A stretch of 64,000 nucleotides of DNA. Origin: Phycisphaerae bacterium. GTDB taxonomy: Bacteria > Planctomycetota > Phycisphaerae > UBA1845 > UTPLA1. The stretch spans positions 620,001 through 684,000 of the forward strand of contig JAHBXN010000001.1 in the NCBI GenBank assembly GCA_019636475.1. Reading direction: 5' to 3'. This document shows, piece after piece, positions 1-64,000 of the stretch. The notes under the pieces were generated by a model that saw only the letters and a program-made list of their open reading frames with translations, had not been told where the DNA came from and searched no databases. Numbering within the stretch: the stretch's first letter is position 1; every line of letters begins with the position of its first letter. The translations under genes were made by a program, and so were the position numbers.

Positions 1-732
1 CTCGCCGGTCCGACCGGCAGCGGGAAAACCACGACGCTGTATACGGCCCTCAAGGGCATTAACGCCGAGACGCGCAATATCATCACAATCGAGGACCCGG
101 TCGAATACGAACTCGCGAATACGACGCAAATATCGATCGACCCACGTCACAACCTCACCTTCTCTTCGGTGCTCAGCTCAGTCCTGCGCCAGGACCCGGA
201 CGTCATTCTCGTCGGCGAAATTCGTGACCAGGAGACGGCCAAGATGGCGATGCAGGCCGCCACGACCGGTCATCTCGTCCTGACGACGATCCATGCCCGT
301 GACACCGTGGGAACGATCTTTCGCCTGCTCGATCTGGGCGTCGAGCCGTTCCTGATCGCCAGCGCGGTCACGATGTGTATTTCACAGCGGCTGGTGCGGA
401 CCCTCTGCGACAACTGCAAGCGTCCCTTCAAGCCCGACGCGGCCATGATCCGCGCGATGAAAATCGAAGGCCGGCAGTATGGCCATTTCTACGACGCCGT
501 GGGTTGCAAGAAGTGCATGAACGTCGGCTATCGCGGCCGGACGGCGCTTTTTGAAATGCTGATGTTCAATCCACAGCTCCGCGACGTGATTCTCACCAGA
601 CCGACCATTTCCGATATTCGCAAGGCCGCCGGAGAGTGGATGTTTGAAACGCTGACCGAGTGCGGATTTCGGTATGTGATGGAAGGTAAAACCACTTTTC
701 AGGAGGTCGACCGGGTATCGGGAATGGCCTAG
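1..732 (+). CDS. PulE/GspE/PilB-family secretion or pilus ATPase, C-terminal part (cut by window start)
   Basis: Hexameric ATPase that powers a type II secretion system or type IV pilus at the cytoplasmic face of the inner membrane. The frame is open from base 1, so 243 residues of the C-terminal half are visible and the N-terminal domain lies outside. The motifs are canonical: Walker A GPTGSGKTTT at the very edge, the Asp-box region ITIEDPVEY, Walker B DPDVILVGEIRD, His-box TGHLVLTTIHARD, and a zinc finger with CDNCK and CKKCMNVGYRGR. The active enzyme is followed 171 bp later by a degenerate paralogue on the same strand, which suggests the two work together. GspE and PilB cannot be told apart without the N-terminus and the neighbouring genes. 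Confidence 0.95.
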   Translation, partial: LAGPTGSGKTTTLYTALKGINAETRNIITIEDPVEYELANTTQISIDPRHNLTFSSVLSSVLRQDPDVILVGEIRDQETAKMAMQAATTGHLVLTTIHARDTVGTIFRLLDLGVEPFLIASAVTMCISQRLVRTLCDNCKRPFKPDAAMIRAMKIEGRQYGHFYDAVGCKKCMNVGYRGRTALFEMLMFNPQLRDVILTRPTISDIRKAAGEWMFETLTECGFRYVMEGKTTFQEVDRVSGMA

Positions 733-903
733 CCAGTGTCAGGGCGTCCGCCCCGGCGGGACCGCACAACGCCCGAAAACCAGTCCGCCAGGGTTGAAGC
801 CTGCAATCGCCTTTTGCCGTTCCAATCTCGGCGGTCATTCCTTACAATCATTCGATTCAAGCCGACCGAAACCGAGCACCAGACCTGAAACCGAAAAACG
901 CTA

Positions 904-2601
904 ATGACAGACCAATTTGTCCCTGACCGACTCGTTTCGCCCTTGCTCGCGGCGCTGCCGACCGACGAGGGGGGCTATTTCGCGATCTGGAAGATCATCA
1001 TCTACGCGTTGTGCGTCGTCCTCTGGGCGCACACGGCGGCGTGGTCGGATAAAGACTTGCGCCTGCTCCGGGTCCCACTGGGGTTCTGGGTGCCAGCGAT
1101 CTTTTTTTCGGGCGTGCTCGGCCTCGTGCTCTGGCTGGTCATTCCTCTTTACTTTGTCGGCATCCTGATCTTCGCCGTGACGTTCGGTCCGGCGGCTATT
1201 TCATATGTCGTGTTTCGGAATCGCCGCGTGGCTCCGGCCAAGACCGTTTTGACATCCGCGCACATCAAGCGAATCGCCTCGGGGCGATCGAAAGAGAGCA
1301 CGGAGGAGGCCCTCAGCGGCAAAGACCGCACGCGCATCAAAGGACCGGACGGTAAGCAGCCGGCCTGGCCGACGGATCCGACTGAGCACGCGGCGTACCA
1401 GGCGACGCAGGACCTGCTGTTCGACTCAATCTGGCGGCGTGCGAGCGATGTGCTGATTGACATGATTCCCAACGAGCCGCTCAAGATCATGTACAAAATC
1501 GACGGAGTCGATCGCACGCGGGATCCGCTCGACCCGGAAACCGCGCCGCGCGTCATCGGCCATCTGAAGCGCATCTCGGGGCTCAATGTTGAGGAACATC
1601 GTCGCCCGCAACAGGGCAAGTTCAAGGCGACCATCGGCGCTGGAGCCGGCGCGGAGCGGACGGTGGATGTCGATGTGAAAACGTCGGGCAGCACCGCGGG
1701 CGAGCGAATGCTCCTCAAGATGTTCTCAGAGGAAGCGAAATTCCGGATTCCTGATCTGGGGTTCACCAAGGCGCAACTGCCCGTATTTGAGGAAGCGATT
1801 CAACAGCCCAAGGGTGTCGTCATCGTAAGCGGCCCCCGCGGCAGCGGTGTTACGAGCAGCCTTTACGCGATCCTCCGCTCGCACGACGCCTTCATGCAGA
1901 ACATCCACTCGCTCGAATTGTCCAAATCAATGGACCTCGAGAACATCACTCAACACGTCTACGACAGCTCAGACGGCACGGTCAGCTTCGGTCGTCGATT
2001 CCGATCGATCCTTCGGACCGAGCCGGACATCGTCATGGCGGGCGACACTCCCGATGCGGAGACGGCGGCCCTTGCGGCGGCAGCAGGCCGCCAGGGCAAA
2101 AAAGTCTATCTGGGCATGAACGCGAGCGACACATTCGTGGCACTGCGGCGATACCTGCAAAGCGTCAACGACAACGCCCTCGCCGCATCAAGCCTCATCG
2201 CGATTACCAGCCAGCGTCTGGCGCGCGTACTCTGTGCGCAATGTCGACGCGCCTACAAGCCGGACCCGAACCTGCTGAAGAAGGCCAACCTGGCTGAGAA
2301 TGAGAATCGCCCATTTTACAAGCCGCCCAATCCCGACGAGATCGAGGTCGATAAACAAGGTAATCCGATACTCTGTCCGGCCTGCCAGGGATCGGGATAC
2401 ATCGGACGGACGGCGATCATCGAGTTGTTCGTGCCGGATCAGGAAATCCGCAACATGGTTGCGCAAGGCGCGCCGCTGCCAAGCATCAAGGCGGAGGCTC
2501 GCAAACGCGGCATGCTTTACCTCCAGGAAGTCGGCTTGCACAAAGTGTATGAGGGCCAGACGGCGATTGCCGAAATCCTCCGCGTAACCAAGGAAGCCTG
2601 A
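904..2601 (+). CDS. Membrane-anchored, degenerate PulE/GspE-type ATPase (probable pseudo-ATPase)
   Basis: A 565-residue paralogue of the preceding ATPase. Residues about 25-110 hold two or three hydrophobic segments, which ordinary GspE/PilB proteins lack. The ATPase core begins near residue 160. The Walker A position reads GPRGSGVTSS (residues about 310-319), so the invariant lysine is valine. The Walker B region reads EPDIVMAGDTPDAET, with the usual GEIRD lost, and the His-box reads GMNASD without histidine. The C-terminal zinc finger (CAQCRR and CPACQGSGYIGR) and the flanking fold are kept. The ORF is intact, so this is not simple gene decay. I infer a protein unable to hydrolyse ATP that may tether or regulate the active motor. 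ATG start; no strong ribosome site seen. Confidence 0.9.
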   Translation: MTDQFVPDRLVSPLLAALPTDEGGYFAIWKIIIYALCVVLWAHTAAWSDKDLRLLRVPLGFWVPAIFFSGVLGLVLWLVIPLYFVGILIFAVTFGPAAISYVVFRNRRVAPAKTVLTSAHIKRIASGRSKESTEEALSGKDRTRIKGPDGKQPAWPTDPTEHAAYQATQDLLFDSIWRRASDVLIDMIPNEPLKIMYKIDGVDRTRDPLDPETAPRVIGHLKRISGLNVEEHRRPQQGKFKATIGAGAGAERTVDVDVKTSGSTAGERMLLKMFSEEAKFRIPDLGFTKAQLPVFEEAIQQPKGVVIVSGPRGSGVTSSLYAILRSHDAFMQNIHSLELSKSMDLENITQHVYDSSDGTVSFGRRFRSILRTEPDIVMAGDTPDAETAALAAAAGRQGKKVYLGMNASDTFVALRRYLQSVNDNALAASSLIAITSQRLARVLCAQCRRAYKPDPNLLKKANLAENENRPFYKPPNPDEIEVDKQGNPILCPACQGSGYIGRTAIIELFVPDQEIRNMVAQGAPLPSIKAEARKRGMLYLQEVGLHKVYEGQTAIAEILRVTKEA

Positions 2602-2674
2602 GGTGGCGGATTCGGCCGCTGCTGCGGCATCGTCAATCCGGGGCATGGCCCCACGCCTCATTTGAAATTACTGG

Positions 2675-4489
2675 GTGACTGCGATGCTTTTTTCTCTCGT
2701 CGTGTTTCTCATGGTCGTACTGGTTGGAGCCTTCTGGACCTATCAGGGCTTCTTCAGCGCGCTGATCATGTTCTTTGAGTCGGTGATTGCCTGCATGCTG
2801 GCTTTCGGCTTCTTCGAACCGGTCGCCGGAATGGCTGACGGTTCGCTCGGCGGCCCCGGAATCGAGCAGCCAGTCAGCTTCATGGTCATCTTCCTTGCCG
2901 CCCTGGGGATCATGCGCACAGCAACGGATAAATTGATTCACGGGACCGTCACGTTTCCTCCCGCCGTCGATCGCGCTGGCGCGGCTGTGGCAGGATTCTT
3001 CGCAGGGATGATCATCATCGGGAGCACATTGACAGCGATCCAGATGTTTCCGATCGGTTCCGCGATGTTCGGCTTTGAACGCTATTCGGTCGATGCCAAT
3101 GGCCGCACGCGAAAACACAGTCTGGGTGTTGTTCGACCGGACGAATTTGTCTGCTGGCTGGTGTCGGCCTTGTCCAACGATCGTTTCGGGGGCGACGTGC
3201 GATTCTCGGAATCGAAGCCGAACTACATTCAGTCACTTTATTCGTCCCGCGCGGTTCCGGCGAGCGAAGAGCGCATCTTCGTCAAACCCGGCGACATCAA
3301 AGTCAATGCCATGTGGCAAGCAAGTGAGATCGACAAACCCACGCACGGAGTGGAAGACAACACGCTGGTCCGCAACTATGCGTCCCATGGCCCCGAGGGA
3401 GCCAACACGACCTTCCTCATCTGCAATGTGTCGATCAACAAAGGCGCTTCCGGCGAAAAGTCGAATGGGGAAATCCGATTCCGTGTTCCGCAATTCAGGC
3501 TGGTTGGCCCGCCGCGACAGGATGGCGTTGGCGGCCCGCCATCGGTCTACATGGCCTGCGGCATGACCGACCTTTATACGCACCGCAAGCTCGGACCGAC
3601 GGCAGTGACGACGGATCAGCGAAAGCGGCTCTGCCTGTTTGGGCCGCTCACGGACTTCATCCTCGGAGACAAGTTCACGAACGTCGTGTCGGATGGCGAC
3701 AGTTTCAAGTTTGATGTCGCGTTCGAAGTGCCTCAGGACTTCCAGCCGTGGTATCTGGAGTTCAAGCGCGGTGGTCGCTTCGATTTGACGGGCAAGAAGC
3801 TATTGAAGGAGCCGCCGTCGTATGCGTCACGTCCCCTTGGTCAGGGCGGCAAGCAGGGCAAAGTCAAGCGGCAGGAGAATAAGCTCGTTGGCGCAGCGCC
3901 CGGAGGAGCCCTTCACGTCGCCGATGCAATTGAAGAACGCACCGGGGTGTCGGATGACATTCCGATCCCCCTTGAAAAGAATGACCCTGTGATTGCAAAG
4001 CACCTGTTCCAGGGCAAGCTCGGTGGTGATGATTGTCAATTCTGGTACGAGCCAAAGCCGTATGTGCTGGAGCCGAGCGATCGGGTCGAGAAATTCTCTG
4101 TGCCCGAGGACAAGCGAATGGTCCAGATCGGTGCGGAAGTTCTCAAGCAGAGCAATATGTACTCCCGCGCCATCGGGTTCGCCAACCGCGTGACGGCGCA
4201 GATCCAGATCACGGACACGGAAGGCAACGCCTACTTCGCCATCGGGCAATATGCCGCCGTTGAAATCGAGGGCACCTTCAAGATCGAGATCCAGTACTAC
4301 CCGAACGCCGAGGTTCCCGAACGCTGCCTGAAGAAGCCGACGAAGGTCACCCACAGCCTAATGACAAAGGCCGGCCCCGAGAACACGCGGTTCGGATACC
4401 TGTTCCTCGTTCCTCCAGGCGTGAAGATTGTCAGCTTCAATGCGGGCAGCGGGAAGTCGCAGGAACTGGACATCGAGGTACCGAACTAA
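2675..4489 (+). CDS. CvpA-like membrane protein with large soluble C-terminal region
   Basis: A 604-residue protein whose first 130 residues contain four hydrophobic segments (about residues 5-23, 28-47, 65-82 and 100-120). Their layout resembles CvpA, a small membrane protein linked to colicin V production and envelope function. The remaining 470 residues are soluble, beta-rich in appearance, with no motif I recognise. It follows the degenerate secretion ATPase by 73 bp on the same strand and precedes an HtrA protease, so co-expression is likely. Start codon is GTG at 2675; ATG at 2684 is an equally possible start. Function unknown; the CvpA link is from the membrane layout only. Confidence 0.8.
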   Translation: MTAMLFSLVVFLMVVLVGAFWTYQGFFSALIMFFESVIACMLAFGFFEPVAGMADGSLGGPGIEQPVSFMVIFLAALGIMRTATDKLIHGTVTFPPAVDRAGAAVAGFFAGMIIIGSTLTAIQMFPIGSAMFGFERYSVDANGRTRKHSLGVVRPDEFVCWLVSALSNDRFGGDVRFSESKPNYIQSLYSSRAVPASEERIFVKPGDIKVNAMWQASEIDKPTHGVEDNTLVRNYASHGPEGANTTFLICNVSINKGASGEKSNGEIRFRVPQFRLVGPPRQDGVGGPPSVYMACGMTDLYTHRKLGPTAVTTDQRKRLCLFGPLTDFILGDKFTNVVSDGDSFKFDVAFEVPQDFQPWYLEFKRGGRFDLTGKKLLKEPPSYASRPLGQGGKQGKVKRQENKLVGAAPGGALHVADAIEERTGVSDDIPIPLEKNDPVIAKHLFQGKLGGDDCQFWYEPKPYVLEPSDRVEKFSVPEDKRMVQIGAEVLKQSNMYSRAIGFANRVTAQIQITDTEGNAYFAIGQYAAVEIEGTFKIEIQYYPNAEVPERCLKKPTKVTHSLMTKAGPENTRFGYLFLVPPGVKIVSFNAGSGKSQELDIEVPN

Positions 4490-4598
4490 CCTGGTCCGAG
4501 CGATCTGTGAGCGCGTCCTGAGCGCCGCGCTCGAGGTTCCCGCCCCTGTGCAAGGCCCACTGTGGGCACTCGGTACTTTCGGATGGAGCCGATGGACC

Positions 4599-6200
4599 GT
4601 GAGCAACTTTCAGTCAGATCAAAATCCGCGTGAGCACGTCGTTCTATTCCAACGGGCGTCGTGGAACCGCGCGCCGTCTGACCGACGCCCGTTGATTCGT
4701 CAGCGTCGCCGGATGGGACATGGTCTGGGATGCGCGGCATGTGCCGCAGCCATCGGATTTCTGTCCTGCCTTCCACGGACCGCGGCCGAAGACGGCTCGC
4801 CGCCCGAATCACCGACGACGAGCCGCTCGACATCTCAACCGGCCGGGGAACCGGCTGCCGAAGAGACGCCGGGAACTAACGACATCGCCATCCTGCTCGA
4901 AGGCGAGGATCTGCTCCGCCGGGTTCAAAACGCCGTTTCCTCGCTTGTTCGAAAAGTCGAGCCCAGCGTCGTAACCATTCAGGCCGATCGCAATCCGTCC
5001 GGGCTTGGGCAACGCGACGATTGGGCCCCGCGCGCGTGGATCAGTACCGGCGCCGGTGTGATAATCCGCGACGACGGCATGATCCTCACCAGCCAGCACG
5101 TCATCGACAAAGCGACACGAATCAACGTTGTTCTACACGACGGCCGCTCCATCCGAGCCATGCCCATCGCCGAGGATCGCCGTGCTGATCTGGCGGTGAT
5201 CCGGATTCAGTCGGAAAATCTACGCGCGGCGGACCTGGCGGAGGACGACTCGGCGCGGCGCGGCCACATCGTCGTCGCGCTGGGAAATCCACTTGGGCTT
5301 TCGGGCGACGGACAGGCAGCCGTCAGCCATGGGATCATCAGTGCGATCGGACGCCCGCTTCCGGAGAACTTCGGCCGTGACGAAGACCGGTATTACGGCG
5401 ACATGATTCAGACGACGGCGCCGATCAATCCGGGCAATTCGGGCGGCCCCCTCATTGATGTGCGCGGCCGGGTGATCGGCATCATCACGGCGGTCAGCAC
5501 GCGGTCAGACGGTCACGACGGCATCGGTTTCGCAGTGCCGATCAACCGACACACGCGATCCATCATCAATAAGCTCCTCCGCGGCCAGCAGGTCGAATAT
5601 GGCTATCTGGGGGTGGAGGTAGAGCCGATCGATGAACGACGGCGCGCGGTGGCGGCCCTGCCGTCCGGCGAGGGCGTGGTCATCACGACCGTGTTCCCGG
5701 GCGGCCCGGCGGAGCGTGCCGGCGTTCGCGGAGGGGACGTCGTGGCGAGCGTCAACGGCGAGGCGATCAAGTCGGTGGAGCACTTCGTCCGAACAATCGG
5801 CTCACTCGGTCCGAACCATGTGGTCGGCCTGAACTATGTGCGTAACGGCAAGCAACGAACCGCAAGAATCACGCTGGTACGGCGGCCATCCGCGGATCCC
5901 AAGCCGCTGCCGGATGTGATGATTTCGTTCCGTGGCGCGGAACTTGGGACGGTGCCGCAGTCAACACGACTGATCGCGAACCTGCCGGACAACGCGCTGC
6001 TGGTTCTGCGAGTGGATGCGGATTCCCCGGCCGACCGATCGGGCCTGACGCCCGGCGACATCATCGTGCGTATCAACGGCCAACCGCTCACCGAGGAATC
6101 GATCTCGGCGCTCAAAGAGGACGGCGCCGACGTATTGCTGGGAATGGGCAACGGTGGGTCGGTCGTCGTGAGCAGCCGTCGCGGCCGCCCTTCGAGATAA
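4599..6200 (+). CDS. HtrA/DegP-type trypsin-like serine protease with two PDZ domains
   Basis: Exported envelope protease or chaperone that degrades misfolded proteins. With the start used here, the catalytic triad is His167 (TSQHVI), Asp197 (RADLAVIRI) and Ser281 (NPGNSGGPLID). Two PDZ domains follow (about residues 320-430 and 445-525), the first with a clear GYLGVEVEPI start. A hydrophobic stretch preceded by RQRRR forms a signal peptide or anchor at about residues 40-55. The start is uncertain: GTG 4599 has GGAG ten bases upstream, TTG 4692 and ATG 4713 give a shorter leader but no ribosome site, and the open frame runs up to 4428 inside the previous gene. Position after the CvpA-like gene suggests one envelope operon. 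Confidence 0.9.
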   Translation: MSNFQSDQNPREHVVLFQRASWNRAPSDRRPLIRQRRRMGHGLGCAACAAAIGFLSCLPRTAAEDGSPPESPTTSRSTSQPAGEPAAEETPGTNDIAILLEGEDLLRRVQNAVSSLVRKVEPSVVTIQADRNPSGLGQRDDWAPRAWISTGAGVIIRDDGMILTSQHVIDKATRINVVLHDGRSIRAMPIAEDRRADLAVIRIQSENLRAADLAEDDSARRGHIVVALGNPLGLSGDGQAAVSHGIISAIGRPLPENFGRDEDRYYGDMIQTTAPINPGNSGGPLIDVRGRVIGIITAVSTRSDGHDGIGFAVPINRHTRSIINKLLRGQQVEYGYLGVEVEPIDERRRAVAALPSGEGVVITTVFPGGPAERAGVRGGDVVASVNGEAIKSVEHFVRTIGSLGPNHVVGLNYVRNGKQRTARITLVRRPSADPKPLPDVMISFRGAELGTVPQSTRLIANLPDNALLVLRVDADSPADRSGLTPGDIIVRINGQPLTEESISALKEDGADVLLGMGNGGSVVVSSRRGRPSR

Positions 6201-6289
6201 ACGATTGGGTATTCGGCCGATCGTAATCCCGGCCCCGTGCCGAGCCGACGAATCGTCCGCTCAACACGGGGTGCCGACAAACAGATTTC

Positions 6290-6625
6290 CTACTGGCGTG
6301 AACCTGACGGTCGCCGCCTGATGTCGCGACGGCGCTCGAAGGTGTCGCGAATGCGCCGGGCGAGGCGATCCGCCGCTCGGCTCACGGCAGTCTCTGTTTC
6401 AGCGTCAATGACGTCAACAATCACGGACCCGGATGATTTCAAACGCGCTTCCAGGCTACAGTGGCGATCCAAGCCACCGCGTGGGCCATTTTCATCCGAC
6501 AGCACCGCGCGAACCTCGGTTAATCGGGAAGCAAACCGCCCGAGTGCATAGGCGAGCCTGCGCTCGATCCACTCACGAAGCTGGGTGTTGATCCTCATGT
6601 TGCGCGTCTGAAGCACCAGATTCAT
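6290..6625 (-). CDS. HPF/RaiA-family ribosome hibernation-type protein (short form)
   Basis: A 111-residue basic protein with the beta-alpha fold pattern of ribosome hibernation/interface factors, which bind the 30S subunit and silence ribosomes in stationary phase. Seen: an opening strand (LVLQTRNMRI), a helix (REWIERRLAYAL), the family-like stretch LSDENGPRGGLD, a second strand and helix ending in RRAADRLARRI-like basic sequence. It lacks the long-form C-terminal dimerisation domain. The frame is open to 6670, but ATG 6625 has GGAGG seven bases upstream and is clearly the start. It is divergent from the LysR gene, with an inverted repeat in the shared intergenic region. Confidence 0.75.
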   Translation of the reverse strand: MNLVLQTRNMRINTQLREWIERRLAYALGRFASRLTEVRAVLSDENGPRGGLDRHCSLEARLKSSGSVIVDVIDAETETAVSRAADRLARRIRDTFERRRDIRRRPSGSRQ

Positions 6626-6703
6626 GTCTGACCTCCATCTGAAGCGGAGCAGGATCATTCCTGCTCTCACTGTAATATACGGATTGCCCGACAGATCTGT
6701 TTC

Positions 6704-6731
6704 ATAGATAATCTAAATCGTGTTTATCTAT
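6704..6731. promoter_or_regulatory. Inverted repeat ATAGATAA-N12-TTATCTAT, probable operator
   Basis: A perfect 8-bp inverted repeat (6704-6711 and 6724-6731) with half-site centres 20 bp apart, about two helical turns, fitting a dimeric regulator. It sits in an AT-rich patch between the hibernation factor and the LysR gene and overlaps a TATAAA box at 6729-6734 that could be a -10 element for the LysR gene. LysR proteins often bind such sites beside their own gene, so autoregulation is a fair inference. Confidence 0.5.
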
Positions 6732-6809
6732 AAAATAGAATGATTGCCGGCGGCCGAATCACGGTCCTTTTGCACGCGATAATCGGGCCGGTGAACCCAG
6801 GAATCCCCC

Positions 6810-7709
6810 ATGATCGAACTGAACTATCTTCACCTGCAACATTTCTGGGCCGTCGCACGCGAGGGCAGCATCGCCGCGGCCCAACGAAAGCTGATGATTT
6901 CCCAGTCGACGCTCTCCATGCAGATTCGCGATCTTGAGGCCGCTCTCAAGGCAACCCTGTTCCACCGGCGCGGACGAAAGCTCGTTCTCACTGCGGCTGG
7001 CAAGGTGGCCTTTCGATATGCCGATGACATCTTCACGTTGGGACGCGAGTTGATCGACTCGCTTTCCGGTCGTATAACGCGCGGCCCCCTTCCGTTTCTG
7101 GTGGGCGTGGCCGACGCGATACCCAAGGTGGTTGCATACCGTCTGCTTCGTCCGGCGCTTGAACTGCCTGAGCCGATCACCCTATCTTGCGTGGAGGGGC
7201 GACCCGCCGCCCTGCTTGCCCAGCTTTCAGACAACGAACTCGACGTGGTGATACTTGATTCGCCGCTCGCGCCGACCGTGCGCGGACGTGCGTTCGGACA
7301 CCTGCTCGGTGAATGCGGTGTCGGCATATTCGGCGCGCAAGCGTTAGCGCGAAACTGTCAGCGGGAGTTTCCGAAATCGCTCGACGGACAACCGTTCGTT
7401 CTGCCTGCCAGGTCGTCGACGCTTCGTGCGGGCCTCGATCACTGGTTCGAGAAATCCGGCATCAGGCCGCGCGTCGTGGGCGAATTCGAGGACTCCGCCT
7501 TGTTGAATGTGTTCGGCCAGCACGGTGTCGGCTTGTTTGCAATGCCGACGGTCGTCGCGCGCGACCTGCGCCGACTACATGGTGTGATTCCCGTGGGCCG
7601 GGTGCCGGATATCAAGGAGCGTTTCTTTGCAGTCTCCGTTGATCGAACGTTCGCGCACCCGGCTGTGGGAGCGATCGCCCGACAAGCGAAAGAGGTGATC
7701 TTCACTTGA
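6810..7709 (+). CDS. nhaR: LysR-family transcriptional regulator, NhaR-like
   Basis: A 299-residue DNA-binding regulator. The N-terminal winged helix-turn-helix spans residues about 3-62 (LQHFWAVAREGSIAAA, then SQSTLSMQIRDLE). The segment FRYADDIFTLGRELIDSL just after it matches NhaR, the activator of Na+/H+ antiporter genes in enterobacteria. The rest is a periplasmic-binding-protein-like effector domain. No antiporter gene is visible nearby, so the target is unknown; the closest candidate is the divergent hibernation gene or its own promoter. The symbol reflects subfamily resemblance, not proven function. Confidence 0.8.
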   Translation: MIELNYLHLQHFWAVAREGSIAAAQRKLMISQSTLSMQIRDLEAALKATLFHRRGRKLVLTAAGKVAFRYADDIFTLGRELIDSLSGRITRGPLPFLVGVADAIPKVVAYRLLRPALELPEPITLSCVEGRPAALLAQLSDNELDVVILDSPLAPTVRGRAFGHLLGECGVGIFGAQALARNCQREFPKSLDGQPFVLPARSSTLRAGLDHWFEKSGIRPRVVGEFEDSALLNVFGQHGVGLFAMPTVVARDLRRLHGVIPVGRVPDIKERFFAVSVDRTFAHPAVGAIARQAKEVIFT

Positions 7710-7778
7710 TGGCGTGAACCGCACCGTATGCCGCCAAGCCGATTGCACGCCGTTTGAACCAGCATGACCCGGGCCTGC

Positions 7779-10064
7779 TCAGGCCGTGCGGCGCCGAGCC
7801 AGGGCGAAAGCTGCAATCCCAAGCATGAACGTCAAGAGAAATGCAGCGGTCCGGACATCAAGATTGAGTCGGCCGATCTCTTCCGCAGTCTGCGGCAATC
7901 CGAAAAATCGAGGAATGATCGGAAAAGTCTCCGCAGCAACGGAAAGGGCATTGTGCGCGGCGTGCACCAGGATTGACAGAAAAATGGATCCCGATCGAAG
8001 GCAGACCCACGCGAGCACCATTCCCATCACGCCGGTGACCGGAATCTTCTCCAGCTGAAAGTGAAAAAGTCCAAAAATCGCCCCGACGATTATAACGGTC
8101 TTCCACTGGGCGACTCGCTCGCGCAGGCCGCCAAGAAGGAAACCGCGGAACAATAACTCCTCGCAAATTCCCGGTGTGATGGCGAAGACCAGGACGATGA
8201 TCCACCACGGAGAATTGCCGAACAAGATCGCCTTCTGTTGCTCGAGTGCGTGGACCAAGTCGGTTGCCGGAAAAAAGTGGAACTGGATGCGCTGGAGGAG
8301 TGTCACGACCGGGGTCATCGATACCGCCAGCAGCATCGCGCCCGCCACATGCGGTAGCGATGGCATTCGAAGCGAGAAAGTCTCTCGAATGTCAGTCCGT
8401 GCGTACCACGACAGCAGCACGGCTGGTAACGCCAACAAACCGATCTGCGTGATGACAAGCACGACTTGATTCCGCGCGGCTGACTCAGTGCCGATCAGGC
8501 CGGCCTGGGCATAGAAATAGAACGGGAACAACAGGGCAACAGTCAGAAGCGCCATCGCCGACGAAGGCAGCTTCTGCGGCCGCAGGTAGCGCCGCACAAA
8601 CAACGTCTTGTACGAACCCACATCGCTGAAGAGGACCGACTCGTTGCCGTAAACGCGGTTCGCCACCACGACGGCTGCCGCCGCATAGAAGCACGTCGAT
8701 CCGAGGCAAAGCACCATCGCGGCAACGTTGTGGTTTCCAAGGAACAATTCGCGCATCAGCACGACGATATTCGCAACGGGAATGACCAGCATCACGCCTT
8801 CCAGCTTGATCGTCGGCATATAAGACACGATCATCGCAGGCACGATCGCCGACATCATCACGGGCATCATGTAATTCTGCGCTTCCTTGAAGGTGCGAGC
8901 GAAGCTGCATACCGCAAGCATGACGGCGCTGAACAGCACGGCAAACGGAATCATCGATGCAAGCACCACCGGAGCAGCGCTCGCGATGAAGCCAACCGAC
9001 TCGGCCGCCGCCCGTTCAATGGACCGGCGGCGTTCAATGTTCGAGCGCTGCTGTCCTGCAAATTCAGTCGCGCCGGGTCCAGGCTCACCGACGATCATGG
9101 CTTCGACGCTCAAGCCGACCGAATCCGATTCGGGCTTCATCGTCGAGAAGAGCTTGTCCATGCCGCTGAAGTGAATCACGGCGGTCATCGATGCGAGATT
9201 GAGCGCCGTCGTCGTCATTGCGATCGTCACGATCACGCCAAACTTGCCCGCGACGATCTGCCCTACGGGAACCGGCGACACGGCCAACGTCTCCAGTGTG
9301 CCGCGCTCCCGCTCGCCTGCGGTCAGATCAATTGCCGGATACATCGCACCGGTCACCGTCATGGTCACGAGAAGGAACGGGACGATCATCGCCAGTGCCT
9401 TGGCAAACTGGCGGTCGGGGCTTGTGGTTGAAATGCTGTTCGCCGCAAGAGGCGACAGGAGTTGATCACTTCCAGCAACCGATCGGACACGCGCGCGAAC
9501 GATTCGTTCCATCTCATTGCCGAAAATAAAATTCAGCTGGCGATACATCACGTCCGACAGCGGGTTCGTATCGTTATAGAGAATCTGCACGACACGGTTG
9601 TGCCTGTCGGCGAAGTGCTCCGGATCCGGGGGCGGGTTGACGAGCACGCCGACATGGTAGCCGCCACGCGAGACCCGATCCCACATCTGATCCGCCGGTA
9701 CCACGTCGATCGTGATCTGATCCCAGCGCAGTCGCGTTTGAAACGCGGCGGCCGCATTCTCCGGTGCGCGCCCGACGCGTTTTGCGGCCTCCTCGGTCAG
9801 TCGCGCCTCTTCGGCGCGGGCGTCCTCTTCACGTTTGAATACCCCATCCAGCCAGGCGCGATGGTCCTGGTCCGGCACACAGACGAGATAATGTTCCTTC
9901 TCCTGCCGCCCTGCCTCACTCTTGAGCGCCTCTACCAGCACGACCATGAGAATCGGATATAGAACGATTGGCACCACGACCATCGCCATCAGGGTGCGGC
10001 GGTCGCGGAGCGTTTCGATCAACTCTTTTCGAAAGACAGTCGAAACACGACGATATCGATTCAT
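7779..10064 (-). CDS. ABC-2 type transporter permease fused to a CPBP intramembrane protease
   Basis: A 761-residue membrane protein with two parts. The N-terminal part (to about residue 500) is an ABC-2/NatB-like permease: a membrane segment near residue 25, a large extracytoplasmic loop, then about six segments. The C-terminal part is a CPBP (CAAX-type) protease with motif 1 EELLFRGFLLGG, motif 2 FGLFHFQ and the final HAAHN, so both glutamates and both histidines of the active site are present. Start ATG 10064 overlaps the stop of the upstream ATPase gene by four bases (ATGA), so the two are translationally coupled. Substrate unknown; the family often exports ions or peptides and gives resistance. 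Confidence 0.92.
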   Translation of the reverse strand: MNRYRRVSTVFRKELIETLRDRRTLMAMVVVPIVLYPILMVVLVEALKSEAGRQEKEHYLVCVPDQDHRAWLDGVFKREEDARAEEARLTEEAAKRVGRAPENAAAAFQTRLRWDQITIDVVPADQMWDRVSRGGYHVGVLVNPPPDPEHFADRHNRVVQILYNDTNPLSDVMYRQLNFIFGNEMERIVRARVRSVAGSDQLLSPLAANSISTTSPDRQFAKALAMIVPFLLVTMTVTGAMYPAIDLTAGERERGTLETLAVSPVPVGQIVAGKFGVIVTIAMTTTALNLASMTAVIHFSGMDKLFSTMKPESDSVGLSVEAMIVGEPGPGATEFAGQQRSNIERRRSIERAAAESVGFIASAAPVVLASMIPFAVLFSAVMLAVCSFARTFKEAQNYMMPVMMSAIVPAMIVSYMPTIKLEGVMLVIPVANIVVLMRELFLGNHNVAAMVLCLGSTCFYAAAAVVVANRVYGNESVLFSDVGSYKTLFVRRYLRPQKLPSSAMALLTVALLFPFYFYAQAGLIGTESAARNQVVLVITQIGLLALPAVLLSWYARTDIRETFSLRMPSLPHVAGAMLLAVSMTPVVTLLQRIQFHFFPATDLVHALEQQKAILFGNSPWWIIVLVFAITPGICEELLFRGFLLGGLRERVAQWKTVIIVGAIFGLFHFQLEKIPVTGVMGMVLAWVCLRSGSIFLSILVHAAHNALSVAAETFPIIPRFFGLPQTAEEIGRLNLDVRTAAFLLTFMLGIAAFALARRRTA

Positions 10065-10855
10065 TCCGGGCTCTCCGCCGTGTCGTTCGGCACGCCCGTC
10101 AGCACATGCTCCGATTGACCACACAGTTTAAGAAAGATTTCACTCAGGCGGCGTTTGCCGGACGAGGCCTGAAGCGAGGCCAGATCGCCCGTCCCGACGA
10201 GACGACCGTCATGAATCATGCCGAATTCATTGCAAAGCGTTTCGGCCTCATCGAGATAGTGCGTTGACAGGATAATGGCCTTGCCGCGTGCGCCCTCGGC
10301 TCGAATGAAATCGAGTACAACGCGATTCGTGAGCACGTCGAGTCCGAGTGTCGGCTCATCCATGACCAGAATCGGCGGATCGCCCATCAGCGCCCGAGCG
10401 ATATTGGTTCGCTGTTTCTGGCCGGTGGACAGCCCGCCGCAGCGCAGATCTGCAAAGGATTTCATATCGAGCCATTCGACCAGTTCAACGATGCGGCGCT
10501 CGATTGCTTGCCGCTCCATGTCAATCAGTTCACCAAAGTATCGAAGCAGCTCACGCGGGCTGAGTCGTTGATAAAGCCCGGTGCTGGCCGTGAGGTAGCC
10601 TAACCGCCGTTTGGCCTGCTCGCGCTCCGATTGAACGTCGAACCCCGCCAGACGCGCGGACCCCGATGTGGGGGTGAGCAAGCCACTGAGCATTCGAAGG
10701 GTCGTGGTTTTCCCCGCGCCGTTGGGTCCCAGCAGGCCGTAAATCCGGCCTGGCGCAACTGAGAAAGTCACACCGTCCACGGCCCGCTTGTCCCCGCCTT
10801 CAGTGGTGGGGAAAACCTTGGTGAGTGCTTCAACTTCAACGATTGGTCGGTCCAT
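10061..10855 (-). CDS. ABC transporter ATP-binding protein, NatA/CcmA-like
   Basis: A 264-residue nucleotide-binding subunit that energises the permease encoded directly downstream. Seen: Walker A GLLGPNGAGKTT, Q-loop region (YLTASTGLYQRLSP), signature LSTGQKQR with Thr in place of the usual Gly, Walker B PILVMDEPTLGLD and a switch histidine in ILSTHYLDEAE. The gene overlaps the permease-protease fusion by four bases, so both are one transcript. The domain order and partner resemble the Bacillus NatAB Na+ exporter, but that is only family resemblance. Confidence 0.93.
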   Translation of the reverse strand: MDRPIVEVEALTKVFPTTEGGDKRAVDGVTFSVAPGRIYGLLGPNGAGKTTTLRMLSGLLTPTSGSARLAGFDVQSEREQAKRRLGYLTASTGLYQRLSPRELLRYFGELIDMERQAIERRIVELVEWLDMKSFADLRCGGLSTGQKQRTNIARALMGDPPILVMDEPTLGLDVLTNRVVLDFIRAEGARGKAIILSTHYLDEAETLCNEFGMIHDGRLVGTGDLASLQASSGKRRLSEIFLKLCGQSEHVLTGVPNDTAESPE

Positions 10856-10979
10856 TTCGTGGTTTCGACTCCTTGATCGGCTACTCTAGCGGCAAATAAG
10901 AGCCTGTCATCTGAACGTCCTATAAGCGCCAGCGAAAACGTTTTTCTTGTACAATTCGATCGATCTTATTGGACCTTTA

Positions 10980-11008
10980 TTGATTCGGCGGGACTTGAAT
11001 CGTATATC
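10980..11008 (+). promoter_or_regulatory. Possible sigma-70-type promoter for the small coiled-coil gene
   Basis: TTGATT at 10980-10985 and TATATC at 11003-11008 are separated by 17 bp, each matching four of six consensus bases. The site lies about 77 bp ahead of the ribosome site and ATG of the gene at 11085. The match is modest and planctomycete promoters are poorly known. Confidence 0.3.
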
Positions 11009-11084
11009 ATTTGAGTATCTGTCCGCAGTGAAGCCGAAAAGGGTTCGGGCCTCGTCGCCCCGAGAAGTATTTAGGAGCTTTTTG

Positions 11085-11303
11085 ATGGGAATGCGCGACC
11101 GCCTTGATGCCGTCATGGGCCGAAGGAGTCAGGTTGAGCAGGAGTTGAACGACCTGCGTCAAACCCTTGACCAGACTGAAAACTCCGCACTTCATGATCT
11201 GGAAGCCGTGCTTACTCACGAACTGGAGGTGATTCAGGCCCAGATCAACCAAATCAACGGCTATCTGCACAATGTGGAGCAGGTTGCTCCCAACGCGGGC
11301 TAA
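11085..11303 (+). CDS. Small coiled-coil protein of unknown function
   Basis: A 72-residue, largely helical protein. After a basic start (MGMRDRLDAVMGRRSQ) nearly the whole chain shows heptad-like spacing of leucine, valine and isoleucine with many Glu and Gln, as in a coiled coil. An open frame extends up to 10947, but ATG 11085 has AGGAG seven bases upstream and is the best start. The last 50 bases overlap the 3' end of the convergent deacetylase gene. I do not recognise a family. Confidence 0.65.
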   Translation: MGMRDRLDAVMGRRSQVEQELNDLRQTLDQTENSALHDLEAVLTHELEVIQAQINQINGYLHNVEQVAPNAG

Positions 11304-12234
11304 CGCGGCACGCCGGCAGGTCATTCGTATCCAGTCGGGCCAGCTCCAGCGGCCGCGACAGGTCGGCATTCGTTCCGACTCGCGTCGTGAAGCCGACCGC
11401 ACAACCTCGCTCTTTCAACAGACTCAACGTCGTGGCATTGTAACTACCATAGGGGTAACACATCATCCAGTTCGCCGGCCGCGTTCCATGTACGCGCTCC
11501 AGAAATGAAAGCGTCCGCTCCAATTCGCCACACTGATCCGATTCGCTCAAGTGCTCCAACCAGACGTGTCGTTCGCCGTGGCCGCCAATTTCCATGCCGG
11601 CATCGCGCATCTGTCGAAGCTGATCGATCGTCAAATAGACTTCGTCGCAAAAAGTGCATTCGTCTTTCGTGACGGTCTCGCAAAAGAGCCGGTCGGCGAC
11701 CTCGCTGCGCACCGGCAGCGGCAAACCGTGCTGCAAAAGGCGCTTGATGAATACGACGTTCGGCGCATCAAAGCGACTGGCGGCCGTATATCGCTTTTTC
11801 AACTCGGCATCTTCTGGAATGTCATGTTCACGGCGGAACTCGGCAACGACGCGCAGAATGCGTCCTTCGAGTGCATCGAGGTCGTCACTCACCGCCAGGA
11901 TAAAGTGCACTTTGTGAACATCAAGCATCTGTCGTCGCTCGACGGCCATCGCCGACGGAAAGAAGGCGGCCGACCAGCCTCGCGCGGACAACCGCGGAAA
12001 CACGATCCGATGATGATCGATCAACCCGTCGTCGAAAGTCAGAAGACATGCACGCGGCGGCAAGGGCTTTTTGCCCATTGCGGCAGCCACGACATCCGCC
12101 GACGAGCAAACATGGAAGTTTGCAGCGATGTAATCGAGCTGGGCGTCAAATTCATGCACCCGCCTCGCTTTGAGACCGTAACGCGACGTCGAAGCCGTCT
12201 CGCGCACGTAATGGTACATGACGACGGTCAGCAA
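11254..12234 (-). CDS. Polysaccharide deacetylase family protein (NodB fold)
   Basis: A 326-residue metal-dependent carbohydrate de-N-acetylase, probably acting on a surface polysaccharide or its precursor. Motif 1 is LLTFDDG (catalytic and metal Asp), motif 2 is GGHGERH (HxxxH metal histidines), and motif 3 is CYPYGSYN. The start is TTG 12234, supported by GGGAG seven bases upstream. No signal peptide is seen, so a cytoplasmic form is likely, as in exopolysaccharide clusters. It lies 65 bp downstream of a GNAT-like gene on the same strand; such pairs are usual in exopolysaccharide loci. Its 3' end overlaps the convergent gene. Confidence 0.88.
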   Translation of the reverse strand: MLTVVMYHYVRETASTSRYGLKARRVHEFDAQLDYIAANFHVCSSADVVAAAMGKKPLPPRACLLTFDDGLIDHHRIVFPRLSARGWSAAFFPSAMAVERRQMLDVHKVHFILAVSDDLDALEGRILRVVAEFRREHDIPEDAELKKRYTAASRFDAPNVVFIKRLLQHGLPLPVRSEVADRLFCETVTKDECTFCDEVYLTIDQLRQMRDAGMEIGGHGERHVWLEHLSESDQCGELERTLSFLERVHGTRPANWMMCYPYGSYNATTLSLLKERGCAVGFTTRVGTNADLSRPLELARLDTNDLPACRVSPRWEQPAPHCADSR

Positions 12235-12299
12235 AGAGTCACTCCCGAGAATTGCGCGATCGGCCGATGCCGGTCATACCCTTCCGACTTCGCGATGGA

Positions 12300-13424
12300 T
12301 CAATTCGGGCGATCCATGTCGCCGTCAGATTTTGTTACATAGAGATCATCGGCCGTCAGCAGGGAATCGCTCAACGTGGAATGCTCGCAGGTGATTCGGA
12401 AAGCGCCGCTCATCGCAAAACGACTCTGTTCCAGCGGCTGAAACCGGCAAGGAAAGATCGGCCCCGTCGGCTCCACGCCACAACGTCGAAAGCCGACGGC
12501 TTCAAGCGAAACGGCGAACTGCGGAGCTGCACAATAAAAATCAGCGAACGCCACGCCGAATTCCTGCGCGTCCGAGGCGATGCGACGCGCAAGCGCCAAG
12601 CCGGCACGCTCATTCGCCAGAAATTCGACGATTCGCATCACACGCACTGAACTGCCTGCCACCGTCTCGATCCGATAGACCGCTGTTCCGCAAAGGCATC
12701 CCCGCTCATCGCGTGCTGACAGTCTTTCATAACGGAAGGTCGGATGTTCGGCATAGCGCCAATTCATATACGCGGCATCGCGATTGGTGCCGATCAGTCG
12801 AGGAGCGAGTTGCCGATTCCAGAATTCGTCCCACTTCGCCGTGAAGCGGTGCTCCATTCGCTCGACCAAAATGCCGTGAAAATCATCCGCATCCTGATTC
12901 AACACGATCCGAAACGCTTGAAGGTCGCCCGGCGAACAGTGGCCGATTAAATTTGAAGTGGATTCGATATTGAAGATGCCGATCCATCTGGGTAAATCGT
13001 CCATCACCTGGTAACGCAGGCCGCGATAGATTCTTGCCACGCGGTCGTTAATTCCCAAAACGCCGATCGCCTCAGGCGCCAGATCGTGCAGCATTCCGAG
13101 CAACTCCAGTCCGGCGGAGGTTGAACGCGCCTGTTCAATGACATGCCAGATCGCCAGCCAGCAGCCGCGCAGTAATCGACCGCGCAGATTGAAGCCGACC
13201 GGGATCAGCCCCAACATTCCCACAATCTGATCGTGTTCGAGTGCCAGCAGGATGGACGGTCCGTCGAAACCGAGTTCCGAGGCTCGGGGAGGACTGTGCT
13301 GCCAGAACAGCAGGTTACGATCGTGCGAAAGGATGTGTCCTGCCCGCCAATGTTCGCCCAGGAAGCGCTGGACCGCGTCCGTATGATGGTTGGAACAGCG
13401 TTCGATTCGAATAGAGCCGGACAT
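12300..13424 (-). CDS. GNAT-like acyltransferase of the exopolysaccharide type
   Basis: A 374-residue protein without signal peptide. The opening segment (AVQRFLGEHW, then WQHSPP) and the internal stretch NWRYAEHPTFRYERL resemble GNAT or FemAB-like acyltransferases in bacterial polysaccharide clusters. A first GNAT-like half (residues about 1-150, with VGMLGLIPV) and a second half (about 190-340) can be made out. The likely role is N-acylation of a sugar, matching the deacetylase encoded next on the same strand. Donor and acceptor cannot be read from the sequence. Confidence 0.65.
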   Translation of the reverse strand: MSGSIRIERCSNHHTDAVQRFLGEHWRAGHILSHDRNLLFWQHSPPRASELGFDGPSILLALEHDQIVGMLGLIPVGFNLRGRLLRGCWLAIWHVIEQARSTSAGLELLGMLHDLAPEAIGVLGINDRVARIYRGLRYQVMDDLPRWIGIFNIESTSNLIGHCSPGDLQAFRIVLNQDADDFHGILVERMEHRFTAKWDEFWNRQLAPRLIGTNRDAAYMNWRYAEHPTFRYERLSARDERGCLCGTAVYRIETVAGSSVRVMRIVEFLANERAGLALARRIASDAQEFGVAFADFYCAAPQFAVSLEAVGFRRCGVEPTGPIFPCRFQPLEQSRFAMSGAFRITCEHSTLSDSLLTADDLYVTKSDGDMDRPN

Positions 13425-13565
13425 GATGATTCCCGCAATGGTCGAGAAGCGATACCATCACAACACCCCATCGGAAACCGGTCAACGAAATTCACGAGAA
13501 AGTTGGTTATCATGCCACTTTGGCGTACAAACAGAGCATCAGGGCTGTTTTGGAGGATCCAGGCG

Positions 13566-14516
13566 ATGCAGACCACCCGCTCCGGACTGAAGATTTTCTC
13601 GCTGTTTGTCTTGCTGGCCGGCCATACGCACGCTGCATTGGCGGCTGAGGACGTGCCTAAACCAACCGGATCGCCACGTGCGGAAATTTACGACAAAACG
13701 GCTGACGGAGAAAAGCAGATCGCCAATGCGCTGGCGAAAGCCAGAAGAAACCATCAACGCGTGCTTCTTCAGTTCGGCGCGAACTGGTGCGGCTGGTGCC
13801 ACAAGCTGCATGACCTGTGCAAGTCCGACAAGGAAATCGCCCGCGAATTGAGGGACGAGTTTCTCGTGGTTCTGATTGATGTCGATAAGGTCGACGGCAA
13901 GCCGCATAACGCCGCGGTGGTGGAGAAGTATGGTAATCCGACAAAGCATGGGCTGCCGGTCATGGTCGTTCTCGATGCAGATGGCAAGCAACTGACCACT
14001 CAGGAGACCGGCTCGCTCGAAGAGGGCGACCATCACGATCCGGCCAAGGTGCTGGCATTTCTGAAGAAGTGGCGCGCACCGGCGCCTTCAGCCGATGATC
14101 TCCTAAAATCCGCGCTGGCCCGCGCCGAGAAAGAGAAGAAGGCCGTCTTCGTACAATTCTCGGCACCCTGGTGCGTATGGTGCCATCGGCTTGACGATTA
14201 TCTGCTGCGGCCCGAGATCGCCGAAGTTTTTGATCGTGCGTTTGTCACGGTGAAGGTCGACGTCGATCGTTTCAGGGGCGGCAAGGAGTTCAATGCGAAG
14301 CATGGCGGGGAAAATCAGGGACTGCCGTACTTCGTGATACTCGATTCAGAAGGCAAGAAAATCGGCGACAGCGTTGCCGCGCCGGAGAGCAACATCGGTT
14401 TTCCGGCGTCGCCGTCGGAGATCGCGCATTTTGTCAAAGTCGTCCGCAAGACAGCGCCGGGTCTCAGCGAGAAAGACCTTTCCGTGCTCGAGGCCGGATT
14501 AAGCAAGAAGCCTTGA
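13566..14516 (+). CDS. Exported protein with two thioredoxin-like domains
   Basis: A 316-residue protein with a signal peptide (about residues 1-27, ending AALAAEDV) and two thioredoxin-fold domains. The first has the active site NWCGWCHKL (near residue 78), the second PWCVWCHRL (near residue 205). Both resemble thioredoxin_7/DsbD-gamma-type domains, so a role in disulphide reduction or metal/redox handling outside the cytoplasm is likely. An open frame begins at 13233, but ATG 13566 with GGAGG upstream is the start. The duplication may let the domains pass electrons; no DsbD-like partner is next to it. Confidence 0.88.
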   Translation: MQTTRSGLKIFSLFVLLAGHTHAALAAEDVPKPTGSPRAEIYDKTADGEKQIANALAKARRNHQRVLLQFGANWCGWCHKLHDLCKSDKEIARELRDEFLVVLIDVDKVDGKPHNAAVVEKYGNPTKHGLPVMVVLDADGKQLTTQETGSLEEGDHHDPAKVLAFLKKWRAPAPSADDLLKSALARAEKEKKAVFVQFSAPWCVWCHRLDDYLLRPEIAEVFDRAFVTVKVDVDRFRGGKEFNAKHGGENQGLPYFVILDSEGKKIGDSVAAPESNIGFPASPSEIAHFVKVVRKTAPGLSEKDLSVLEAGLSKKP

Positions 14517-14578
14517 TTTCCACCGATTCCCACTGGACGGCGTGAGAGGCCTCGAAGGAACCCGATTCAGAGGGGAGT

Positions 14579-14593
14579 GCGAATTCAATTCGC
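14579..14593. promoter_or_regulatory. Perfect palindrome GCGAATT-C-AATTCGC upstream of the beta-lactamase-fold gene
   Basis: A 15-base palindrome 82 bp ahead of the ATG at 14675, followed at once by a short hairpin-like repeat (GCGGA at 14594-14598, TCCGC at 14605-14609). No T-tract follows, so an operator is more likely than a terminator. No regulator gene is adjacent. Confidence 0.3.
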
Positions 14594-14674
14594 GCGGATG
14601 GCTTTCCGCATTTCCCGGTTGGATGGGATGTCCGCATCGGAGAGCTTCCAGCACCTTCAGATTATTGGAGCGCC

Positions 14675-16360
14675 ATGTTGAATCTCCGTCACATCCGCAC
14701 CGTTTGGGCCGGCCTGATGGGCTTTGCACTTGCCACTTCGGCCGTGATCGCTGAGGGACCGAAGCTACCCAAGAAGTTGCGGGAGAACATTGATCAGCGA
14801 ATCGCCGCGAAATCGGCCCCCGCATTCGTCGTCGGTCTCGTCGGCCCGGATGGAGTGACGTGGCTTTGTCGCGGCACCTACTCGTTCGATGATTCGACCA
14901 AGGTGACCCCGAAGACAGTCTTTGAAATCGGATCCATTACAAAGGCCTTTACCGGCATACTTTTGGCTGATTCGGCCCGCCGGGGCACAGTGAAGCTTGA
15001 CGATCCAATTGACAAATTTCTGCCCGAATCCGTCGCCGCGCCGAACTTTGATGGGCGGCAAATCACGTTGCTGGACCTTGCGCAGCACCGCTCCGGCCTG
15101 CCTCGGCTGCCGACGAACTTCGACATGACGGCAGATCCCAGGAATCCATATGCCCACTACTCCGTGGACAGGCTTTACGAATTCCTGAACGGCTACAAAC
15201 TAACGCGCAGCCCTGGCGCAAATTATGAATATTCCAATCTCGGCGCGGGGCTCCTGGGTCACATCCTCGGACTGGCAAACAAGAAAGCCTATGAAGACCT
15301 TGTGGAGGAGCGCATCTGCAGGCCCTTGGGCATGATCGACACGGTGTTTACGCTCACTGACGATCAGCGGAAGCGGCTCGCGCCCGGTCACGACGGCCCC
15401 GCTCGCACATCGAACTGGGACAGCTTCGAGGCGATGTCCGCCGCCGGGGCTCTGCTCTCGACCGGCGCGGATATGATCACGTTTGTCGAGGCGAATCTGG
15501 GCTTTCGCGAATCGAAGCTGGCCGCGACGCTGGCTGATTCGATTGAACCCCGGGCTGACACCCAGACGCCGAACGTTCGGATCGGACTGGGCTGGCATAT
15601 CAGCAACGACAAGGGCACCGAGATCATCTGGCACAACGGCGGTACCGGCGGGTATCGAGCATTCTGCGGCTTTGCACCGTCGAAGAAGCTGGGTGTCGTC
15701 GTGCTCACCAACTCTTCCGAAAGCGCGGACGATATCGGTTTTCATCTGCTCGAGAAGAAATACCGTCTGAAGCGACCGGAAAAGACCGCCTCGGTTTCCG
15801 AGGAGGTACTGAATCGCTATGTTGGATACTACGAACTCGCGCCAGGCATGATCATCCAGATCACACTTTCAGGCGGCACCCTGTATGCTCAACTGACCGG
15901 ACAGGACGCCGCACCGGTGTACCCCAGATCGGAGACCGAGTTTGCGTATCGCATCGTTCAGGCTCGTCTCACCTTTCAGCGCAATGATGATGGCACCATC
16001 GAAAGTGTGACGCTACATCAGAACGGACGCAACATGCCGGCCAAGCGGCTGCCGGACGACTACCAGCCTCCCGCTCCGCGGCAGTCGATCGAGCTCCCGG
16101 TTGAGGTACTCAAGCGATATGAAGGCAGGTATCAGCTCACTCCCGGCATGATTTTCGACGTCAAGCTGGAAGGAAAACAACTCACCGTCATGCTGACCGG
16201 CCAGCCGCGATTTCCACTGTTTGCCGCATCCGAGACAGAGTTTTTCCTCAAGGTTGTCGACGCGCAAATCACCTTCAACGTGGACGAAAGCGATCGGGCC
16301 ACGAGCCTGACACTGCACCAGTCCGGCATGGATCAAATCGCAACGAGAATCACGGAATAG
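14675..16360 (+). CDS. Exported serine beta-lactamase-fold hydrolase with duplicated C-terminal domain
   Basis: A 561-residue class C beta-lactamase/esterase-type hydrolase. Seen: signal peptide (residues 1-26), nucleophile motif SITK (in FEIGSITKAF), YSN in YEYSNLGAG, and the HNGG box near residue 320. Residues about 375-465 and 475-560 are two copies of one domain: YVGYYELAPGMI against YEGRYQLTPGMI, then QLTGQ against MLTGQ, SETEF in both, and SVTLHQNG against SLTLHQSG. Proteins of this design are more often peptidases or esterases than antibiotic-resistance enzymes. GGAG precedes the ATG by four bases. It ends nine bases from the convergent M1 peptidase gene. Confidence 0.9.
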   Translation: MLNLRHIRTVWAGLMGFALATSAVIAEGPKLPKKLRENIDQRIAAKSAPAFVVGLVGPDGVTWLCRGTYSFDDSTKVTPKTVFEIGSITKAFTGILLADSARRGTVKLDDPIDKFLPESVAAPNFDGRQITLLDLAQHRSGLPRLPTNFDMTADPRNPYAHYSVDRLYEFLNGYKLTRSPGANYEYSNLGAGLLGHILGLANKKAYEDLVEERICRPLGMIDTVFTLTDDQRKRLAPGHDGPARTSNWDSFEAMSAAGALLSTGADMITFVEANLGFRESKLAATLADSIEPRADTQTPNVRIGLGWHISNDKGTEIIWHNGGTGGYRAFCGFAPSKKLGVVVLTNSSESADDIGFHLLEKKYRLKRPEKTASVSEEVLNRYVGYYELAPGMIIQITLSGGTLYAQLTGQDAAPVYPRSETEFAYRIVQARLTFQRNDDGTIESVTLHQNGRNMPAKRLPDDYQPPAPRQSIELPVEVLKRYEGRYQLTPGMIFDVKLEGKQLTVMLTGQPRFPLFAASETEFFLKVVDAQITFNVDESDRATSLTLHQSGMDQIATRITE

Positions 16361-16369
16361 CACGGGGTA

Positions 16370-18811
16370 TCAGTTGCCCACGAGGATGCTGCTGAACAGT
16401 CGCACGTCCGCGCCATCGACAACGCCGTTGTTGTTCACGTCACTTCGCAGGAAGTGACAGGCGTCGACATCATCGCCAATCGCGACAGAGACAAACGGTG
16501 CGATGTCATCAAGATTCACAACACCATCGCAGTTTGCGTCACCCGCGAGAAGCACAAAGTTCAAAACCGCGTCGCCGCCTGGTTGGCCGTCGCCCGACGG
16601 CAGTAACTGATTGTCCCACCAGTCGGCAGTGGAGATTTCGCCGTCCAGCGCCATGCCGTTGGCGAAGATGTCGTCATCGAACAAAGTAAGCGTGTAGGAA
16701 TCGTTCTGAAGGCCGCTGAAGGTAAGAATCGCACGTCGCTGCCCGCTGATGTAGGTGACGCTGAGGGGCGCACTGGGTCCGGTCGCGTCGCCGACCAGGC
16801 TGAAGTCCGCCAAATCGAACGAGCCGATGTTTTCGCTGAATGTCACAACAACCTGCGACTGCCCGGAGACCGGACCGTTGAGCGTGACCGGCGCGGAAAG
16901 AATCACGGGCGGAGCGATTGCGGCATTGCCGGTCTGGGTTTTGCCGATCGCGAGAATCCAATTGCGGTTGTCAGTGCCGCCGTCCTCGTCGAACTCCACA
17001 TTGGTCGGCACGCCGGCGATCGGAAAGACGTAGTTTTCCTGCCACTGATCATTCCAGATGCGATGCACGACGGAGCCGGAATTCGTCGTGACGCGAATAT
17101 CGACCGGCATGGTGATCAATCCGAAGCCCTGGGCGTTCTGCGTCTGGCGTACCAGCAGCTTCAAGTAGTTTTGACCATCAGATGAGACGGTTGAGTAGTT
17201 CCACTCGTATCGCGGGCTTCCGGAATTCATAACCCATTGATCGGTGAACCACGTCAGATCGTTCCCGAACGTTGCGGAGATCGACGATGCAAAATCAGAC
17301 GTGATCGCATAGTTGCTTGTGAAGGTCGCGCGATAGTCGGCAAGCGCCTGAAAAAACATGGCATCGCCCATTACATGACGCAGCATGTGCAGGACCCAGG
17401 CGCCTTTGTTGTAAATGTCATTCGTGCTGAAGATCGCACCGACCGAGCTGATATTGCTGCGATAGACCCGCGCATTGGGACTGCTTGGGCGGCGGGCATT
17501 CATCCGGGACCAATACGAAGCGATGCCGCCGGAGGGCTTGACTTCGCGATAGAGTGATTCGGCATAGCTCGCGAAGCCTTCGTTCAGCCAGATGTCGTAC
17601 CATGTGCCGCATGTGACATCATCGCCCCACCACTGATGTGCAAGCTCGTGAGCATGGATATCACTGAAGCCGATATCAACACGGAACATGCTGCTGAGCG
17701 TCTGATGCTCCATGCTTGAGGTGATGCCGCCCGTTCCGCCCGTTTCAGCGACGCCGTATTTCTCATTCAGGAAGGCATACGGGCCGAACAGCGTGCCGAA
17801 CTTCTCCAACTGATCGAGCAATTCGTCGCAGCCGGCCTTCTCCGAAGGTGTCGGCTCGCCGTTGACGAAATCCCAGTGGTCGGAATAAACATAGCACACC
17901 ACGGGCATCGACTGCGTGCCCTGTCCGAGATCGTATAAGTAGGTCAGCTCGTAAATCTCGTAGTTGGTGATTGCCAGCGAGGCGAGATATGCCGTCATCG
18001 GATTGATCTCGTGCCACTTGTACTTCGTTCGGTTTCCCGACAACGCTTCGATTCCTTCATTGATTCCGTTTGAGCCGACTTTCAGCGGATCCGGAACCGT
18101 GCAATGCATCTGCATCGTCGCCTTGTCCGACAGGCGATCCTTGCAAGGCCACCACGTCCTGGCGTAGTAGGGCTCCGACAACGTTGCAACAACAATCTCG
18201 CCGTTTCTCATCCACCAACTGAACGCGCCAAAGCCCGCTGCCGAAGGATATCCCGAATAGCTGATGGCGACCTGGAAGACCTCATCCGTGTTGTACGGGC
18301 GATCGAGCGTGATAATGAGCAAATCGCCGCTGCGCATGTGGGACGTGACATTACCCGTCACGCTATTGAGAGTCAGGGGGGCGTGCATGTCGACCGTGAA
18401 TGTCGTCAGATTGTCCGAAGCAGCCCGAACGGTGATCGTGCTGACACCCTGGACCCGAACGGCTGTCGGCGTCGGTCCGGTGTATTCGGGAACAATTTCG
18501 ATATCGAGGAAATAATGCAGTACATCGGTGGCTTCTTCGGGTTCGCGAGGCTCGCCGCCGCGCGGATCACCACCGATGTCACCAGCGAACACCGGCGGAT
18601 TAAAGAACCGCCCCGCTCGCTGTGCACGGCCGCATGAAAAGGGATCTTTTCCTTCATCGTCGACGACACAGTCTTCGGCATCCGCCATCGGGTCCGACGC
18701 GACGCCGGACACGGATTCTTCAGTAGAACTCAGTTGAGCCTTTACCGTGTTCTCGGACGATTGACCTGCAATCAGCACGAAACAGAAAAGCCACCCAATC
18801 GACAAATTCAT
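16370..18811 (-). CDS. Exported M1-family metallo-aminopeptidase with C-terminal dockerin-like repeats
   Basis: An 813-residue zinc peptidase that removes N-terminal residues from peptides. Seen: signal peptide (residues 1-27), N-terminal beta domain, the exopeptidase motif as SSMEHQT, the zinc site HELAH (His388, Glu389, His392) and Glu411 in NEGFAS. After about residue 600 there is an Ig/cadherin-like domain with TFSENIGSFDLADF, and the last 60 residues carry two EF-hand-like repeats (GDANCDGVVNLDDI and SDVNNNGVVDGADV). Such tails are common in planctomycete secreted proteins and probably bind calcium or anchor the enzyme. ATG 18811 is used; an in-frame GTG lies nine bases upstream. Confidence 0.93.
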   Translation of the reverse strand: MNLSIGWLFCFVLIAGQSSENTVKAQLSSTEESVSGVASDPMADAEDCVVDDEGKDPFSCGRAQRAGRFFNPPVFAGDIGGDPRGGEPREPEEATDVLHYFLDIEIVPEYTGPTPTAVRVQGVSTITVRAASDNLTTFTVDMHAPLTLNSVTGNVTSHMRSGDLLIITLDRPYNTDEVFQVAISYSGYPSAAGFGAFSWWMRNGEIVVATLSEPYYARTWWPCKDRLSDKATMQMHCTVPDPLKVGSNGINEGIEALSGNRTKYKWHEINPMTAYLASLAITNYEIYELTYLYDLGQGTQSMPVVCYVYSDHWDFVNGEPTPSEKAGCDELLDQLEKFGTLFGPYAFLNEKYGVAETGGTGGITSSMEHQTLSSMFRVDIGFSDIHAHELAHQWWGDDVTCGTWYDIWLNEGFASYAESLYREVKPSGGIASYWSRMNARRPSSPNARVYRSNISSVGAIFSTNDIYNKGAWVLHMLRHVMGDAMFFQALADYRATFTSNYAITSDFASSISATFGNDLTWFTDQWVMNSGSPRYEWNYSTVSSDGQNYLKLLVRQTQNAQGFGLITMPVDIRVTTNSGSVVHRIWNDQWQENYVFPIAGVPTNVEFDEDGGTDNRNWILAIGKTQTGNAAIAPPVILSAPVTLNGPVSGQSQVVVTFSENIGSFDLADFSLVGDATGPSAPLSVTYISGQRRAILTFSGLQNDSYTLTLFDDDIFANGMALDGEISTADWWDNQLLPSGDGQPGGDAVLNFVLLAGDANCDGVVNLDDIAPFVSVAIGDDVDACHFLRSDVNNNGVVDGADVRLFSSILVGN

Positions 18812-19023
18812 CCCAATCACCCCACCGATCTGCCCTGACCTACCCCGCGTGGCGCGGACTCGCTACGCAACCGCTTTCGCCGATTATATCCGACAGCAAA
18901 TCCGGATGTTGCGGTTTTCACTGGATATTTGGACTCGGCCTTCGGAATGCAAGCGCGCGAGGGCACACACCGCCGCATGTCCACGCGGAGAGGACAAGAG
19001 ACAACCTGCATCCGGAAGCGGGC

Positions 19024-20346
19024 TTAAGCCTTCACAATCCGATCACGGCCGCGTTTCACCTTCGCCGTGGCGTTTCGCGAATCGACAACGAGCTTCGAAT
19101 TCCGAACAATGAAGTCGTAATCGTAGGCACTGTGGTCAGTTGAAATCAGGACGGCATCGTACTTCTTCAAGTTCGCGGCCGTGAGTGGCACGGAAACCAT
19201 TCGCAGGTCGTGCTCGCGACCCTTATGGGTCCTTGGCACGTGCGGATCGTTGTAGTCCACTTTTGCCCCGCGATGCCGCAGGAGATGGATCAATTCGATC
19301 GTGGGGCTTTCGCGGATATCGTCCACGTCTTTTTTATAGGCCAGACCGAGCACGAGAATCTTCGAGCCGTTGATCGACTTTTTGCGATCGTTCAGCGCCA
19401 TCGCGAGGCGATTGATTACATACTCCGGCATGTGCGTGTTAATTTCGCCGGCGAGTTCGATGAACCGCGTCGATTCGCCATACTGCCGCGCCTTCCAGGT
19501 CAGGTAAAACGGATCGATCGGGATGCAGTGCCCGCCGAGTCCCGGTCCGGGGTAGAAGGCCGAAAATCCGAACGGCTTGGTCTTGGCCGCGTCGATGACA
19601 TCCCAGACGTCGATGCCCATCTTGTCGAAGAGCACCTTCAGTTCATTGACCATCGCGATGTTCACGCATCGATAGACATTCTCGACGATCTTGGCGGCCT
19701 CGGCGATTTCACAGGTCGCAACGGGGATGACTCTGGCGATCGAGTTTTCGTAGAGCGCCAGCGCCAGACGCTGGCTCGCGCGGTCATGTCCGCCGACGAC
19801 CTTGGGGATCGTTTCGGTGGTGTAGTCCTTGCGTCCCGGATCTTCGCGTTCCGGGCTGTATGCCAGGAAAAAGTCCTTGCCGGCCTTCAGACCGCTTGCT
19901 TTCTGCAGGATCGGTTTGACGAGATCTCGCGTCGTGCCGGGATAGGTGGTTGACTCGAGGGTGATAAGCTGTCCCGGCCGGAGTGTCTTTCCGATGGCAT
20001 GTGCGGTCGACTCCACGTAGCTCATATCGGGGTCGCGCGTCTTGGAAAGCGGAGTTGGCACACAGATGACGATCACGTCGGGCTTGCCGAGATCGGCCAT
20101 GTTGGCCGTGGCGCGAAAGCGCTTTGAATCGATCAGGGTCTGTATTTGTGAATCCGGAATGTGCTGAATGTAGCTTTTGCCGGTATTCAGCATTTTGACC
20201 TTCTGCGGGTCCACGTCGAATGCGAGGATCGAGTAACCGGCCTTCCCGAATGTGCGTGCCAGCGGCAGACCGACATAGCCCATTCCCATCACGCCGACGA
20301 GGGCTTTCTTGTCGCGAATCTTCTTTTCCAGCTTTGCGATGTCCAA
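19024..20346 (-). CDS. wbpA: UDP-N-acetylglucosamine 6-dehydrogenase (WbpA-type nucleotide-sugar dehydrogenase)
   Basis: A 440-residue NAD-dependent enzyme that oxidises C6 of a UDP-sugar to the uronate for surface polysaccharide. Seen: Rossmann motif GMGYVGLPLA, the ESTTYPGTT segment typical of WbpA/VipA-type enzymes, the AYSPEREDPG stretch, catalytic cysteine in GGHCIPIDPFY, and the C-terminal NAD/UDP-binding domain with VLGLAYKKDVDDIRESP. The start is TTG 20346, supported by AAGGAG seven bases upstream. The UDP-GlcNAc preference is inferred from subfamily motifs; other UDP-sugars are possible. Confidence 0.9.
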   Translation of the reverse strand: MDIAKLEKKIRDKKALVGVMGMGYVGLPLARTFGKAGYSILAFDVDPQKVKMLNTGKSYIQHIPDSQIQTLIDSKRFRATANMADLGKPDVIVICVPTPLSKTRDPDMSYVESTAHAIGKTLRPGQLITLESTTYPGTTRDLVKPILQKASGLKAGKDFFLAYSPEREDPGRKDYTTETIPKVVGGHDRASQRLALALYENSIARVIPVATCEIAEAAKIVENVYRCVNIAMVNELKVLFDKMGIDVWDVIDAAKTKPFGFSAFYPGPGLGGHCIPIDPFYLTWKARQYGESTRFIELAGEINTHMPEYVINRLAMALNDRKKSINGSKILVLGLAYKKDVDDIRESPTIELIHLLRHRGAKVDYNDPHVPRTHKGREHDLRMVSVPLTAANLKKYDAVLISTDHSAYDYDFIVRNSKLVVDSRNATAKVKRGRDRIVKA

Positions 20347-20762
20347 AGGACCACTCCTTAGATTTCCAGTCTGTTATCGAGCTTCAGCCTCGGTCGTCGT
20401 CCATCCGGGGCGCGGGATTCAGTCTGATTCGGCCGCCGGAACACACGAAAACCGATTCGAAACGGCTCATTAGAAAGCCGGTCGTGAAGCGTCGCAAGGG
20501 GAGTCCGCAGCCGCAAATCGTCCGAATCCGGGTCAATCCGCGTTATCAGCCCTGCCGTGCGAGGGCCGCACATCCTTCCAAAAATAATGCACCTAAATTT
20601 GTCCCACCCGCCGACGGGACGCCGATCTTCTTGTCCGGTCGTGGGTTGGACCAGGCAGTGTCCAACGATGCACGGGCCCAGATCGATCGTCGCCGAGCCT
20701 CTGGACCGAAGCGGATCCATTTTGATCGAGGCTTCTGCACCGCGAACCGTGGAGACCCCGCC
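20347..20762. other. Intergenic region between divergent genes, no gene seen
   Basis: A 416-base stretch between the minus-strand dehydrogenase and a small plus-strand ORF. An open frame crosses it but has no ribosome site and unlikely protein composition. It must hold the promoters of both neighbours; I could not identify convincing -35/-10 boxes. Confidence 0.5.
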
Positions 20763-21119
20763 ATGAACAGCACATCTGACGGTAACAGCCTGTTTCGGAT
20801 CGCGCGATTGGTCGGCCGCTACACCCTCGCACTCGCGGCCGGCGGGCTGTTTGTCTGGCTCTCATGGAACAGCCAGCCTCACGACACGCTGTCTGCCAGC
20901 GATTCAGTTCTGCTTAATTCGAGCGGGTCCCTGGGGGACACCTCAACGACTAGAGACGATGATTCGCTGGCGAAGCCGGCCGGCCCCGTCTCACCTGGTC
21001 GCAAAGCGTTAGAACCTCATCTCGCAACTGCGAGCGGCGGCGGACCCGATTCACCACCACTCGCCGGATCCGGGAACATCTCGGCCGACCACCCATCAAC
21101 AGGACCGCCATCGGAATAG
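20763..21119 (+). CDS. Small single-pass membrane protein, unknown function
   Basis: A 118-residue protein with one hydrophobic segment (about residues 18-36, LALAAGGLFVWLSW) and a low-complexity tail rich in Ser, Gly, Pro and Asp. That composition fits a short cytoplasmic N-terminus, one membrane helix and an unstructured outside tail. ATG 20763 has GGAG eight bases upstream, and a good hairpin terminator follows at 21156-21204; both support a real gene. I recognise no family. Confidence 0.45.
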   Translation: MNSTSDGNSLFRIARLVGRYTLALAAGGLFVWLSWNSQPHDTLSASDSVLLNSSGSLGDTSTTRDDDSLAKPAGPVSPGRKALEPHLATASGGGPDSPPLAGSGNISADHPSTGPPSE

Positions 21120-21155
21120 ACCTAGCCGACAGACGATCAAAGCAACACCGGCCCT

Positions 21156-21204
21156 AAAAAGACGGAAAGCCGACGGTGAGATCGCCGCCGGCTTTCGCGT
21201 TTTT
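21156..21204. terminator. Bidirectional intrinsic terminator between convergent genes
   Basis: A 12-bp stem with one mismatch (21165-21176 with 21185-21196; arms GAAAGCCGACGG and CCGCCGGCTTTC) around an 8-base loop. An A-run at 21156-21160 precedes it and a T-run at 21200-21204 follows, so it can stop transcription from the small ORF on + and from the S9 peptidase gene on -. Confidence 0.7.
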
Positions 21205-21314
21205 GCGAGAACAGCCAATTTCAGATTTCATTGCGGGCCGCGCGATGCGACCCGCCCTGCACGCACGCCACCAAGAGGGCATGCGCGACGCGTGTCCTCA
21301 TGCGGCGCAGTTGA

Positions 21315-23516
21315 TCAGTTGGCAACCTTTGCTCGGACTCCCATCGCATTCAGCACGAACGCCCATCGATCCGCTGCCTCCTCGATTTGAATCTTCGTCG
21401 ACTTTCCGGCTCCGTGACCGGCCCGCGTTTCTATGCGGATCAGTATCGGATTGTCGCACGACTGGGCCGCCTGCAGAGCGGCCGCGAATTTAAAGCTATG
21501 CGCCGGCACGACGCGATCGTCATGGTCGCCGGTTGTGACCATGGTCGGGGGATAACAGACACCGGGCTTCACGTTGTGATAAGGCGAATATGCAAGCAGA
21601 TACTTGAACATGGATTCGTCTTCGATCTTTCCGTAGTCACTGGTCCATGCGTGCCCGATCGTAAAGAGCTGAAAACGCAGCATATCGAGAACGCCGACAT
21701 TCGGGAGACAGGCGCCGAAGAGGTCGGGCCTCTGCACCATGCACGCGCCGATCAAGAGGCCGCCGTTGCTTGATCCTCCGATGGCGATCTTCTTGTGCGA
21801 CGTGTATTTGTTGTCAATCAACCACTCCGCCGCGGAAATGAAATCGTCGAATACGTTCTGTTTCTTCATCAGGCGTCCGGCATCATGCCATGCCTTACCG
21901 TATTCGCCGCCTCCGCGCAGATTGGCCTGGGCATAGACGCCGCCCATCTCCATCCAGACAAGATTCGACACGCTGAAAACCGGCGGCAGCGGAATGTTGA
22001 AACCGCCGTAACCGTAGAGGAAGGTGGGGTTGTTACCCGTCAGCTTCAGACCTTTCCTGTGGCAGATAAACATCGGAATCTGGGTGCCGTCCTTGCTGCT
22101 GTAGAAGACCTGCTTGGTCTCGTAATTGGATGGATCGAAATCGACTTTCGGCGTGCGAAACGCCTCGCTCTTGCCCGTTGTGATGTCGTATCGATAGGTC
22201 GTCCACGGCGTATTAAAGCTCGCGTAGGAGTAAAACGTCTCTTTGTCTTCCTTCCTCCCGCCGAATCCGCTCGCGGCGCCCAGCCCCGGCAATTCAACCT
22301 CGCGGACCACATGGCCGTCGTAGCTGACGAGTTTCACGACGCTGTGCGCGTCCTTCAGATAGCTGGCGATGAAATGTCTGCCAACGTGAGACACCGACTG
22401 CAGCGCCTCCGGCTGCTCGGCGATCATTTCACGCCAATTGGATTTGTCAGGATTTCGAAGATCGATGGCGATGACGCGGCCCTTCGGCGCGTTCAGATCG
22501 GTCTTGAACCACAGGACCGGACCGTCGTTGTCGATAAAGTCGTACTCCGCTTCCAATTCGCTGATGAGTTCAATGACAGGCGAATCGGGCACGGACAGCA
22601 CCTTGTAGAACAGACGGTTCTTGGGATCGGTACCCTCCGTGACGTTGATAATCAGGTAGCCACCGTCGTCGCTGACGGTGCCGTAGAAGCCCCAATCCTT
22701 GTGATCCTTGCGTTCATAAATAAGGCGGTCTTCGCTCTGCGGCTTGCCCAGTTCGTGGTAGTAGAGCTTCTGGAAATAATTCGCGCCGGACAACTCCGCG
22801 CCCTTCGCGGGTTCATCAAATCGGCTATAGAAGAACCCTTTGCCGTTCCGCGCCCATGAGGCGCCCGTAAACTTCGCCCATTCGACATTGTCCAGCAGAT
22901 CCTTGCCGGTCTCCACCTCGCGGACACGGAAAGTTCGCCAGTCCGACCCGCCGTCCGACACTCCGTAGACGACCTTGGTGCCGTCCTGATCGACATCGAA
23001 ACTCGCGAGCGACACGGTTCCGTCACTCGAGAGCGTGTTCGGATCGAGCAGGATTCGCGGTTCGCCGTTAAGGCCGTCCATGACGTACATCACGCTTTGA
23101 TTCTGAAGTCCGTCGTTTCGCGAGAAGAAGTATCGGTTGCCTCGCTTGATCGGTGTGCCGAAGCGCTCGAAATTCCAGAGCTTCTCCAGGCGCGCACGAA
23201 TTTTTTCGCGCTCCGGAATGCTCTCAAGGTAAGCGAACGTCACCTTGTTCTCCGCCGTAACCCATGCCTTTGTCTCTTCGGAATTGTCGTCCTCGAGCCA
23301 CCGATACGGGTCGGCCACCTCGACGCCGTGGATCGAATCCACAACGGAATCCCGCCGCGTTTCGGGATATTCAACACGCTGAGCCGGCCGAGTGGCGACG
23401 CTGGAGCAACCGAACAGCCCGGCGACCAGCATGAGCAAGGCGCCGGCGGCGGGCATCCTCGCACGGGTTGTCCAACGAGAAGATCGAGAAATAGATGGGA
23501 AAAGCGGTGAAAACAT
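21315..23516 (-). CDS. Prolyl oligopeptidase family serine peptidase (S9A), probable lipoprotein
   Basis: A 733-residue peptidase cleaving after proline in short peptides. The first part (to about residue 440) is a beta-propeller; the C-terminal part is an alpha/beta hydrolase. Catalytic serine is Ser583 in GGSSNGG, aspartate lies in DHDDRVVP and histidine in RAGHGAG. The N-terminus has a hydrophobic segment ending LFGCSS, a plausible lipobox, so attachment to a membrane is likely. The frame opens at TTG 23531, but ATG 23516 with AAGGGA seven bases upstream is the better start. With the M1 and M3B enzymes it forms a set of peptidases. Confidence 0.93.
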   Translation of the reverse strand: MFSPLFPSISRSSRWTTRARMPAAGALLMLVAGLFGCSSVATRPAQRVEYPETRRDSVVDSIHGVEVADPYRWLEDDNSEETKAWVTAENKVTFAYLESIPEREKIRARLEKLWNFERFGTPIKRGNRYFFSRNDGLQNQSVMYVMDGLNGEPRILLDPNTLSSDGTVSLASFDVDQDGTKVVYGVSDGGSDWRTFRVREVETGKDLLDNVEWAKFTGASWARNGKGFFYSRFDEPAKGAELSGANYFQKLYYHELGKPQSEDRLIYERKDHKDWGFYGTVSDDGGYLIINVTEGTDPKNRLFYKVLSVPDSPVIELISELEAEYDFIDNDGPVLWFKTDLNAPKGRVIAIDLRNPDKSNWREMIAEQPEALQSVSHVGRHFIASYLKDAHSVVKLVSYDGHVVREVELPGLGAASGFGGRKEDKETFYSYASFNTPWTTYRYDITTGKSEAFRTPKVDFDPSNYETKQVFYSSKDGTQIPMFICHRKGLKLTGNNPTFLYGYGGFNIPLPPVFSVSNLVWMEMGGVYAQANLRGGGEYGKAWHDAGRLMKKQNVFDDFISAAEWLIDNKYTSHKKIAIGGSSNGGLLIGACMVQRPDLFGACLPNVGVLDMLRFQLFTIGHAWTSDYGKIEDESMFKYLLAYSPYHNVKPGVCYPPTMVTTGDHDDRVVPAHSFKFAAALQAAQSCDNPILIRIETRAGHGAGKSTKIQIEEAADRWAFVLNAMGVRAKVAN

Positions 23517-23855
23517 GAACGTTCCCTTCAATATGTGAGTGGCGAACAGACCGGGTCGCGGGCGCGGACCGTCGATCGGGCCGGCTACCTTACGACCCCC
23601 ATGTGCGAGAATTCACCCGAACTGACGGAATAACGAGCCATCCCGTCGGGCTTTTCGCCCCCCCATTGTGCCCGGCCGGCGATCGATTTCAAGCGGAACG
23701 GATTGTGGCATTTTTCAGCAACGGCACAATCGGACCACCACCCGGGAATGAGCAACCCGATGTATTCTGCCAGGAAAGCCGCGATTGGGCTCCAGAGAAG
23801 GCGACATCCCGTACCCAATCGCGATACCATAGCCGCGCAGAAAGGAGCGACCTTC
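23517..23855. other. Intergenic region between divergent genes, no gene seen
   Basis: A 339-base stretch between the S9 peptidase (minus) and a small secreted protein (plus). It should hold both promoters. A weak ATACCAT box at about 23825 could serve the plus-strand gene; nothing else stands out. Confidence 0.4.
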
Positions 23856-24491
23856 ATGTTTATCCAGTTTCGACCGTTCATTCTGGCCGCTTTGGCGGCG
23901 ATCGGATCGCTGGTAATCGCCGCCGTAACATCCACCGCAAATGAACAGTCAGCGACGCAGCCCACCGCCCAGGACGTACGAATGGCGCCCGGCGATTCCC
24001 CGAAGGCATCCACGCCAGCCGACAAGCGGAAGGCACTCGAAGCGAAATTCAAGTCCACACTCACCGATGTGGTCTTTCGCGGCTCATGGCAGATGACCAA
24101 CGCCGAGGGCCTTCAGGGCAAAGCCCCGCTCTCGCCGCCTCATACTGAGCGATACACCATCAAAGGCGTGTCCAAAGGACTCGACGACAACTGGATCATC
24201 ACGGCGCGCGTTCAATTCGCCGACCGGGATGTTGAATTGCCGTTCAACGTCCGCGTGGTCTGGGCTGAAGATGTTCCGATCATTACGCTCGACAAGACCG
24301 AACTGCCCTTGCTGGGTACCTACTCCGCCCGCGTCATGATTCACGACGGATTCTACGCGGGCACCTGGTTCGGAACGAACTACGGCGGCGTGCTCCAAGG
24401 GCAGATCATCAAGGCGGCCGACGAAAAGCGCATCGAAGAAATGGCTGAAAAAGCCAATGAAATCACCTTGCCGCCGAAACCATCAAAGTAA
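23856..24491 (+). CDS. Exported protein of unknown function
   Basis: A 211-residue protein with a signal peptide (residues 1-28, hydrophobic core FILAALAAIGSLVIAA). A low-complexity linker (about 30-65) leads to a globular beta-rich domain with WQMTNAEGL, RYTIKGVSK and an end segment FYAGTWFGTNYGG. No catalytic motif is seen and I do not recognise the family. The frame opens at 23703, but ATG 23856 has AAGGAG eight bases upstream. It precedes the oligopeptidase F gene by 62 bp, with a hairpin between them. Confidence 0.7.
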   Translation: MFIQFRPFILAALAAIGSLVIAAVTSTANEQSATQPTAQDVRMAPGDSPKASTPADKRKALEAKFKSTLTDVVFRGSWQMTNAEGLQGKAPLSPPHTERYTIKGVSKGLDDNWIITARVQFADRDVELPFNVRVVWAEDVPIITLDKTELPLLGTYSARVMIHDGFYAGTWFGTNYGGVLQGQIIKAADEKRIEEMAEKANEITLPPKPSK

Positions 24492-24495
24492 ATCG

Positions 24496-24521
24496 TGCCG
24501 GGGCGGTTAATCTGCCCGGCA
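24496..24521. other. Hairpin-forming inverted repeat in a short intergenic gap
   Basis: TGCCGGG (24496-24502) and CCCGGCA (24515-24521) form a perfect 7-bp stem around 12 bases. It sits between the secreted protein gene and pepF and lacks a T-tract, so it may be an mRNA-processing or 3'-end stabilising hairpin rather than a classical terminator. Confidence 0.35.
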
Positions 24522-24553
24522 ATAAGACCCGATCCTGAACAGGAAGCAATGCA

Positions 24554-26530
24554 ATGAACCAGAAGATCACGCAAGCCAAAAGAAAAGGATTTCTGACCAT
24601 GACCGTGTTTGCCGCCATCAGTTCGCCGCTGTCGTCCGCCTCGTTCTCGCCGACCCTCGGTCCGAGCGAAATAAGTGCTGATGAGAAAATGGCCAAGCCG
24701 CTTGGCGCGCCGACGCGCGATCAAATCGCCGAGAAGGACAAATGGAATCTCTCGGATATTTTTGAAAACGACGCCGCCTTCAATGCCGCGTTTGACCGAA
24801 CCGCTGCGAAGATCCCTGAGGTCAAGGCATTGCGCGGCACGCTCTCGGCCTCCGGGGATTCACTGCTGGCGGCACTGAAAGCGCGTGACACACTCATGCT
24901 CGAACTTGACCGGCTCATTGTTTATGCCGGACTGAGTTATCACCAGGACATGTCGGTCAGTGCGGCACAGGCGCGTGACAGCCGCACGCACACTCTCGCC
25001 ACGACCGCCGGCGAAGCGACGAGTTGGTTCGTCCCCGAGATGCTGACGATACCGTGGGAGACGATCGAATCATGGATGAAGGAGAACAAGGACCTCGCGA
25101 TCTATCGTCACGCCCTCGAGGACATCCAGCGTGAGAAGGCGCACTACCTGTCGCCCCGCGAGGAAGAGCTGCTCGCGATGACGGGCGAAGTGACCGCGGC
25201 ACCGGGCAATATCTACGGACTCTTCACGAATGCGGACATGGAGTTCCCGGTCATCAAAGACGAAAAGGGCAACGACACGAAGCTCAGCGCCGCGACTTAT
25301 ACAAAGATGATCTACTCGCGCGATCGACGCGTCCGGCGCGATGCGTTTCTCGGCATGCACGACACCTATGCAAAAGTAAAGAGCACACTTGGCGCGATGC
25401 TCAGCGCCCATCTCAAACAGCACATCTTCAACGCCAAGGCCCGCCACTATGCTTCGGCGTTGGACGCCGCTCTCAGCGGTCCGAACATCCCCACTGAAGT
25501 ATATAAGAACCTCGTCGAAACCGTCGGCCGAAATACCTGGCGCCTTCACAAGTACGTCGACATGCGCAAGCGCCTGATGAAGCTGGATGAAATTCACGGG
25601 TACGACTTGTACGTCCAGTTGGTCGATGTCGAGGAAGAAAAGATTAAGTATGAAGACGCGATCGACACGATCCTAGTTGCACTGAAGCCGCTCGGCACTG
25701 ACTACATACAGACGCTTCGCCGCGCGTTTGAATCACGATGGATTGACATCTATGAGACCAAATCGAAACGCAGCGGCGCTTACTGCTGGGGCTCCTATCT
25801 GACACATCCATTCCTGCTGCTGAATTACGGGGGAACGATGAACGATCGTTCGACCGTCGCCCACGAGATGGGCCATGCGATGCATTCGTGGTACACCGTT
25901 AAGAACCAGCCCCCGATTTACGGCGATTATGCGACGTTCTGCGCCGAGGTGGCATCTACCGTCAACGAAGTGCTGCTCGCGCACCACCTCATTAACAACG
26001 CAAAGAACGATATCGAACGGCTGTTGATCCTGCAGCAGCAGATCGAAGGCATCCGCACAACCGTTTTTCGACAGACCATGTTCGCCGAATTCGAACTGGC
26101 GATTCACGAGTTGGCGGAAAAAGGCGAAGCGCTGACCGGAGACCGATTCTGCGAAATCTACGGCGAGCTCGTTCGAAAATACTACGGTCCGGACCTCGTG
26201 ATTGAACCGTCGGCCGCGGCAGAGTGCCTGCGGATCCCCCATTTCTATCGCAACTTCTACGTTTACACCTACGCGACGAGCCATTGCGCCGCCACCAACA
26301 TCGGCCGGCGAATCATCGACGGCGAAAACGGCGCCGTCGAGGGAATGATGAATTTCCTTTCCTCCGGTAGCAGCCGGTACCCGCTTGAGACCTTGCGTTT
26401 GGCGGGAGTGGACATGAGCAACCCGAAACCGATTGAAGACACAATGGAGCATTTTTCAAAGCTGCTGCAGGAATTTGAGGAGCTTTACGATCGACACATG
26501 AATAGCCAGGCGCGGGCCTCCAGGGACTAG
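24554..26530 (+). CDS. pepF: Oligoendopeptidase F-type M3B metallopeptidase with predicted signal peptide
   Basis: A 658-residue zinc peptidase that cuts oligopeptides of roughly 7-17 residues. The zinc site is VAHEMGHAMH (His437, Glu438, His441), with the third ligand glutamate in TFCAEVASTVNE. The chain is close to the family's usual 600 residues plus about 50 at the front. Those extra residues begin MNQKITQAKRKG and continue with a moderately hydrophobic stretch to SSASF, resembling a signal peptide, whereas classical PepF is cytoplasmic. AGGA lies nine bases before the ATG. Export would fit the neighbouring secreted peptidases. Confidence 0.92.
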   Translation: MNQKITQAKRKGFLTMTVFAAISSPLSSASFSPTLGPSEISADEKMAKPLGAPTRDQIAEKDKWNLSDIFENDAAFNAAFDRTAAKIPEVKALRGTLSASGDSLLAALKARDTLMLELDRLIVYAGLSYHQDMSVSAAQARDSRTHTLATTAGEATSWFVPEMLTIPWETIESWMKENKDLAIYRHALEDIQREKAHYLSPREEELLAMTGEVTAAPGNIYGLFTNADMEFPVIKDEKGNDTKLSAATYTKMIYSRDRRVRRDAFLGMHDTYAKVKSTLGAMLSAHLKQHIFNAKARHYASALDAALSGPNIPTEVYKNLVETVGRNTWRLHKYVDMRKRLMKLDEIHGYDLYVQLVDVEEEKIKYEDAIDTILVALKPLGTDYIQTLRRAFESRWIDIYETKSKRSGAYCWGSYLTHPFLLLNYGGTMNDRSTVAHEMGHAMHSWYTVKNQPPIYGDYATFCAEVASTVNEVLLAHHLINNAKNDIERLLILQQQIEGIRTTVFRQTMFAEFELAIHELAEKGEALTGDRFCEIYGELVRKYYGPDLVIEPSAAAECLRIPHFYRNFYVYTYATSHCAATNIGRRIIDGENGAVEGMMNFLSSGSSRYPLETLRLAGVDMSNPKPIEDTMEHFSKLLQEFEELYDRHMNSQARASRD

Positions 26531-26774
26531 CCATGCCGACGAGGCGTTAGTCGCACCCCGTCACCAATCGGAAATCGCCGCCCATTGTGCTGATTTTTTC
26601 GCAGCGTTAAGATCCGCCGGGCTGACGCATGGGGCGTTTTTCCCCGCAACGTGGCAGGAAATTGGTGCGAATCGCTCCAGGCCCGCGATTTGCATGTACG
26701 CGAAGGGGCACAGGCAGCGATGCAGATTCAGCATCGTGTTTCCGTCGAATCATTTCGCTTTAGGAGCATGGCTC

Positions 26775-28025
26775 ATGTCCGAGATGAATCCATTCAAGAT
26801 CGCTCAGCAACAACTCGACGAGGCCGCAAAGAAGCTCGGTCTCGATCCCGCCACGCACGAGCTTCTACGGTGGCCGCAGCGCGAGTTTCGATACACGCTT
26901 CCAGTCAAGATGGACAACGGCCGCACAAAGGTTTTCCACGCCTATCGCGTTCAGTACAACGGCGCCCGCGGCCCGACCAAGGGCGGCCTGCGCTGGCACC
27001 CCGATGAAACAATTGACACGGTACGTGCACTGGCCGCATGGATGACCTGGAAGTGCGCGGTGGTGAATATTCCGTTGGGCGGCGGCAAGGGCGGCGTGAC
27101 CTGCAATCCGAAGGAAATGAGCGAAAGCGAAAAGGAACGACTCGCCCGGGCCTACATGCGGGTGGTCGCTCGGGAGTTGGGCGTTCATCGAGATGTGCCC
27201 GCACCCGATGTCTACACCACGCCGCAGATCATGGCATGGATGATGGACGAGTACGAAACCATCGTCGGCCAAAGTCATCCCGGCGTCATCACGGGCAAAC
27301 CAATTCCGCTGGGCGGCAGTGAAGGCCGCGGCGACGCCACCGCACGAGGCGGCGTCTATGTGGTTCGAGAGGCGGCGAAGAAGATCAAGCTCGACCCGTC
27401 AAAATCAACCTACGCCATCCAGGGCTTCGGAAACGCTGGTCAATTCGCCGCGACGCTTCACTCCGAAATTCTCGGAGGCGGCAAGCTCGTCGCCGTGAGC
27501 GACTCGCGCGGCGGTGTCATGAGCAAGGCCGGCATCGATCCGATGGCGATCGTGAAATACAAGAATGAAACCGGCAAGATCGAAGGCTTTCCCGGTACGA
27601 CGCCGGTCAGCAATGCCGACCTGCTTGAACTTGACGTCGACATCCTTTACCCGGCTGCGCTCGAGGGCGTCATCACCGAAGCCAATGCAGGCAAGATCAA
27701 GGCCAAGCTGATCTGCGAACTCGCCAACGGGCCGACCACTCCCGGCGCGGATGAAATCCTGCACAAAGCCGGTCAGCTTGTCCTGCCCGATTTCATGGCA
27801 AATGCCGGCGGCGTCACCGTCAGCTACTTTGAGCAGGTCCAGAACACCTACAACTACTACTGGTCGCTCGAAGATGTGCACCAGCAGCTAGATCGGCGCA
27901 TGACGGATGCATTCAATGCAGTCTACGAAACGCGCGAACGGGCGAAGGTTCATATGCGACTGGCCGCCTACATGGTGGCGGTGACGCGCGTGGCCGAGGC
28001 TTGCAAATTGCGCGGCTGGGTATGA
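26775..28025 (+). CDS. gdhA: Glutamate dehydrogenase (Glu/Leu/Phe/Val dehydrogenase family)
   Basis: A 416-residue NAD(P)-dependent enzyme that interconverts glutamate and 2-oxoglutarate plus ammonia. Seen: the substrate region GPTKGGLRWHP, catalytic lysine in WKCAVVNIPLGGGKGGV, the Rossmann motif QGFGNAGQFA, and the C-terminal NAGGVTVSYFEQVQN. Length matches hexameric GDH of the catabolic type. The frame opens at 26694; ATG 26775 with AGGAG eight bases upstream is the start. A strong hairpin terminator follows. Context suggests ammonia release from amino acids delivered by the peptidases. Confidence 0.95.
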   Translation: MSEMNPFKIAQQQLDEAAKKLGLDPATHELLRWPQREFRYTLPVKMDNGRTKVFHAYRVQYNGARGPTKGGLRWHPDETIDTVRALAAWMTWKCAVVNIPLGGGKGGVTCNPKEMSESEKERLARAYMRVVARELGVHRDVPAPDVYTTPQIMAWMMDEYETIVGQSHPGVITGKPIPLGGSEGRGDATARGGVYVVREAAKKIKLDPSKSTYAIQGFGNAGQFAATLHSEILGGGKLVAVSDSRGGVMSKAGIDPMAIVKYKNETGKIEGFPGTTPVSNADLLELDVDILYPAALEGVITEANAGKIKAKLICELANGPTTPGADEILHKAGQLVLPDFMANAGGVTVSYFEQVQNTYNYYWSLEDVHQQLDRRMTDAFNAVYETRERAKVHMRLAAYMVAVTRVAEACKLRGWV

Positions 28026-28079
28026 TCGCCCCCGCCTGAGTCCGGATTGTCTGCCCGGAACAAACTGCAAGAAATACGG

Positions 28080-28121
28080 TGGTGTGTCATCGGTGCGTGC
28101 CGGCGACACACCATTTTCTTT
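28080..28121 (+). terminator. Intrinsic terminator after gdhA
   Basis: A perfect 9-bp outer stem (TGGTGTGTC at 28080-28088, GACACACCA at 28105-28113) with an inner CGG/CCG pairing, followed by TTTTCTTT. It lies between gdhA and the nitroreductase gene and explains why the latter has its own ribosome site at 28162. Confidence 0.65.
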
Positions 28122-28161
28122 CCAAGCAACCCATTCCAATGCACGATGCAACGGAGGCGAT

Positions 28162-28830
28162 ATGCCCGCTCCGACGATCCCCTATAACATGCCCGCGCGA
28201 GACACCGACTGGCAATTCCACAGGGGAAGATCCTTGCTGGAGGATATGAGCAATCGACGAAGCTGCCGTTTCTTCTCTGACCGGCCGGTCGACCGCCGCG
28301 TACTCGAGCTGGCGATTGAGATCGGCCACTCCGCGCCGAGCGGAGCAAATCGCAAGCCCTGGCGATTCGTCGTCGTGGATGATCCGTTGCTGAAGCGGGA
28401 GATTCGCGTCGCCGCGGAAAAAGAGGAGCGGGATGGCTACGAACATCGGATGCCGCAGGAGTGGCTTGATGCGTTGGAGCCTCTTGGGACAACCTGGGAA
28501 AAGCCCTTCCTGGAGGTCGCCTCTCATCTCGTGATTCTGTTCCGCATCGACTTCGAGGAAAAGGACGGCCGCAAACTGCGGACTTACTACCCATCGGAGA
28601 GCACCGGAATTGCCGCCGGCTTCTTTCTCATGGCTTGCCAGCAGCTTGGCCTGGCAACCCTCACACACACTCCCAGTCCAATGACCTTTCTGCGGGAACT
28701 GCTCTGCCGGCCGGTCTTCGAAAAACCGTTCCTATTGATGCCAGTCGGCTATCCAGCGGACAATTGCACGGTGCCAGACATTCCCAAGAAACCAATCGCC
28801 GATGCTCTTCAATGGAATAGAGGCGGGTAA
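28162..28830 (+). CDS. Nitroreductase family flavoprotein, iodotyrosine-deiodinase-like
   Basis: A 222-residue FMN enzyme. FMN-phosphate binding is seen in NRRSCRFFSDRPV, the SAPSGANRKPWRFVVV segment is a family hallmark, and STGIAAGFFLMACQQLGL holds the second flavin contact. The stretch THTPSPMTFLRELL and the final MPVGYPA place it near the IYD/deiodinase-type branch rather than the NfsA/NfsB branch. Reductive dehalogenation or reduction of small aromatics is possible, substrate unknown. ATG 28162 follows GGAGG closely. It lies near a BLUF and a halogenase-like flavoenzyme. Confidence 0.88.
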   Translation: MPAPTIPYNMPARDTDWQFHRGRSLLEDMSNRRSCRFFSDRPVDRRVLELAIEIGHSAPSGANRKPWRFVVVDDPLLKREIRVAAEKEERDGYEHRMPQEWLDALEPLGTTWEKPFLEVASHLVILFRIDFEEKDGRKLRTYYPSESTGIAAGFFLMACQQLGLATLTHTPSPMTFLRELLCRPVFEKPFLLMPVGYPADNCTVPDIPKKPIADALQWNRGG

Positions 28831-28970
28831 CTTCACGCCTTATCTGGTCCTGGTATGGGCGTCGGGCGCGAAGTGAGTCACGCCGTGCATCGAGACCTGC
28901 GCCAGGAGAGCGATGGACTGCCTCAGGCCCGGTCACAACGCCTTCACGTCCCCCTGCGGCGCTGCCGCAT

Positions 28971-29429
28971 TCAGGCGCCAAATGTTGCGGGCTGAAGCGT
29001 GACCGAAGTCAGGAAGGCATGCAAGCGATCAATCTGAAGCCCGCTCGGCTGCTCCGCATCCATGATAATCGATACGAATTCCTTGCGGAGTTCCCGGGAC
29101 CAGGCATCGACATCCACGACTTTCATCGACCATTCCGGGAACATTCGGCGATCAAGCGGTCCCAGGCACACAACTTTGCATTCGCAGTGACGTGGATCCG
29201 TCTGAATTCGGGCATAAAGCGATGTCACCGCCGTAGCGCCGCCCTCAAGAATCTGCATGAAGTTCCCACCCAGGTAGAAGAGCGCGCCAGTCAGCCCGTG
29301 CTGTGAATTGAATTGATCAGACTTTGTTCGGATCGATTCCAGATCCCCTGCGTTCATTGGGCGGGTCGCTCGACTCAGATAGATTAATTGGGTCAATTTC
29401 ATTTCAATGCTGCCTGCAAATCGCGACAT
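28971..29429 (-). CDS. BLUF-domain blue-light sensor (short form)
   Basis: A 152-residue FAD-binding photoreceptor. The BLUF domain spans residues about 10-105: the signalling tyrosine in LTQLIYLSRA, flavin-contact asparagine in FNSQHGLTG (the second of the usual Asn pair is Ser), the key glutamine in NFMQILEGG, and the loop LYARIQTDPRHCECK. A Trp-Ser-Met motif (PEWSMKV) near residue 113 matches the light-switch region. Only about 40 helical residues follow, with no enzymatic output domain, so it must act through a partner. ATG 29429 begins three bases after a small upstream ORF; ATG 29402 is an alternative. Confidence 0.9.
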   Translation of the reverse strand: MSRFAGSIEMKLTQLIYLSRATRPMNAGDLESIRTKSDQFNSQHGLTGALFYLGGNFMQILEGGATAVTSLYARIQTDPRHCECKVVCLGPLDRRMFPEWSMKVVDVDAWSRELRKEFVSIIMDAEQPSGLQIDRLHAFLTSVTLQPATFGA

Positions 29430-29432
29430 GAT

Positions 29433-29630
29433 TCAACGCTCAAGGCGCAATTGCCCGGCGTCTCCGTTCAAGCGCACTATTTCCAGCCAGATTATCGACT
29501 CGCCGGATTCCAAAGTTGAGCGAAGCGCGATCGGCCGTCCGAATAACATGCCGCTGGACGTAACGCGACGGTCATCGAAACATGGAGATGTCAACAAGGC
29601 GGGAGAATCGCCTGGCGAATCAACCATCAC
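29433..29630 (-). CDS. Possible small ORF between the halogenase-like and BLUF genes
   Basis: A 65-codon frame (GTG 29630, ATG 29627) that starts 16 bases after the halogenase-like gene and ends three bases before the BLUF ATG, all on the minus strand. The middle (RRVTSSGMLFG, then ESGESIIWLEIVRL) has the Gly spacing and beta pattern of a PilZ-like domain but lacks the N-terminal RxxxR, so a cyclic-di-GMP role is only a guess. Third-position GC looks lower than in neighbours and there is no good ribosome site. Its tight spacing is the main reason to list it. Confidence 0.3.
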   Translation of the reverse strand: MMVDSPGDSPALLTSPCFDDRRVTSSGMLFGRPIALRSTLESGESIIWLEIVRLNGDAGQLRLER

Positions 29631-29646
29631 CTCGCGGCCGGATCAG

Positions 29647-30999
29647 TCAGAACGAAGGCTTGAATTCATTGCACGTCAGATCGCCCAATAGCTTGTGCCA
29701 CACATGATTCGGGTTCTGCTCGACAGCCGTGACGATTTCCTTCATTCGCCGGAGCACATCGGGTGTTTCCTCATCGTACACTTCTCCCTGGAGGAGCTTG
29801 AGCACATCAAGGCGGTAGCGACGATCCTGAATGAACATGGTGAACAGCACATTCAGACGATAGTAAAGCGTGATGAAATCGTACCAGTTGCGGGTGCCCC
29901 AGCGCAGCGTGCGTTCGAAGTTCTCAAAGCTGGCCTTGCCGTACTCACCCTTCTCTGCCGCCGCGCGAATGTCAGCCTGAATTAGGCGTGCACCATTGAG
30001 CGCGATCGATACGCCGCTTGAAAAGATCGGATCAACAAACCGGCCGGCATCGCCGACAAGGGCCCATCGGTCGCCGCAGACCTGCCTCATTGCGTAGCTG
30101 TAGTCACCCTCCTCCTTGAAGGGGCGGCAGCGCTCGGCCTTGCGCAGTCGCTCGTGCAGATCGGGCCGCGAGCTGATGCACTCCCAGAACCACGATTCGC
30201 GTTCCTCCCGAGTCTTGGGAAAATACTGTTTCTGCGTGACGATTCCGATGCTGGTGATCGTATCGGTAATGGGTATCTGCCATATCCACGAGTTGGTGAT
30301 CGGCAGAAAGTGTATGAAAATGTAATCGGCCTTGTCCGGATGACCCGGATCGCGCCGGTCAAATCCGTCGAACCACGTATGAAATGCAAACTGGTTGAAG
30401 ACGGGGTCCTTCACTTTTACACGAAGCTGATTACCAAGCAGCGTGTCGCGCCCGGATGCATCGATCACCATCTTGACCGTGAGATACATCTCCTTGTTGC
30501 CCATCTTGAAGTACATGCGAGGATAGGGCTTCGACTCGAAATCGATCCGCGTGACGCGAACGCCCTCATAAACCTTGGCTCCGAGCTTGTGCGCATGCTG
30601 CAGGAATAACAGGTCAAACTTGCCGCGATCGACATGGTAGGTGTATCGCCGATCAACGCCTTCCTGCTGACGCTCTTCGAATCGAATGTCAGTGAAGTTG
30701 TCCTCAGGCAATTCGGCCCAGTCGTGTGAATACACCGGAGCTTTCGATTTGGCAGTCCAGACCGCGCCCAGCTTTTTCGGGAATTTCGCGCGTTCCATTT
30801 CGTCGATGAATTCAAGCTCCCGGAAAACGCGCGTCGTGGCGGGAACCAGCGACTCGCCGATATGCGGCCGCGGAAACAGCTCGCGTTCCATGACGACGCA
30901 GGGGATTCCTGCCTTGGCTAGATACCCCGACGTGGCCGCGCCTGCCGGTCCACCACCGATGATTCCGACTTCAAAATCCGGTTCGCCGTTAATAAGCAT
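29647..30999 (-). CDS. FAD-dependent oxidoreductase of the flavin halogenase family
   Basis: A 450-residue flavoprotein. The FAD-binding start is VGIIGGGPAGAATSGYLA, the second FAD motif is RWALVGDAGRFVDPIFSSG, and the halogenase signature WxWxIP is present as SWIWQIPI. The stretch KFPKKLGAVWT resembles the region that holds the catalytic lysine of FADH2 halogenases acting on phenols or pyrroles. Relatives include geranylgeranyl-reductase-like enzymes, so halogenation is not certain. ATG 30999 has GGAGG seven bases upstream. The gene is divergent from D-amino-acid oxidase and lies upstream of the BLUF gene on one strand. Confidence 0.85.
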   Translation of the reverse strand: MLINGEPDFEVGIIGGGPAGAATSGYLAKAGIPCVVMERELFPRPHIGESLVPATTRVFRELEFIDEMERAKFPKKLGAVWTAKSKAPVYSHDWAELPEDNFTDIRFEERQQEGVDRRYTYHVDRGKFDLLFLQHAHKLGAKVYEGVRVTRIDFESKPYPRMYFKMGNKEMYLTVKMVIDASGRDTLLGNQLRVKVKDPVFNQFAFHTWFDGFDRRDPGHPDKADYIFIHFLPITNSWIWQIPITDTITSIGIVTQKQYFPKTREERESWFWECISSRPDLHERLRKAERCRPFKEEGDYSYAMRQVCGDRWALVGDAGRFVDPIFSSGVSIALNGARLIQADIRAAAEKGEYGKASFENFERTLRWGTRNWYDFITLYYRLNVLFTMFIQDRRYRLDVLKLLQGEVYDEETPDVLRRMKEIVTAVEQNPNHVWHKLLGDLTCNEFKPSF

Positions 31000-31124
31000 C
31001 GAGTCGCCTCCGTTGCGCGCAATGGGTGCGTTTGATGGACCAGCATATCCAAGCCGCTCCCGAACTCCAAGTGCCGGCCGGAGTCAATCACAGCCACGGC
31101 CCCACCTCCAGTTTGTAAGGTGAA

Positions 31125-31138
31125 ATTGCACTTGCAAT
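31125..31138. promoter_or_regulatory. Perfect palindrome ATTGCA-CT-TGCAAT between divergent flavoenzyme genes
   Basis: A 14-base perfect palindrome 28 bases before the ATG of the D-amino-acid oxidase gene and 126 bases from the divergent halogenase-like gene. Its place fits an operator controlling one or both genes. It overlaps a TTGCAC that could act as a -35 element. No regulator gene adjoins it. Confidence 0.45.
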
Positions 31139-31166
31139 CGGATGCAGGTCTGACACCATTCAACTC

Positions 31167-32183
31167 ATGGCGCACACAGAACATCCCGTTGCCGTCATCG
31201 GCGCCGGCGTCGTCGGTCTTGCTTCGGCAATCCGCCTTCGTGAAGCGGGTCATCCCGTGACACTCTTCGCGCGAGATCGAACGCCCGAGACCACGAGCGA
31301 CCGCTCCGGGGCGATTTTTTCCCCCTACCGAATCGACGGCAGCCCTTCCGCCGCGCAATGGACGACCGAATCCTTCGCCGTTTTCGCGGCGCTGGCCGAC
31401 GACTCTCCCACGGCATCCGGAGTGACGATGGGACGCATGCGCGAGTTGTTCGTCGAGCCGCTCGACGCCGATCCGTGGTGGTCCGACATCGTCGAAGACT
31501 TTGAACGCCTGCACAACCCGCCGGCGCCTTATGTCGACGGCGTGCGGTGCATCCTGCCGAAAATGAATATCCCGCGCTATGTGCCCTGGCTCGAAGAAAG
31601 ATTCGTCGGTGGTCTGTCAGGCTGCATCGTCACGGAAACCATCGCCTCGTTTCAGCAACTCTTCGATCGTGGTTATCACGTGATCGTCAACTGCTCGGGA
31701 TTGGGCGCACGCGAACTCGCGCACGACGCGGCAATGACCCCTTATCGCGGACAGATTCTACGAATCAGAAACACGATCGGCCTGTCGGAGTGCCTGCTTG
31801 AAGGCGGCGACGATCCCAACAGCGCCGTCGGCGCATATGTGTTTCCCTTCGACGATTTTGTCGTACTCGGCGGGACCTTTGAGCGCGGTGAGGAAAATCC
31901 GGTGACAGAGGCCGCCGCGATCGACGGCATTGTCCGCCGATGTGCGGCGCTGCTCAAGGCATGCAACGTTGCCAACGCCGAACGGCTCGCCGCAGATCGC
32001 ATCGCGGCCCTGGCGGGAATCCGGCCCTGTCGCGACAACGCCTCCGCACATGAAGCCGTGCGGCTGGAGCGAGAATCGCTTGATTGTGGGCGAACAATCA
32101 TCCACAACTATGGGCACGGCCGCGCCGGTGTCACCCTGTCGTGGGGCTGCGCGGCGGAAGTGGTGCGACTGCTCGCAACCTGA
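31167..32183 (+). CDS. D-amino-acid oxidase family flavoenzyme
   Basis: A 338-residue FAD enzyme that oxidises D-amino acids to 2-oxo acids, ammonia and hydrogen peroxide. Seen: the FAD motif AVIGAGVVGLASAIRL, the VNCSGLGAREL segment, the substrate-carboxylate arginine in IRPCRD, and the family signature HNYGHGRAGVTLSWG near the end. The length matches eukaryotic DAAO. No peroxisomal signal is expected or seen. Such enzymes are uncommon in bacteria. In this window, D-amino acids from peptidoglycan or environmental peptides could feed it. There is no clear ribosome site before the ATG. Confidence 0.9.
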   Translation: MAHTEHPVAVIGAGVVGLASAIRLREAGHPVTLFARDRTPETTSDRSGAIFSPYRIDGSPSAAQWTTESFAVFAALADDSPTASGVTMGRMRELFVEPLDADPWWSDIVEDFERLHNPPAPYVDGVRCILPKMNIPRYVPWLEERFVGGLSGCIVTETIASFQQLFDRGYHVIVNCSGLGARELAHDAAMTPYRGQILRIRNTIGLSECLLEGGDDPNSAVGAYVFPFDDFVVLGGTFERGEENPVTEAAAIDGIVRRCAALLKACNVANAERLAADRIAALAGIRPCRDNASAHEAVRLERESLDCGRTIIHNYGHGRAGVTLSWGCAAEVVRLLAT

Positions 32184-32234
32184 CCCCCCTCCACCGAGCG
32201 CGAACCGAGACCCTCTTGCGCAAAGCCACAGCGG

Positions 32235-35200
32235 TCATTGCGCCTTTTGCACGGCCACGCCGCGCCCTTGCTGCTGGAATCTGCCTTCAAGCCACTGGCT
32301 ATTCAACTCTTGCATTCGGCAATTATCCAGATCGAGATTTCCGCGATAATTCGCCTTCGACGAACCGGCGGTCTCTTTCCTCCCGATGCTGCCCTTCTCG
32401 TTCGGCTGCCTCGCCAATCGCTCAGCCAGGATCGACTCGCTTCGGTAGAACGCGAAATGCCCATTCGTGTCGCGGGCAATCGCCGTCACTGCGCCGCGAA
32501 TATCGTCCGCGATAAACATGCCGCGCAAATCGGTCTCTCCGCTTACAAACCTCGTCATACCCGTGCCAATCACCTTCACATGCACACTCTTCTCTCCACC
32601 GCGCGTCAGGGCATCGACCACGTTGACGCGCGCCCGGCCGCCGGCGGGATCCTCCTGGACTTCGACAGCCAGCGGGGTGATGAGAACCAGGCCACTGGAA
32701 TAAAAGTCACCAGACCGGCAGATCACAAGGTAGGCCCCCTCGACGGAATCGGCGCCATCCTTCCGACCGGCCAGATCGAGCGGAACGCGCTGCTGCTTGT
32801 CAAGATAGGTCTTATCGTCGTTCAACTGAACGGTCTCTTCGATAATCGGCTTGATGCCGGCAAGATTGACCGACGCGATCTGATTAAGGTTCTTCTCGAC
32901 CAGCGCGAGCTTCATGAGATCGACGCGGTACACTTGCACAACGGCGTCTTTCACATTTCGGTAGCTGACCCGAACGAACGGCTTCATCGACACGCTCTCG
33001 TTGTATTCCCGTTGCGGCGAGTTTTGCTGGGTCGGCCTCTGTCCACGCGGCAGATTGGCGACGCTGAAAAGGCGCTCAAGCGCCACCGATTCGCGAAAGA
33101 CCTTGTCATCTGGATGGAAGATCGTCACCTCAGGCAGACGGATGAACTTGTGCTCAAAGAACTCGACGGCTTCCGACGCATCCGAGAACTGCGATCCGAC
33201 CTTCTTGTAATACTCGATCGCCTTCTCAATCTTTGACTGTGCGTGAAAAATCTGTCCCGCAATATAGAGCGCCAGCGACTTGTTCGGACTGGGTCGCGTC
33301 ACGCCCTGATCATCCACGAATGTGGATTCGGAAACCTGGATGGCCAGTGTGAGGGCCTTGTCGAATTCGCCCAGATTGAAGTATGCCAGGGCCTGCATAT
33401 ACCGAAAACGGTCGAGCCACTTGCTCTGCGGGAAGAGCCTGATCAACTCCTCCGTGCGTGAAATGACGGTCTTGAAATCGTCGAGGTCCAGGTATGCGTT
33501 CACAAGCGAATACGACGCCTCGTCCACGGCCGGACTGTCGGGATAAAGCGTGACAAACGTCTCCAGCATGCGGATCGTTTCGGCCATGATCGATAGCCGC
33601 GTCACTCGCCGTGCCGCGCCCTCCGCTGTGCGGCGCGGCGACAGCGACGCGGCAGTAGCCGCTCTGGAATACAGCACTTGAGATGCTGCAAAGAACGTGC
33701 TCTGCACCTCGGGCGTATCGGGATAATCCCGCCAGAGCCGCACGAGAAAATCGTGTCCGTCCAGGAAACGCCCTTCCGCCTGGAGGACTCCGCCAACGGC
33801 CGTTTCGGCGATGAAAGTCGAATCGGCGGTCGCGCGATGAATCACACAGGCACGTTCCTGCTGTCCGGTGGCGGCGTATGCCTTTGCAACGCGAACAATC
33901 TCGGAGAAGGAAATCACGAGATCGCCGAATTTCTCTTTGAGAATTTCGAAGTAGTTGACAATTGCCTCGTTGTCGCCGATCTGCAGTGCGCAGGTGAGCA
34001 GCATCCGGACGGACTGCCGATAAGGCTCGTCTCTAAGCGTCCACGCCCCGGCAACCAGTTTCTTCAAATACTCCGATGCCGCCGCGAAGTCACCGTCGTC
34101 GAAATGGAATCGCCCGAACTCGTACAGCTCGTCCGGCGACAGTTGATACTCGTCAGGGCTTTTAGCGCCGCGCGGCAGGACGGTCAGTGTCTGGTCATCG
34201 CGATTCAGATGATAGACCTCGGGCCGATAGAGGCTGCGAAGAATTGTCGGCGGCAGGCGGTAGGTGCCGGGAGTGACAGCCACCATTTTGTAGTAAATCT
34301 GGCCCAGGTCGGCCACGTTCCCGTAATAGAGTGTCAGGACATTGTCTCGCACATCATACGAAGCATACGAGCCGCTGAGCGTGTCGGTCAGCAGCCGGAA
34401 CCCCGCCGGAATCACCTCTTTGACAATGAGATAGTCGCGATCCGCCGCGTCACCGCGCTGAGTGTCCATTCGGCCGAACGAAGTTCGTGCCGACACGACC
34501 GTCCCGACCGGCACATGTTTCGCCACATTGGTGAACGAATCGTACCGGGCGGCAACTCCGAAACCCCTCCGAACCTGCCGGCCCCGGTACTCCATCGAAG
34601 GTGGATCGATCTCGCGCGGATTGACATAAACAATCTCATTTCTGGCTTCGACCGCGGTGGGATAGCACGCCCGGAATCCGGAGAGTGTCACCGAATAGGC
34701 ACACTCACCGCGTCCGGCAAAACTGAAATCCACGCGCTGCCTGCCGGCGGCCAATTCATCACTGGAGAACTGAAAAACCAGCGATTCGGGCGTGTCGGAA
34801 GTGACTTCACCGACCGGCTTCCCATTGACTGACAGGCCCATCCTGAAATTCTCGCGATCGCGCTCACCGCGAAGATAGTATGTTGCCAGCGCCGCAATGA
34901 CCGGCCCCTTCGCCTTATGCGGACGCCACCCGTCGGCGCGGGCGGCGCCGGCAAGATACGCGACCATCGAAGCCACACGATCGTTGCGGGGATCCACCTG
35001 AAGCTGTGCGAGCAGCGTCAGCGCCGTGACTTCCAACTCACTACGCATCCACGCGGAATTGTCCGTGCACCGGACCTCGCAAATCCGAACATTTTTGCGA
35101 TTCGTAATGCTCGACTTGCGGGCCAACAACTCAAGCACTTCCGCTGCCATCGTGCCGCGGTCGAGTTTCGCGAAAATCAGTGCAAGATGCGCCAGACCCG

Positions 35201-38200
35201 CCGAGCCGAGGCTTTCGCGATTTCGATACAGCCGATTCACGTGACCGAAATCGATATCGTCAATCCACGCCAGGCCATGCAGAACAACCGTCTTCAGTTC
35301 AGCCTGATTCACCGCCGCATCGGCAAAGGACTTCTGCAGATAGGCACTCAGCCTCGCAACCGCGTCCGTTGCCGGTGCGTAGCCGTTATACTTCGCCTTT
35401 CCAAGTGACCACGCCACCGCCGCACTGACCCACGGATTTGACTCACCCACACTGCCGCACCAGGGCCACCCGCCGTCGTCGTTCTGGCTGGCCAGAAGCT
35501 GCGCGATCAGCCCGGCGACGCGCTCATCGAGCAGCACCCGATCCGATGTCAAACGAGGATCCTGTGCGGCAGCGTTGGACGCGAGATAATCCCCCGCATA
35601 AAGGGTGCCAAGAAGCACTGAAGCCGTATCCGCATGCGTCCGCGGTGGTGTCACCCGCCAGCGCTTCATTCCTACGTCGATACGGTTCCAGCGGCCGCCC
35701 ATCTCGAGCGCCTCTTCGACCAGCCAACGCTGCATGGAAGAGCCGACGGCGACGACAAGTCGCATGTCATGATAGGCATGCTTCATGTCTTCAAGCTGGG
35801 GCAGCTCAATCTCAACAAATTCGGTGTCCTTCACAATTCCGGCTTGCTGGGATTCGATTCGCAGTCCCCAGGTCTGAACCGGAATCTCGACCTTCAACGA
35901 ATCGGACAGCTCGCGCGCCCCGCTCCCGGCGTCCTGATTCTTCGCGACCGCGACAGCAGACAATGTCAGCGCAACCAGCTCACTCGCGGGAACTTCGATC
36001 GCATCGAATTCCACGTCGAACACGCCGCTTGATTCCACGTCCATGACTTTCTCGCCCGAGGCGATCGGCTCACCATTGGATCGCCGGGCTTCGAACTGTA
36101 CCTTGATGCGTCCCGCGAACGGAGTGAGGCAGTGCACTTGTCCGCGCGGCACGAAGCGATCACCCTCAATGAGCATCGCCGGCGCGTTCCACTCGACCAG
36201 AAAATCGTTCTTACTGACAACCTCGGCCGACGCTTCTCCGACGATCGTGTCCCGTGTGGTTCCGCGCGCGATCAGTTTCCACGTCGTGCTCGAGTCGGGC
36301 AGCACGATCGTCACCGTCGCCTTGCCCTCCGAATCCGTAACGACCTGCGGATTCCAATACGCGACTTCCGGATAATACGTGCGAAACGGCGTCGCACGGA
36401 CCGCCTCCCCGAGCCGTTCGTCAATCGCGCGATTGTCCATCTGTCCTGAACGAATCCATGACTGGCACGATTCAAAGAGCCGCCGCTGTAACTGCTGCTT
36501 GTACGCTTCGCGATCCGGCAAATCAGCGAGCCCTGCACGAACCATTGGCGCCACGCCCATGTCACCAAACTCGTCATCCTTCGACTCTGGTCTGAATTGG
36601 GCGGCCATCTGGCTCACTTCGTCCTTCATGGGCCTCGCCGAAACGCCGCCGAACAACGACGCGACACCCGCCGAGCCCGATCGCCGCTTCACGGCGGGTT
36701 GTGCGTTTGCATCGCCACCGGCTCCCTCACTCTCCACGGCCCCGTCTCGTCCCAGAATCAGTGCCAGATCAACGCCCCCCGCTGTCGGAGCCGGCGAGGC
36801 CGGGGGAGCAGCTTCGCCCGGCTTCCACGATTCCGCGATCCGACGCATTGCCCGAGAGTAGTCCTTTTCGTCGTCCGCCTCCGCTAGTTCGGCATCAAAA
36901 TCCAGCACCTCCGTCACCATGGCGGTGGTCGCCGGACGATAAAGAAACGTACAACTCGATTGCGTCCGGCTGTCGGTCGATCGGCGGGCATCAGACTGAA
37001 AGAATGGCACGATCGGCGGCGATCTGTCCGCGTACTGTGCCAACAACGCGGCATCCACCATGGCCACGCTGAACTCGCCTTGAACCGGTTTGCCCTGCTG
37101 ATCCGTCACCACGATGTCAACCGACATCTCGTCCCGCGGCCGAGCCGTCAATTGACGCGGCTTGATCTTCACACTCAGCTCGCGTTCGACTGTGAATTCC
37201 CGCGTCGCAATATGAAGTTTCCCGCCGGTCATGACGGCCGCGATCAGTTTGAAATTCGGGAAGTGAACATTTTCCACAGTCAGATCAATGGCATTGTGCC
37301 CCGGACGGATGGTCACCGTGCGATACTGGAAAACGCCATCACCTTCGCTCATCAATACGGCGAGGGCCTCGGGCGCAGAGCTGTCACCTCGCTCTACTCC
37401 ACCGCTCTCGCCGATTCGCGACCGTCGAATCGGTTCGATCCGGGAATGGACATCCAGTGCGATGCGATCGCCCACGCGATAGTTCTCGCGATCTGAGAAC
37501 AGCCGCAGGCGTGTCGTATCCTCGGCATCGGAAACAGTGAGCGATGCCTCCGCGGCCACAAGCTCGCCGCGCGTGTCACGTCCTTCCGCCCGAATGATGT
37601 AGATCCCGCCCTTTGCAAGTTTGAGAGATGCCCGACCCACGCCCGTGCCGGCATCCGTTGCAACCTCCGCCGATTCCGCGCGTGATTCCGACCACATGCC
37701 TTTTTCATAAGTTCTGCGGTAGGCCGTGACCGTCATCTTGCGGGCAGTCGGCCCGCCCTTCAGATCGCGCGTCTCGACCCGCACCTCGACCGGCTCTTCA
37801 GACAGATAAAGCGAGCGAAGCGTGGAAACGCCCGCCGTGAAGTCCCGCACCGCCACAAAGACTGTGTCCGCCGCCATCAGGTTCATGTCCGCCTGACGCG
37901 CGACGAGTTGCACCTGGCCATCTTCCGGGAGGCTGGCCGTCTCGAACTCAATCGCGATCTTACCGGTCTTGTCGGTTCGCCCGGCACGCCGTTCGACATC
38001 GCCGTTCGGAAAGTGCAGTTCATACTCCACTTCCTTGTCGATCACCGGCTCCCCATAGTGATACCGAACAAGAATATCGCCGGTCACGCGCTCGCCACGC
38101 AGCACAACGGGACGGGCAATATCAAATGCAATGAACGCCGTCGTCAGCCTGTAGGTCTCTACGCCAAAGCCGCCCTCGAATGCCGGCCCGTCGACACGAC

Positions 38201-40823
38201 GCACGATGATTCGATAGTTTCCCACGGGCGCGTCGTCTGCAATCTGAAAAAGCGACGAAAACGTGCCGTATTCCGTCAGTGCAATCTCGTCCGCCCGTAG
38301 TGTTCGGCCCTTGGCGTCGACGATCTCGATCTTCCAGCGCAGGCGCTTGTCTTCAGGCTGCGCCGGCAGACTGTACGCGCCGCCTGCCACCTCGCGGAGT
38401 ATGCCGCGAATGTTGACGCTATCGCCCGGACGATAGGCGGGCCGATCGGTGTAAATGTATCCCCGCGGCCGAAGTCCTTGCGAGAATGACAGACCCTCCA
38501 GGCCAAGTGCCGTGCCTGCGACATGAGCCCCGGCGGATCCGCCGACCTTCGCGAATACCGACAGACGTCCGGCATTTTTCAACTTCGCATCGGTCGAAGC
38601 AAAAAAACCGCCTTCGTCCGTCTGACCCTCGAGAATGACCGACGACTGATCTGCGATAAGAAGTTTCACACCGCGCATCGGCTTCATCTGCCGCATGTCC
38701 TGAACATACACCAGCACCTGTCCGCGCGATGACTGAACCAGTACGTCAATATCCGACACCAGCACGAGCGTTGTCGCCTGCAATCGAGTCGGCCGATCAG
38801 CGGCCAGCCCGGCCGGCGCCCCCTTGTCCTGCGCAGCGCTCTTCTCATTGCTGACATAGACGGCCCACGCTCCGGGAACCTTGCACGGAATCTCGATCGT
38901 CTGCGCGATCGGTCGATAGGGCGCGTAGTCCCTCACTTCGACATCAAAGGTCTCGTCCGGATCAATCAGGATCAGGTCGAGTCCTTCAACGCCATTGAGG
39001 GAGCGACCCTTGCGGAAATACTCCTCCATGTCGATGCGGTACATCTTGACCGTCAGACGATCTATATTCCGCACGTCCACATGAACGACGGGTTTCTCAT
39101 CCGCGCGGTATGCCCGGTCTGTTCGAAGCTCCATGCTGACCGAGCGCATCGCCGAAAGCCGTTGTGCGGCAAGCGGCGCCATGGCCGACCAGTTCAACTT
39201 TTGATAAGCCGTGATCGCGCCGTCCAGATCAAATACATTCTCTTCCAGCGTTTGACCGATTCGATACTGCGCGCGTCCGGCGTCCTCGGTGCCGGGGTTC
39301 TTCTCGACCAGTCGCTTCCATGCCTGAATCGGAATGTTCCAATCCGGCACGTCGCCGGCATCCTTTCGCTTCATTTGCTCCCGGAACGCCATTTCACCGA
39401 AAGCGAACAGAATGCCGCTGGCCCGAGGGTCGAGCGGATACTTCTCGATAAAGCGTGCCCAGGCGCCTCTCGCGTCGTCGAAGCGCTCATCCGCCTGAGC
39501 GTCAGCGCCGATGCCATACTCCGCGTCGATAATCGCCTGTTGCGAACTCGCCCATTGCGGACCATTGGGATACTTTGCGATGTACTGGTTCCACGCGCCG
39601 ATCGCATCCGCGTATTTTCGCTGCGAAAGCAGCAACTGGCCGACCTGAAAGAGCGCCGACTGCGAGAGCGCTTCAGCCGATTTGACGATGTTTGACTCCT
39701 CAGGACGGATCCGATCGCGATTGATCAGCGATCTGAATGCCGCAATGGCGTCATCGGTTCGCCCCTGATTACGGTATGCCACCCCAACATCAAACGCCGC
39801 GGTCACTGCCTCGGCCGATGCGGGGAATCGATCGATGAGTTCGTTCAGCACCTTCACGCCCGAATGAAGGCTGATCGAGTCGGGCGGCGTCGGAATCTGA
39901 AACGTCCGGGCGATCAGCAACTTGGCCTTGATCCACGCATCATCGCGACGACCGACAGCCGTCTTGTCCGCTGGCGTTCCGCCATTGGCCGATTCCAATC
40001 CCGACAAAAGGTCCTGAAGCACGCGACGCGCTTCCAGCCGATCATTGAGAAACAGCTTCGATTCACCGAGGCCAAGTCGCGCGTCGATCCAGTGCGCCCC
40101 GCCCCCGTCGGCCTTCCCCGGCATCGGCTGCTCTCCCGTGCGCAGCCTCCGGGCTTCGCGAAAGGCCGGGTCAAACTCCAGAAGATACGCTTCGAACTGA
40201 TCGGCGGCCGGCCCATGTCTGCCCAGTTTCTGATTGCAGAGCGCCCGCTTGAAGAGCAGCGTTTCGCGAAGCGAACCGGTCGGTTCCAGTTCAAGCGATT
40301 TCTCATAAAAGGTTTGCGCACGTTCATAGTTCGGTTGCAGGAGCGAGTCCTTGGGCTTGAAGTACTCGTCGGCGAATTCAAGGTAGACTTTGGCGATCTC
40401 GCCTTTGCGTCCTTCGCTCACCAGCTCCGCAATCCGCGCGGCGTAAATCTTCTCGGCTTCAACAAACTGCTTGAGGGCAAAGTGCGCATCGGCGATGTGC
40501 ATGCGAGCCTTGATCGTCCATGCACCGGCCGGAAACTCGCTGATCTGCCGCTCGAACACCGCGATCGCATCCGACAGTTTGCCCGAATACTGGAGGGATA
40601 GCCCCTGGCGATAGAGTAAGAATTCTCGCGAATCGGGCGTCGCGGACGACAGCGCCTTCTCGATCAGTGCGACTGCCCGATCATACTCGCGACCACGCAG
40701 AGCACGATTGATCTCCTGCTCGACAGCCGACTCGCCGGCCCGAACCGTCGAGACGTTTAGGATCACGAACAGACACGCAGCCACACAGAAAACGTGGATC
40801 GCGCCCTTCAGTTTTCGCATCAT
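32235..40823 (-). CDS. Giant exported TPR/alpha-2-macroglobulin-like protein
   Basis: A 2862-residue protein with signal peptide (residues 1-30). Rough order: TPR repeats (35-560), a macroglobulin-like beta domain (588-680), the MG2 hallmark YTDRPAYRPGDSVNIRG (near 790), further MG domains, an Ala/Gly/Pro-rich segment (about 1310-1420) in the bait-region position, the A2M segment YYPEVAYWNPQVVTD (near 1485), and a helical toroid with QNDDGGWPWCG (near 1785). The thioester motif CxEQ is absent. Then come more TPR repeats (2230-2580) and a second macroglobulin-like module (2628-2830). Typical bacterial A2Ms have about 1500-1900 residues. Likely an envelope protease trap or scaffold; GAGGGG six bases before the ATG. 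Confidence 0.92.
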   Translation of the reverse strand: MMRKLKGAIHVFCVAACLFVILNVSTVRAGESAVEQEINRALRGREYDRAVALIEKALSSATPDSREFLLYRQGLSLQYSGKLSDAIAVFERQISEFPAGAWTIKARMHIADAHFALKQFVEAEKIYAARIAELVSEGRKGEIAKVYLEFADEYFKPKDSLLQPNYERAQTFYEKSLELEPTGSLRETLLFKRALCNQKLGRHGPAADQFEAYLLEFDPAFREARRLRTGEQPMPGKADGGGAHWIDARLGLGESKLFLNDRLEARRVLQDLLSGLESANGGTPADKTAVGRRDDAWIKAKLLIARTFQIPTPPDSISLHSGVKVLNELIDRFPASAEAVTAAFDVGVAYRNQGRTDDAIAAFRSLINRDRIRPEESNIVKSAEALSQSALFQVGQLLLSQRKYADAIGAWNQYIAKYPNGPQWASSQQAIIDAEYGIGADAQADERFDDARGAWARFIEKYPLDPRASGILFAFGEMAFREQMKRKDAGDVPDWNIPIQAWKRLVEKNPGTEDAGRAQYRIGQTLEENVFDLDGAITAYQKLNWSAMAPLAAQRLSAMRSVSMELRTDRAYRADEKPVVHVDVRNIDRLTVKMYRIDMEEYFRKGRSLNGVEGLDLILIDPDETFDVEVRDYAPYRPIAQTIEIPCKVPGAWAVYVSNEKSAAQDKGAPAGLAADRPTRLQATTLVLVSDIDVLVQSSRGQVLVYVQDMRQMKPMRGVKLLIADQSSVILEGQTDEGGFFASTDAKLKNAGRLSVFAKVGGSAGAHVAGTALGLEGLSFSQGLRPRGYIYTDRPAYRPGDSVNIRGILREVAGGAYSLPAQPEDKRLRWKIEIVDAKGRTLRADEIALTEYGTFSSLFQIADDAPVGNYRIIVRRVDGPAFEGGFGVETYRLTTAFIAFDIARPVVLRGERVTGDILVRYHYGEPVIDKEVEYELHFPNGDVERRAGRTDKTGKIAIEFETASLPEDGQVQLVARQADMNLMAADTVFVAVRDFTAGVSTLRSLYLSEEPVEVRVETRDLKGGPTARKMTVTAYRRTYEKGMWSESRAESAEVATDAGTGVGRASLKLAKGGIYIIRAEGRDTRGELVAAEASLTVSDAEDTTRLRLFSDRENYRVGDRIALDVHSRIEPIRRSRIGESGGVERGDSSAPEALAVLMSEGDGVFQYRTVTIRPGHNAIDLTVENVHFPNFKLIAAVMTGGKLHIATREFTVERELSVKIKPRQLTARPRDEMSVDIVVTDQQGKPVQGEFSVAMVDAALLAQYADRSPPIVPFFQSDARRSTDSRTQSSCTFLYRPATTAMVTEVLDFDAELAEADDEKDYSRAMRRIAESWKPGEAAPPASPAPTAGGVDLALILGRDGAVESEGAGGDANAQPAVKRRSGSAGVASLFGGVSARPMKDEVSQMAAQFRPESKDDEFGDMGVAPMVRAGLADLPDREAYKQQLQRRLFESCQSWIRSGQMDNRAIDERLGEAVRATPFRTYYPEVAYWNPQVVTDSEGKATVTIVLPDSSTTWKLIARGTTRDTIVGEASAEVVSKNDFLVEWNAPAMLIEGDRFVPRGQVHCLTPFAGRIKVQFEARRSNGEPIASGEKVMDVESSGVFDVEFDAIEVPASELVALTLSAVAVAKNQDAGSGARELSDSLKVEIPVQTWGLRIESQQAGIVKDTEFVEIELPQLEDMKHAYHDMRLVVAVGSSMQRWLVEEALEMGGRWNRIDVGMKRWRVTPPRTHADTASVLLGTLYAGDYLASNAAAQDPRLTSDRVLLDERVAGLIAQLLASQNDDGGWPWCGSVGESNPWVSAAVAWSLGKAKYNGYAPATDAVARLSAYLQKSFADAAVNQAELKTVVLHGLAWIDDIDFGHVNRLYRNRESLGSAGLAHLALIFAKLDRGTMAAEVLELLARKSSITNRKNVRICEVRCTDNSAWMRSELEVTALTLLAQLQVDPRNDRVASMVAYLAGAARADGWRPHKAKGPVIAALATYYLRGERDRENFRMGLSVNGKPVGEVTSDTPESLVFQFSSDELAAGRQRVDFSFAGRGECAYSVTLSGFRACYPTAVEARNEIVYVNPREIDPPSMEYRGRQVRRGFGVAARYDSFTNVAKHVPVGTVVSARTSFGRMDTQRGDAADRDYLIVKEVIPAGFRLLTDTLSGSYASYDVRDNVLTLYYGNVADLGQIYYKMVAVTPGTYRLPPTILRSLYRPEVYHLNRDDQTLTVLPRGAKSPDEYQLSPDELYEFGRFHFDDGDFAAASEYLKKLVAGAWTLRDEPYRQSVRMLLTCALQIGDNEAIVNYFEILKEKFGDLVISFSEIVRVAKAYAATGQQERACVIHRATADSTFIAETAVGGVLQAEGRFLDGHDFLVRLWRDYPDTPEVQSTFFAASQVLYSRAATAASLSPRRTAEGAARRVTRLSIMAETIRMLETFVTLYPDSPAVDEASYSLVNAYLDLDDFKTVISRTEELIRLFPQSKWLDRFRYMQALAYFNLGEFDKALTLAIQVSESTFVDDQGVTRPSPNKSLALYIAGQIFHAQSKIEKAIEYYKKVGSQFSDASEAVEFFEHKFIRLPEVTIFHPDDKVFRESVALERLFSVANLPRGQRPTQQNSPQREYNESVSMKPFVRVSYRNVKDAVVQVYRVDLMKLALVEKNLNQIASVNLAGIKPIIEETVQLNDDKTYLDKQQRVPLDLAGRKDGADSVEGAYLVICRSGDFYSSGLVLITPLAVEVQEDPAGGRARVNVVDALTRGGEKSVHVKVIGTGMTRFVSGETDLRGMFIADDIRGAVTAIARDTNGHFAFYRSESILAERLARQPNEKGSIGRKETAGSSKANYRGNLDLDNCRMQELNSQWLEGRFQQQGRGVAVQKAQ

Positions 40824-41119
40824 GGAAGGCCCCTCGAAGCTGATTGTGAATCATCCGCTGTGAGATCGCCGGATTGCCGCTGGCCCGTCAATGGCGGATC
40901 CCCTGATCCGTCCATGCGAGCCGACACCTGCCCTTTTCGCATCATTTGACGCCAAACATGCCCATCCGGTTCCCTATGATCATGATAATCGGTCCTCGGG
41001 CCGGAGTTGCACCGATTCCGTCAACCGGAGCGGACGGCCTGCCGCAGGGCGCGCCGGCCCGATTCGGGGACGAGTCCGATTAATGTGTAATTCACGACGA
41101 TGATCCGGATTCCGGCGAT
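40824..41119. other. Intergenic region, no gene seen
   Basis: A 296-base gap between the macroglobulin gene and the downstream zinc-ribbon gene, both on minus. Promoter of the giant gene is expected at its left end. A short ATGATCAT palindrome sits at about 40976-40983. No convincing ORF or terminator. Confidence 0.4.
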
Positions 41120-42439
41120 TTAGTCCGTGCCGAAGAGAAGCTGCTTGCGATAGGTGCGAACGAACAATCCATGCAATCGCCCGAGGACATAGGTGCCATA
41201 AAAGAACACCGCCATGACCGCACCCCAAGCCAGCAGCGGCAGGGCGACATCCATCAGGCTGCCCTCGGTCGAACCGGCCCGCATTTTTGAAATCTGAGGC
41301 AGGAACCAGCCGAAGAGCATCGACGCATAGATATAGCTCAATAGACCGCCATACACGCACACGATCAACACCAGGAAAACATAGTGAACGTGGGTCTTAA
41401 GCACCGACTTCACAACAGCCGACGGATTCAAGGCCTGCCCGATATTGCCGAGGCTGATGCCGATCAGGTTCATCGGAATGAAGAACGAAACGAGCACCAT
41501 GCCCACAACGAACGGCGTCGCGGCCTCCTCAAACGGCTTCAGCGGTTGATCCGTTCCGAGGGCGCTGATTACTGAATCAAATGAGCCGTCCATCGTCAGC
41601 GCGATCACCAGCGAAGTCATGGCAACGTAATAAACGGTGAGCACGAGGTAGGAAAAAAAACTCTTACCCCACTGGCTCGGGCTGAAAGTAAGTTTCGGCG
41701 GCTGATCGTCGCGCACGCCGGTCGTCCGAACGACATCAAAGAATGAGTGAATCGCGATTGCCGAAAAGAAGAAAACCTCCGCGCCGAAGATACCCATGAG
41801 GATAATCGCCACATTCGACAGATCGGCCTTCTGAACGCCCTGCTCCGTACCCACGTTGCTCTGTTCCATCAGCGACGACGCGCCGGTGATCACAACCACC
41901 GGTAGCATGGCCGCCAGAAACGCAATTCCGGACGCCGTCAGAATCGACGAAAGCGCCGGGATGGGATAGGTGAACGCGCTGGCCAGTTCCGTGTAGAAGC
42001 CCCCCTTGCCCGTTGCCGTTACTTCAACGCCGGTCTGCTTGACCTTCTTCCCGCCCAGGCCGGAACCGCTGCCGCCGACCGCCGGGATCGGCTTCCAGCA
42101 GTGCGAGCAAAGCAGTTCGACGTATGGATCCTTGGCCTTGATCTTCGCGCGGCAATTCGGACAGGTTCGATAGCCCAGCTTCGCTTCCGCCTCGGCGTCG
42201 ATGCCCGCCTGTTCCTGCGTGGCGTGCGCGGCAAGTTCCTCTTCTGTCAATTGCGATCCGCCCTGCTCGAGCCGGGCAAGGTCTTCGAGATCGAGTTTGG
42301 GGGCGCCGCCGGCCCCCAGCGCCGCCGTGAGCGCCGGCACTTTGAATGCCTGATTGCATCCAGGACATCGAATCGCCTTGCCCGCGTACTTCTCCGGTAT
42401 GGACAACATTTTCTCGCAACGCGGACAACGAATCTTCAT
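41120..42439 (-). CDS. Membrane protein with two N-terminal zinc ribbons
   Basis: A 439-residue protein. The first zinc ribbon (CPRC at residue 4, CPGC near 25) is of the MJ0042-like kind found at the start of many planctomycete and delta-proteobacterial proteins. A second ribbon (CPNC and CSHC, about 95-120) follows an acidic linker. From about residue 160 the chain has six hydrophobic segments, giving a Yip1-like polytopic region. Zinc ribbons on the cytoplasmic side probably mediate binding to a partner. No enzymatic motif is seen, and the neighbours do not suggest a pathway. Confidence 0.82.
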   Translation of the reverse strand: MKIRCPRCEKMLSIPEKYAGKAIRCPGCNQAFKVPALTAALGAGGAPKLDLEDLARLEQGGSQLTEEELAAHATQEQAGIDAEAEAKLGYRTCPNCRAKIKAKDPYVELLCSHCWKPIPAVGGSGSGLGGKKVKQTGVEVTATGKGGFYTELASAFTYPIPALSSILTASGIAFLAAMLPVVVITGASSLMEQSNVGTEQGVQKADLSNVAIILMGIFGAEVFFFSAIAIHSFFDVVRTTGVRDDQPPKLTFSPSQWGKSFFSYLVLTVYYVAMTSLVIALTMDGSFDSVISALGTDQPLKPFEEAATPFVVGMVLVSFFIPMNLIGISLGNIGQALNPSAVVKSVLKTHVHYVFLVLIVCVYGGLLSYIYASMLFGWFLPQISKMRAGSTEGSLMDVALPLLAWGAVMAVFFYGTYVLGRLHGLFVRTYRKQLLFGTD

Positions 42440-42640
42440 GAGCGAAGAACCCCACTGCTAATCGGAAAGACTCCGGACCATTCGAGACGGCTCGCGTCCG
42501 ACGAACGGCAACCCGGCGGTAGGTTACTGATAGAGCTTATCTTATAGATTTGCTGCGGACGGAGCAAATAGAGCAATGTCACGGAAGTCCGGTACGCGTT
42601 GGCGCCAGTCCGGGCAGGCGCGACGAACCGCCAAATGGCC

Positions 42641-44326
42641 CTATGTCGCGATGGGCGTAAAGGCCTTCCGAGCTTCCGACAGGAGTTGGTCCACTTTGAA
42701 CGGCTTAAACAGAACCGCGTTCAGTCCGTCTTTTCGAGCACGGACGATCGAGTGATTCGGATCGTAGCCAAAACCGGTCATCAGGATCACCGCGCAGTTC
42801 GGATCAGCCTCGCGCGCCGCGGCGAAAACCTCATAGCCGTTCTTGTTCGGCATTTTGATGTCCGACAGGACGAGGTCGTAGTGGTTGTGAAGAATCTTCT
42901 CAACCGCTTCCGCGCCGTCAGAGGCCATATCGACGACGCTGCCGAATTTTCGGAAGACCCCCGAGACCGTTTCACGAATGATCTCCTCATCATCCGCAAC
43001 AAGAATTCGCTTGCGAGAAAGTAACGGATCGGCCTCTTCACCGGGCCCGCCTTCGTGATTTCCGAGAATCCCTCGCGGCCGGACGACCTCCTTGACCTTT
43101 GCTTTGATCTTTGCAACGTAGTCGATGATGTTGTTCAGCCCGTGGCGCAGCGGATCGTGACCGATGAATTCGTCCTTGAGCGTGGTCGCTTCCGAGATGA
43201 TGTCATTGAGCGGACCGGAGATTTCATCGAGCACGTCGTCAGCGACACGGCCGCGCACTTCGTACCGCTCGATCGTCAGCAGGTCGAGCATGTGCAGCGC
43301 CAGCGCGATCGACCGGCCGAGAATCTCGGCGAACTGTCGATCGTCTTCGTTGAAGGCGGCAAGCCGGTCGGACTCAATGTCAAATACGCCGATGATTTTG
43401 TCATTTAATCGCAGAGGCACGGTAAGCGAGCTTTTCGCCGTTTCCAGCCCTTGCAGATATCGCGGGTCCTTGGACGTATCATGACAGATGTAGCTCCGTC
43501 CCGTCGCCGCGACGAAGCCGCTGATGCCGTTGTTCTCCGCCGACGCAAAGATGTCGAGGTCGCGGCTCTTCTGACACATGCCATGCTGGAGCACGAATTC
43601 AAGCCGGTTGGTTTTTTTGTCAATCAATAACACCGCGAAGTTGTCGAAGTGAAGCAGGTCGCGCATGAATCGGAGTATTTTCTGTTCGAGCAGCGCGATT
43701 CGGTTCTCGACATCCATGCTCGCCAGCGATTCGGCATCGAGCTGCACCAGTTCACGGCCGGCCAGGTCGATCGCATCCAGCTTCTTCTGAAGGCGTCGAC
43801 TATGCGTGACGTCCCAGACCACCGCCGTGAACTGCATGACCTCGTCCGTCAATGAGTCGAGTATCGGCGTGATGGTCACTTCGAAGTACTGATCACTCGC
43901 AACGGTAAGACTAAAACGACGAACCCGGGCATGTGCTGGTCGCCCGGGTTCCGTGGTGTACTGAGAATAGGCTTTCATGCAAGATTCGGACACTTGCGTG
44001 AGCAGGTCGTCCGGCAAGCCCTTCATTCGAGGGTTCGACCAGACCATTCGACCCTCTAAGTCCACGATGCAGACCCCCTGGCCGATGGTGTTGAGAATCA
44101 TCGTCGCCTGCTGCTCGACGAGATTCCGTTCCAGAGCCATGAAATCGCTGTGGTCGCTTATGATCAGATCAAACCGGCCGTCACGAAGCGCTGACATCGC
44201 ATCAGCAAATGTCTCGACAACGTGAACATCCGCCTCTTCACCGACGCGCGCAATCAGCGCAGCTCCGCGCGAGCCATGCTTGGATAGCAGAAGTACCTTC
44301 GGACGAGTCGCGATACCGTGAGTCAT
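42641..44326 (-). CDS. PAS-GAF protein with C-terminal receiver domain and a partial N-terminal receiver
   Basis: A 561-residue signalling protein. Order: a shortened receiver-like segment (residues 8-65, with LIISDHSDF), a PAS domain (about 80-190, ILNTIGQGVCIVDLEG), a GAF domain (about 215-350), a helical linker, and a full receiver (about 440-555) with DDEE, phospho-acceptor LSDIKMPNKNG, MTGFG and LFKPF. No kinase or DNA-binding domain is present, so it is likely phosphorylated by a separate histidine kinase and signals through a partner. TTG 44329 and ATG 44326 are both possible starts; the ATG is used, with GGAG nine bases before it. Confidence 0.88.
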   Translation of the reverse strand: MTHGIATRPKVLLLSKHGSRGAALIARVGEEADVHVVETFADAMSALRDGRFDLIISDHSDFMALERNLVEQQATMILNTIGQGVCIVDLEGRMVWSNPRMKGLPDDLLTQVSESCMKAYSQYTTEPGRPAHARVRRFSLTVASDQYFEVTITPILDSLTDEVMQFTAVVWDVTHSRRLQKKLDAIDLAGRELVQLDAESLASMDVENRIALLEQKILRFMRDLLHFDNFAVLLIDKKTNRLEFVLQHGMCQKSRDLDIFASAENNGISGFVAATGRSYICHDTSKDPRYLQGLETAKSSLTVPLRLNDKIIGVFDIESDRLAAFNEDDRQFAEILGRSIALALHMLDLLTIERYEVRGRVADDVLDEISGPLNDIISEATTLKDEFIGHDPLRHGLNNIIDYVAKIKAKVKEVVRPRGILGNHEGGPGEEADPLLSRKRILVADDEEIIRETVSGVFRKFGSVVDMASDGAEAVEKILHNHYDLVLSDIKMPNKNGYEVFAAAREADPNCAVILMTGFGYDPNHSIVRARKDGLNAVLFKPFKVDQLLSEARKAFTPIAT

Positions 44327-44657
44327 CAACCTACACTCCCACCCATTTCATCGGCTCCCACGGGCCATCCATGCGCGGAAAGCGGTGACAAAACGTTAAA
44401 CCCGTATTGCTCCACTATTATTCTATCGCCTTAGCGGTTTGGATTCCAAGCGGTAGGGGAATTCCCGACCCGCGCGGTTGAAGTGGAAGATAGCGTCGCG
44501 CCGATTGCGCACAGCGCCGGCAGTGCATGAAACAGGCTCTTTTCCGAATCAAAGGCCCGATTGCGACGATCTTATGGGCCCCCCGGTACCCGGAATTCAG
44601 ATGCGGGACCGGCAAATTCTGCCTGCCCCACAAACACATGCGAAGAACCGGCAACGA
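44327..44657. other. Intergenic region, no gene seen
   Basis: A 331-base gap between two minus-strand genes. It must contain the promoter of the PAS-GAF-receiver gene. A weak GGCCC/GGGCC repeat with 17 bases between (about 44548-44574) could end transcription of the membrane-protein gene; it is not a convincing terminator. Confidence 0.4.
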
Positions 44658-46412
44658 CTATGTATTTGCCAGTCCCCGCCGGGCGCGATCGCTCTGATGG
44701 ATCAGGAGCACCCACATCAAGAGCGACTGCCCAAGCGCGATCGCTGCATAAGCCCATACGGGCATCTGACCGTAGCCGGTCAACTTGATCAGCATTGCGA
44801 TGCCGACCAGCGTCGAAACCGTGCCGAAGAAGGTCAGCGTCGACGCCGTGTAAAGCCAGGTCGAGAACTTGCTGTCCCAACTCAGACTCCGCGCTCCGAA
44901 AACAGCCGCCGCTACAAGGGCCACCACGGAAATCGCATACACATGCGTGCGAGGAACCACCCAGGACGTCAGCTTCACCTCCCACGTCTCCGATGTCGGC
45001 CAGATCGTCCAAAGCCAGTATGCGGCCGCGCCCGATACGATTCCAAGCGCAAGCACCACCCAGGTTCTGGCGCGTGCGTTGTCGATCAACATTCGGAGTC
45101 CCGCTGCGAAAATCACGCCGGCCATGAGCGCCGTCGCGTAGATCCACACATAAAGCAGGCTGATCCGGATCGTCGCCTTTCTTAATAACCCCTTGAGTTG
45201 CTCCGGTGAGTACGCCGGCCCTTCACCGCGACCATCACCCGAACCCAAAAACGGCAGCATCGATGCGGGGCCCTTCGCTGCGGAAGGCGTGCCGACTCCG
45301 GTGGTTGCACGGGCCGACATCGACATATCAGCGGCCTGCGAATAAGACAGGATCGCATCGCGACCCATTTCACGATCGACCGACAACGCAAATCCCAGCC
45401 ACGCCACTGCAAAAATCACTGTCAATGCCCCGACACCCAGCGCCAAATGCACCAGTACGCCAGAAAGCAGAATCAATTCGCCCACCATCACCCATCGCCA
45501 CGTCGGCACATACGCAATGTCACGGAGTTCGATCGGCGTCCAGTCCGTACCCTCGAAGGGAAATACCCTGAGCGCTCCGTCATGCACGCAGTAATACGCC
45601 ATCGCGGCGAGAATGACCGCATTCAGGAAGTGAATCGTTCGACCGCGCGAGTTGACCACGCCGATGACCGTCAGCAACAGTGCGATTCCCCAGTTGCACT
45701 CCGCCTTCCAAACGCGCGCCAACTCCGTCGCTGATTCGCCCAGCCGCCCGATCCATGCCGGTTCACTGAACCAGCCGCGCAACACGCCGACCCCCGCAAT
45801 CCCTGTGAATAACAGACCGATCACCGCTCCAAGCTTCGGTTCCTTCAAATCCGAGGCGGCATGCACAAGGTATGCAAGACCGACGCCAATCGTGATGAGG
45901 CACGGAAGCGTCGGCGAATCCCCGAACCAATGCACGAGTTTTGATTCGAGCAATCCGCTTGCGACATAGGCCGTTCCGCTGAACAGCATCGCCGACAGGA
46001 GGAAGCGAAGCACCTTTGTACCCGCAAGAAGCGCACTGATCGCCAACAGGACAACGCCGCCGGGCCAACGCGCCCACTCGATCCAAGACAGATTCACCGC
46101 CGTGCCGATCGGCTCGGTGGCGCCGGTTCTCGCAGCGCCCGCGGCGGCGCGGGGCCAGATAAATTCGCGCCATGCCTCTTCGGTTTGAAAGGCGACGAAA
46201 ACACCGAGCATCGCAATCGCGAAGCCCAGAAGAATCACAAACAAGCCGCGCTGATTCGCCCGCCCGCTGCCCGAACCGCTGTCGGCATGAACACGGACCG
46301 TCGGAACCGCCGATTGAGCGACCGCCGGCTTTACGCCGGACGGTTCGATCGGCGGACGAAGCGAGTAAGTTCCGACATCAGATGGCGTGGTTGTGTGAGT
46401 CTGTGCGTTCAT
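44658..46412 (-). CDS. Polytopic membrane protein of unknown function
   Basis: A 584-residue protein with about fourteen hydrophobic segments after a 55-residue soluble, Pro/Ser-rich N-terminus. One longer soluble loop lies around residues 350-400 (SMSARATTGVGTPSAAKG region). No transporter or enzyme motif is recognised, and the segments are not duplicated in an obvious way. ATG 46412 is used; a TTG at 46421 is in frame. The inverted repeat at 46479-46501 is upstream. Neighbouring genes give no clear clue. Confidence 0.75.
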   Translation of the reverse strand: MNAQTHTTTPSDVGTYSLRPPIEPSGVKPAVAQSAVPTVRVHADSGSGSGRANQRGLFVILLGFAIAMLGVFVAFQTEEAWREFIWPRAAAGAARTGATEPIGTAVNLSWIEWARWPGGVVLLAISALLAGTKVLRFLLSAMLFSGTAYVASGLLESKLVHWFGDSPTLPCLITIGVGLAYLVHAASDLKEPKLGAVIGLLFTGIAGVGVLRGWFSEPAWIGRLGESATELARVWKAECNWGIALLLTVIGVVNSRGRTIHFLNAVILAAMAYYCVHDGALRVFPFEGTDWTPIELRDIAYVPTWRWVMVGELILLSGVLVHLALGVGALTVIFAVAWLGFALSVDREMGRDAILSYSQAADMSMSARATTGVGTPSAAKGPASMLPFLGSGDGRGEGPAYSPEQLKGLLRKATIRISLLYVWIYATALMAGVIFAAGLRMLIDNARARTWVVLALGIVSGAAAYWLWTIWPTSETWEVKLTSWVVPRTHVYAISVVALVAAAVFGARSLSWDSKFSTWLYTASTLTFFGTVSTLVGIAMLIKLTGYGQMPVWAYAAIALGQSLLMWVLLIHQSDRARRGLANT

Positions 46413-46478
46413 ACGATGCAACTCGATCTCATTCCGGCCGCCAATGGGCGCGCACCCCGGGGCAGACGACGCCGACAG

Positions 46479-46501
46479 GCGACTATTACATATACAGTCG
46501 C
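46479..46501. promoter_or_regulatory. Inverted repeat GCGACT-N11-AGTCGC upstream of the polytopic membrane protein gene
   Basis: Perfect 6-bp arms (46479-46484, 46496-46501) flank an AT-rich 11-base centre containing TATAC. It lies 67-89 bp ahead of the minus-strand start, a promoter position, so an operator overlapping the promoter is possible. Short arms mean chance occurrence is not excluded. Confidence 0.3.
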
Positions 46502-46655
46502 ATCGGCAGCGCGTTTCGAATGCACGATGGAATTAGGCGATGATCGCGGAGTATTCGGCGGATTATAGGACCGCGCAATTATGGCCGCTCGTTGCGTGCG
46601 TGGATGGCAATACTGATACCTTATTTCGCCTCAGAAAAAGCGATGAAAAACATCA

Positions 46656-47342
46656 TTACTGGCCAAGTTTGGCGAGGAAATTCGCGACCTGGTGCGACGT
46701 AAAATCGTTCGCGGTTTGAACGCGGTCGATGATTGCCTGTGAATTCCAAGCTGTCGGAACCCCCCACCGCGCGTCCACTTCAATGAAGATCTGCCGCACG
46801 TCTTCAATTAACGTTTCGACTTTTACGGTGGCTTGCCAGTCCGGTTGACCCTCTCCCGGGAGCGGCGGAAGGAACATGCTGAGCCCCACGCCATGAACCG
46901 GCCGTCCGAGCGGCCCGAGCCGGTCATCGAGGTGAAGGCACTTTCCGCCGAGGAAAAGGCGCGCGTCCTCCGGGTCCGACTGAGCGGTCATGCGAATGAC
47001 CACGCCGGATCCGACCATCACCTTGGGTTCGAAGACTTCCTCGATTACAGCCATCGCAAGGCGAAGATTGTCAAAAAAGACGGAGAGCGGTGCTGTTGGG
47101 AATGAATCCTCGAAATTGAAGCCGTCGCGCTGCACGCTGAATCGCAGGTGGCTGCGGCGATCACCGTCGCTCTGTGGAGAGAGCAGGCGCCATGCAGCAG
47201 AATTGAATTCCTGACGCTGCCAGTCGAAACCTTCGTTCGCCTTCTTCTGAAATGCCTGCTTCTGCGCCTTGTCCATCGCGGCGACGGGGGCGAAGCGCAC
47301 CCCTGCATGAAGCCCTCGGGTCTTCAGCGTTTGCGGTCGCAT
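46656..47342 (-). CDS. Conserved-looking cytoplasmic protein of unknown function
   Basis: A 228-residue protein without signal peptide or membrane segment. It has an alternating alpha/beta pattern with FDWQRQEFNSAAWRLL, an LHLDDRLGPLGRPVHG turn and an acidic strand VDARWGV. No catalytic motif is recognised. ATG 47342 follows GGGGGA by eight bases. It lies 36 bp downstream of a TPR-like membrane protein on the same strand, so the two are probably co-transcribed. I have no function to offer. Confidence 0.7.
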   Translation of the reverse strand: MRPQTLKTRGLHAGVRFAPVAAMDKAQKQAFQKKANEGFDWQRQEFNSAAWRLLSPQSDGDRRSHLRFSVQRDGFNFEDSFPTAPLSVFFDNLRLAMAVIEEVFEPKVMVGSGVVIRMTAQSDPEDARLFLGGKCLHLDDRLGPLGRPVHGVGLSMFLPPLPGEGQPDWQATVKVETLIEDVRQIFIEVDARWGVPTAWNSQAIIDRVQTANDFTSHQVANFLAKLGQ

Positions 47343-47378
47343 ATGCAGCTTCCCCCTTCATGCAAGGACGACACACAG

Positions 47379-48302
47379 TTAGTGCGACCGCTCCGGACTG
47401 CCGGGTGCGGCCCCATCACCCTGCGGAACCGCGTCGTCAACCGGAGGCGCCGCCGGCGCATCGCCCTCTGTCGGCTGCTGTTCAGTCGACTCGGGTGCCG
47501 ACGAATTGGCACCTTCCGGTGAAATCGGGGAGTCATCGTCCATTGAAGCAGGGGTCTGCGGTGAACCATTCAACGACTCCGGCTGCGTCGGAGCGAGCGA
47601 CGGCGGGACCGTCAAACCCGGAATGGCCGAAGCGCCGGAGGGCGCAGCCGGAAACTCCGGCATCGGCGGCGGCGCGGCAAACACAACAGGCTCGGCCCAA
47701 TGCGAGAGCTGATTCAGGCGATAGGTGGCCTGCGCGACGAATGGAGAATCCGCAAGGCTCGGGTCAGCCTTGATCTTCTCGTACTGCTGCCGGGCTGCGT
47801 CGAAGTTGCCGGCGTCTTCGTCGAGCAAGGCAAGGCCGAACATCGCCGAAGCGCGCGTGACGGCGTCCTTGCTGGTTGTGGTCAGCGCGCGGCTGAAACC
47901 TTCCTTCGCGGCGGCCGCCATAGCCTCACGACTCATCTTTGACGGAGCGGAACCATCGGCCGGATTCAGCGGCCGTGTCAATTCTCCGAGGCATGCAGCG
48001 CCGATCCGCAACCACGCCATCTGAGTCACTTCGGGACTGATGCCCCGCCCGGCGACCGCCTTGCAACGTTCGATGAACCCGGGGAGGTCTTCATTTGTTG
48101 AATCAAACGACAACTCAGCGACATTGCTGTCAATCGTCGCCGCGCGGTGATTTGTATACCAGTAGCTCGCCATCACCACCACCAATGCTCCGACGATGAC
48201 CGCCGTGAGCAGGGTGGAGTTGCGTTTGAAGGATTCACCCAGCTTATCCAGGTGCTGGGACAATTCGTTGGTGCGGAGTTCCTGTCGTCGTTCGGCTTTC
48301 AT
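47379..48302 (-). CDS. Single-pass membrane protein with TPR-like domain (YfgM-type layout)
   Basis: A 307-residue protein. Residues about 32-50 form one membrane helix (LLTAVIVGALVVVMASYWY) after a helical cytoplasmic start. A TPR-like helical region (about 60-210) contains repeated Ala-rich helices such as SRALTTTSKDAVTRASAMFGLALLDE-type packing. The last 90 residues are Pro/Ala/Ser-rich and disordered. The layout resembles YfgM, an inner-membrane chaperone-associated protein, but the tail is different. Probable operon with the downstream 228-residue protein. Confidence 0.75.
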   Translation of the reverse strand: MKAERRQELRTNELSQHLDKLGESFKRNSTLLTAVIVGALVVVMASYWYTNHRAATIDSNVAELSFDSTNEDLPGFIERCKAVAGRGISPEVTQMAWLRIGAACLGELTRPLNPADGSAPSKMSREAMAAAAKEGFSRALTTTSKDAVTRASAMFGLALLDEDAGNFDAARQQYEKIKADPSLADSPFVAQATYRLNQLSHWAEPVVFAAPPPMPEFPAAPSGASAIPGLTVPPSLAPTQPESLNGSPQTPASMDDDSPISPEGANSSAPESTEQQPTEGDAPAAPPVDDAVPQGDGAAPGSPERSH

Positions 48303-48385
48303 CTCGTGCCCACCAACTTTGCGCCGGCGGGACCTCCTCGCATTTGACTTACCACGGCACGAAACACTCGGCCGCCGCGGCTCTG

Positions 48386-48811
48386 TCAGTATTTTCGTTT
48401 GATCTCAACACCGACCTGCGTTTGTGTTCCGCGGCCCTTCGGCACGGTCTCGATTCGTACTTCACATTTTTCGTCGGCGTTCTGATAACTCAGGAAGTAC
48501 ACTCCGTTTCGGAGTTCTTCGCTTTGAAGCTCCCAACCGCGCTCGGGCATTCGGGCCTGATAGAAGTTCTTGACGGCCAGCAAGGAATCCTTGCCCAGAT
48601 ACAAATGACGAATCTCTCGCTTTCCCGGGCTGCGATCGTGCGTTGATCGGCGCTCGTCAAGCGAGAAGTCCCGCGGAACCGGGATGTCCGCCACATAAGG
48701 CTGAGCGCGGGAATCCAGGATCGTCGGATCGTTGGAGTGCTGCTGGCAGCCCGCCAGAGCAACCGCCGAAATCAGGGCAAAACCGAGCAACAAGCAAAGT
48801 CGAGCAGCCAT
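48386..48811 (-). CDS. Small lipoprotein of unknown function
   Basis: A 141-residue protein with a clear lipoprotein signal (hydrophobic core then VALAGC at residues 17-22; Cys22 is the lipid site). The mature part holds PVPRDFSLDERRST, a helix (LLAVKNFYQARMPERGW) and a beta strand with SYQNADEKCEVRIE, as in small envelope proteins that bind each other or peptidoglycan. AGGTGAG lies six bases before the ATG. It is 83 bp upstream of nothing recognisable on its strand; function unknown. Confidence 0.75.
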   Translation of the reverse strand: MAARLCLLLGFALISAVALAGCQQHSNDPTILDSRAQPYVADIPVPRDFSLDERRSTHDRSPGKREIRHLYLGKDSLLAVKNFYQARMPERGWELQSEELRNGVYFLSYQNADEKCEVRIETVPKGRGTQTQVGVEIKRKY

Positions 48812-48966
48812 ATAGAACTCACCTGCTTCCGCCCCAGCGAATGAAACGTAACCATGCCAATGACATGGGCTTAACGGACCAAAGCTGCGTTAGCCTACGG
48901 CCCAGTCGCCCCCCTGTCAAATAATGAAACGTCACGGCGAACGCCCGCCCGAACTTCCTGGTTCGG

Positions 48967-49305
48967 TCAGTTGGGCCGTGCGGTGATCCAAATGACGTCG
49001 TCCCATGTAATGAAATAGACTTTCCCCTCGCCGAGACCCTTCACAATCAGGAATGCGTCGGTCGAACCTGAGAGCGTGCCGATCAGTTCACCCTGACTGG
49101 CGGTCGTGGCGTGGACCTCTAGCTTCATGTTGGCGTTTCCGTGTGATCCAAGCAGGCTTGCGAATTCCCCGTACCATCCCTTCTGCCCGCCGGAGGCCGG
49201 CTTCATCAGCGTCTGTGCCGGCGAAGTCTGATTCCAGCCGATGGCCACTCCAATCAAAAGTGCGGCGACGGCGACGACAAAGATGCGCGTCCATTTCGTG
49301 TTCAC
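48967..49305 (-). CDS. Small exported or single-pass membrane protein
   Basis: A 112-residue protein with a basic start and one hydrophobic segment (residues 8-24, FVVAVAALLIGVAIGW) that can be a signal peptide or anchor. A short globular beta domain follows (GELIGTLSGSTDAFLIVKG, then VYFITWDDVIWITARP). The GTG start at 49305 has AAGGAG six bases upstream, which supports a real gene. Family not recognised. Confidence 0.65.
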   Translation of the reverse strand: MNTKWTRIFVVAVAALLIGVAIGWNQTSPAQTLMKPASGGQKGWYGEFASLLGSHGNANMKLEVHATTASQGELIGTLSGSTDAFLIVKGLGEGKVYFITWDDVIWITARPN

Positions 49306-49562
49306 GAGAGTCTCCTTATTCGTGCTTGGCCAACCTTCAACGTTGCGAATTCGGGCGATCGCCCACGATTGGCCGGAGATTCTATAGGCAACCGCTGGAT
49401 ATGGTTAGCGTGTGATGACCGATGGGAGCCGGACGCTTCCGAATGATGGGCAATCATTCCACACAGACGTGCCGACAGACGTCGGAATCCACCGAGAGGA
49501 GAAACAAGGACTCCCGGCCGGCGCGGAACAGCAATCTCGCGACGAGAGGCAAGCAGACCGGA

Positions 49563-52500
49563 TCAAGCGCCGGATTCGCCGAATCCTTCGATCTCGATCG
49601 TGTCTCCCGTACCGAAGTCCGCGATCCAGAGGTCTTCGCCCGCCGACAACGCCGCCGAGAAGGGAGCCAGGTTTGCTGTCGAGCGAAGAATGTATCGCGT
49701 GTACGAGACGGTCGATTCGATGCGTTCGGCGTGCGAGTAGTCCTGCCTGACGAGGAACATTCCTCGCAAGGAGGACGGGTACGGCGTGCTCGAAGTGGTC
49801 ATGATGTGCTTTTCGGCGGTGAGCACCTGCGAAATCTTAATGCGACCGACGAGCAATTCCGAGTCGCCGCCAAGCGTGAGCGTCAGGACCGTGCCACTTC
49901 GTGAGGCGTCGATGATCGTATGCACGCTGCTGTGCAGGGCGTTGTATATCCGTACCGTGCGACCGACGAGTGTGGCCGGATCGAACGCGGAAGTCCCGAC
50001 ATCCGCCGTTACGGTCTTTGCGGAATAACTGAGCGTCGATACCGTGCCGGTCAGCGTCTGCGGCACGCTTAATGCCTGCGAGCCGGTCAGATGCGATCCG
50101 CCGGCCGCAAATGCACGTTCCCAGGTTGCGCCGACTCGCCCGAGCACAGACACAGCGGCATCGCTGGTCAGACCGGGCTCGAGCGTATAAGTAGCGCCCG
50201 GCTGGGCGGCAACTGAGATGGTGTCCGTCGTCGCGCCGCGCGGGACCTTCAGAACGACGGTTCGATCGGCGCCACTTCCGAGTGCGGCGTCCGTGCTGAC
50301 AGTCACCGGCCCTGTGATGATTGGCGATCGGGCAAGTTCCCACACGGTTACAAATGTCGTGCCCGATGCGTCCGCATAGCGTCGGAGCAGCATGTACTTC
50401 AGCACTGCGGGAATGATCTGAAGGGGTGAAGCGCGGCCATCGGCGACCACCAGTTCCTGTCCGGCATTTGGCGCGACATGGACGCGCAACATGCTGCCGT
50501 CGGTGTGGCTCCAATTTCCGGTCACCATGTTGCTGTGCGGCGAGCTTTGCCAGTTGTAGAGGAATGAGTATCCGCTGTAGAACGAGTTGTAACTTGGCGG
50601 GCCAGCCGCCGAGCCATTGTTCGCGCCATATGCGGTGAATGGACCGGCGAATGTTCCCCCGGTGACTGGCGCGGAGAGGTTTTCGCCGGACAGCGCAAAG
50701 CCGCCTTCATGTCCGTGCAGGCTGAGCACATGGTGCCCGCCACCCTTCACCCGGAATACATCCACGAGGTAGGCATCCTCGCCCACTTCGACGAGGACAA
50801 GCGTTCGCCGATACTGGGAGGTATTGGGATAACTGGTGGGCGCGTCCACATCGACGACGCTGAGATTCGTGCCACGATGGAATCGCAGCACTGTACCGCG
50901 ATCGTTCCCCTCCTGAGGCACACCATCGACCATGACCGTGTTGTGGCTGATGGTGTTTGCGGTCCAACCGAATCGGCCCGGCGTCGTGGCGTCCGCGAAG
51001 TCGGGATAACCCAGATCGGGCGAAATACGTGAACCGTGGGCGAATAGCTCGATGTTCAGCCGATCCTTGTGCCCGTGGTGCGACCGGATGCCGTAATTCA
51101 TACTAACGGCGACTTTGTCCGACCGATTGTTCAAAATGGCCATGCCGTAGCCGTCAAGCACGCGGCTTTGCTTGACCGGGTTGTAAAGCTGGGCATCCGC
51201 CAATGCGGCGTCAAAGACGTATTCATTCACGCATTCATCGAATGAGTTGAAAGGCAGATCGTCCTGTGGATGAAATTGAGCCAGCGCCCAGGCATACCGC
51301 GGGTCGCGCGTGATGCGATAGGCAATTTCGTAGGTTGAGGTCGGCGGCAGCATCTCCCGGGTGTAGATGTTTCCGGAGTCGCCGTTATTCGGGGTGAAGC
51401 CGCCTGCGCAAAGCAGTTCGAGCGGGGCATCGAACACGCGCGACATACGAGGCAATCCGAAGAGATCGATGCCCAACTGCGGTCCGATCTCGGCGATTCG
51501 TGAGAAATTCTCGACCCAATAGCCGTTATAGTTCGGCGAAGTGACAATCGGGAACCCGTCCTTAAAAATCACGTTGTAGAGTGCGTAATTGAAGCCTTCG
51601 TACGTGGCGGCGGCACTTGACTTGGCGAAGACAAGATTGCGCATGACGGATTCGGCCTGCGCGCTGTCTCGGACCAGCGCGGCGTGCATGATGGCGTTCT
51701 GGTGGGCGCCATAGGTGCCGTCGATGTCGAGCCGGTCGAAGGCTTCGAACGACTCTTCGAGCAGATTCGCCTCGATATTCCGCCGTATCTCGAGCGAGGT
51801 ACGCCAAGGCAAGCTGATGGGATTTTGTCCGACAAGGGTGTCAAACACCAGGTCGTATGCGATTGCGAGCGACCGCAGATTCTGGTATTCCCAGAGTGAA
51901 TTGACGATCTTGCCGGCTCGCTGACCGTAGATCGCGCTTTCGCGCGATTGGGTTCGGTAGTTCATCGACGGATAGACCGAAGCGATCCGATCGAGCATCG
52001 CGATTGCCTTGCGGGCATAGATCCGATCGCCCGTCACCGCGTACGCCTGCGCCAGCTTGAGCACGGCCGGGATCCATGTATTTCGATAATGCCAGTGCAC
52101 GGCATAAGCGACGAACCAGTACTTGCGGCCGTTGTTCGGATTGCGCCAGCCAAACCCATCGTCGGGATACGAACCCTGCAATCGCGACTGATCGATCAGT
52201 CCGGTGCGGTAATAAGCCGTGAAATCGTTGCTGGGGTACACTTCATTTCCGACAGGACACTTCAACTGATATGGGCGCTCGCGGTCCAGGATCCATGGAT
52301 ATGAGCCGTAGGCGTAGATGGCGGTGCCGTGAATGGGGCACCCGTCGGTCGATTCCGAAACGTCGATTGCGCGCGGAACCCGATGATCGGGAATGATCAG
52401 GTTCAACTGCTCGTCCGGCACGGAAACCCAGTAGTTGGCCCAGTCGATCAACTGCGCCTTGTAGGTGATGGAATTCGGATGTGTTGATGTCAGCATGCGC

Positions 52501-52949
52501 AGCTGCGCGAGCTGTTCGACGGAGTATTCCCGAACCCGCGTCTTGAGCGGCCACTGCGGCGTCCTCGAGTAGAGCGGCTGGCCCACGTTCGGCGCGATCT
52601 CGGTTGTGCTCGAGATTTCATCGCTGATTCCGATCTGACCGCTGCCGTCCGGCGGACAGGATGGGCACACACCCGGCGGGCCGGGAGGTTCCGGTGGATT
52701 GGTCGTTGGGCCGCGTGGCGTCGCATCGTCATTTCCGAGCGTGTTGTCCGACTTGGTCGCGCCGCCTCGAGATGAGATGTCCGAAGCCAGCCCGCTTTGC
52801 AGCAGCTCGGCGTCCTTCACATCGCAAGCCCCGATGCCTGCGCATGCGCCGATGAGGAGCGCGCACAATCGCACCGAGGTCGCTCGCCGCGGATTGTGCA
52901 TCCGAATCGGTCCGAAAAAGCGGAGCCCGTTACGAAAGTTGCTGGCCAC
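49563..52949 (-). CDS. Heparinase II/III-family lyase-like lipoprotein
   Basis: A 1128-residue exported protein. A hydrophobic N-terminal stretch ends GACAGIGACD, a plausible lipid-attachment signal, followed by a Gly/Pro/Thr-rich linker to about residue 110. The alpha/alpha toroid lies at about 140-560 and the heparinase II/III beta-sandwich at about 600-780, with GIRSHHGHKDRLNIELF, SHNTVMVDG and GGGHHVLSLHGHEGG carrying candidate catalytic His and Tyr residues. Relatives are polysaccharide lyases on heparin-like or alginate-like uronic chains. About 350 more beta-rich residues follow. GTG 52949 is used; ATG 52901 is possible. Confidence 0.85.
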   Translation of the reverse strand: MASNFRNGLRFFGPIRMHNPRRATSVRLCALLIGACAGIGACDVKDAELLQSGLASDISSRGGATKSDNTLGNDDATPRGPTTNPPEPPGPPGVCPSCPPDGSGQIGISDEISSTTEIAPNVGQPLYSRTPQWPLKTRVREYSVEQLAQLRMLTSTHPNSITYKAQLIDWANYWVSVPDEQLNLIIPDHRVPRAIDVSESTDGCPIHGTAIYAYGSYPWILDRERPYQLKCPVGNEVYPSNDFTAYYRTGLIDQSRLQGSYPDDGFGWRNPNNGRKYWFVAYAVHWHYRNTWIPAVLKLAQAYAVTGDRIYARKAIAMLDRIASVYPSMNYRTQSRESAIYGQRAGKIVNSLWEYQNLRSLAIAYDLVFDTLVGQNPISLPWRTSLEIRRNIEANLLEESFEAFDRLDIDGTYGAHQNAIMHAALVRDSAQAESVMRNLVFAKSSAAATYEGFNYALYNVIFKDGFPIVTSPNYNGYWVENFSRIAEIGPQLGIDLFGLPRMSRVFDAPLELLCAGGFTPNNGDSGNIYTREMLPPTSTYEIAYRITRDPRYAWALAQFHPQDDLPFNSFDECVNEYVFDAALADAQLYNPVKQSRVLDGYGMAILNNRSDKVAVSMNYGIRSHHGHKDRLNIELFAHGSRISPDLGYPDFADATTPGRFGWTANTISHNTVMVDGVPQEGNDRGTVLRFHRGTNLSVVDVDAPTSYPNTSQYRRTLVLVEVGEDAYLVDVFRVKGGGHHVLSLHGHEGGFALSGENLSAPVTGGTFAGPFTAYGANNGSAAGPPSYNSFYSGYSFLYNWQSSPHSNMVTGNWSHTDGSMLRVHVAPNAGQELVVADGRASPLQIIPAVLKYMLLRRYADASGTTFVTVWELARSPIITGPVTVSTDAALGSGADRTVVLKVPRGATTDTISVAAQPGATYTLEPGLTSDAAVSVLGRVGATWERAFAAGGSHLTGSQALSVPQTLTGTVSTLSYSAKTVTADVGTSAFDPATLVGRTVRIYNALHSSVHTIIDASRSGTVLTLTLGGDSELLVGRIKISQVLTAEKHIMTTSSTPYPSSLRGMFLVRQDYSHAERIESTVSYTRYILRSTANLAPFSAALSAGEDLWIADFGTGDTIEIEGFGESGA

Positions 52950-53441
52950 CTGACTTCTCCAAATTACGCAGATTCCTCTCCATTACTTACGATTCAAGCC
53001 GCGTGCTCTGCAAACGCGCAACGCGTGCAATGGGCTGGTCAGGGAATTTTCTGATGGCGATGGGACGCTTCGGACATCGGCCGCCGGCGCAGGCAAGGCA
53101 CTTGCGGCGCAGTCCACAAAAAATGGCGGTGTGCTCAGTGCGGTACTGAGTCTTTCGGACACCATTCGGGTCCGAATGCGCAGTTCACCTTGCGGCGCGC
53201 AAGCACACGCTCCCGTCCGCAAATTCAACCATCAGACGCCTGATGGACTATCGAGTTACTTACGGCAGAATCGTCCGTGGAACGACAGCGACGTCCCGCC
53301 TGATTCCCCTCAGGGTCCTGTAATCATGCCAAGAGCGAACTACGAAATCAATCAATAAATACCTGAGGAAAAGTGACAGTTGTCTCGCTTCGGCGCGCAC
53401 GAAGCGTGTGCAGGCAAACAGCATTCGAAGTGTGCGGTGGC
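52950..53441. other. Intergenic region with a small hairpin, no gene seen
   Basis: A 492-base gap between the lyase gene and the PEGA lipoprotein gene, both on minus. It holds a 7-bp stem, 4-base loop hairpin (CCATCAG-ACGC-CTGATGG, 53229-53246), a TCGGAC/GTCCGA repeat near 53156-53175, and no T-tract. Open frames inside lack ribosome sites and family features. Confidence 0.45.
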
Positions 53442-53888
53442 CTAGTCGACGACCGGCGCATCCTGAATTGCCCGCGTGCGAAGCTCTTCGCTCCGACGGA
53501 GCAGGTCGTCCTTGGTCGGAACCTCCGCAGGCTCGAGGACAAACGTGTCTATGACCTGATCGTCGCGAATCGTAAAGGGAACGAGGCACTCGGAAACCAG
53601 GTCGATCAGAGGCCATTGATACCAGGGAGCATTGAGCCGATGGTGGGTGGAAAGCGTTTTGTGGCCGTCCTTTCGGATAATGATGTCGTAGTCGCCATAC
53701 CAGGTGAAGGGCACGCGAACGGGCGATTGACCGACCTCCTGATCGTTCAGGACCACCGTCGCACCCTGCGGTTCGGTATTGATGGTCACGGTTCGCTCAA
53801 CACAGGAACAGATTATCAGGGCCAGGCCACCCAAAGGGACGAGGGCCGCACGGACGATTCGATTGGGGCAATCGGTGAGTTTGATCAT
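53442..53888 (-). CDS. PEGA-domain lipoprotein
   Basis: A 148-residue protein with a lipoprotein signal (hydrophobic core to LIICSC). The PEGA domain follows, with TINTEPQGATVVLNDQEVG and a matching SPVRVPFTWYGDYDI strand, as found in surface-associated bacterial proteins. The C-terminal 60 residues are helical. A longer open frame runs upstream to 54296 inside ruvX, but ATG 53888 has GGAGGT seven bases upstream and is the start. Role is probably surface binding or assembly; partner unknown. Confidence 0.8.
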   Translation of the reverse strand: MIKLTDCPNRIVRAALVPLGGLALIICSCVERTVTINTEPQGATVVLNDQEVGQSPVRVPFTWYGDYDIIIRKDGHKTLSTHHRLNAPWYQWPLIDLVSECLVPFTIRDDQVIDTFVLEPAEVPTKDDLLRRSEELRTRAIQDAPVVD

Positions 53889-53988
53889 CTGTGATACCTC
53901 CGAAACGGTCCAGATGCGGCGTAGTGTAGTCCCGTGCAGGGCTTTGGCAATTCGTGCGCCATGCGCCCGGCGGATTCGCCAATTGCGG

Positions 53989-54417
53989 TCATGGCGACGG
54001 CGATTGACCGCAATCAAGGTAGGCCTGAAGAATTTTCTGGGCGGCGATCCGGTCAATGAGGCCGCGTCGCCTGCGACGATCGACATTGGCGGCACCAAGC
54101 ACTTCATCCGCAGCAACAGAGCTGAGCCGCTCGTCCTGGAGATGCACGGGCCTTTTTGATAGTCGAGCGAGTTCATGGGCAAAACGGCGGGTAAGCGCGG
54201 TCTGCTCACTCTCGCTGCCGTCCATGTTGAGCGGTAGACCCACGACCAACTCGCTCGCCTCCTCCGACATCGCAATGTCCGCCACATTTCGGGCATCTCG
54301 AGTCACATCGTTGCGGCCTTCAACCACGCGAAGCGGTATCGCCAGGCGCACCTGCGGATCGGCAATTGCGATGCCGATCCGCTTTCGGCCGTAGTCAATT
54401 CCAAGAATCTTTGACAT
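53989..54417 (-). CDS. ruvX: RuvX/YqgF-type Holliday junction resolvase homologue
   Basis: A 142-residue RNase H-fold protein, similar in length to the usual 140-150. Seen: the first acidic motif GIDYGRKRIGIAIAD, VVGLPLNMDGSES, the DERLSS motif, and a late Asp in LIDRIAAQKIL. In bacteria it acts in pre-16S rRNA 5' processing and is proposed to resolve Holliday junctions. An in-frame ATG at 54462 would add 15 residues, but homologues begin near MSKILGIDYG at 54417. It sits 62 bp downstream of the ManC gene on the same strand, though the two need not be functionally linked. Confidence 0.92.
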   Translation of the reverse strand: MSKILGIDYGRKRIGIAIADPQVRLAIPLRVVEGRNDVTRDARNVADIAMSEEASELVVGLPLNMDGSESEQTALTRRFAHELARLSKRPVHLQDERLSSVAADEVLGAANVDRRRRRGLIDRIAAQKILQAYLDCGQSPSP

Positions 54418-54479
54418 GGGTGCGACTTCAATCGGACGCAGGAACTTCCTGGAAAGCGACAAGTTTCAATGCGAGTTTC

Positions 54480-55559
54480 CTATGTAAACCGCCCATCATG
54501 CTCACGCTCAAGCCTTGCAACGAGTTCGCGGATATCCTGAATCCGATCTCGACGACAGACCAGAGTCGCATTGTGGCTGTGAACGACGATCAGATCGCTG
54601 ACACCGATGGCTGCGATCAAATGTTCGCCTTCGGCCACGACGATCGTGTTGCGGCTATCCATCAGCTCGGTGTTCGCTGCCGCGCGAACGTTGTGTGCCT
54701 CGTCCGAACTGAAAACATGCTCCAGCGCGGTCCAGTTTCCAACGTCGTGCCATTCGAACCGGCCTTCGACAACCAGCACGTTCTTTGCGTGTTCCATCAC
54801 AGCGAAGTCAATGCTGATCCGCGTCAGCGTCGGATACACTTCGGCTGCGGCACGGGGACCGTCATACTCGTACCAGGACCTGCCGAGCGTGCGAACCGCC
54901 GAATGCGTCTCGGGCAGTCGCCGAGCGAATTCGGCAAGAATCGTCTCAGTGCGCCAGACAAACATGCCGCTGTTCCAGTAGTGCCGGCCCGACCTGGCAT
55001 AGCTCCGTGCAGTCTCCAGATCGGGCTTTTCGCGAAATTGCTTGACTCGATAGATCCGCTCGGCCACGGGCTGTCCCCGCTCAATGTATCCGAAGCCGGT
55101 ATGCGGCTCCGTCGGCCGCAGTCCGATCGTCAAGAGCGCGTCGGGATGCGCAGCGACGGCATCAAAAGCCGTGCGCACGTCCTCCGCAAAGACGTTCGCG
55201 GGCCGGATGAAATGATCGGCGGTGAAGACCCCCATGACCGTATCGGAATCCCGCTCGTGGAGGATGGATGCTGTCAGGGCGATGGCATTCGCCGTGTCCC
55301 GGCCGATCGGCTCGCCGATCAGGTTTTCCGGCGGAAGAGCAGACACCTCGTCGGCGATGGCCGGCAGATGCGATGACAGCGCCACGATGTAGATATCGTC
55401 CGCGGGCAGAAACGTGCTAAGCCGATCATAGGCGCTTCGGAGCAGGCTCTGTCCGCCGACGATATGCAGTAGCTGTTTGGGCCGGGCGATCCTGCTGAGC
55501 GGCCACAAGCGGGTGCCCGACCCGCCCGCCATGATGACTGCGACGGTTCGCATGCGCAT
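54480..55559 (-). CDS. manC: Mannose-1-phosphate guanylyltransferase
   Basis: A 359-residue nucleotidyltransferase making GDP-mannose from mannose-1-phosphate and GTP, the donor for mannose- or fucose-containing polysaccharide. Seen: pyrophosphorylase motif GGSGTRLWPLSR, lysine motif FREKPD, and the family stretch FEWHDVGNW. It is the single-function form; the C-terminal cupin isomerase of bifunctional enzymes is absent. Two in-frame ATGs (55559 and 55553) are possible. It fits the other surface-polysaccharide genes in the window. Confidence 0.93.
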   Translation of the reverse strand: MRMRTVAVIMAGGSGTRLWPLSRIARPKQLLHIVGGQSLLRSAYDRLSTFLPADDIYIVALSSHLPAIADEVSALPPENLIGEPIGRDTANAIALTASILHERDSDTVMGVFTADHFIRPANVFAEDVRTAFDAVAAHPDALLTIGLRPTEPHTGFGYIERGQPVAERIYRVKQFREKPDLETARSYARSGRHYWNSGMFVWRTETILAEFARRLPETHSAVRTLGRSWYEYDGPRAAAEVYPTLTRISIDFAVMEHAKNVLVVEGRFEWHDVGNWTALEHVFSSDEAHNVRAAANTELMDSRNTIVVAEGEHLIAAIGVSDLIVVHSHNATLVCRRDRIQDIRELVARLEREHDGRFT

Positions 55560-55616
55560 CAGCCTAATGCAGGAGCCAATCCACGGCCAGTGACAGCGAA
55601 ATCTGTTCGGCGCATG

Positions 55617-57788
55617 TCAATCATCGATTACATACAGAGAGACATGATCCAGGGCAAACGATCGCTCGCCATATTCGCGAAAACTGATGCGGATGTACTT
55701 CGACCGCAGACGCGACTCCACTGCCACGACCCGACCCTCGCCATAGTCATCATGACGTACCCGGCAGCCCGGATAATACGATGTGGAATCAAACGACACC
55801 GCATCCCGATAGTATCGCCCGAGATGTGAGCGACTGCGGTCCCGCTCCACTTCGAATCGCTCGAAGGCGAGCTCGTCTGCGGGCAATTCATCGAGAAATC
55901 TGGATTCCAGCACGCGCTCGCTGATGCCACGGATCGTCCGATACCGAACGTGTGAGAGCGTCAGCCGCCGCATCGCCCGCGTGATCCCGACGAACGCCAG
56001 CCGGCGTTCCTCCTCGAGTTCCATCGCGTCACCGCCGCTACGGATCGCCCGACTGTGAGGGATCAGTCCCTCCTCCACGCCGACAATGTAGACAACCGGG
56101 AATTCAAGACCCTTCGCCGCATGAAGCGTCATGAACGTGACCGACCCGCCGTTCAGCTCCATTCCGTCCGTGTCGCTCACGAGACTGATCTGATGCAACC
56201 ATTCATCCAGTGTTCCGCCCGGATTCTCCAGATCGAACTGCCGTGCGGCCGACACCAGCTCCTCGACGTTCTCAAGCTGCTCGTTGTCCGGATCGCTTCC
56301 TTCGCGAAGCGAGGCCTCAATTCCCGTTCGCTTAAGCAATTCCTCCATGATCGGCTGTACCGGTGATCGGGGCAATTGGCGGAGTGTCACCAGCAATTCT
56401 CCGAATGCGGCAAGCTTTTTCTTCGCGGCCTTGAATGCTTCATCCTGACCGGCTCGCAGGACCGCCTCGTAGAAGGTGAAGCCCCCGCGGCCCGCAAGGC
56501 TGTGCAAACGGTCTATGGTCACTTTTCCGATGCCGCGTGATGGTGTATTGATCGCCCTCAGGAGCGCCGTCTCGTCCGCTGGATTAACGATCACCCGAAG
56601 GTATGAGAGTACGTCCTTGATTTCCTTGCGTGCGTAGAATTCGACGCCGCGCGCGATCTGATATGCCACATGTGCCCGGCGAAACGCGTCTTCCAGCGTG
56701 CGTGAAAGGGCATTGACCCGGTAGAAAATTGCCACGTCGCCCGGCCGGCCGCCTTGCGCACACCAGGCTTGCACGTCCTCGACAATGCGCTGTGCCTCGT
56801 GTCTCTCATCCTCGCAGGCCCAAACCCGGACGGGCTGACCGGCATCGCCTTCCGTCCACAGTTCCTTCTTCTTGCGATGCTCGTTATTTGAAATCAGTTT
56901 CGAAGCGGCCGACAGGATCAATCCGGTGCTTCGAAAATTCTGCTCAAGCCGGACGACCGCCGCATCCGGATAATCCGCTTCGAAATCCAGGATGTTCTGC
57001 ATGTCCGCTCCACGCCATCCATAAATGGACTGATCGGGATCACCCGTCGCACAAATATTGCGATGGCCCTCGGCCAGCCGCGAAGCAATGACGTACTGCG
57101 CATGATTCGTGTCCTGATACTCATCGATGAGCAGATATCGAAAACGAATCGATAGCTCGGCGCGAACCTCCGCGTTGTCATTCAACAGCCGGGCGACGAG
57201 CATGAGCAGATCATCGAAATCAACCGCGTTCTGCTTCGTCAGGATTCGCTGGTACGCTTCGTAGATTCGGGCATAGGTCTTCTGCTCGAAACTGTACGCC
57301 TGCACAGCGTACTCCGCGGGAGTCAGCAGTCGGGTCTTGATTTCACTGATCGCCGGCAAGACTGCCGCGGGGCGCCAGTTGTCCGTGTGAAGCTCGCATT
57401 GCTTCACCGCATCGCCCACCGCCGAACGACTGTCCGCCGTGTCAAAGATCGTGAAGTTCGGTTGAATGCCGGCCATCTCGCCGTATTCGCGAAGCAGTCT
57501 CGCGCACAGCGAATGAAACGTGCAAACCCACATTCGGCCACCGACACCCAGCGATTCAATGCGTTCGCGCATCTCGCCGGCCGCTTTGTTTGTGAACGTG
57601 ATCGCAAGCACTTCGCCGGGATGCGCCTTTGTCCGCGCGATGTACGCCGCGCGGCGTGTGATCACCCGCGTCTTGCCCGAGCCGGCGCCAGCCAAAACCA
57701 GCAGCGGGCCGTCGGTATGGGCAACCGCCTCACGTTGTGGCGGCGTCAGGTTTTCCAGAAGTTCGCTTGCTGACATCTCGTGAATCAT
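55617..57788 (-). CDS. UvrD/PcrA-family ATP-dependent DNA helicase
   Basis: A 723-residue superfamily 1 helicase in DNA repair and replication restart. Seen: motif Q/I region (LTPPQREAVAH and AGAGSGKTRV), Ia ITFTNKAAGEMRER, II DEYQDTN, III GDPDQSIYGWRGAD, IV EQNFRST, V TLHAAKGLEF and VI FVGITRAMRRL. The C-terminal tail ends in a Tudor-like segment (GCRVRHDDYGEGRV) that in PcrA binds RNA polymerase. Which of UvrD or PcrA it corresponds to is not decided by these motifs. Start is uncertain among 57839, 57788 and 57776. Confidence 0.95.
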   Translation of the reverse strand: MIHEMSASELLENLTPPQREAVAHTDGPLLVLAGAGSGKTRVITRRAAYIARTKAHPGEVLAITFTNKAAGEMRERIESLGVGGRMWVCTFHSLCARLLREYGEMAGIQPNFTIFDTADSRSAVGDAVKQCELHTDNWRPAAVLPAISEIKTRLLTPAEYAVQAYSFEQKTYARIYEAYQRILTKQNAVDFDDLLMLVARLLNDNAEVRAELSIRFRYLLIDEYQDTNHAQYVIASRLAEGHRNICATGDPDQSIYGWRGADMQNILDFEADYPDAAVVRLEQNFRSTGLILSAASKLISNNEHRKKKELWTEGDAGQPVRVWACEDERHEAQRIVEDVQAWCAQGGRPGDVAIFYRVNALSRTLEDAFRRAHVAYQIARGVEFYARKEIKDVLSYLRVIVNPADETALLRAINTPSRGIGKVTIDRLHSLAGRGGFTFYEAVLRAGQDEAFKAAKKKLAAFGELLVTLRQLPRSPVQPIMEELLKRTGIEASLREGSDPDNEQLENVEELVSAARQFDLENPGGTLDEWLHQISLVSDTDGMELNGGSVTFMTLHAAKGLEFPVVYIVGVEEGLIPHSRAIRSGGDAMELEEERRLAFVGITRAMRRLTLSHVRYRTIRGISERVLESRFLDELPADELAFERFEVERDRSRSHLGRYYRDAVSFDSTSYYPGCRVRHDDYGEGRVVAVESRLRSKYIRISFREYGERSFALDHVSLYVIDD

Positions 57789-58005
57789 AGGATACCCGAC
57801 GATCCCAGCCGTCGCGACCGCTCTCGCCCTGTCCAACATAGCCCGCTCTCGACAAAACCTTCGGCTGCGGAATGAAGTGCCTGATACGAGCCGCTATACT
57901 GACGTAATCCGGCGGGCGACCGGTCACGTGATGAGCCTGCGTGGGAATCCGTCAACACCGACGGCCGCGCTCGGGCAATCGCCGCTTCCGGGACGAGGAT
58001 GCAAA

Positions 58006-59304
58006 ATGACACGCACGTCGCTCCAACACGAATTGCCGCGGAATCAGATCGGCGACCACCTCGACTTCGTCGTCCAAACCATGCGCGAGATGAGCAGTCA
58101 GACCGATCCCGAGGAGATGGTGCGCGCGTATGTACGCCGCGTTGAACAAATTCTGCCATCCGACAAGCGCATGTCGCTCAGCCGTCGCGGGCTTGAGTAT
58201 CCCGAGTTCCGAATCACCCGGTTCAGCGGCTGGTCGGAGATGATTAACCCGTGGAAACAGAAAGACCGGCTGCCGCGCTTGCAGGGCGGCCTTCTCGCCG
58301 ACCTCATTTACGGAAACACGCCGCGCATCCTCGATCAGGTCTCACTCAATCCGGATGATCCGGCGTATGAGTATTTTGCCGATGCCGGTTCGCTGCTCGC
58401 CATTCCGCTCTTCGACGGCGGCGAGGGAATCAACATGGTCGTGCTTTCTCGCTCAAAGGAATTCGGGTTCGAACACGATAGGCTCCCCGATTGGGTCTGG
58501 ATGAGCAACCTCTTCGGCCGGGCAACCCACACGCTCGTCATCGCCGAGGAACTGAAGACCGCCTACAAAGCGCTCGATCAGGAAATGGAGTCCGTCGGTC
58601 GCATCCAAAGAAACCTGCTGCCCGAGAAACTTCCCCGCATCCCGACGCTGGACCTGGCTGCCTACTATCAGACGTCGCAACGCGCGGGCGGTGATCATTA
58701 CGAGTGTATCGAGCTGCCCGACGGCCGATGGGGCCTGCTGATCGCCGATGTGAGCGGGCACGGCACCTCCGCAGCGGTGATCGCCGCCATCACGCATGGG
58801 CTGGCCACAGCGTATAACGGCCCCGCGTTTCCTCCGAGCAGACTGCTCACCCACCTGAACAGTCACCTGGTTCAACGGTATACAAACCGCATCGGCGCGT
58901 TCGTCACTCTGTTCTATGGAATTTACGATCCCGCAACCCATCTCATCACCTACTCCAGCGCCGGTCACAACCCGCCGCGGCTCAAACGCTGCCGCGATGG
59001 CGGCATCTCGTCGCTCGACAGGGCACAGGGCCTTCCCCTCGGCATCACAGAAGACGCCGACTATCACGACGCTGAGTATCAGCTCGTTCCGTCCGACCAA
59101 CTGATCCTCTACACCGACGGCATTACCGAGGCCATGAATGGAAAGAACGGAATGTTCGGAGTGGAGCGGCTTGACCAGGTCCTGGAGACATGCATGCGAA
59201 CGGCCGACGGACTGATCAATTCCGTGATCGAAGCCGTCAACGAATTCGCCGCAGGGCACCCTGCCGACGACGACCGCACAATGATCGTCGCGCGCGTCTC
59301 GTAA
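58006..59304 (+). CDS. SpoIIE/RsbU-type PP2C phosphatase with a GAF domain
   Basis: A 432-residue serine/threonine phosphatase in partner-switching regulation of a stress sigma factor or similar. A GAF domain occupies about residues 20-190, a coiled linker (ALDQEMESVGRIQRNLLPE) follows, and the PP2C domain is about 215-430. Metal sites are seen in AGGDHYECIEL, LLIADVSGHGTSAA and ILYTDGITEAMNG. In the first motif the usual GGDxYD is GGDHYE, with Glu for Asp. No anti-sigma kinase or STAS gene adjoins. ATG 58006 has GAGG seven bases upstream; the frame itself opens at 57877. Confidence 0.88.
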   Translation: MTRTSLQHELPRNQIGDHLDFVVQTMREMSSQTDPEEMVRAYVRRVEQILPSDKRMSLSRRGLEYPEFRITRFSGWSEMINPWKQKDRLPRLQGGLLADLIYGNTPRILDQVSLNPDDPAYEYFADAGSLLAIPLFDGGEGINMVVLSRSKEFGFEHDRLPDWVWMSNLFGRATHTLVIAEELKTAYKALDQEMESVGRIQRNLLPEKLPRIPTLDLAAYYQTSQRAGGDHYECIELPDGRWGLLIADVSGHGTSAAVIAAITHGLATAYNGPAFPPSRLLTHLNSHLVQRYTNRIGAFVTLFYGIYDPATHLITYSSAGHNPPRLKRCRDGGISSLDRAQGLPLGITEDADYHDAEYQLVPSDQLILYTDGITEAMNGKNGMFGVERLDQVLETCMRTADGLINSVIEAVNEFAAGHPADDDRTMIVARVS

Positions 59305-59357
59305 TGCGGGGATCCACGGCGCTGTCCGACGAGTGGCACCTTCATCCAAGAACGTGA

Positions 59358-60266
59358 CTAGGCCCTGGTCCCCAGGAGCAGCCAGATCACGGTCTTGGCA
59401 TTGAACACCGCGTGAATCAGGATAGTAAACGCGAGTGAGCCTGTCCTCGCATAGGCTGCCGCCAGCAGAATCCCGAAGAACACCAGCGGAACCACGGTCT
59501 GCGGCGATCCGACATGAATCATCCCGAAAAGCAGACCGCTCACGAGCGCCGCGGGCCATGTCGACTTGTAATACGCCTGCAATGATCGAAAGATGAGGCC
59601 GCGAAAGAGCAGTTCCTCAACGATCGGCGCGAATACAATCGCGCCCAATGCCGTCATTACGACGACATTCGTCGCGGTCCGCTCGTCCTGCAGCGTCAGG
59701 ATGGCACTGTGCTCCCGAATCTCTCCGCCCCAACCACGCCATTCAAGGATCGTCGTCGAGATCATCAGCAGTCCCGCACAAATCGGCCAGAATGCCAGAT
59801 ACACCAGCACGGCCCAGAGGCAATAGCGCGGCAACCCTGAGAGATTCAGTCCCCAATCCGCCCAGCCGGCACGCCCCAACCGGAAATAGACAATCGAAAC
59901 GAACAAGCCGATCAGAATCGATTTGGCGATGAGATCCGCGAACGCTCGCACCGCCAGTTCGGAAGAGTCCGGCGCCGTTCCATCGCCACCGTCAGGCCCG
60001 GTCGGCGCAGGCGATGTCGCCGCAGGCGCAATCGACTCACCGCGTGGTAAGATCGAAGATGCCGCCCGCAGCACGAATGATCCCGTCAACAGGAATAGGC
60101 AGACAGCCAGAATGACGTCCGGCGCTGTCAGTCCGATCGGCTTCAGCAGCGGCAATGCAAACGCCCGTCGCCAACCACCCATCGCGATGAATCGCACCGC
60201 ACCGGCTATCAGCAGAAAACTGCCGAGGATGAGAAGGACGATTTCGCTGATCTGATCGGCTCGCAT
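59358..60266 (-). CDS. CPBP-family intramembrane metalloprotease
   Basis: A 302-residue protein with about seven hydrophobic segments. The protease motifs are EELLFRGLIFRS (motif 1), FGMIHVG (motif 2) and the final HAVFNAK (motif 4), so the catalytic glutamates and histidines are present. Family members process prenylated or peptide substrates, or give resistance to peptide toxins. The start ATG 60266 lies in an open region shared with the divergent trpC. A second CPBP domain occurs in the ABC permease fusion at 7.8-10 kb. Confidence 0.9.
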   Translation of the reverse strand: MRADQISEIVLLILGSFLLIAGAVRFIAMGGWRRAFALPLLKPIGLTAPDVILAVCLFLLTGSFVLRAASSILPRGESIAPAATSPAPTGPDGGDGTAPDSSELAVRAFADLIAKSILIGLFVSIVYFRLGRAGWADWGLNLSGLPRYCLWAVLVYLAFWPICAGLLMISTTILEWRGWGGEIREHSAILTLQDERTATNVVVMTALGAIVFAPIVEELLFRGLIFRSLQAYYKSTWPAALVSGLLFGMIHVGSPQTVVPLVFFGILLAAAYARTGSLAFTILIHAVFNAKTVIWLLLGTRA

Positions 60267-60420
60267 GCGTCCAGCTCAACTTTCCGGATCGACCGACAGT
60301 TCCCCGGGGCGGCGCGAACACCAACGATCCCTGAATGATTGCAATCGTGGGCGCGCCGACAGACAATTCGCCGTGCGCGACTCATTCGTTCTACCTTCCA
60401 CTCACATCAGGGCAACGAAC

Positions 60421-61233
60421 ATGGCCGCAACGATATTGGATACGATCATCGAAAACAAACGGCGAGAATTGGCCGGGACCATGTCCGCGCGACCCCTCGA
60501 CCAGGTCCGTCGCGATGCCCTGACCGCTGCGCCTTCAAGAGACTTTCATCGGGCGGTATTCGGGCCGGCAGCCGCCGATGACATTCGATTGATCGCCGAG
60601 ATTAAGAAGGCATCACCTTCCGCAGGCATGATTCGCGAGGATTTCGACCCTGTCGCGATCGGTCGGGCCTACGAAACCGCCGGCGCGTCGGCCCTGAGCA
60701 TTCTGACGGACCGCGCCTATTTCCGCGGTGACGTCGCTTTCATTGAAGCCGTCAAAAGGAGCGTCTCCATCCCCGTCCTGCAAAAAGATTTCATCGTCGA
60801 TCCGTATCAGATTTTTGAGAGCCGGGCGGCCGGCGCAGACGCGGTGTTGCTGATCGCATCGGTGCTCTCTCCACCCGAGATCGACGCGCTCTCTGCGATA
60901 TCCCATCAGCTCGGGATGTCGACACTGATCGAGGTGCACAACGAAGCCGAGCTGCGCGCCGTGCTTCCCTTCATTGGTGCGGCACGAAGAAACCTGCTCG
61001 GCATCAACAACCGCGATCTGAAGATTCAGAAGACGGATCTGGACACCACCCGCCGCCTAGCTGCCCTGGTCCCACCGGGTACGCCCTTCGTCGCAGAGAG
61101 TGGCATTGCCTCGCGGGAAGACGTCCTGACCGTGCAACAACACGGCGCGGCAGCCATGCTCGTCGGTGAGGTCCTGATGCGGGCTCGCGATATCGCTCAT
61201 GAGACCCGCGTATTGCTCGGACGCCCGGCGTAG
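60421..61233 (+). CDS. trpC: Indole-3-glycerol phosphate synthase
   Basis: A 270-residue TIM-barrel enzyme of tryptophan synthesis that converts CdRP to indole-3-glycerol phosphate. Seen: the phosphate and catalytic region IAEIKKASPSAGMIREDF, SILTDRAYFRGD, catalytic lysine in VLQKDFIVDPYQI, LLGINNRDLKIQKTDL, and the final FVAESGI with VGEVLMR. Length is normal. An open frame begins at 60265 but ATG 60421 matches the family N-terminus. No other trp gene is seen beside it, so the pathway is dispersed here. Confidence 0.95.
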   Translation: MAATILDTIIENKRRELAGTMSARPLDQVRRDALTAAPSRDFHRAVFGPAAADDIRLIAEIKKASPSAGMIREDFDPVAIGRAYETAGASALSILTDRAYFRGDVAFIEAVKRSVSIPVLQKDFIVDPYQIFESRAAGADAVLLIASVLSPPEIDALSAISHQLGMSTLIEVHNEAELRAVLPFIGAARRNLLGINNRDLKIQKTDLDTTRRLAALVPPGTPFVAESGIASREDVLTVQQHGAAAMLVGEVLMRARDIAHETRVLLGRPA

Positions 61234-61365
61234 GCGGTGGCGGGGAGAGCCGGGCCTCTCGGATTTGCTCATGGTCCCACGCCGGGGAGCCGATAATCAC
61301 GCGCGGCGGATTCGCGTACGTGGTAATTCTTGCCGCCCGTTTTCGCCTTAGAATAAGAGAGACCG

Positions 61366-62055
61366 ATGCCAAGATCGATCATGACAGTCAGTGAGGTGGC
61401 CGCGAGCCTGCATGTCAGCGCGCGTGAAGTCGTCCGCATGGCGGACGCCGGCATACTCCCTGCCATGAAAGTGAAGGAAGTCTGGCACTTCCGCTCCGGA
61501 GAGATTCTGAATTGGATCGAAAAGCACCTCCACTCGCTACCCGAGCGACGCCGAAGGGACCGCGACCCATTCGCACCGGGTGACTTGCTTATTGCACCCA
61601 CACTGCGTGAGGAGGCCGTTGAAATCAAGCTGCCTGCAAAGACGAAGGCCTCCGTCCTTCGCGAACTCGCAAGACTCGCCGAATCGGCCGATCCGTGTAT
61701 CGATGCCGCATCGCTCACCGAAGCGCTTGTCGAACGGGAGGAACGCGGCTCGACCGCCCTGCAGGACGGGATCGCCGTGCCACACCCTGCAAAGACGGTC
61801 TATTCCGAAGGCCCCGTCCTGGCGGCCGCGAGAACGCCCGGAGGCATCGCGTTCGGCCAGCGCGACGGGGGCCTGACAGACCTGTTCTTTCTCGTATGCT
61901 GCCCCGAACCGAAGACCCACTTGCTCTATCTTGGCAGACTCTGTCGACTGCTGCTGGACCCCGAACTGCAGGACCAACTGCGCACGGCCGAGACGCGCTC
62001 CGATTTTGTCGATGCCATCTGTTGCGCGGAAACCCGTCTCTGCGGACAGGACTAG
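61366..62055 (+). CDS. HTH (excisionase/MerR-like)-PTS EIIA fusion protein
   Basis: A 229-residue protein with two domains. Residues 5-58 form a winged HTH of the excisionase type (MTVSEVAASLHVSAREVVR, then VWHFRSGEILNWI). Residues about 75-225 are an EIIA-2/PtsN-like domain with the phosphorylation histidine in DGIAVPHPAKT. This suggests a phosphotransfer-regulated DNA-binding protein, perhaps tied to nitrogen or carbon status. No EI, HPr or permease gene is visible, so the phosphate donor is elsewhere. ATG 61366 is used; ATG 61381 would drop five residues. Similar fusions occur in planctomycetes. Confidence 0.85.
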   Translation: MPRSIMTVSEVAASLHVSAREVVRMADAGILPAMKVKEVWHFRSGEILNWIEKHLHSLPERRRRDRDPFAPGDLLIAPTLREEAVEIKLPAKTKASVLRELARLAESADPCIDAASLTEALVEREERGSTALQDGIAVPHPAKTVYSEGPVLAAARTPGGIAFGQRDGGLTDLFFLVCCPEPKTHLLYLGRLCRLLLDPELQDQLRTAETRSDFVDAICCAETRLCGQD

Positions 62056-62146
62056 GCCGCTCGCCACATTGATTCTCAGGACGCCCATCCCCCGATCGCG
62101 AATCCGCATTCCAAAGTCGGCCCGCACTGATTGCTTACTCGAAAGA

Positions 62147-63163
62147 TCAGATCGAAACGGTCTGCATGGCAATCCGCTCCTGCCAATGCGAATCGTCCGC
62201 AGAGTGCGATGCATCGACGAAAGCGGCGCGAAACATCCGCCGCTTCAATGGGAGATGCGCCCGATAGAGCAGTTCACAGGTATTCGGCCAATCCTCCACG
62301 CTCGACAGCGGACGCTCGGCCCATGCTTCCATGAATTGACGGATGGCATCATGATCGCCGACATCGAGCTGAAGCCACTCGCGATATGTTGCAACAAGCG
62401 CGCGAACATCGCGACATCCATACAGCGATTCGAAGCATGCCGGATTCACCGCACCCAATCGGCCGGCCATTCGTCCGAGACAGGCTTCCCGATGACAGTA
62501 ATCGGCCCACGTCACGCGATGATCATGCACGTTGGCTGCCGCAGAGTGATAATACACGCCGCAGCCCGTCGATTGCTCAATTCGAAACGCAAGCTCGATG
62601 TCTTCGAATAGATATGGCCGCAATCGCTCCTCGAATCCACCAACCGCATCAATCATGTCCCGCGGCGCCGACGCATTGCATGTCCAGAACTGCCGGAACC
62701 CGTATGACCGCCCGCTCTCCAATCTGTCGTAGAAGAAGATCATGGACGTATCTCGCACAAGCCCGTCCATCACGTTTGCGTCCGGCCAGTCCATCCATCG
62801 CGTCTCGCCCAACACCATTCCCGGCCGGCCGATGATCTCGTGAGCCGCCAGATGTTCCTTTACCCAGTCGCAATGCGCATAGGTGTCGTCATTGGTGAAT
62901 ATCACGATGCGCCCCCTCGACTTGCGAAGGGCCGCGTTTCGGGCCGCCGCCGCGCCGATTCGCGGCAATTGCAGCACAAGCGTCTCAGCCGGCAGCTCTC
63001 GGGGCTGCTCGAACCGGCTCTCAACGCCTCCATCGATCGCAACGATGCACTCAAGTCGAACGCCCGGCGGCAGCTTCTGCCTGGTAAGCGACGACAGGCA
63101 GCGTGTCAGCTTCGTCGCGCGTCCGTGCGTCGGAACGATGACCGTCACGTCGAACAAATTCAT
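62147..63163 (-). CDS. Glycosyltransferase family 2 protein
   Basis: A 338-residue enzyme. The GT-A fold starts at VTVIVPTHGRATKLTRCL, followed by a metal-binding DxD-like IFTNDDTYAH (near residue 95) and a later ETRWMDW stretch. The C-terminal half has YLFEDIELAFRIE, a family-2 catalytic ED motif. Such enzymes extend surface polysaccharide or glycoprotein glycans; donor and acceptor are unknown. The frame opens at 63253, but ATG 63163 has AGGAG nine bases upstream and lies four bases from the stop of the upstream gene, so the pair is an operon. Confidence 0.9.
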   Translation of the reverse strand: MNLFDVTVIVPTHGRATKLTRCLSSLTRQKLPPGVRLECIVAIDGGVESRFEQPRELPAETLVLQLPRIGAAAARNAALRKSRGRIVIFTNDDTYAHCDWVKEHLAAHEIIGRPGMVLGETRWMDWPDANVMDGLVRDTSMIFFYDRLESGRSYGFRQFWTCNASAPRDMIDAVGGFEERLRPYLFEDIELAFRIEQSTGCGVYYHSAAANVHDHRVTWADYCHREACLGRMAGRLGAVNPACFESLYGCRDVRALVATYREWLQLDVGDHDAIRQFMEAWAERPLSSVEDWPNTCELLYRAHLPLKRRMFRAAFVDASHSADDSHWQERIAMQTVSI

Positions 63164-63167
63164 GACG

Positions 63168-64000
63168 TCAGACTCCTGAGACGATCGCGGCACCGACGCC
63201 GGCTTCACCACGACGAGCCACTTCGCATTTTCTAACAGGTGCCTCGCCGACATCCCTTGAGATCCCGGAGCGAGACGCTTCGGACAATCGATCGGTCATC
63301 CAGGAAAGCATCCGCCTCATCAAGGACTCGTATCCAAACTTCTCGACCGCTCGACATCGCATCGCAGACGCAATGGCCTCTCGCTCCTCGATTTGCGTCA
63401 TAAAGTAGTTCACACGCTCCTCAAACTCCTCGGCAGTCGCAAACACCACCCGATCCAGATCCGGCCAGACCTGGCCGGCCAGTTGGACCGCTCCGGTGAC
63501 AAAAATACGCTCGTACTGCTCCCAGTGTTGATGCGTCTGTACAAACGGCTCGTTCTTATCAAATCCGTTGTAGCGTCGAAGTTCGATGTACTCGGCTCGC
63601 AGGCTTTCGGGAAGATTCTCGTCACGAACCTCCGCCGGAAGCGTCGCACCGGTCACTTTCAGGTGTTCGTAAATCGCCCGAGCCACGCGATGGGACACAT
63701 CCGCACCATGCTTACGGATCAGGAAGAAACCGCCGGCCGCCAGCCCGTCGAGGACACGCTGATGCAGCGCGCAATTGTTTCCGGCGTGCAGATTCACTCG
63801 CGCCCGACGAAACGCGGCGCCCAGTTCCCAACCATGAGACAGGGCCCCTCGCGCAAATCGTGCAAACCGAGGATGCCGATCCCAGCCGTTGCCGTACAGA
63901 TGAAGCCGGCCGCCCGTCCGCTCCGCCCAATCGGCCGCCCAGCCGATCGTCTCATGACGAAGGAAGCGATCACAGAGCGGCCTCGCAAACTCGGATGCGA
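63168..64000 (-). CDS. CgeB-like glycosyltransferase, C-terminal part (cut by window end)
   Basis: The minus-strand frame is open to base 64000, giving about 277 residues of the C-terminal part. The segments RLHLYGNGWDRHPR and ARVNLHAGNNCALHQRVLDG, then AAGGFFLIRKHGAD, match the CgeB-like group of family-1-type glycosyltransferases (nucleotide-sugar binding half of a GT-B fold). The start lies outside the window. It is directly upstream of the family-2 gene, stop to ATG four bases apart, so the two probably act on the same glycan. Confidence 0.8.
   Translation of the reverse strand, partial: ASEFARPLCDRFLRHETIGWAADWAERTGGRLHLYGNGWDRHPRFARFARGALSHGWELGAAFRRARVNLHAGNNCALHQRVLDGLAAGGFFLIRKHGADVSHRVARAIYEHLKVTGATLPAEVRDENLPESLRAEYIELRRYNGFDKNEPFVQTHQHWEQYERIFVTGAVQLAGQVWPDLDRVVFATAEEFEERVNYFMTQIEEREAIASAMRCRAVEKFGYESLMRRMLSWMTDRLSEASRSGISRDVGEAPVRKCEVARRGEAGVGAAIVSGV

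Follow-up and report, generated by a model that had tools for sequence, protein, structure and literature searches.

A membrane-anchored, apparently catalytically dead relative of the GspE/PilB ATPases encoded beside a CvpA-like gene in Planctomycetota

INTRODUCTION

The closest described relatives of the protein analysed here are the PilB, GspE and PilF ATPases of the pilus and secretion motor superfamily (T2SSE, PF00437). A second comparison is offered by PilT and PilU, which form separate homohexamers; in Vibrio PilU retracts pili in the presence of a Walker-dead PilT, and does not do so when PilT is absent (PMC6821130, PMC6762196). The third is the colicin V production protein CvpA (PF02674).

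The DNA analysed (the window) is a stretch of 64,000 nucleotides from a Phycisphaerae bacterium (contig JAHBXN010000001.1, positions 620,001 to 684,000). It encodes a GspE relative, here termed mGspE, whose fold and superfamily are already known. The C-terminal 400 aa fold as in PilB, GspE and PilF (PilF 5oiu, Z 41, 2.5 Å over 382 residues), with ∼30% identity and a tetra-cysteine zinc module. By contrast, three membrane helices replace the usual N-terminal domain, and the Phycisphaerae proteins lack the Walker-A lysine and the His box. As with PilT and PilU there are two related motor-family proteins that may act as paired rings, and one of the two is possibly dead for hydrolysis. In that system, however, the dead state was made in the laboratory and both proteins are of PilT type, whereas mGspE is naturally dead, anchored in the membrane and of PilB type. 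The neighbouring gene product shares the four-helix N-terminal membrane domain of CvpA, but here this is fused to ∼470 aa of beta-rich domains and linked to a gene of the motor family. A search of the open-access literature, in which absence is weak evidence, gave no account of a GspE/PilB family that is anchored in the membrane or dead by nature, or of the mGspE module, in keeping with the original prediction that the arrangement is not a described one.

RESULTS

Organization of the locus

In the genome of the window (G000, contig C1) the genes of this locus run consecutively on the plus strand, and the window begins within that series. The order is PilT, FHA-GspE, mGspE, CvpA-like and HtrA-like, with window coordinates unless a contig is given:

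G000:C1:617684-618871, upstream of the window, plus strand: PilT-family ATPase, 396 aa (TIGR01420, 409 bits against a cut-off of 319)
1-732, plus strand: 3′ end, 243 codons, of the gene for a GspE/PilB-type ATPase with an FHA domain (FHA-GspE); GPTGSGKTT, GEIRD and HAR are intact
904-2601, plus strand: mGspE, 565 aa, membrane-anchored and, on its residues, catalytically dead GspE/PilB relative (reading frame, Pfam, model and residue mapping)
2675-4489, plus strand: CvpA-like gene, PF02674 N-terminal domain with four transmembrane helices followed by ∼470 aa of beta-rich domains
4428-6200, plus strand: HtrA/DegP-like protease carrying two PDZ domains; the position of its start codon is uncertain

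The whole FHA-GspE gene (573 aa, G000:C1:619011-620732) begins 990 bases before the window does, so that its N-terminal FHA domain is encoded outside it.

Structure and active-site residues of mGspE

The reading frame of mGspE is uninterrupted. Residues 170-560 match Pfam T2SSE with E 2e-55 (188 bits against a cut-off of 24.9), and this together with the PilB/GspE fold places the protein in the PF00437 superfamily. The models for GspE (TIGR02533) and PilB (TIGR02538) equivalogs give 226.5 and 217.8 bits against cut-offs of 630 and 676 respectively. The AlphaFold model has a mean pLDDT of 92, and its C-terminal part superimposes on Thermus PilF and Geobacter PilB with Z ∼41 and an rmsd of 2.2-2.6 Å over ∼380 residues. 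The roles of individual residues were assigned by mapping onto PilB of Geobacter metallireducens (roles as in PMC5424180). The principal elements, all on the plus strand, are:

985-1221: three predicted transmembrane helices, residues 28-55, 62-79 and 83-106 (AlphaFold model, hydropathy and the A2 profile described below)
1831-1860: degenerate Walker A, GPRGSGVTSS, residues 310-319, with the lysine replaced by V316
2041-2055: GDTPD in place of GEIRD, residues 380-384, with catalytic Glu395 replaced by D381
2098-2121: former HIS box, with His413 and His420 replaced by K399 and N406
2233-2385: tetra-cysteine zinc module, Cys444, 447, 491 and 494, retained

Glu357 in the ASP-box of PilB is replaced by S342, the arginine fingers R271 and R286 by D257 and K272, and Thr327 of the closed interface by R312. 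The entire set of residues of a functional GspE/PilB ATPase is therefore replaced in the window protein, with the zinc module in place; each of its cysteines is present in at least 112 of the 113 family members compared. R441 is also kept, and is the equivalent of PilB R455, which makes an inter-chain contact (PMC5424180). On this residue mapping mGspE of the window appears to be a catalytically dead pseudoenzyme, in which every residue known to take part in ATP hydrolysis is replaced. Its N-terminus probably lies outside, with the part having the ATPase fold in the cytoplasm. The original prediction of a dead, membrane-tethered GspE paralogue with an intact reading frame and conserved zinc cysteines, next to a gene with intact active-site motifs, is thus upheld.

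Distribution and selection

Full-length orthologues of mGspE are found in 39 of 41 genomes, comprising that of the window and 40 relatives from the same order; the two genomes lacking it are 75% and 80% complete. All 39 copies have Val, Ile or Leu where the Walker-A lysine would be. A2, a profile built on the N-terminal domain with the three-helix anchor that is the hallmark of the family, was used to search more widely. This returned one copy per genome in at least 83 of 392 Planctomycetota genomes, a lower bound based on the best 10 candidates scored in each genome. Sixteen genomes negative in the scan were checked in full, and contained no match extending to the mGspE N-terminal domain. The window protein has the features of the family, namely the N-terminal three-helix domain, a single copy and a CvpA-like neighbour.

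From its named relatives in the genome collection, the window's family falls in the Phycisphaerae. Further members occur in Sedimentisphaerales, Planctomycetales, Gemmataceae and Pirellulales. Outside Planctomycetota, the phylum to which a Verrucomicrobia MAG belongs was scanned, and 2 of the 241 genomes gave weak partial matches, one of them in a GspE-like protein.

For close pairs of mGspE genes dN/dS is 0.02-0.15 (NG86; synonymous changes are near saturation in some pairs), and 41 columns are invariant across 38 divergent orthologues. Dead mGspE is kept under strong selection in whole lineages. Two checks suggested with the original prediction, retention of the paralogue in relatives and conservation of both the lysine loss and the membrane segments, come out in its favour in this order sample.

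Active relatives and the loss of catalysis

All 75 Phycisphaerae copies are without the Walker-A lysine, 11 of them having arginine at this position. The same is true of all 12 copies from a Pirellulales-like group (f80, f89, f106, L091, L098 and L120), giving 87 copies in total. Twenty-six copies outside these two groups all have a complete active site; they come from a Planctomycetales MAG, a Gemmataceae MAG, the large group f39, and f46, f60, f107 and f108. Homologues with a normal Walker A had been named as a refutation of the original prediction. These active copies carry the same membrane anchor, and most of their loci have the CvpA-like neighbour. In one further copy (L220) the Walker-A lysine is kept and the other motifs are degenerate.

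The His box is lost in every Phycisphaerae copy, and the catalytic glutamate and arginine fingers in most. In some, one catalytic residue, an arginine finger or an arginine in place of the Walker-A lysine persists, and copies with such leftover residues might conceivably bind nucleotide weakly. When the catalytic columns are left out of the alignment, the trees place the active lineages at the base, so that an active membrane-anchored motor is likely to have been the ancestral state. The change from motor to pseudoenzyme would have happened once or twice; a 62-row tree with long stems favours two losses, and a single dead clade is not rejected (AU p 0.58). Sequence and model show that the fold, the zinc module and the inter-subunit arginine were retained through the loss of catalysis.

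Neighbouring genes

The most constant neighbour of mGspE, missed in the original prediction, is the CvpA-like gene. It lies directly downstream at 78 of the 83 dead loci and at 23 of the 25 active ones. In four of the five dead loci without it the same place is taken by the gene of a diverged protein, judged by eye to have multiple transmembrane segments. The N-terminal four-helix domain scores 30.2 bits with PF02674 (cut-off 29.3), and the beta-rich part of ∼470 aa gave no significant match in the PDB. In most Planctomycetia loci the CvpA-like protein is merely ∼200-290 aa long. Almost every locus of the window's family has an HtrA-like gene 3′ of the CvpA gene. The MarP protein of mycobacteria is a fusion of CvpA with a protease, which these CvpA-like and HtrA-like neighbours resemble.

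A PilT gene is adjacent on the upstream side at 63 of the 79 dead loci and at 11 of the 23 active ones, and Walker A and B are intact in all 78 neighbouring PilT proteins checked. Active f39 genomes without an adjacent PilT have one of 44-50% identity elsewhere in the genome. Five genomes, each at least 93% complete (G017, G021, G024, G030 and G031), contain mGspE and no member of the PilT subfamily; the CvpA gene lies beside mGspE in four of these, and the fifth has a fragment at a contig end. Since PilT is non-adjacent in 16 of the 79 dead loci, and the subfamily is missing from these five near-complete genomes, PilT is a non-obligate partner of mGspE. The predicted live neighbour is thus usual in the form of PilT, though not universal.

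FHA-GspE is the sister clade of mGspE (support 100/99). It adjoins mGspE in just six loci, that of the window and those of five relatives, all in family f1, and among the sampled genomes of the order it is confined to families f1 and f5. Within f1, PilT and FHA-GspE are paired, often at a distance from the mGspE-CvpA pair. The original proposal that the dead protein is always next to its active paralogue does not hold for FHA-GspE, which is missing from most other families, and the gene distribution rules it out as an obligate partner.

A BLASTP search of 115 mGspE loci found no PilC-like reading frame. The GspF/PilC gene closest to this locus in the window genome lies on the opposite strand, ∼17 kb upstream of PilT. 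The same genome contains further intact GspE/PilB-type genes, and GspF is encoded close to some of them. Two GspF/PilC genes (G000:C1:599630-600598 and G000:C5:278666-279688) have no GspE match close by, and the C5 contig has none at all.

DISCUSSION

The mGspE module consists of the CvpA-like protein, mGspE and usually an active PilT, to which an active FHA-GspE is added in the window's family. By analogy with the PilT of Vibrio, needed by PilU even when dead for hydrolysis, dead mGspE may be a non-catalytic ring in the membrane that serves a live PilT-type motor as its docking site on the CvpA protein, and we give this a probability of roughly one half. Dead mGspE subunits would assemble with one another into a membrane-fixed ring and bind the CvpA-like protein. 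A live PilT ring (in the window's family perhaps both PilT and FHA-GspE) would dock on the mGspE ring, and pass ATP-driven movement through it. We infer the formation of the ring, its contacts with CvpA and PilT, and the transfer of force. The former engine is now probably a structural part of an undescribed machine. A broader and more tentative suggestion is that PilT, mGspE and the CvpA-like protein make up a planctomycete envelope machine having neither pilins nor PilC, where a membrane-embedded GspE ring (active or dead), and not a platform protein, might couple the PilT-type motor to the periplasmic beta domains of CvpA.

The original prediction allowed for a mixed hexamer. In such a ring dead mGspE subunits would alternate with live FHA-GspE subunits, forming joint active sites, and would anchor the live subunits and adjust their activity. 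The sister relationship of the two proteins, their adjacency in this genome and five relatives, and the match of the AlphaFold core of the dead form to PilB (Z 41) are all consistent with this. Against it, the dead form is class-wide and FHA-GspE is restricted to f1 and f5 in the order sample, and the nearest precedent, PilT with PilU, consists of separate homohexamers (PMC6821130). Moreover, the arginine fingers that act in trans are lost as well as Walker A, so that every mixed interface would be inactive and the active site of the neighbour could not be completed. Donation of an arginine finger in trans is ruled out for the window protein, where both fingers are replaced. A heterohexamer with shared active sites is therefore quite unlikely, and the loss of both elements favours a separate non-catalytic ring or scaffold. 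A membrane-bound pseudoenzyme that senses a ligand or assists assembly of CvpA, independently of any motor and without a docking ring, would account for the CvpA-like gene being the most constant neighbour, and for the mGspE-CvpA pair being kept in near-complete genomes without the PilT subfamily. Yet adjacency to PilT at most loci over a great evolutionary distance, and the existence of active family members, point to a motor context, and we regard the sensor or assembly factor as possible though doubtful.

Homology and fold, together with matches to the NCBIfam GspE and PilB models, might suggest an ordinary assembly ATPase of type IV pili or type II secretion with unusual motifs. This is very improbable, for the matches (226 and 218 bits) fall far below the curated cut-offs, catalytic residues are missing, none of the 115 loci has a PilC-like gene, and intact GspE/PilB-type genes, some of them near GspF, occur elsewhere in the genome. 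Loss of the catalytic residues would also be expected of a functionless duplicate decaying under relaxed selection. Unless the estimates of selection are in error, this is ruled out by the dN/dS values and the conservation, including the invariant columns and the conserved operon position, with the reading frame intact in every genome.

As a docking ring or otherwise, mGspE is apparently a natural, lineage-wide pseudoenzyme of the pilus and secretion motor superfamily, and the active relatives of the same architecture open the step from motor to structural part to direct study. The module appears to be an undescribed planctomycete one, in which a GspE fold is embedded in the membrane next to a CvpA protein. 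The concept of a dead ring acting as the coupler for a live one, so far derived from an engineered dead PilT, becomes testable.

A further example of FHA-GspE is located at L039:11011-12732. At G007:C7:52976-54694 an FHA-GspE orthologue with an in-frame TGA adjoins an intact gene for dead mGspE; this is possibly a broken copy or a sequencing error.
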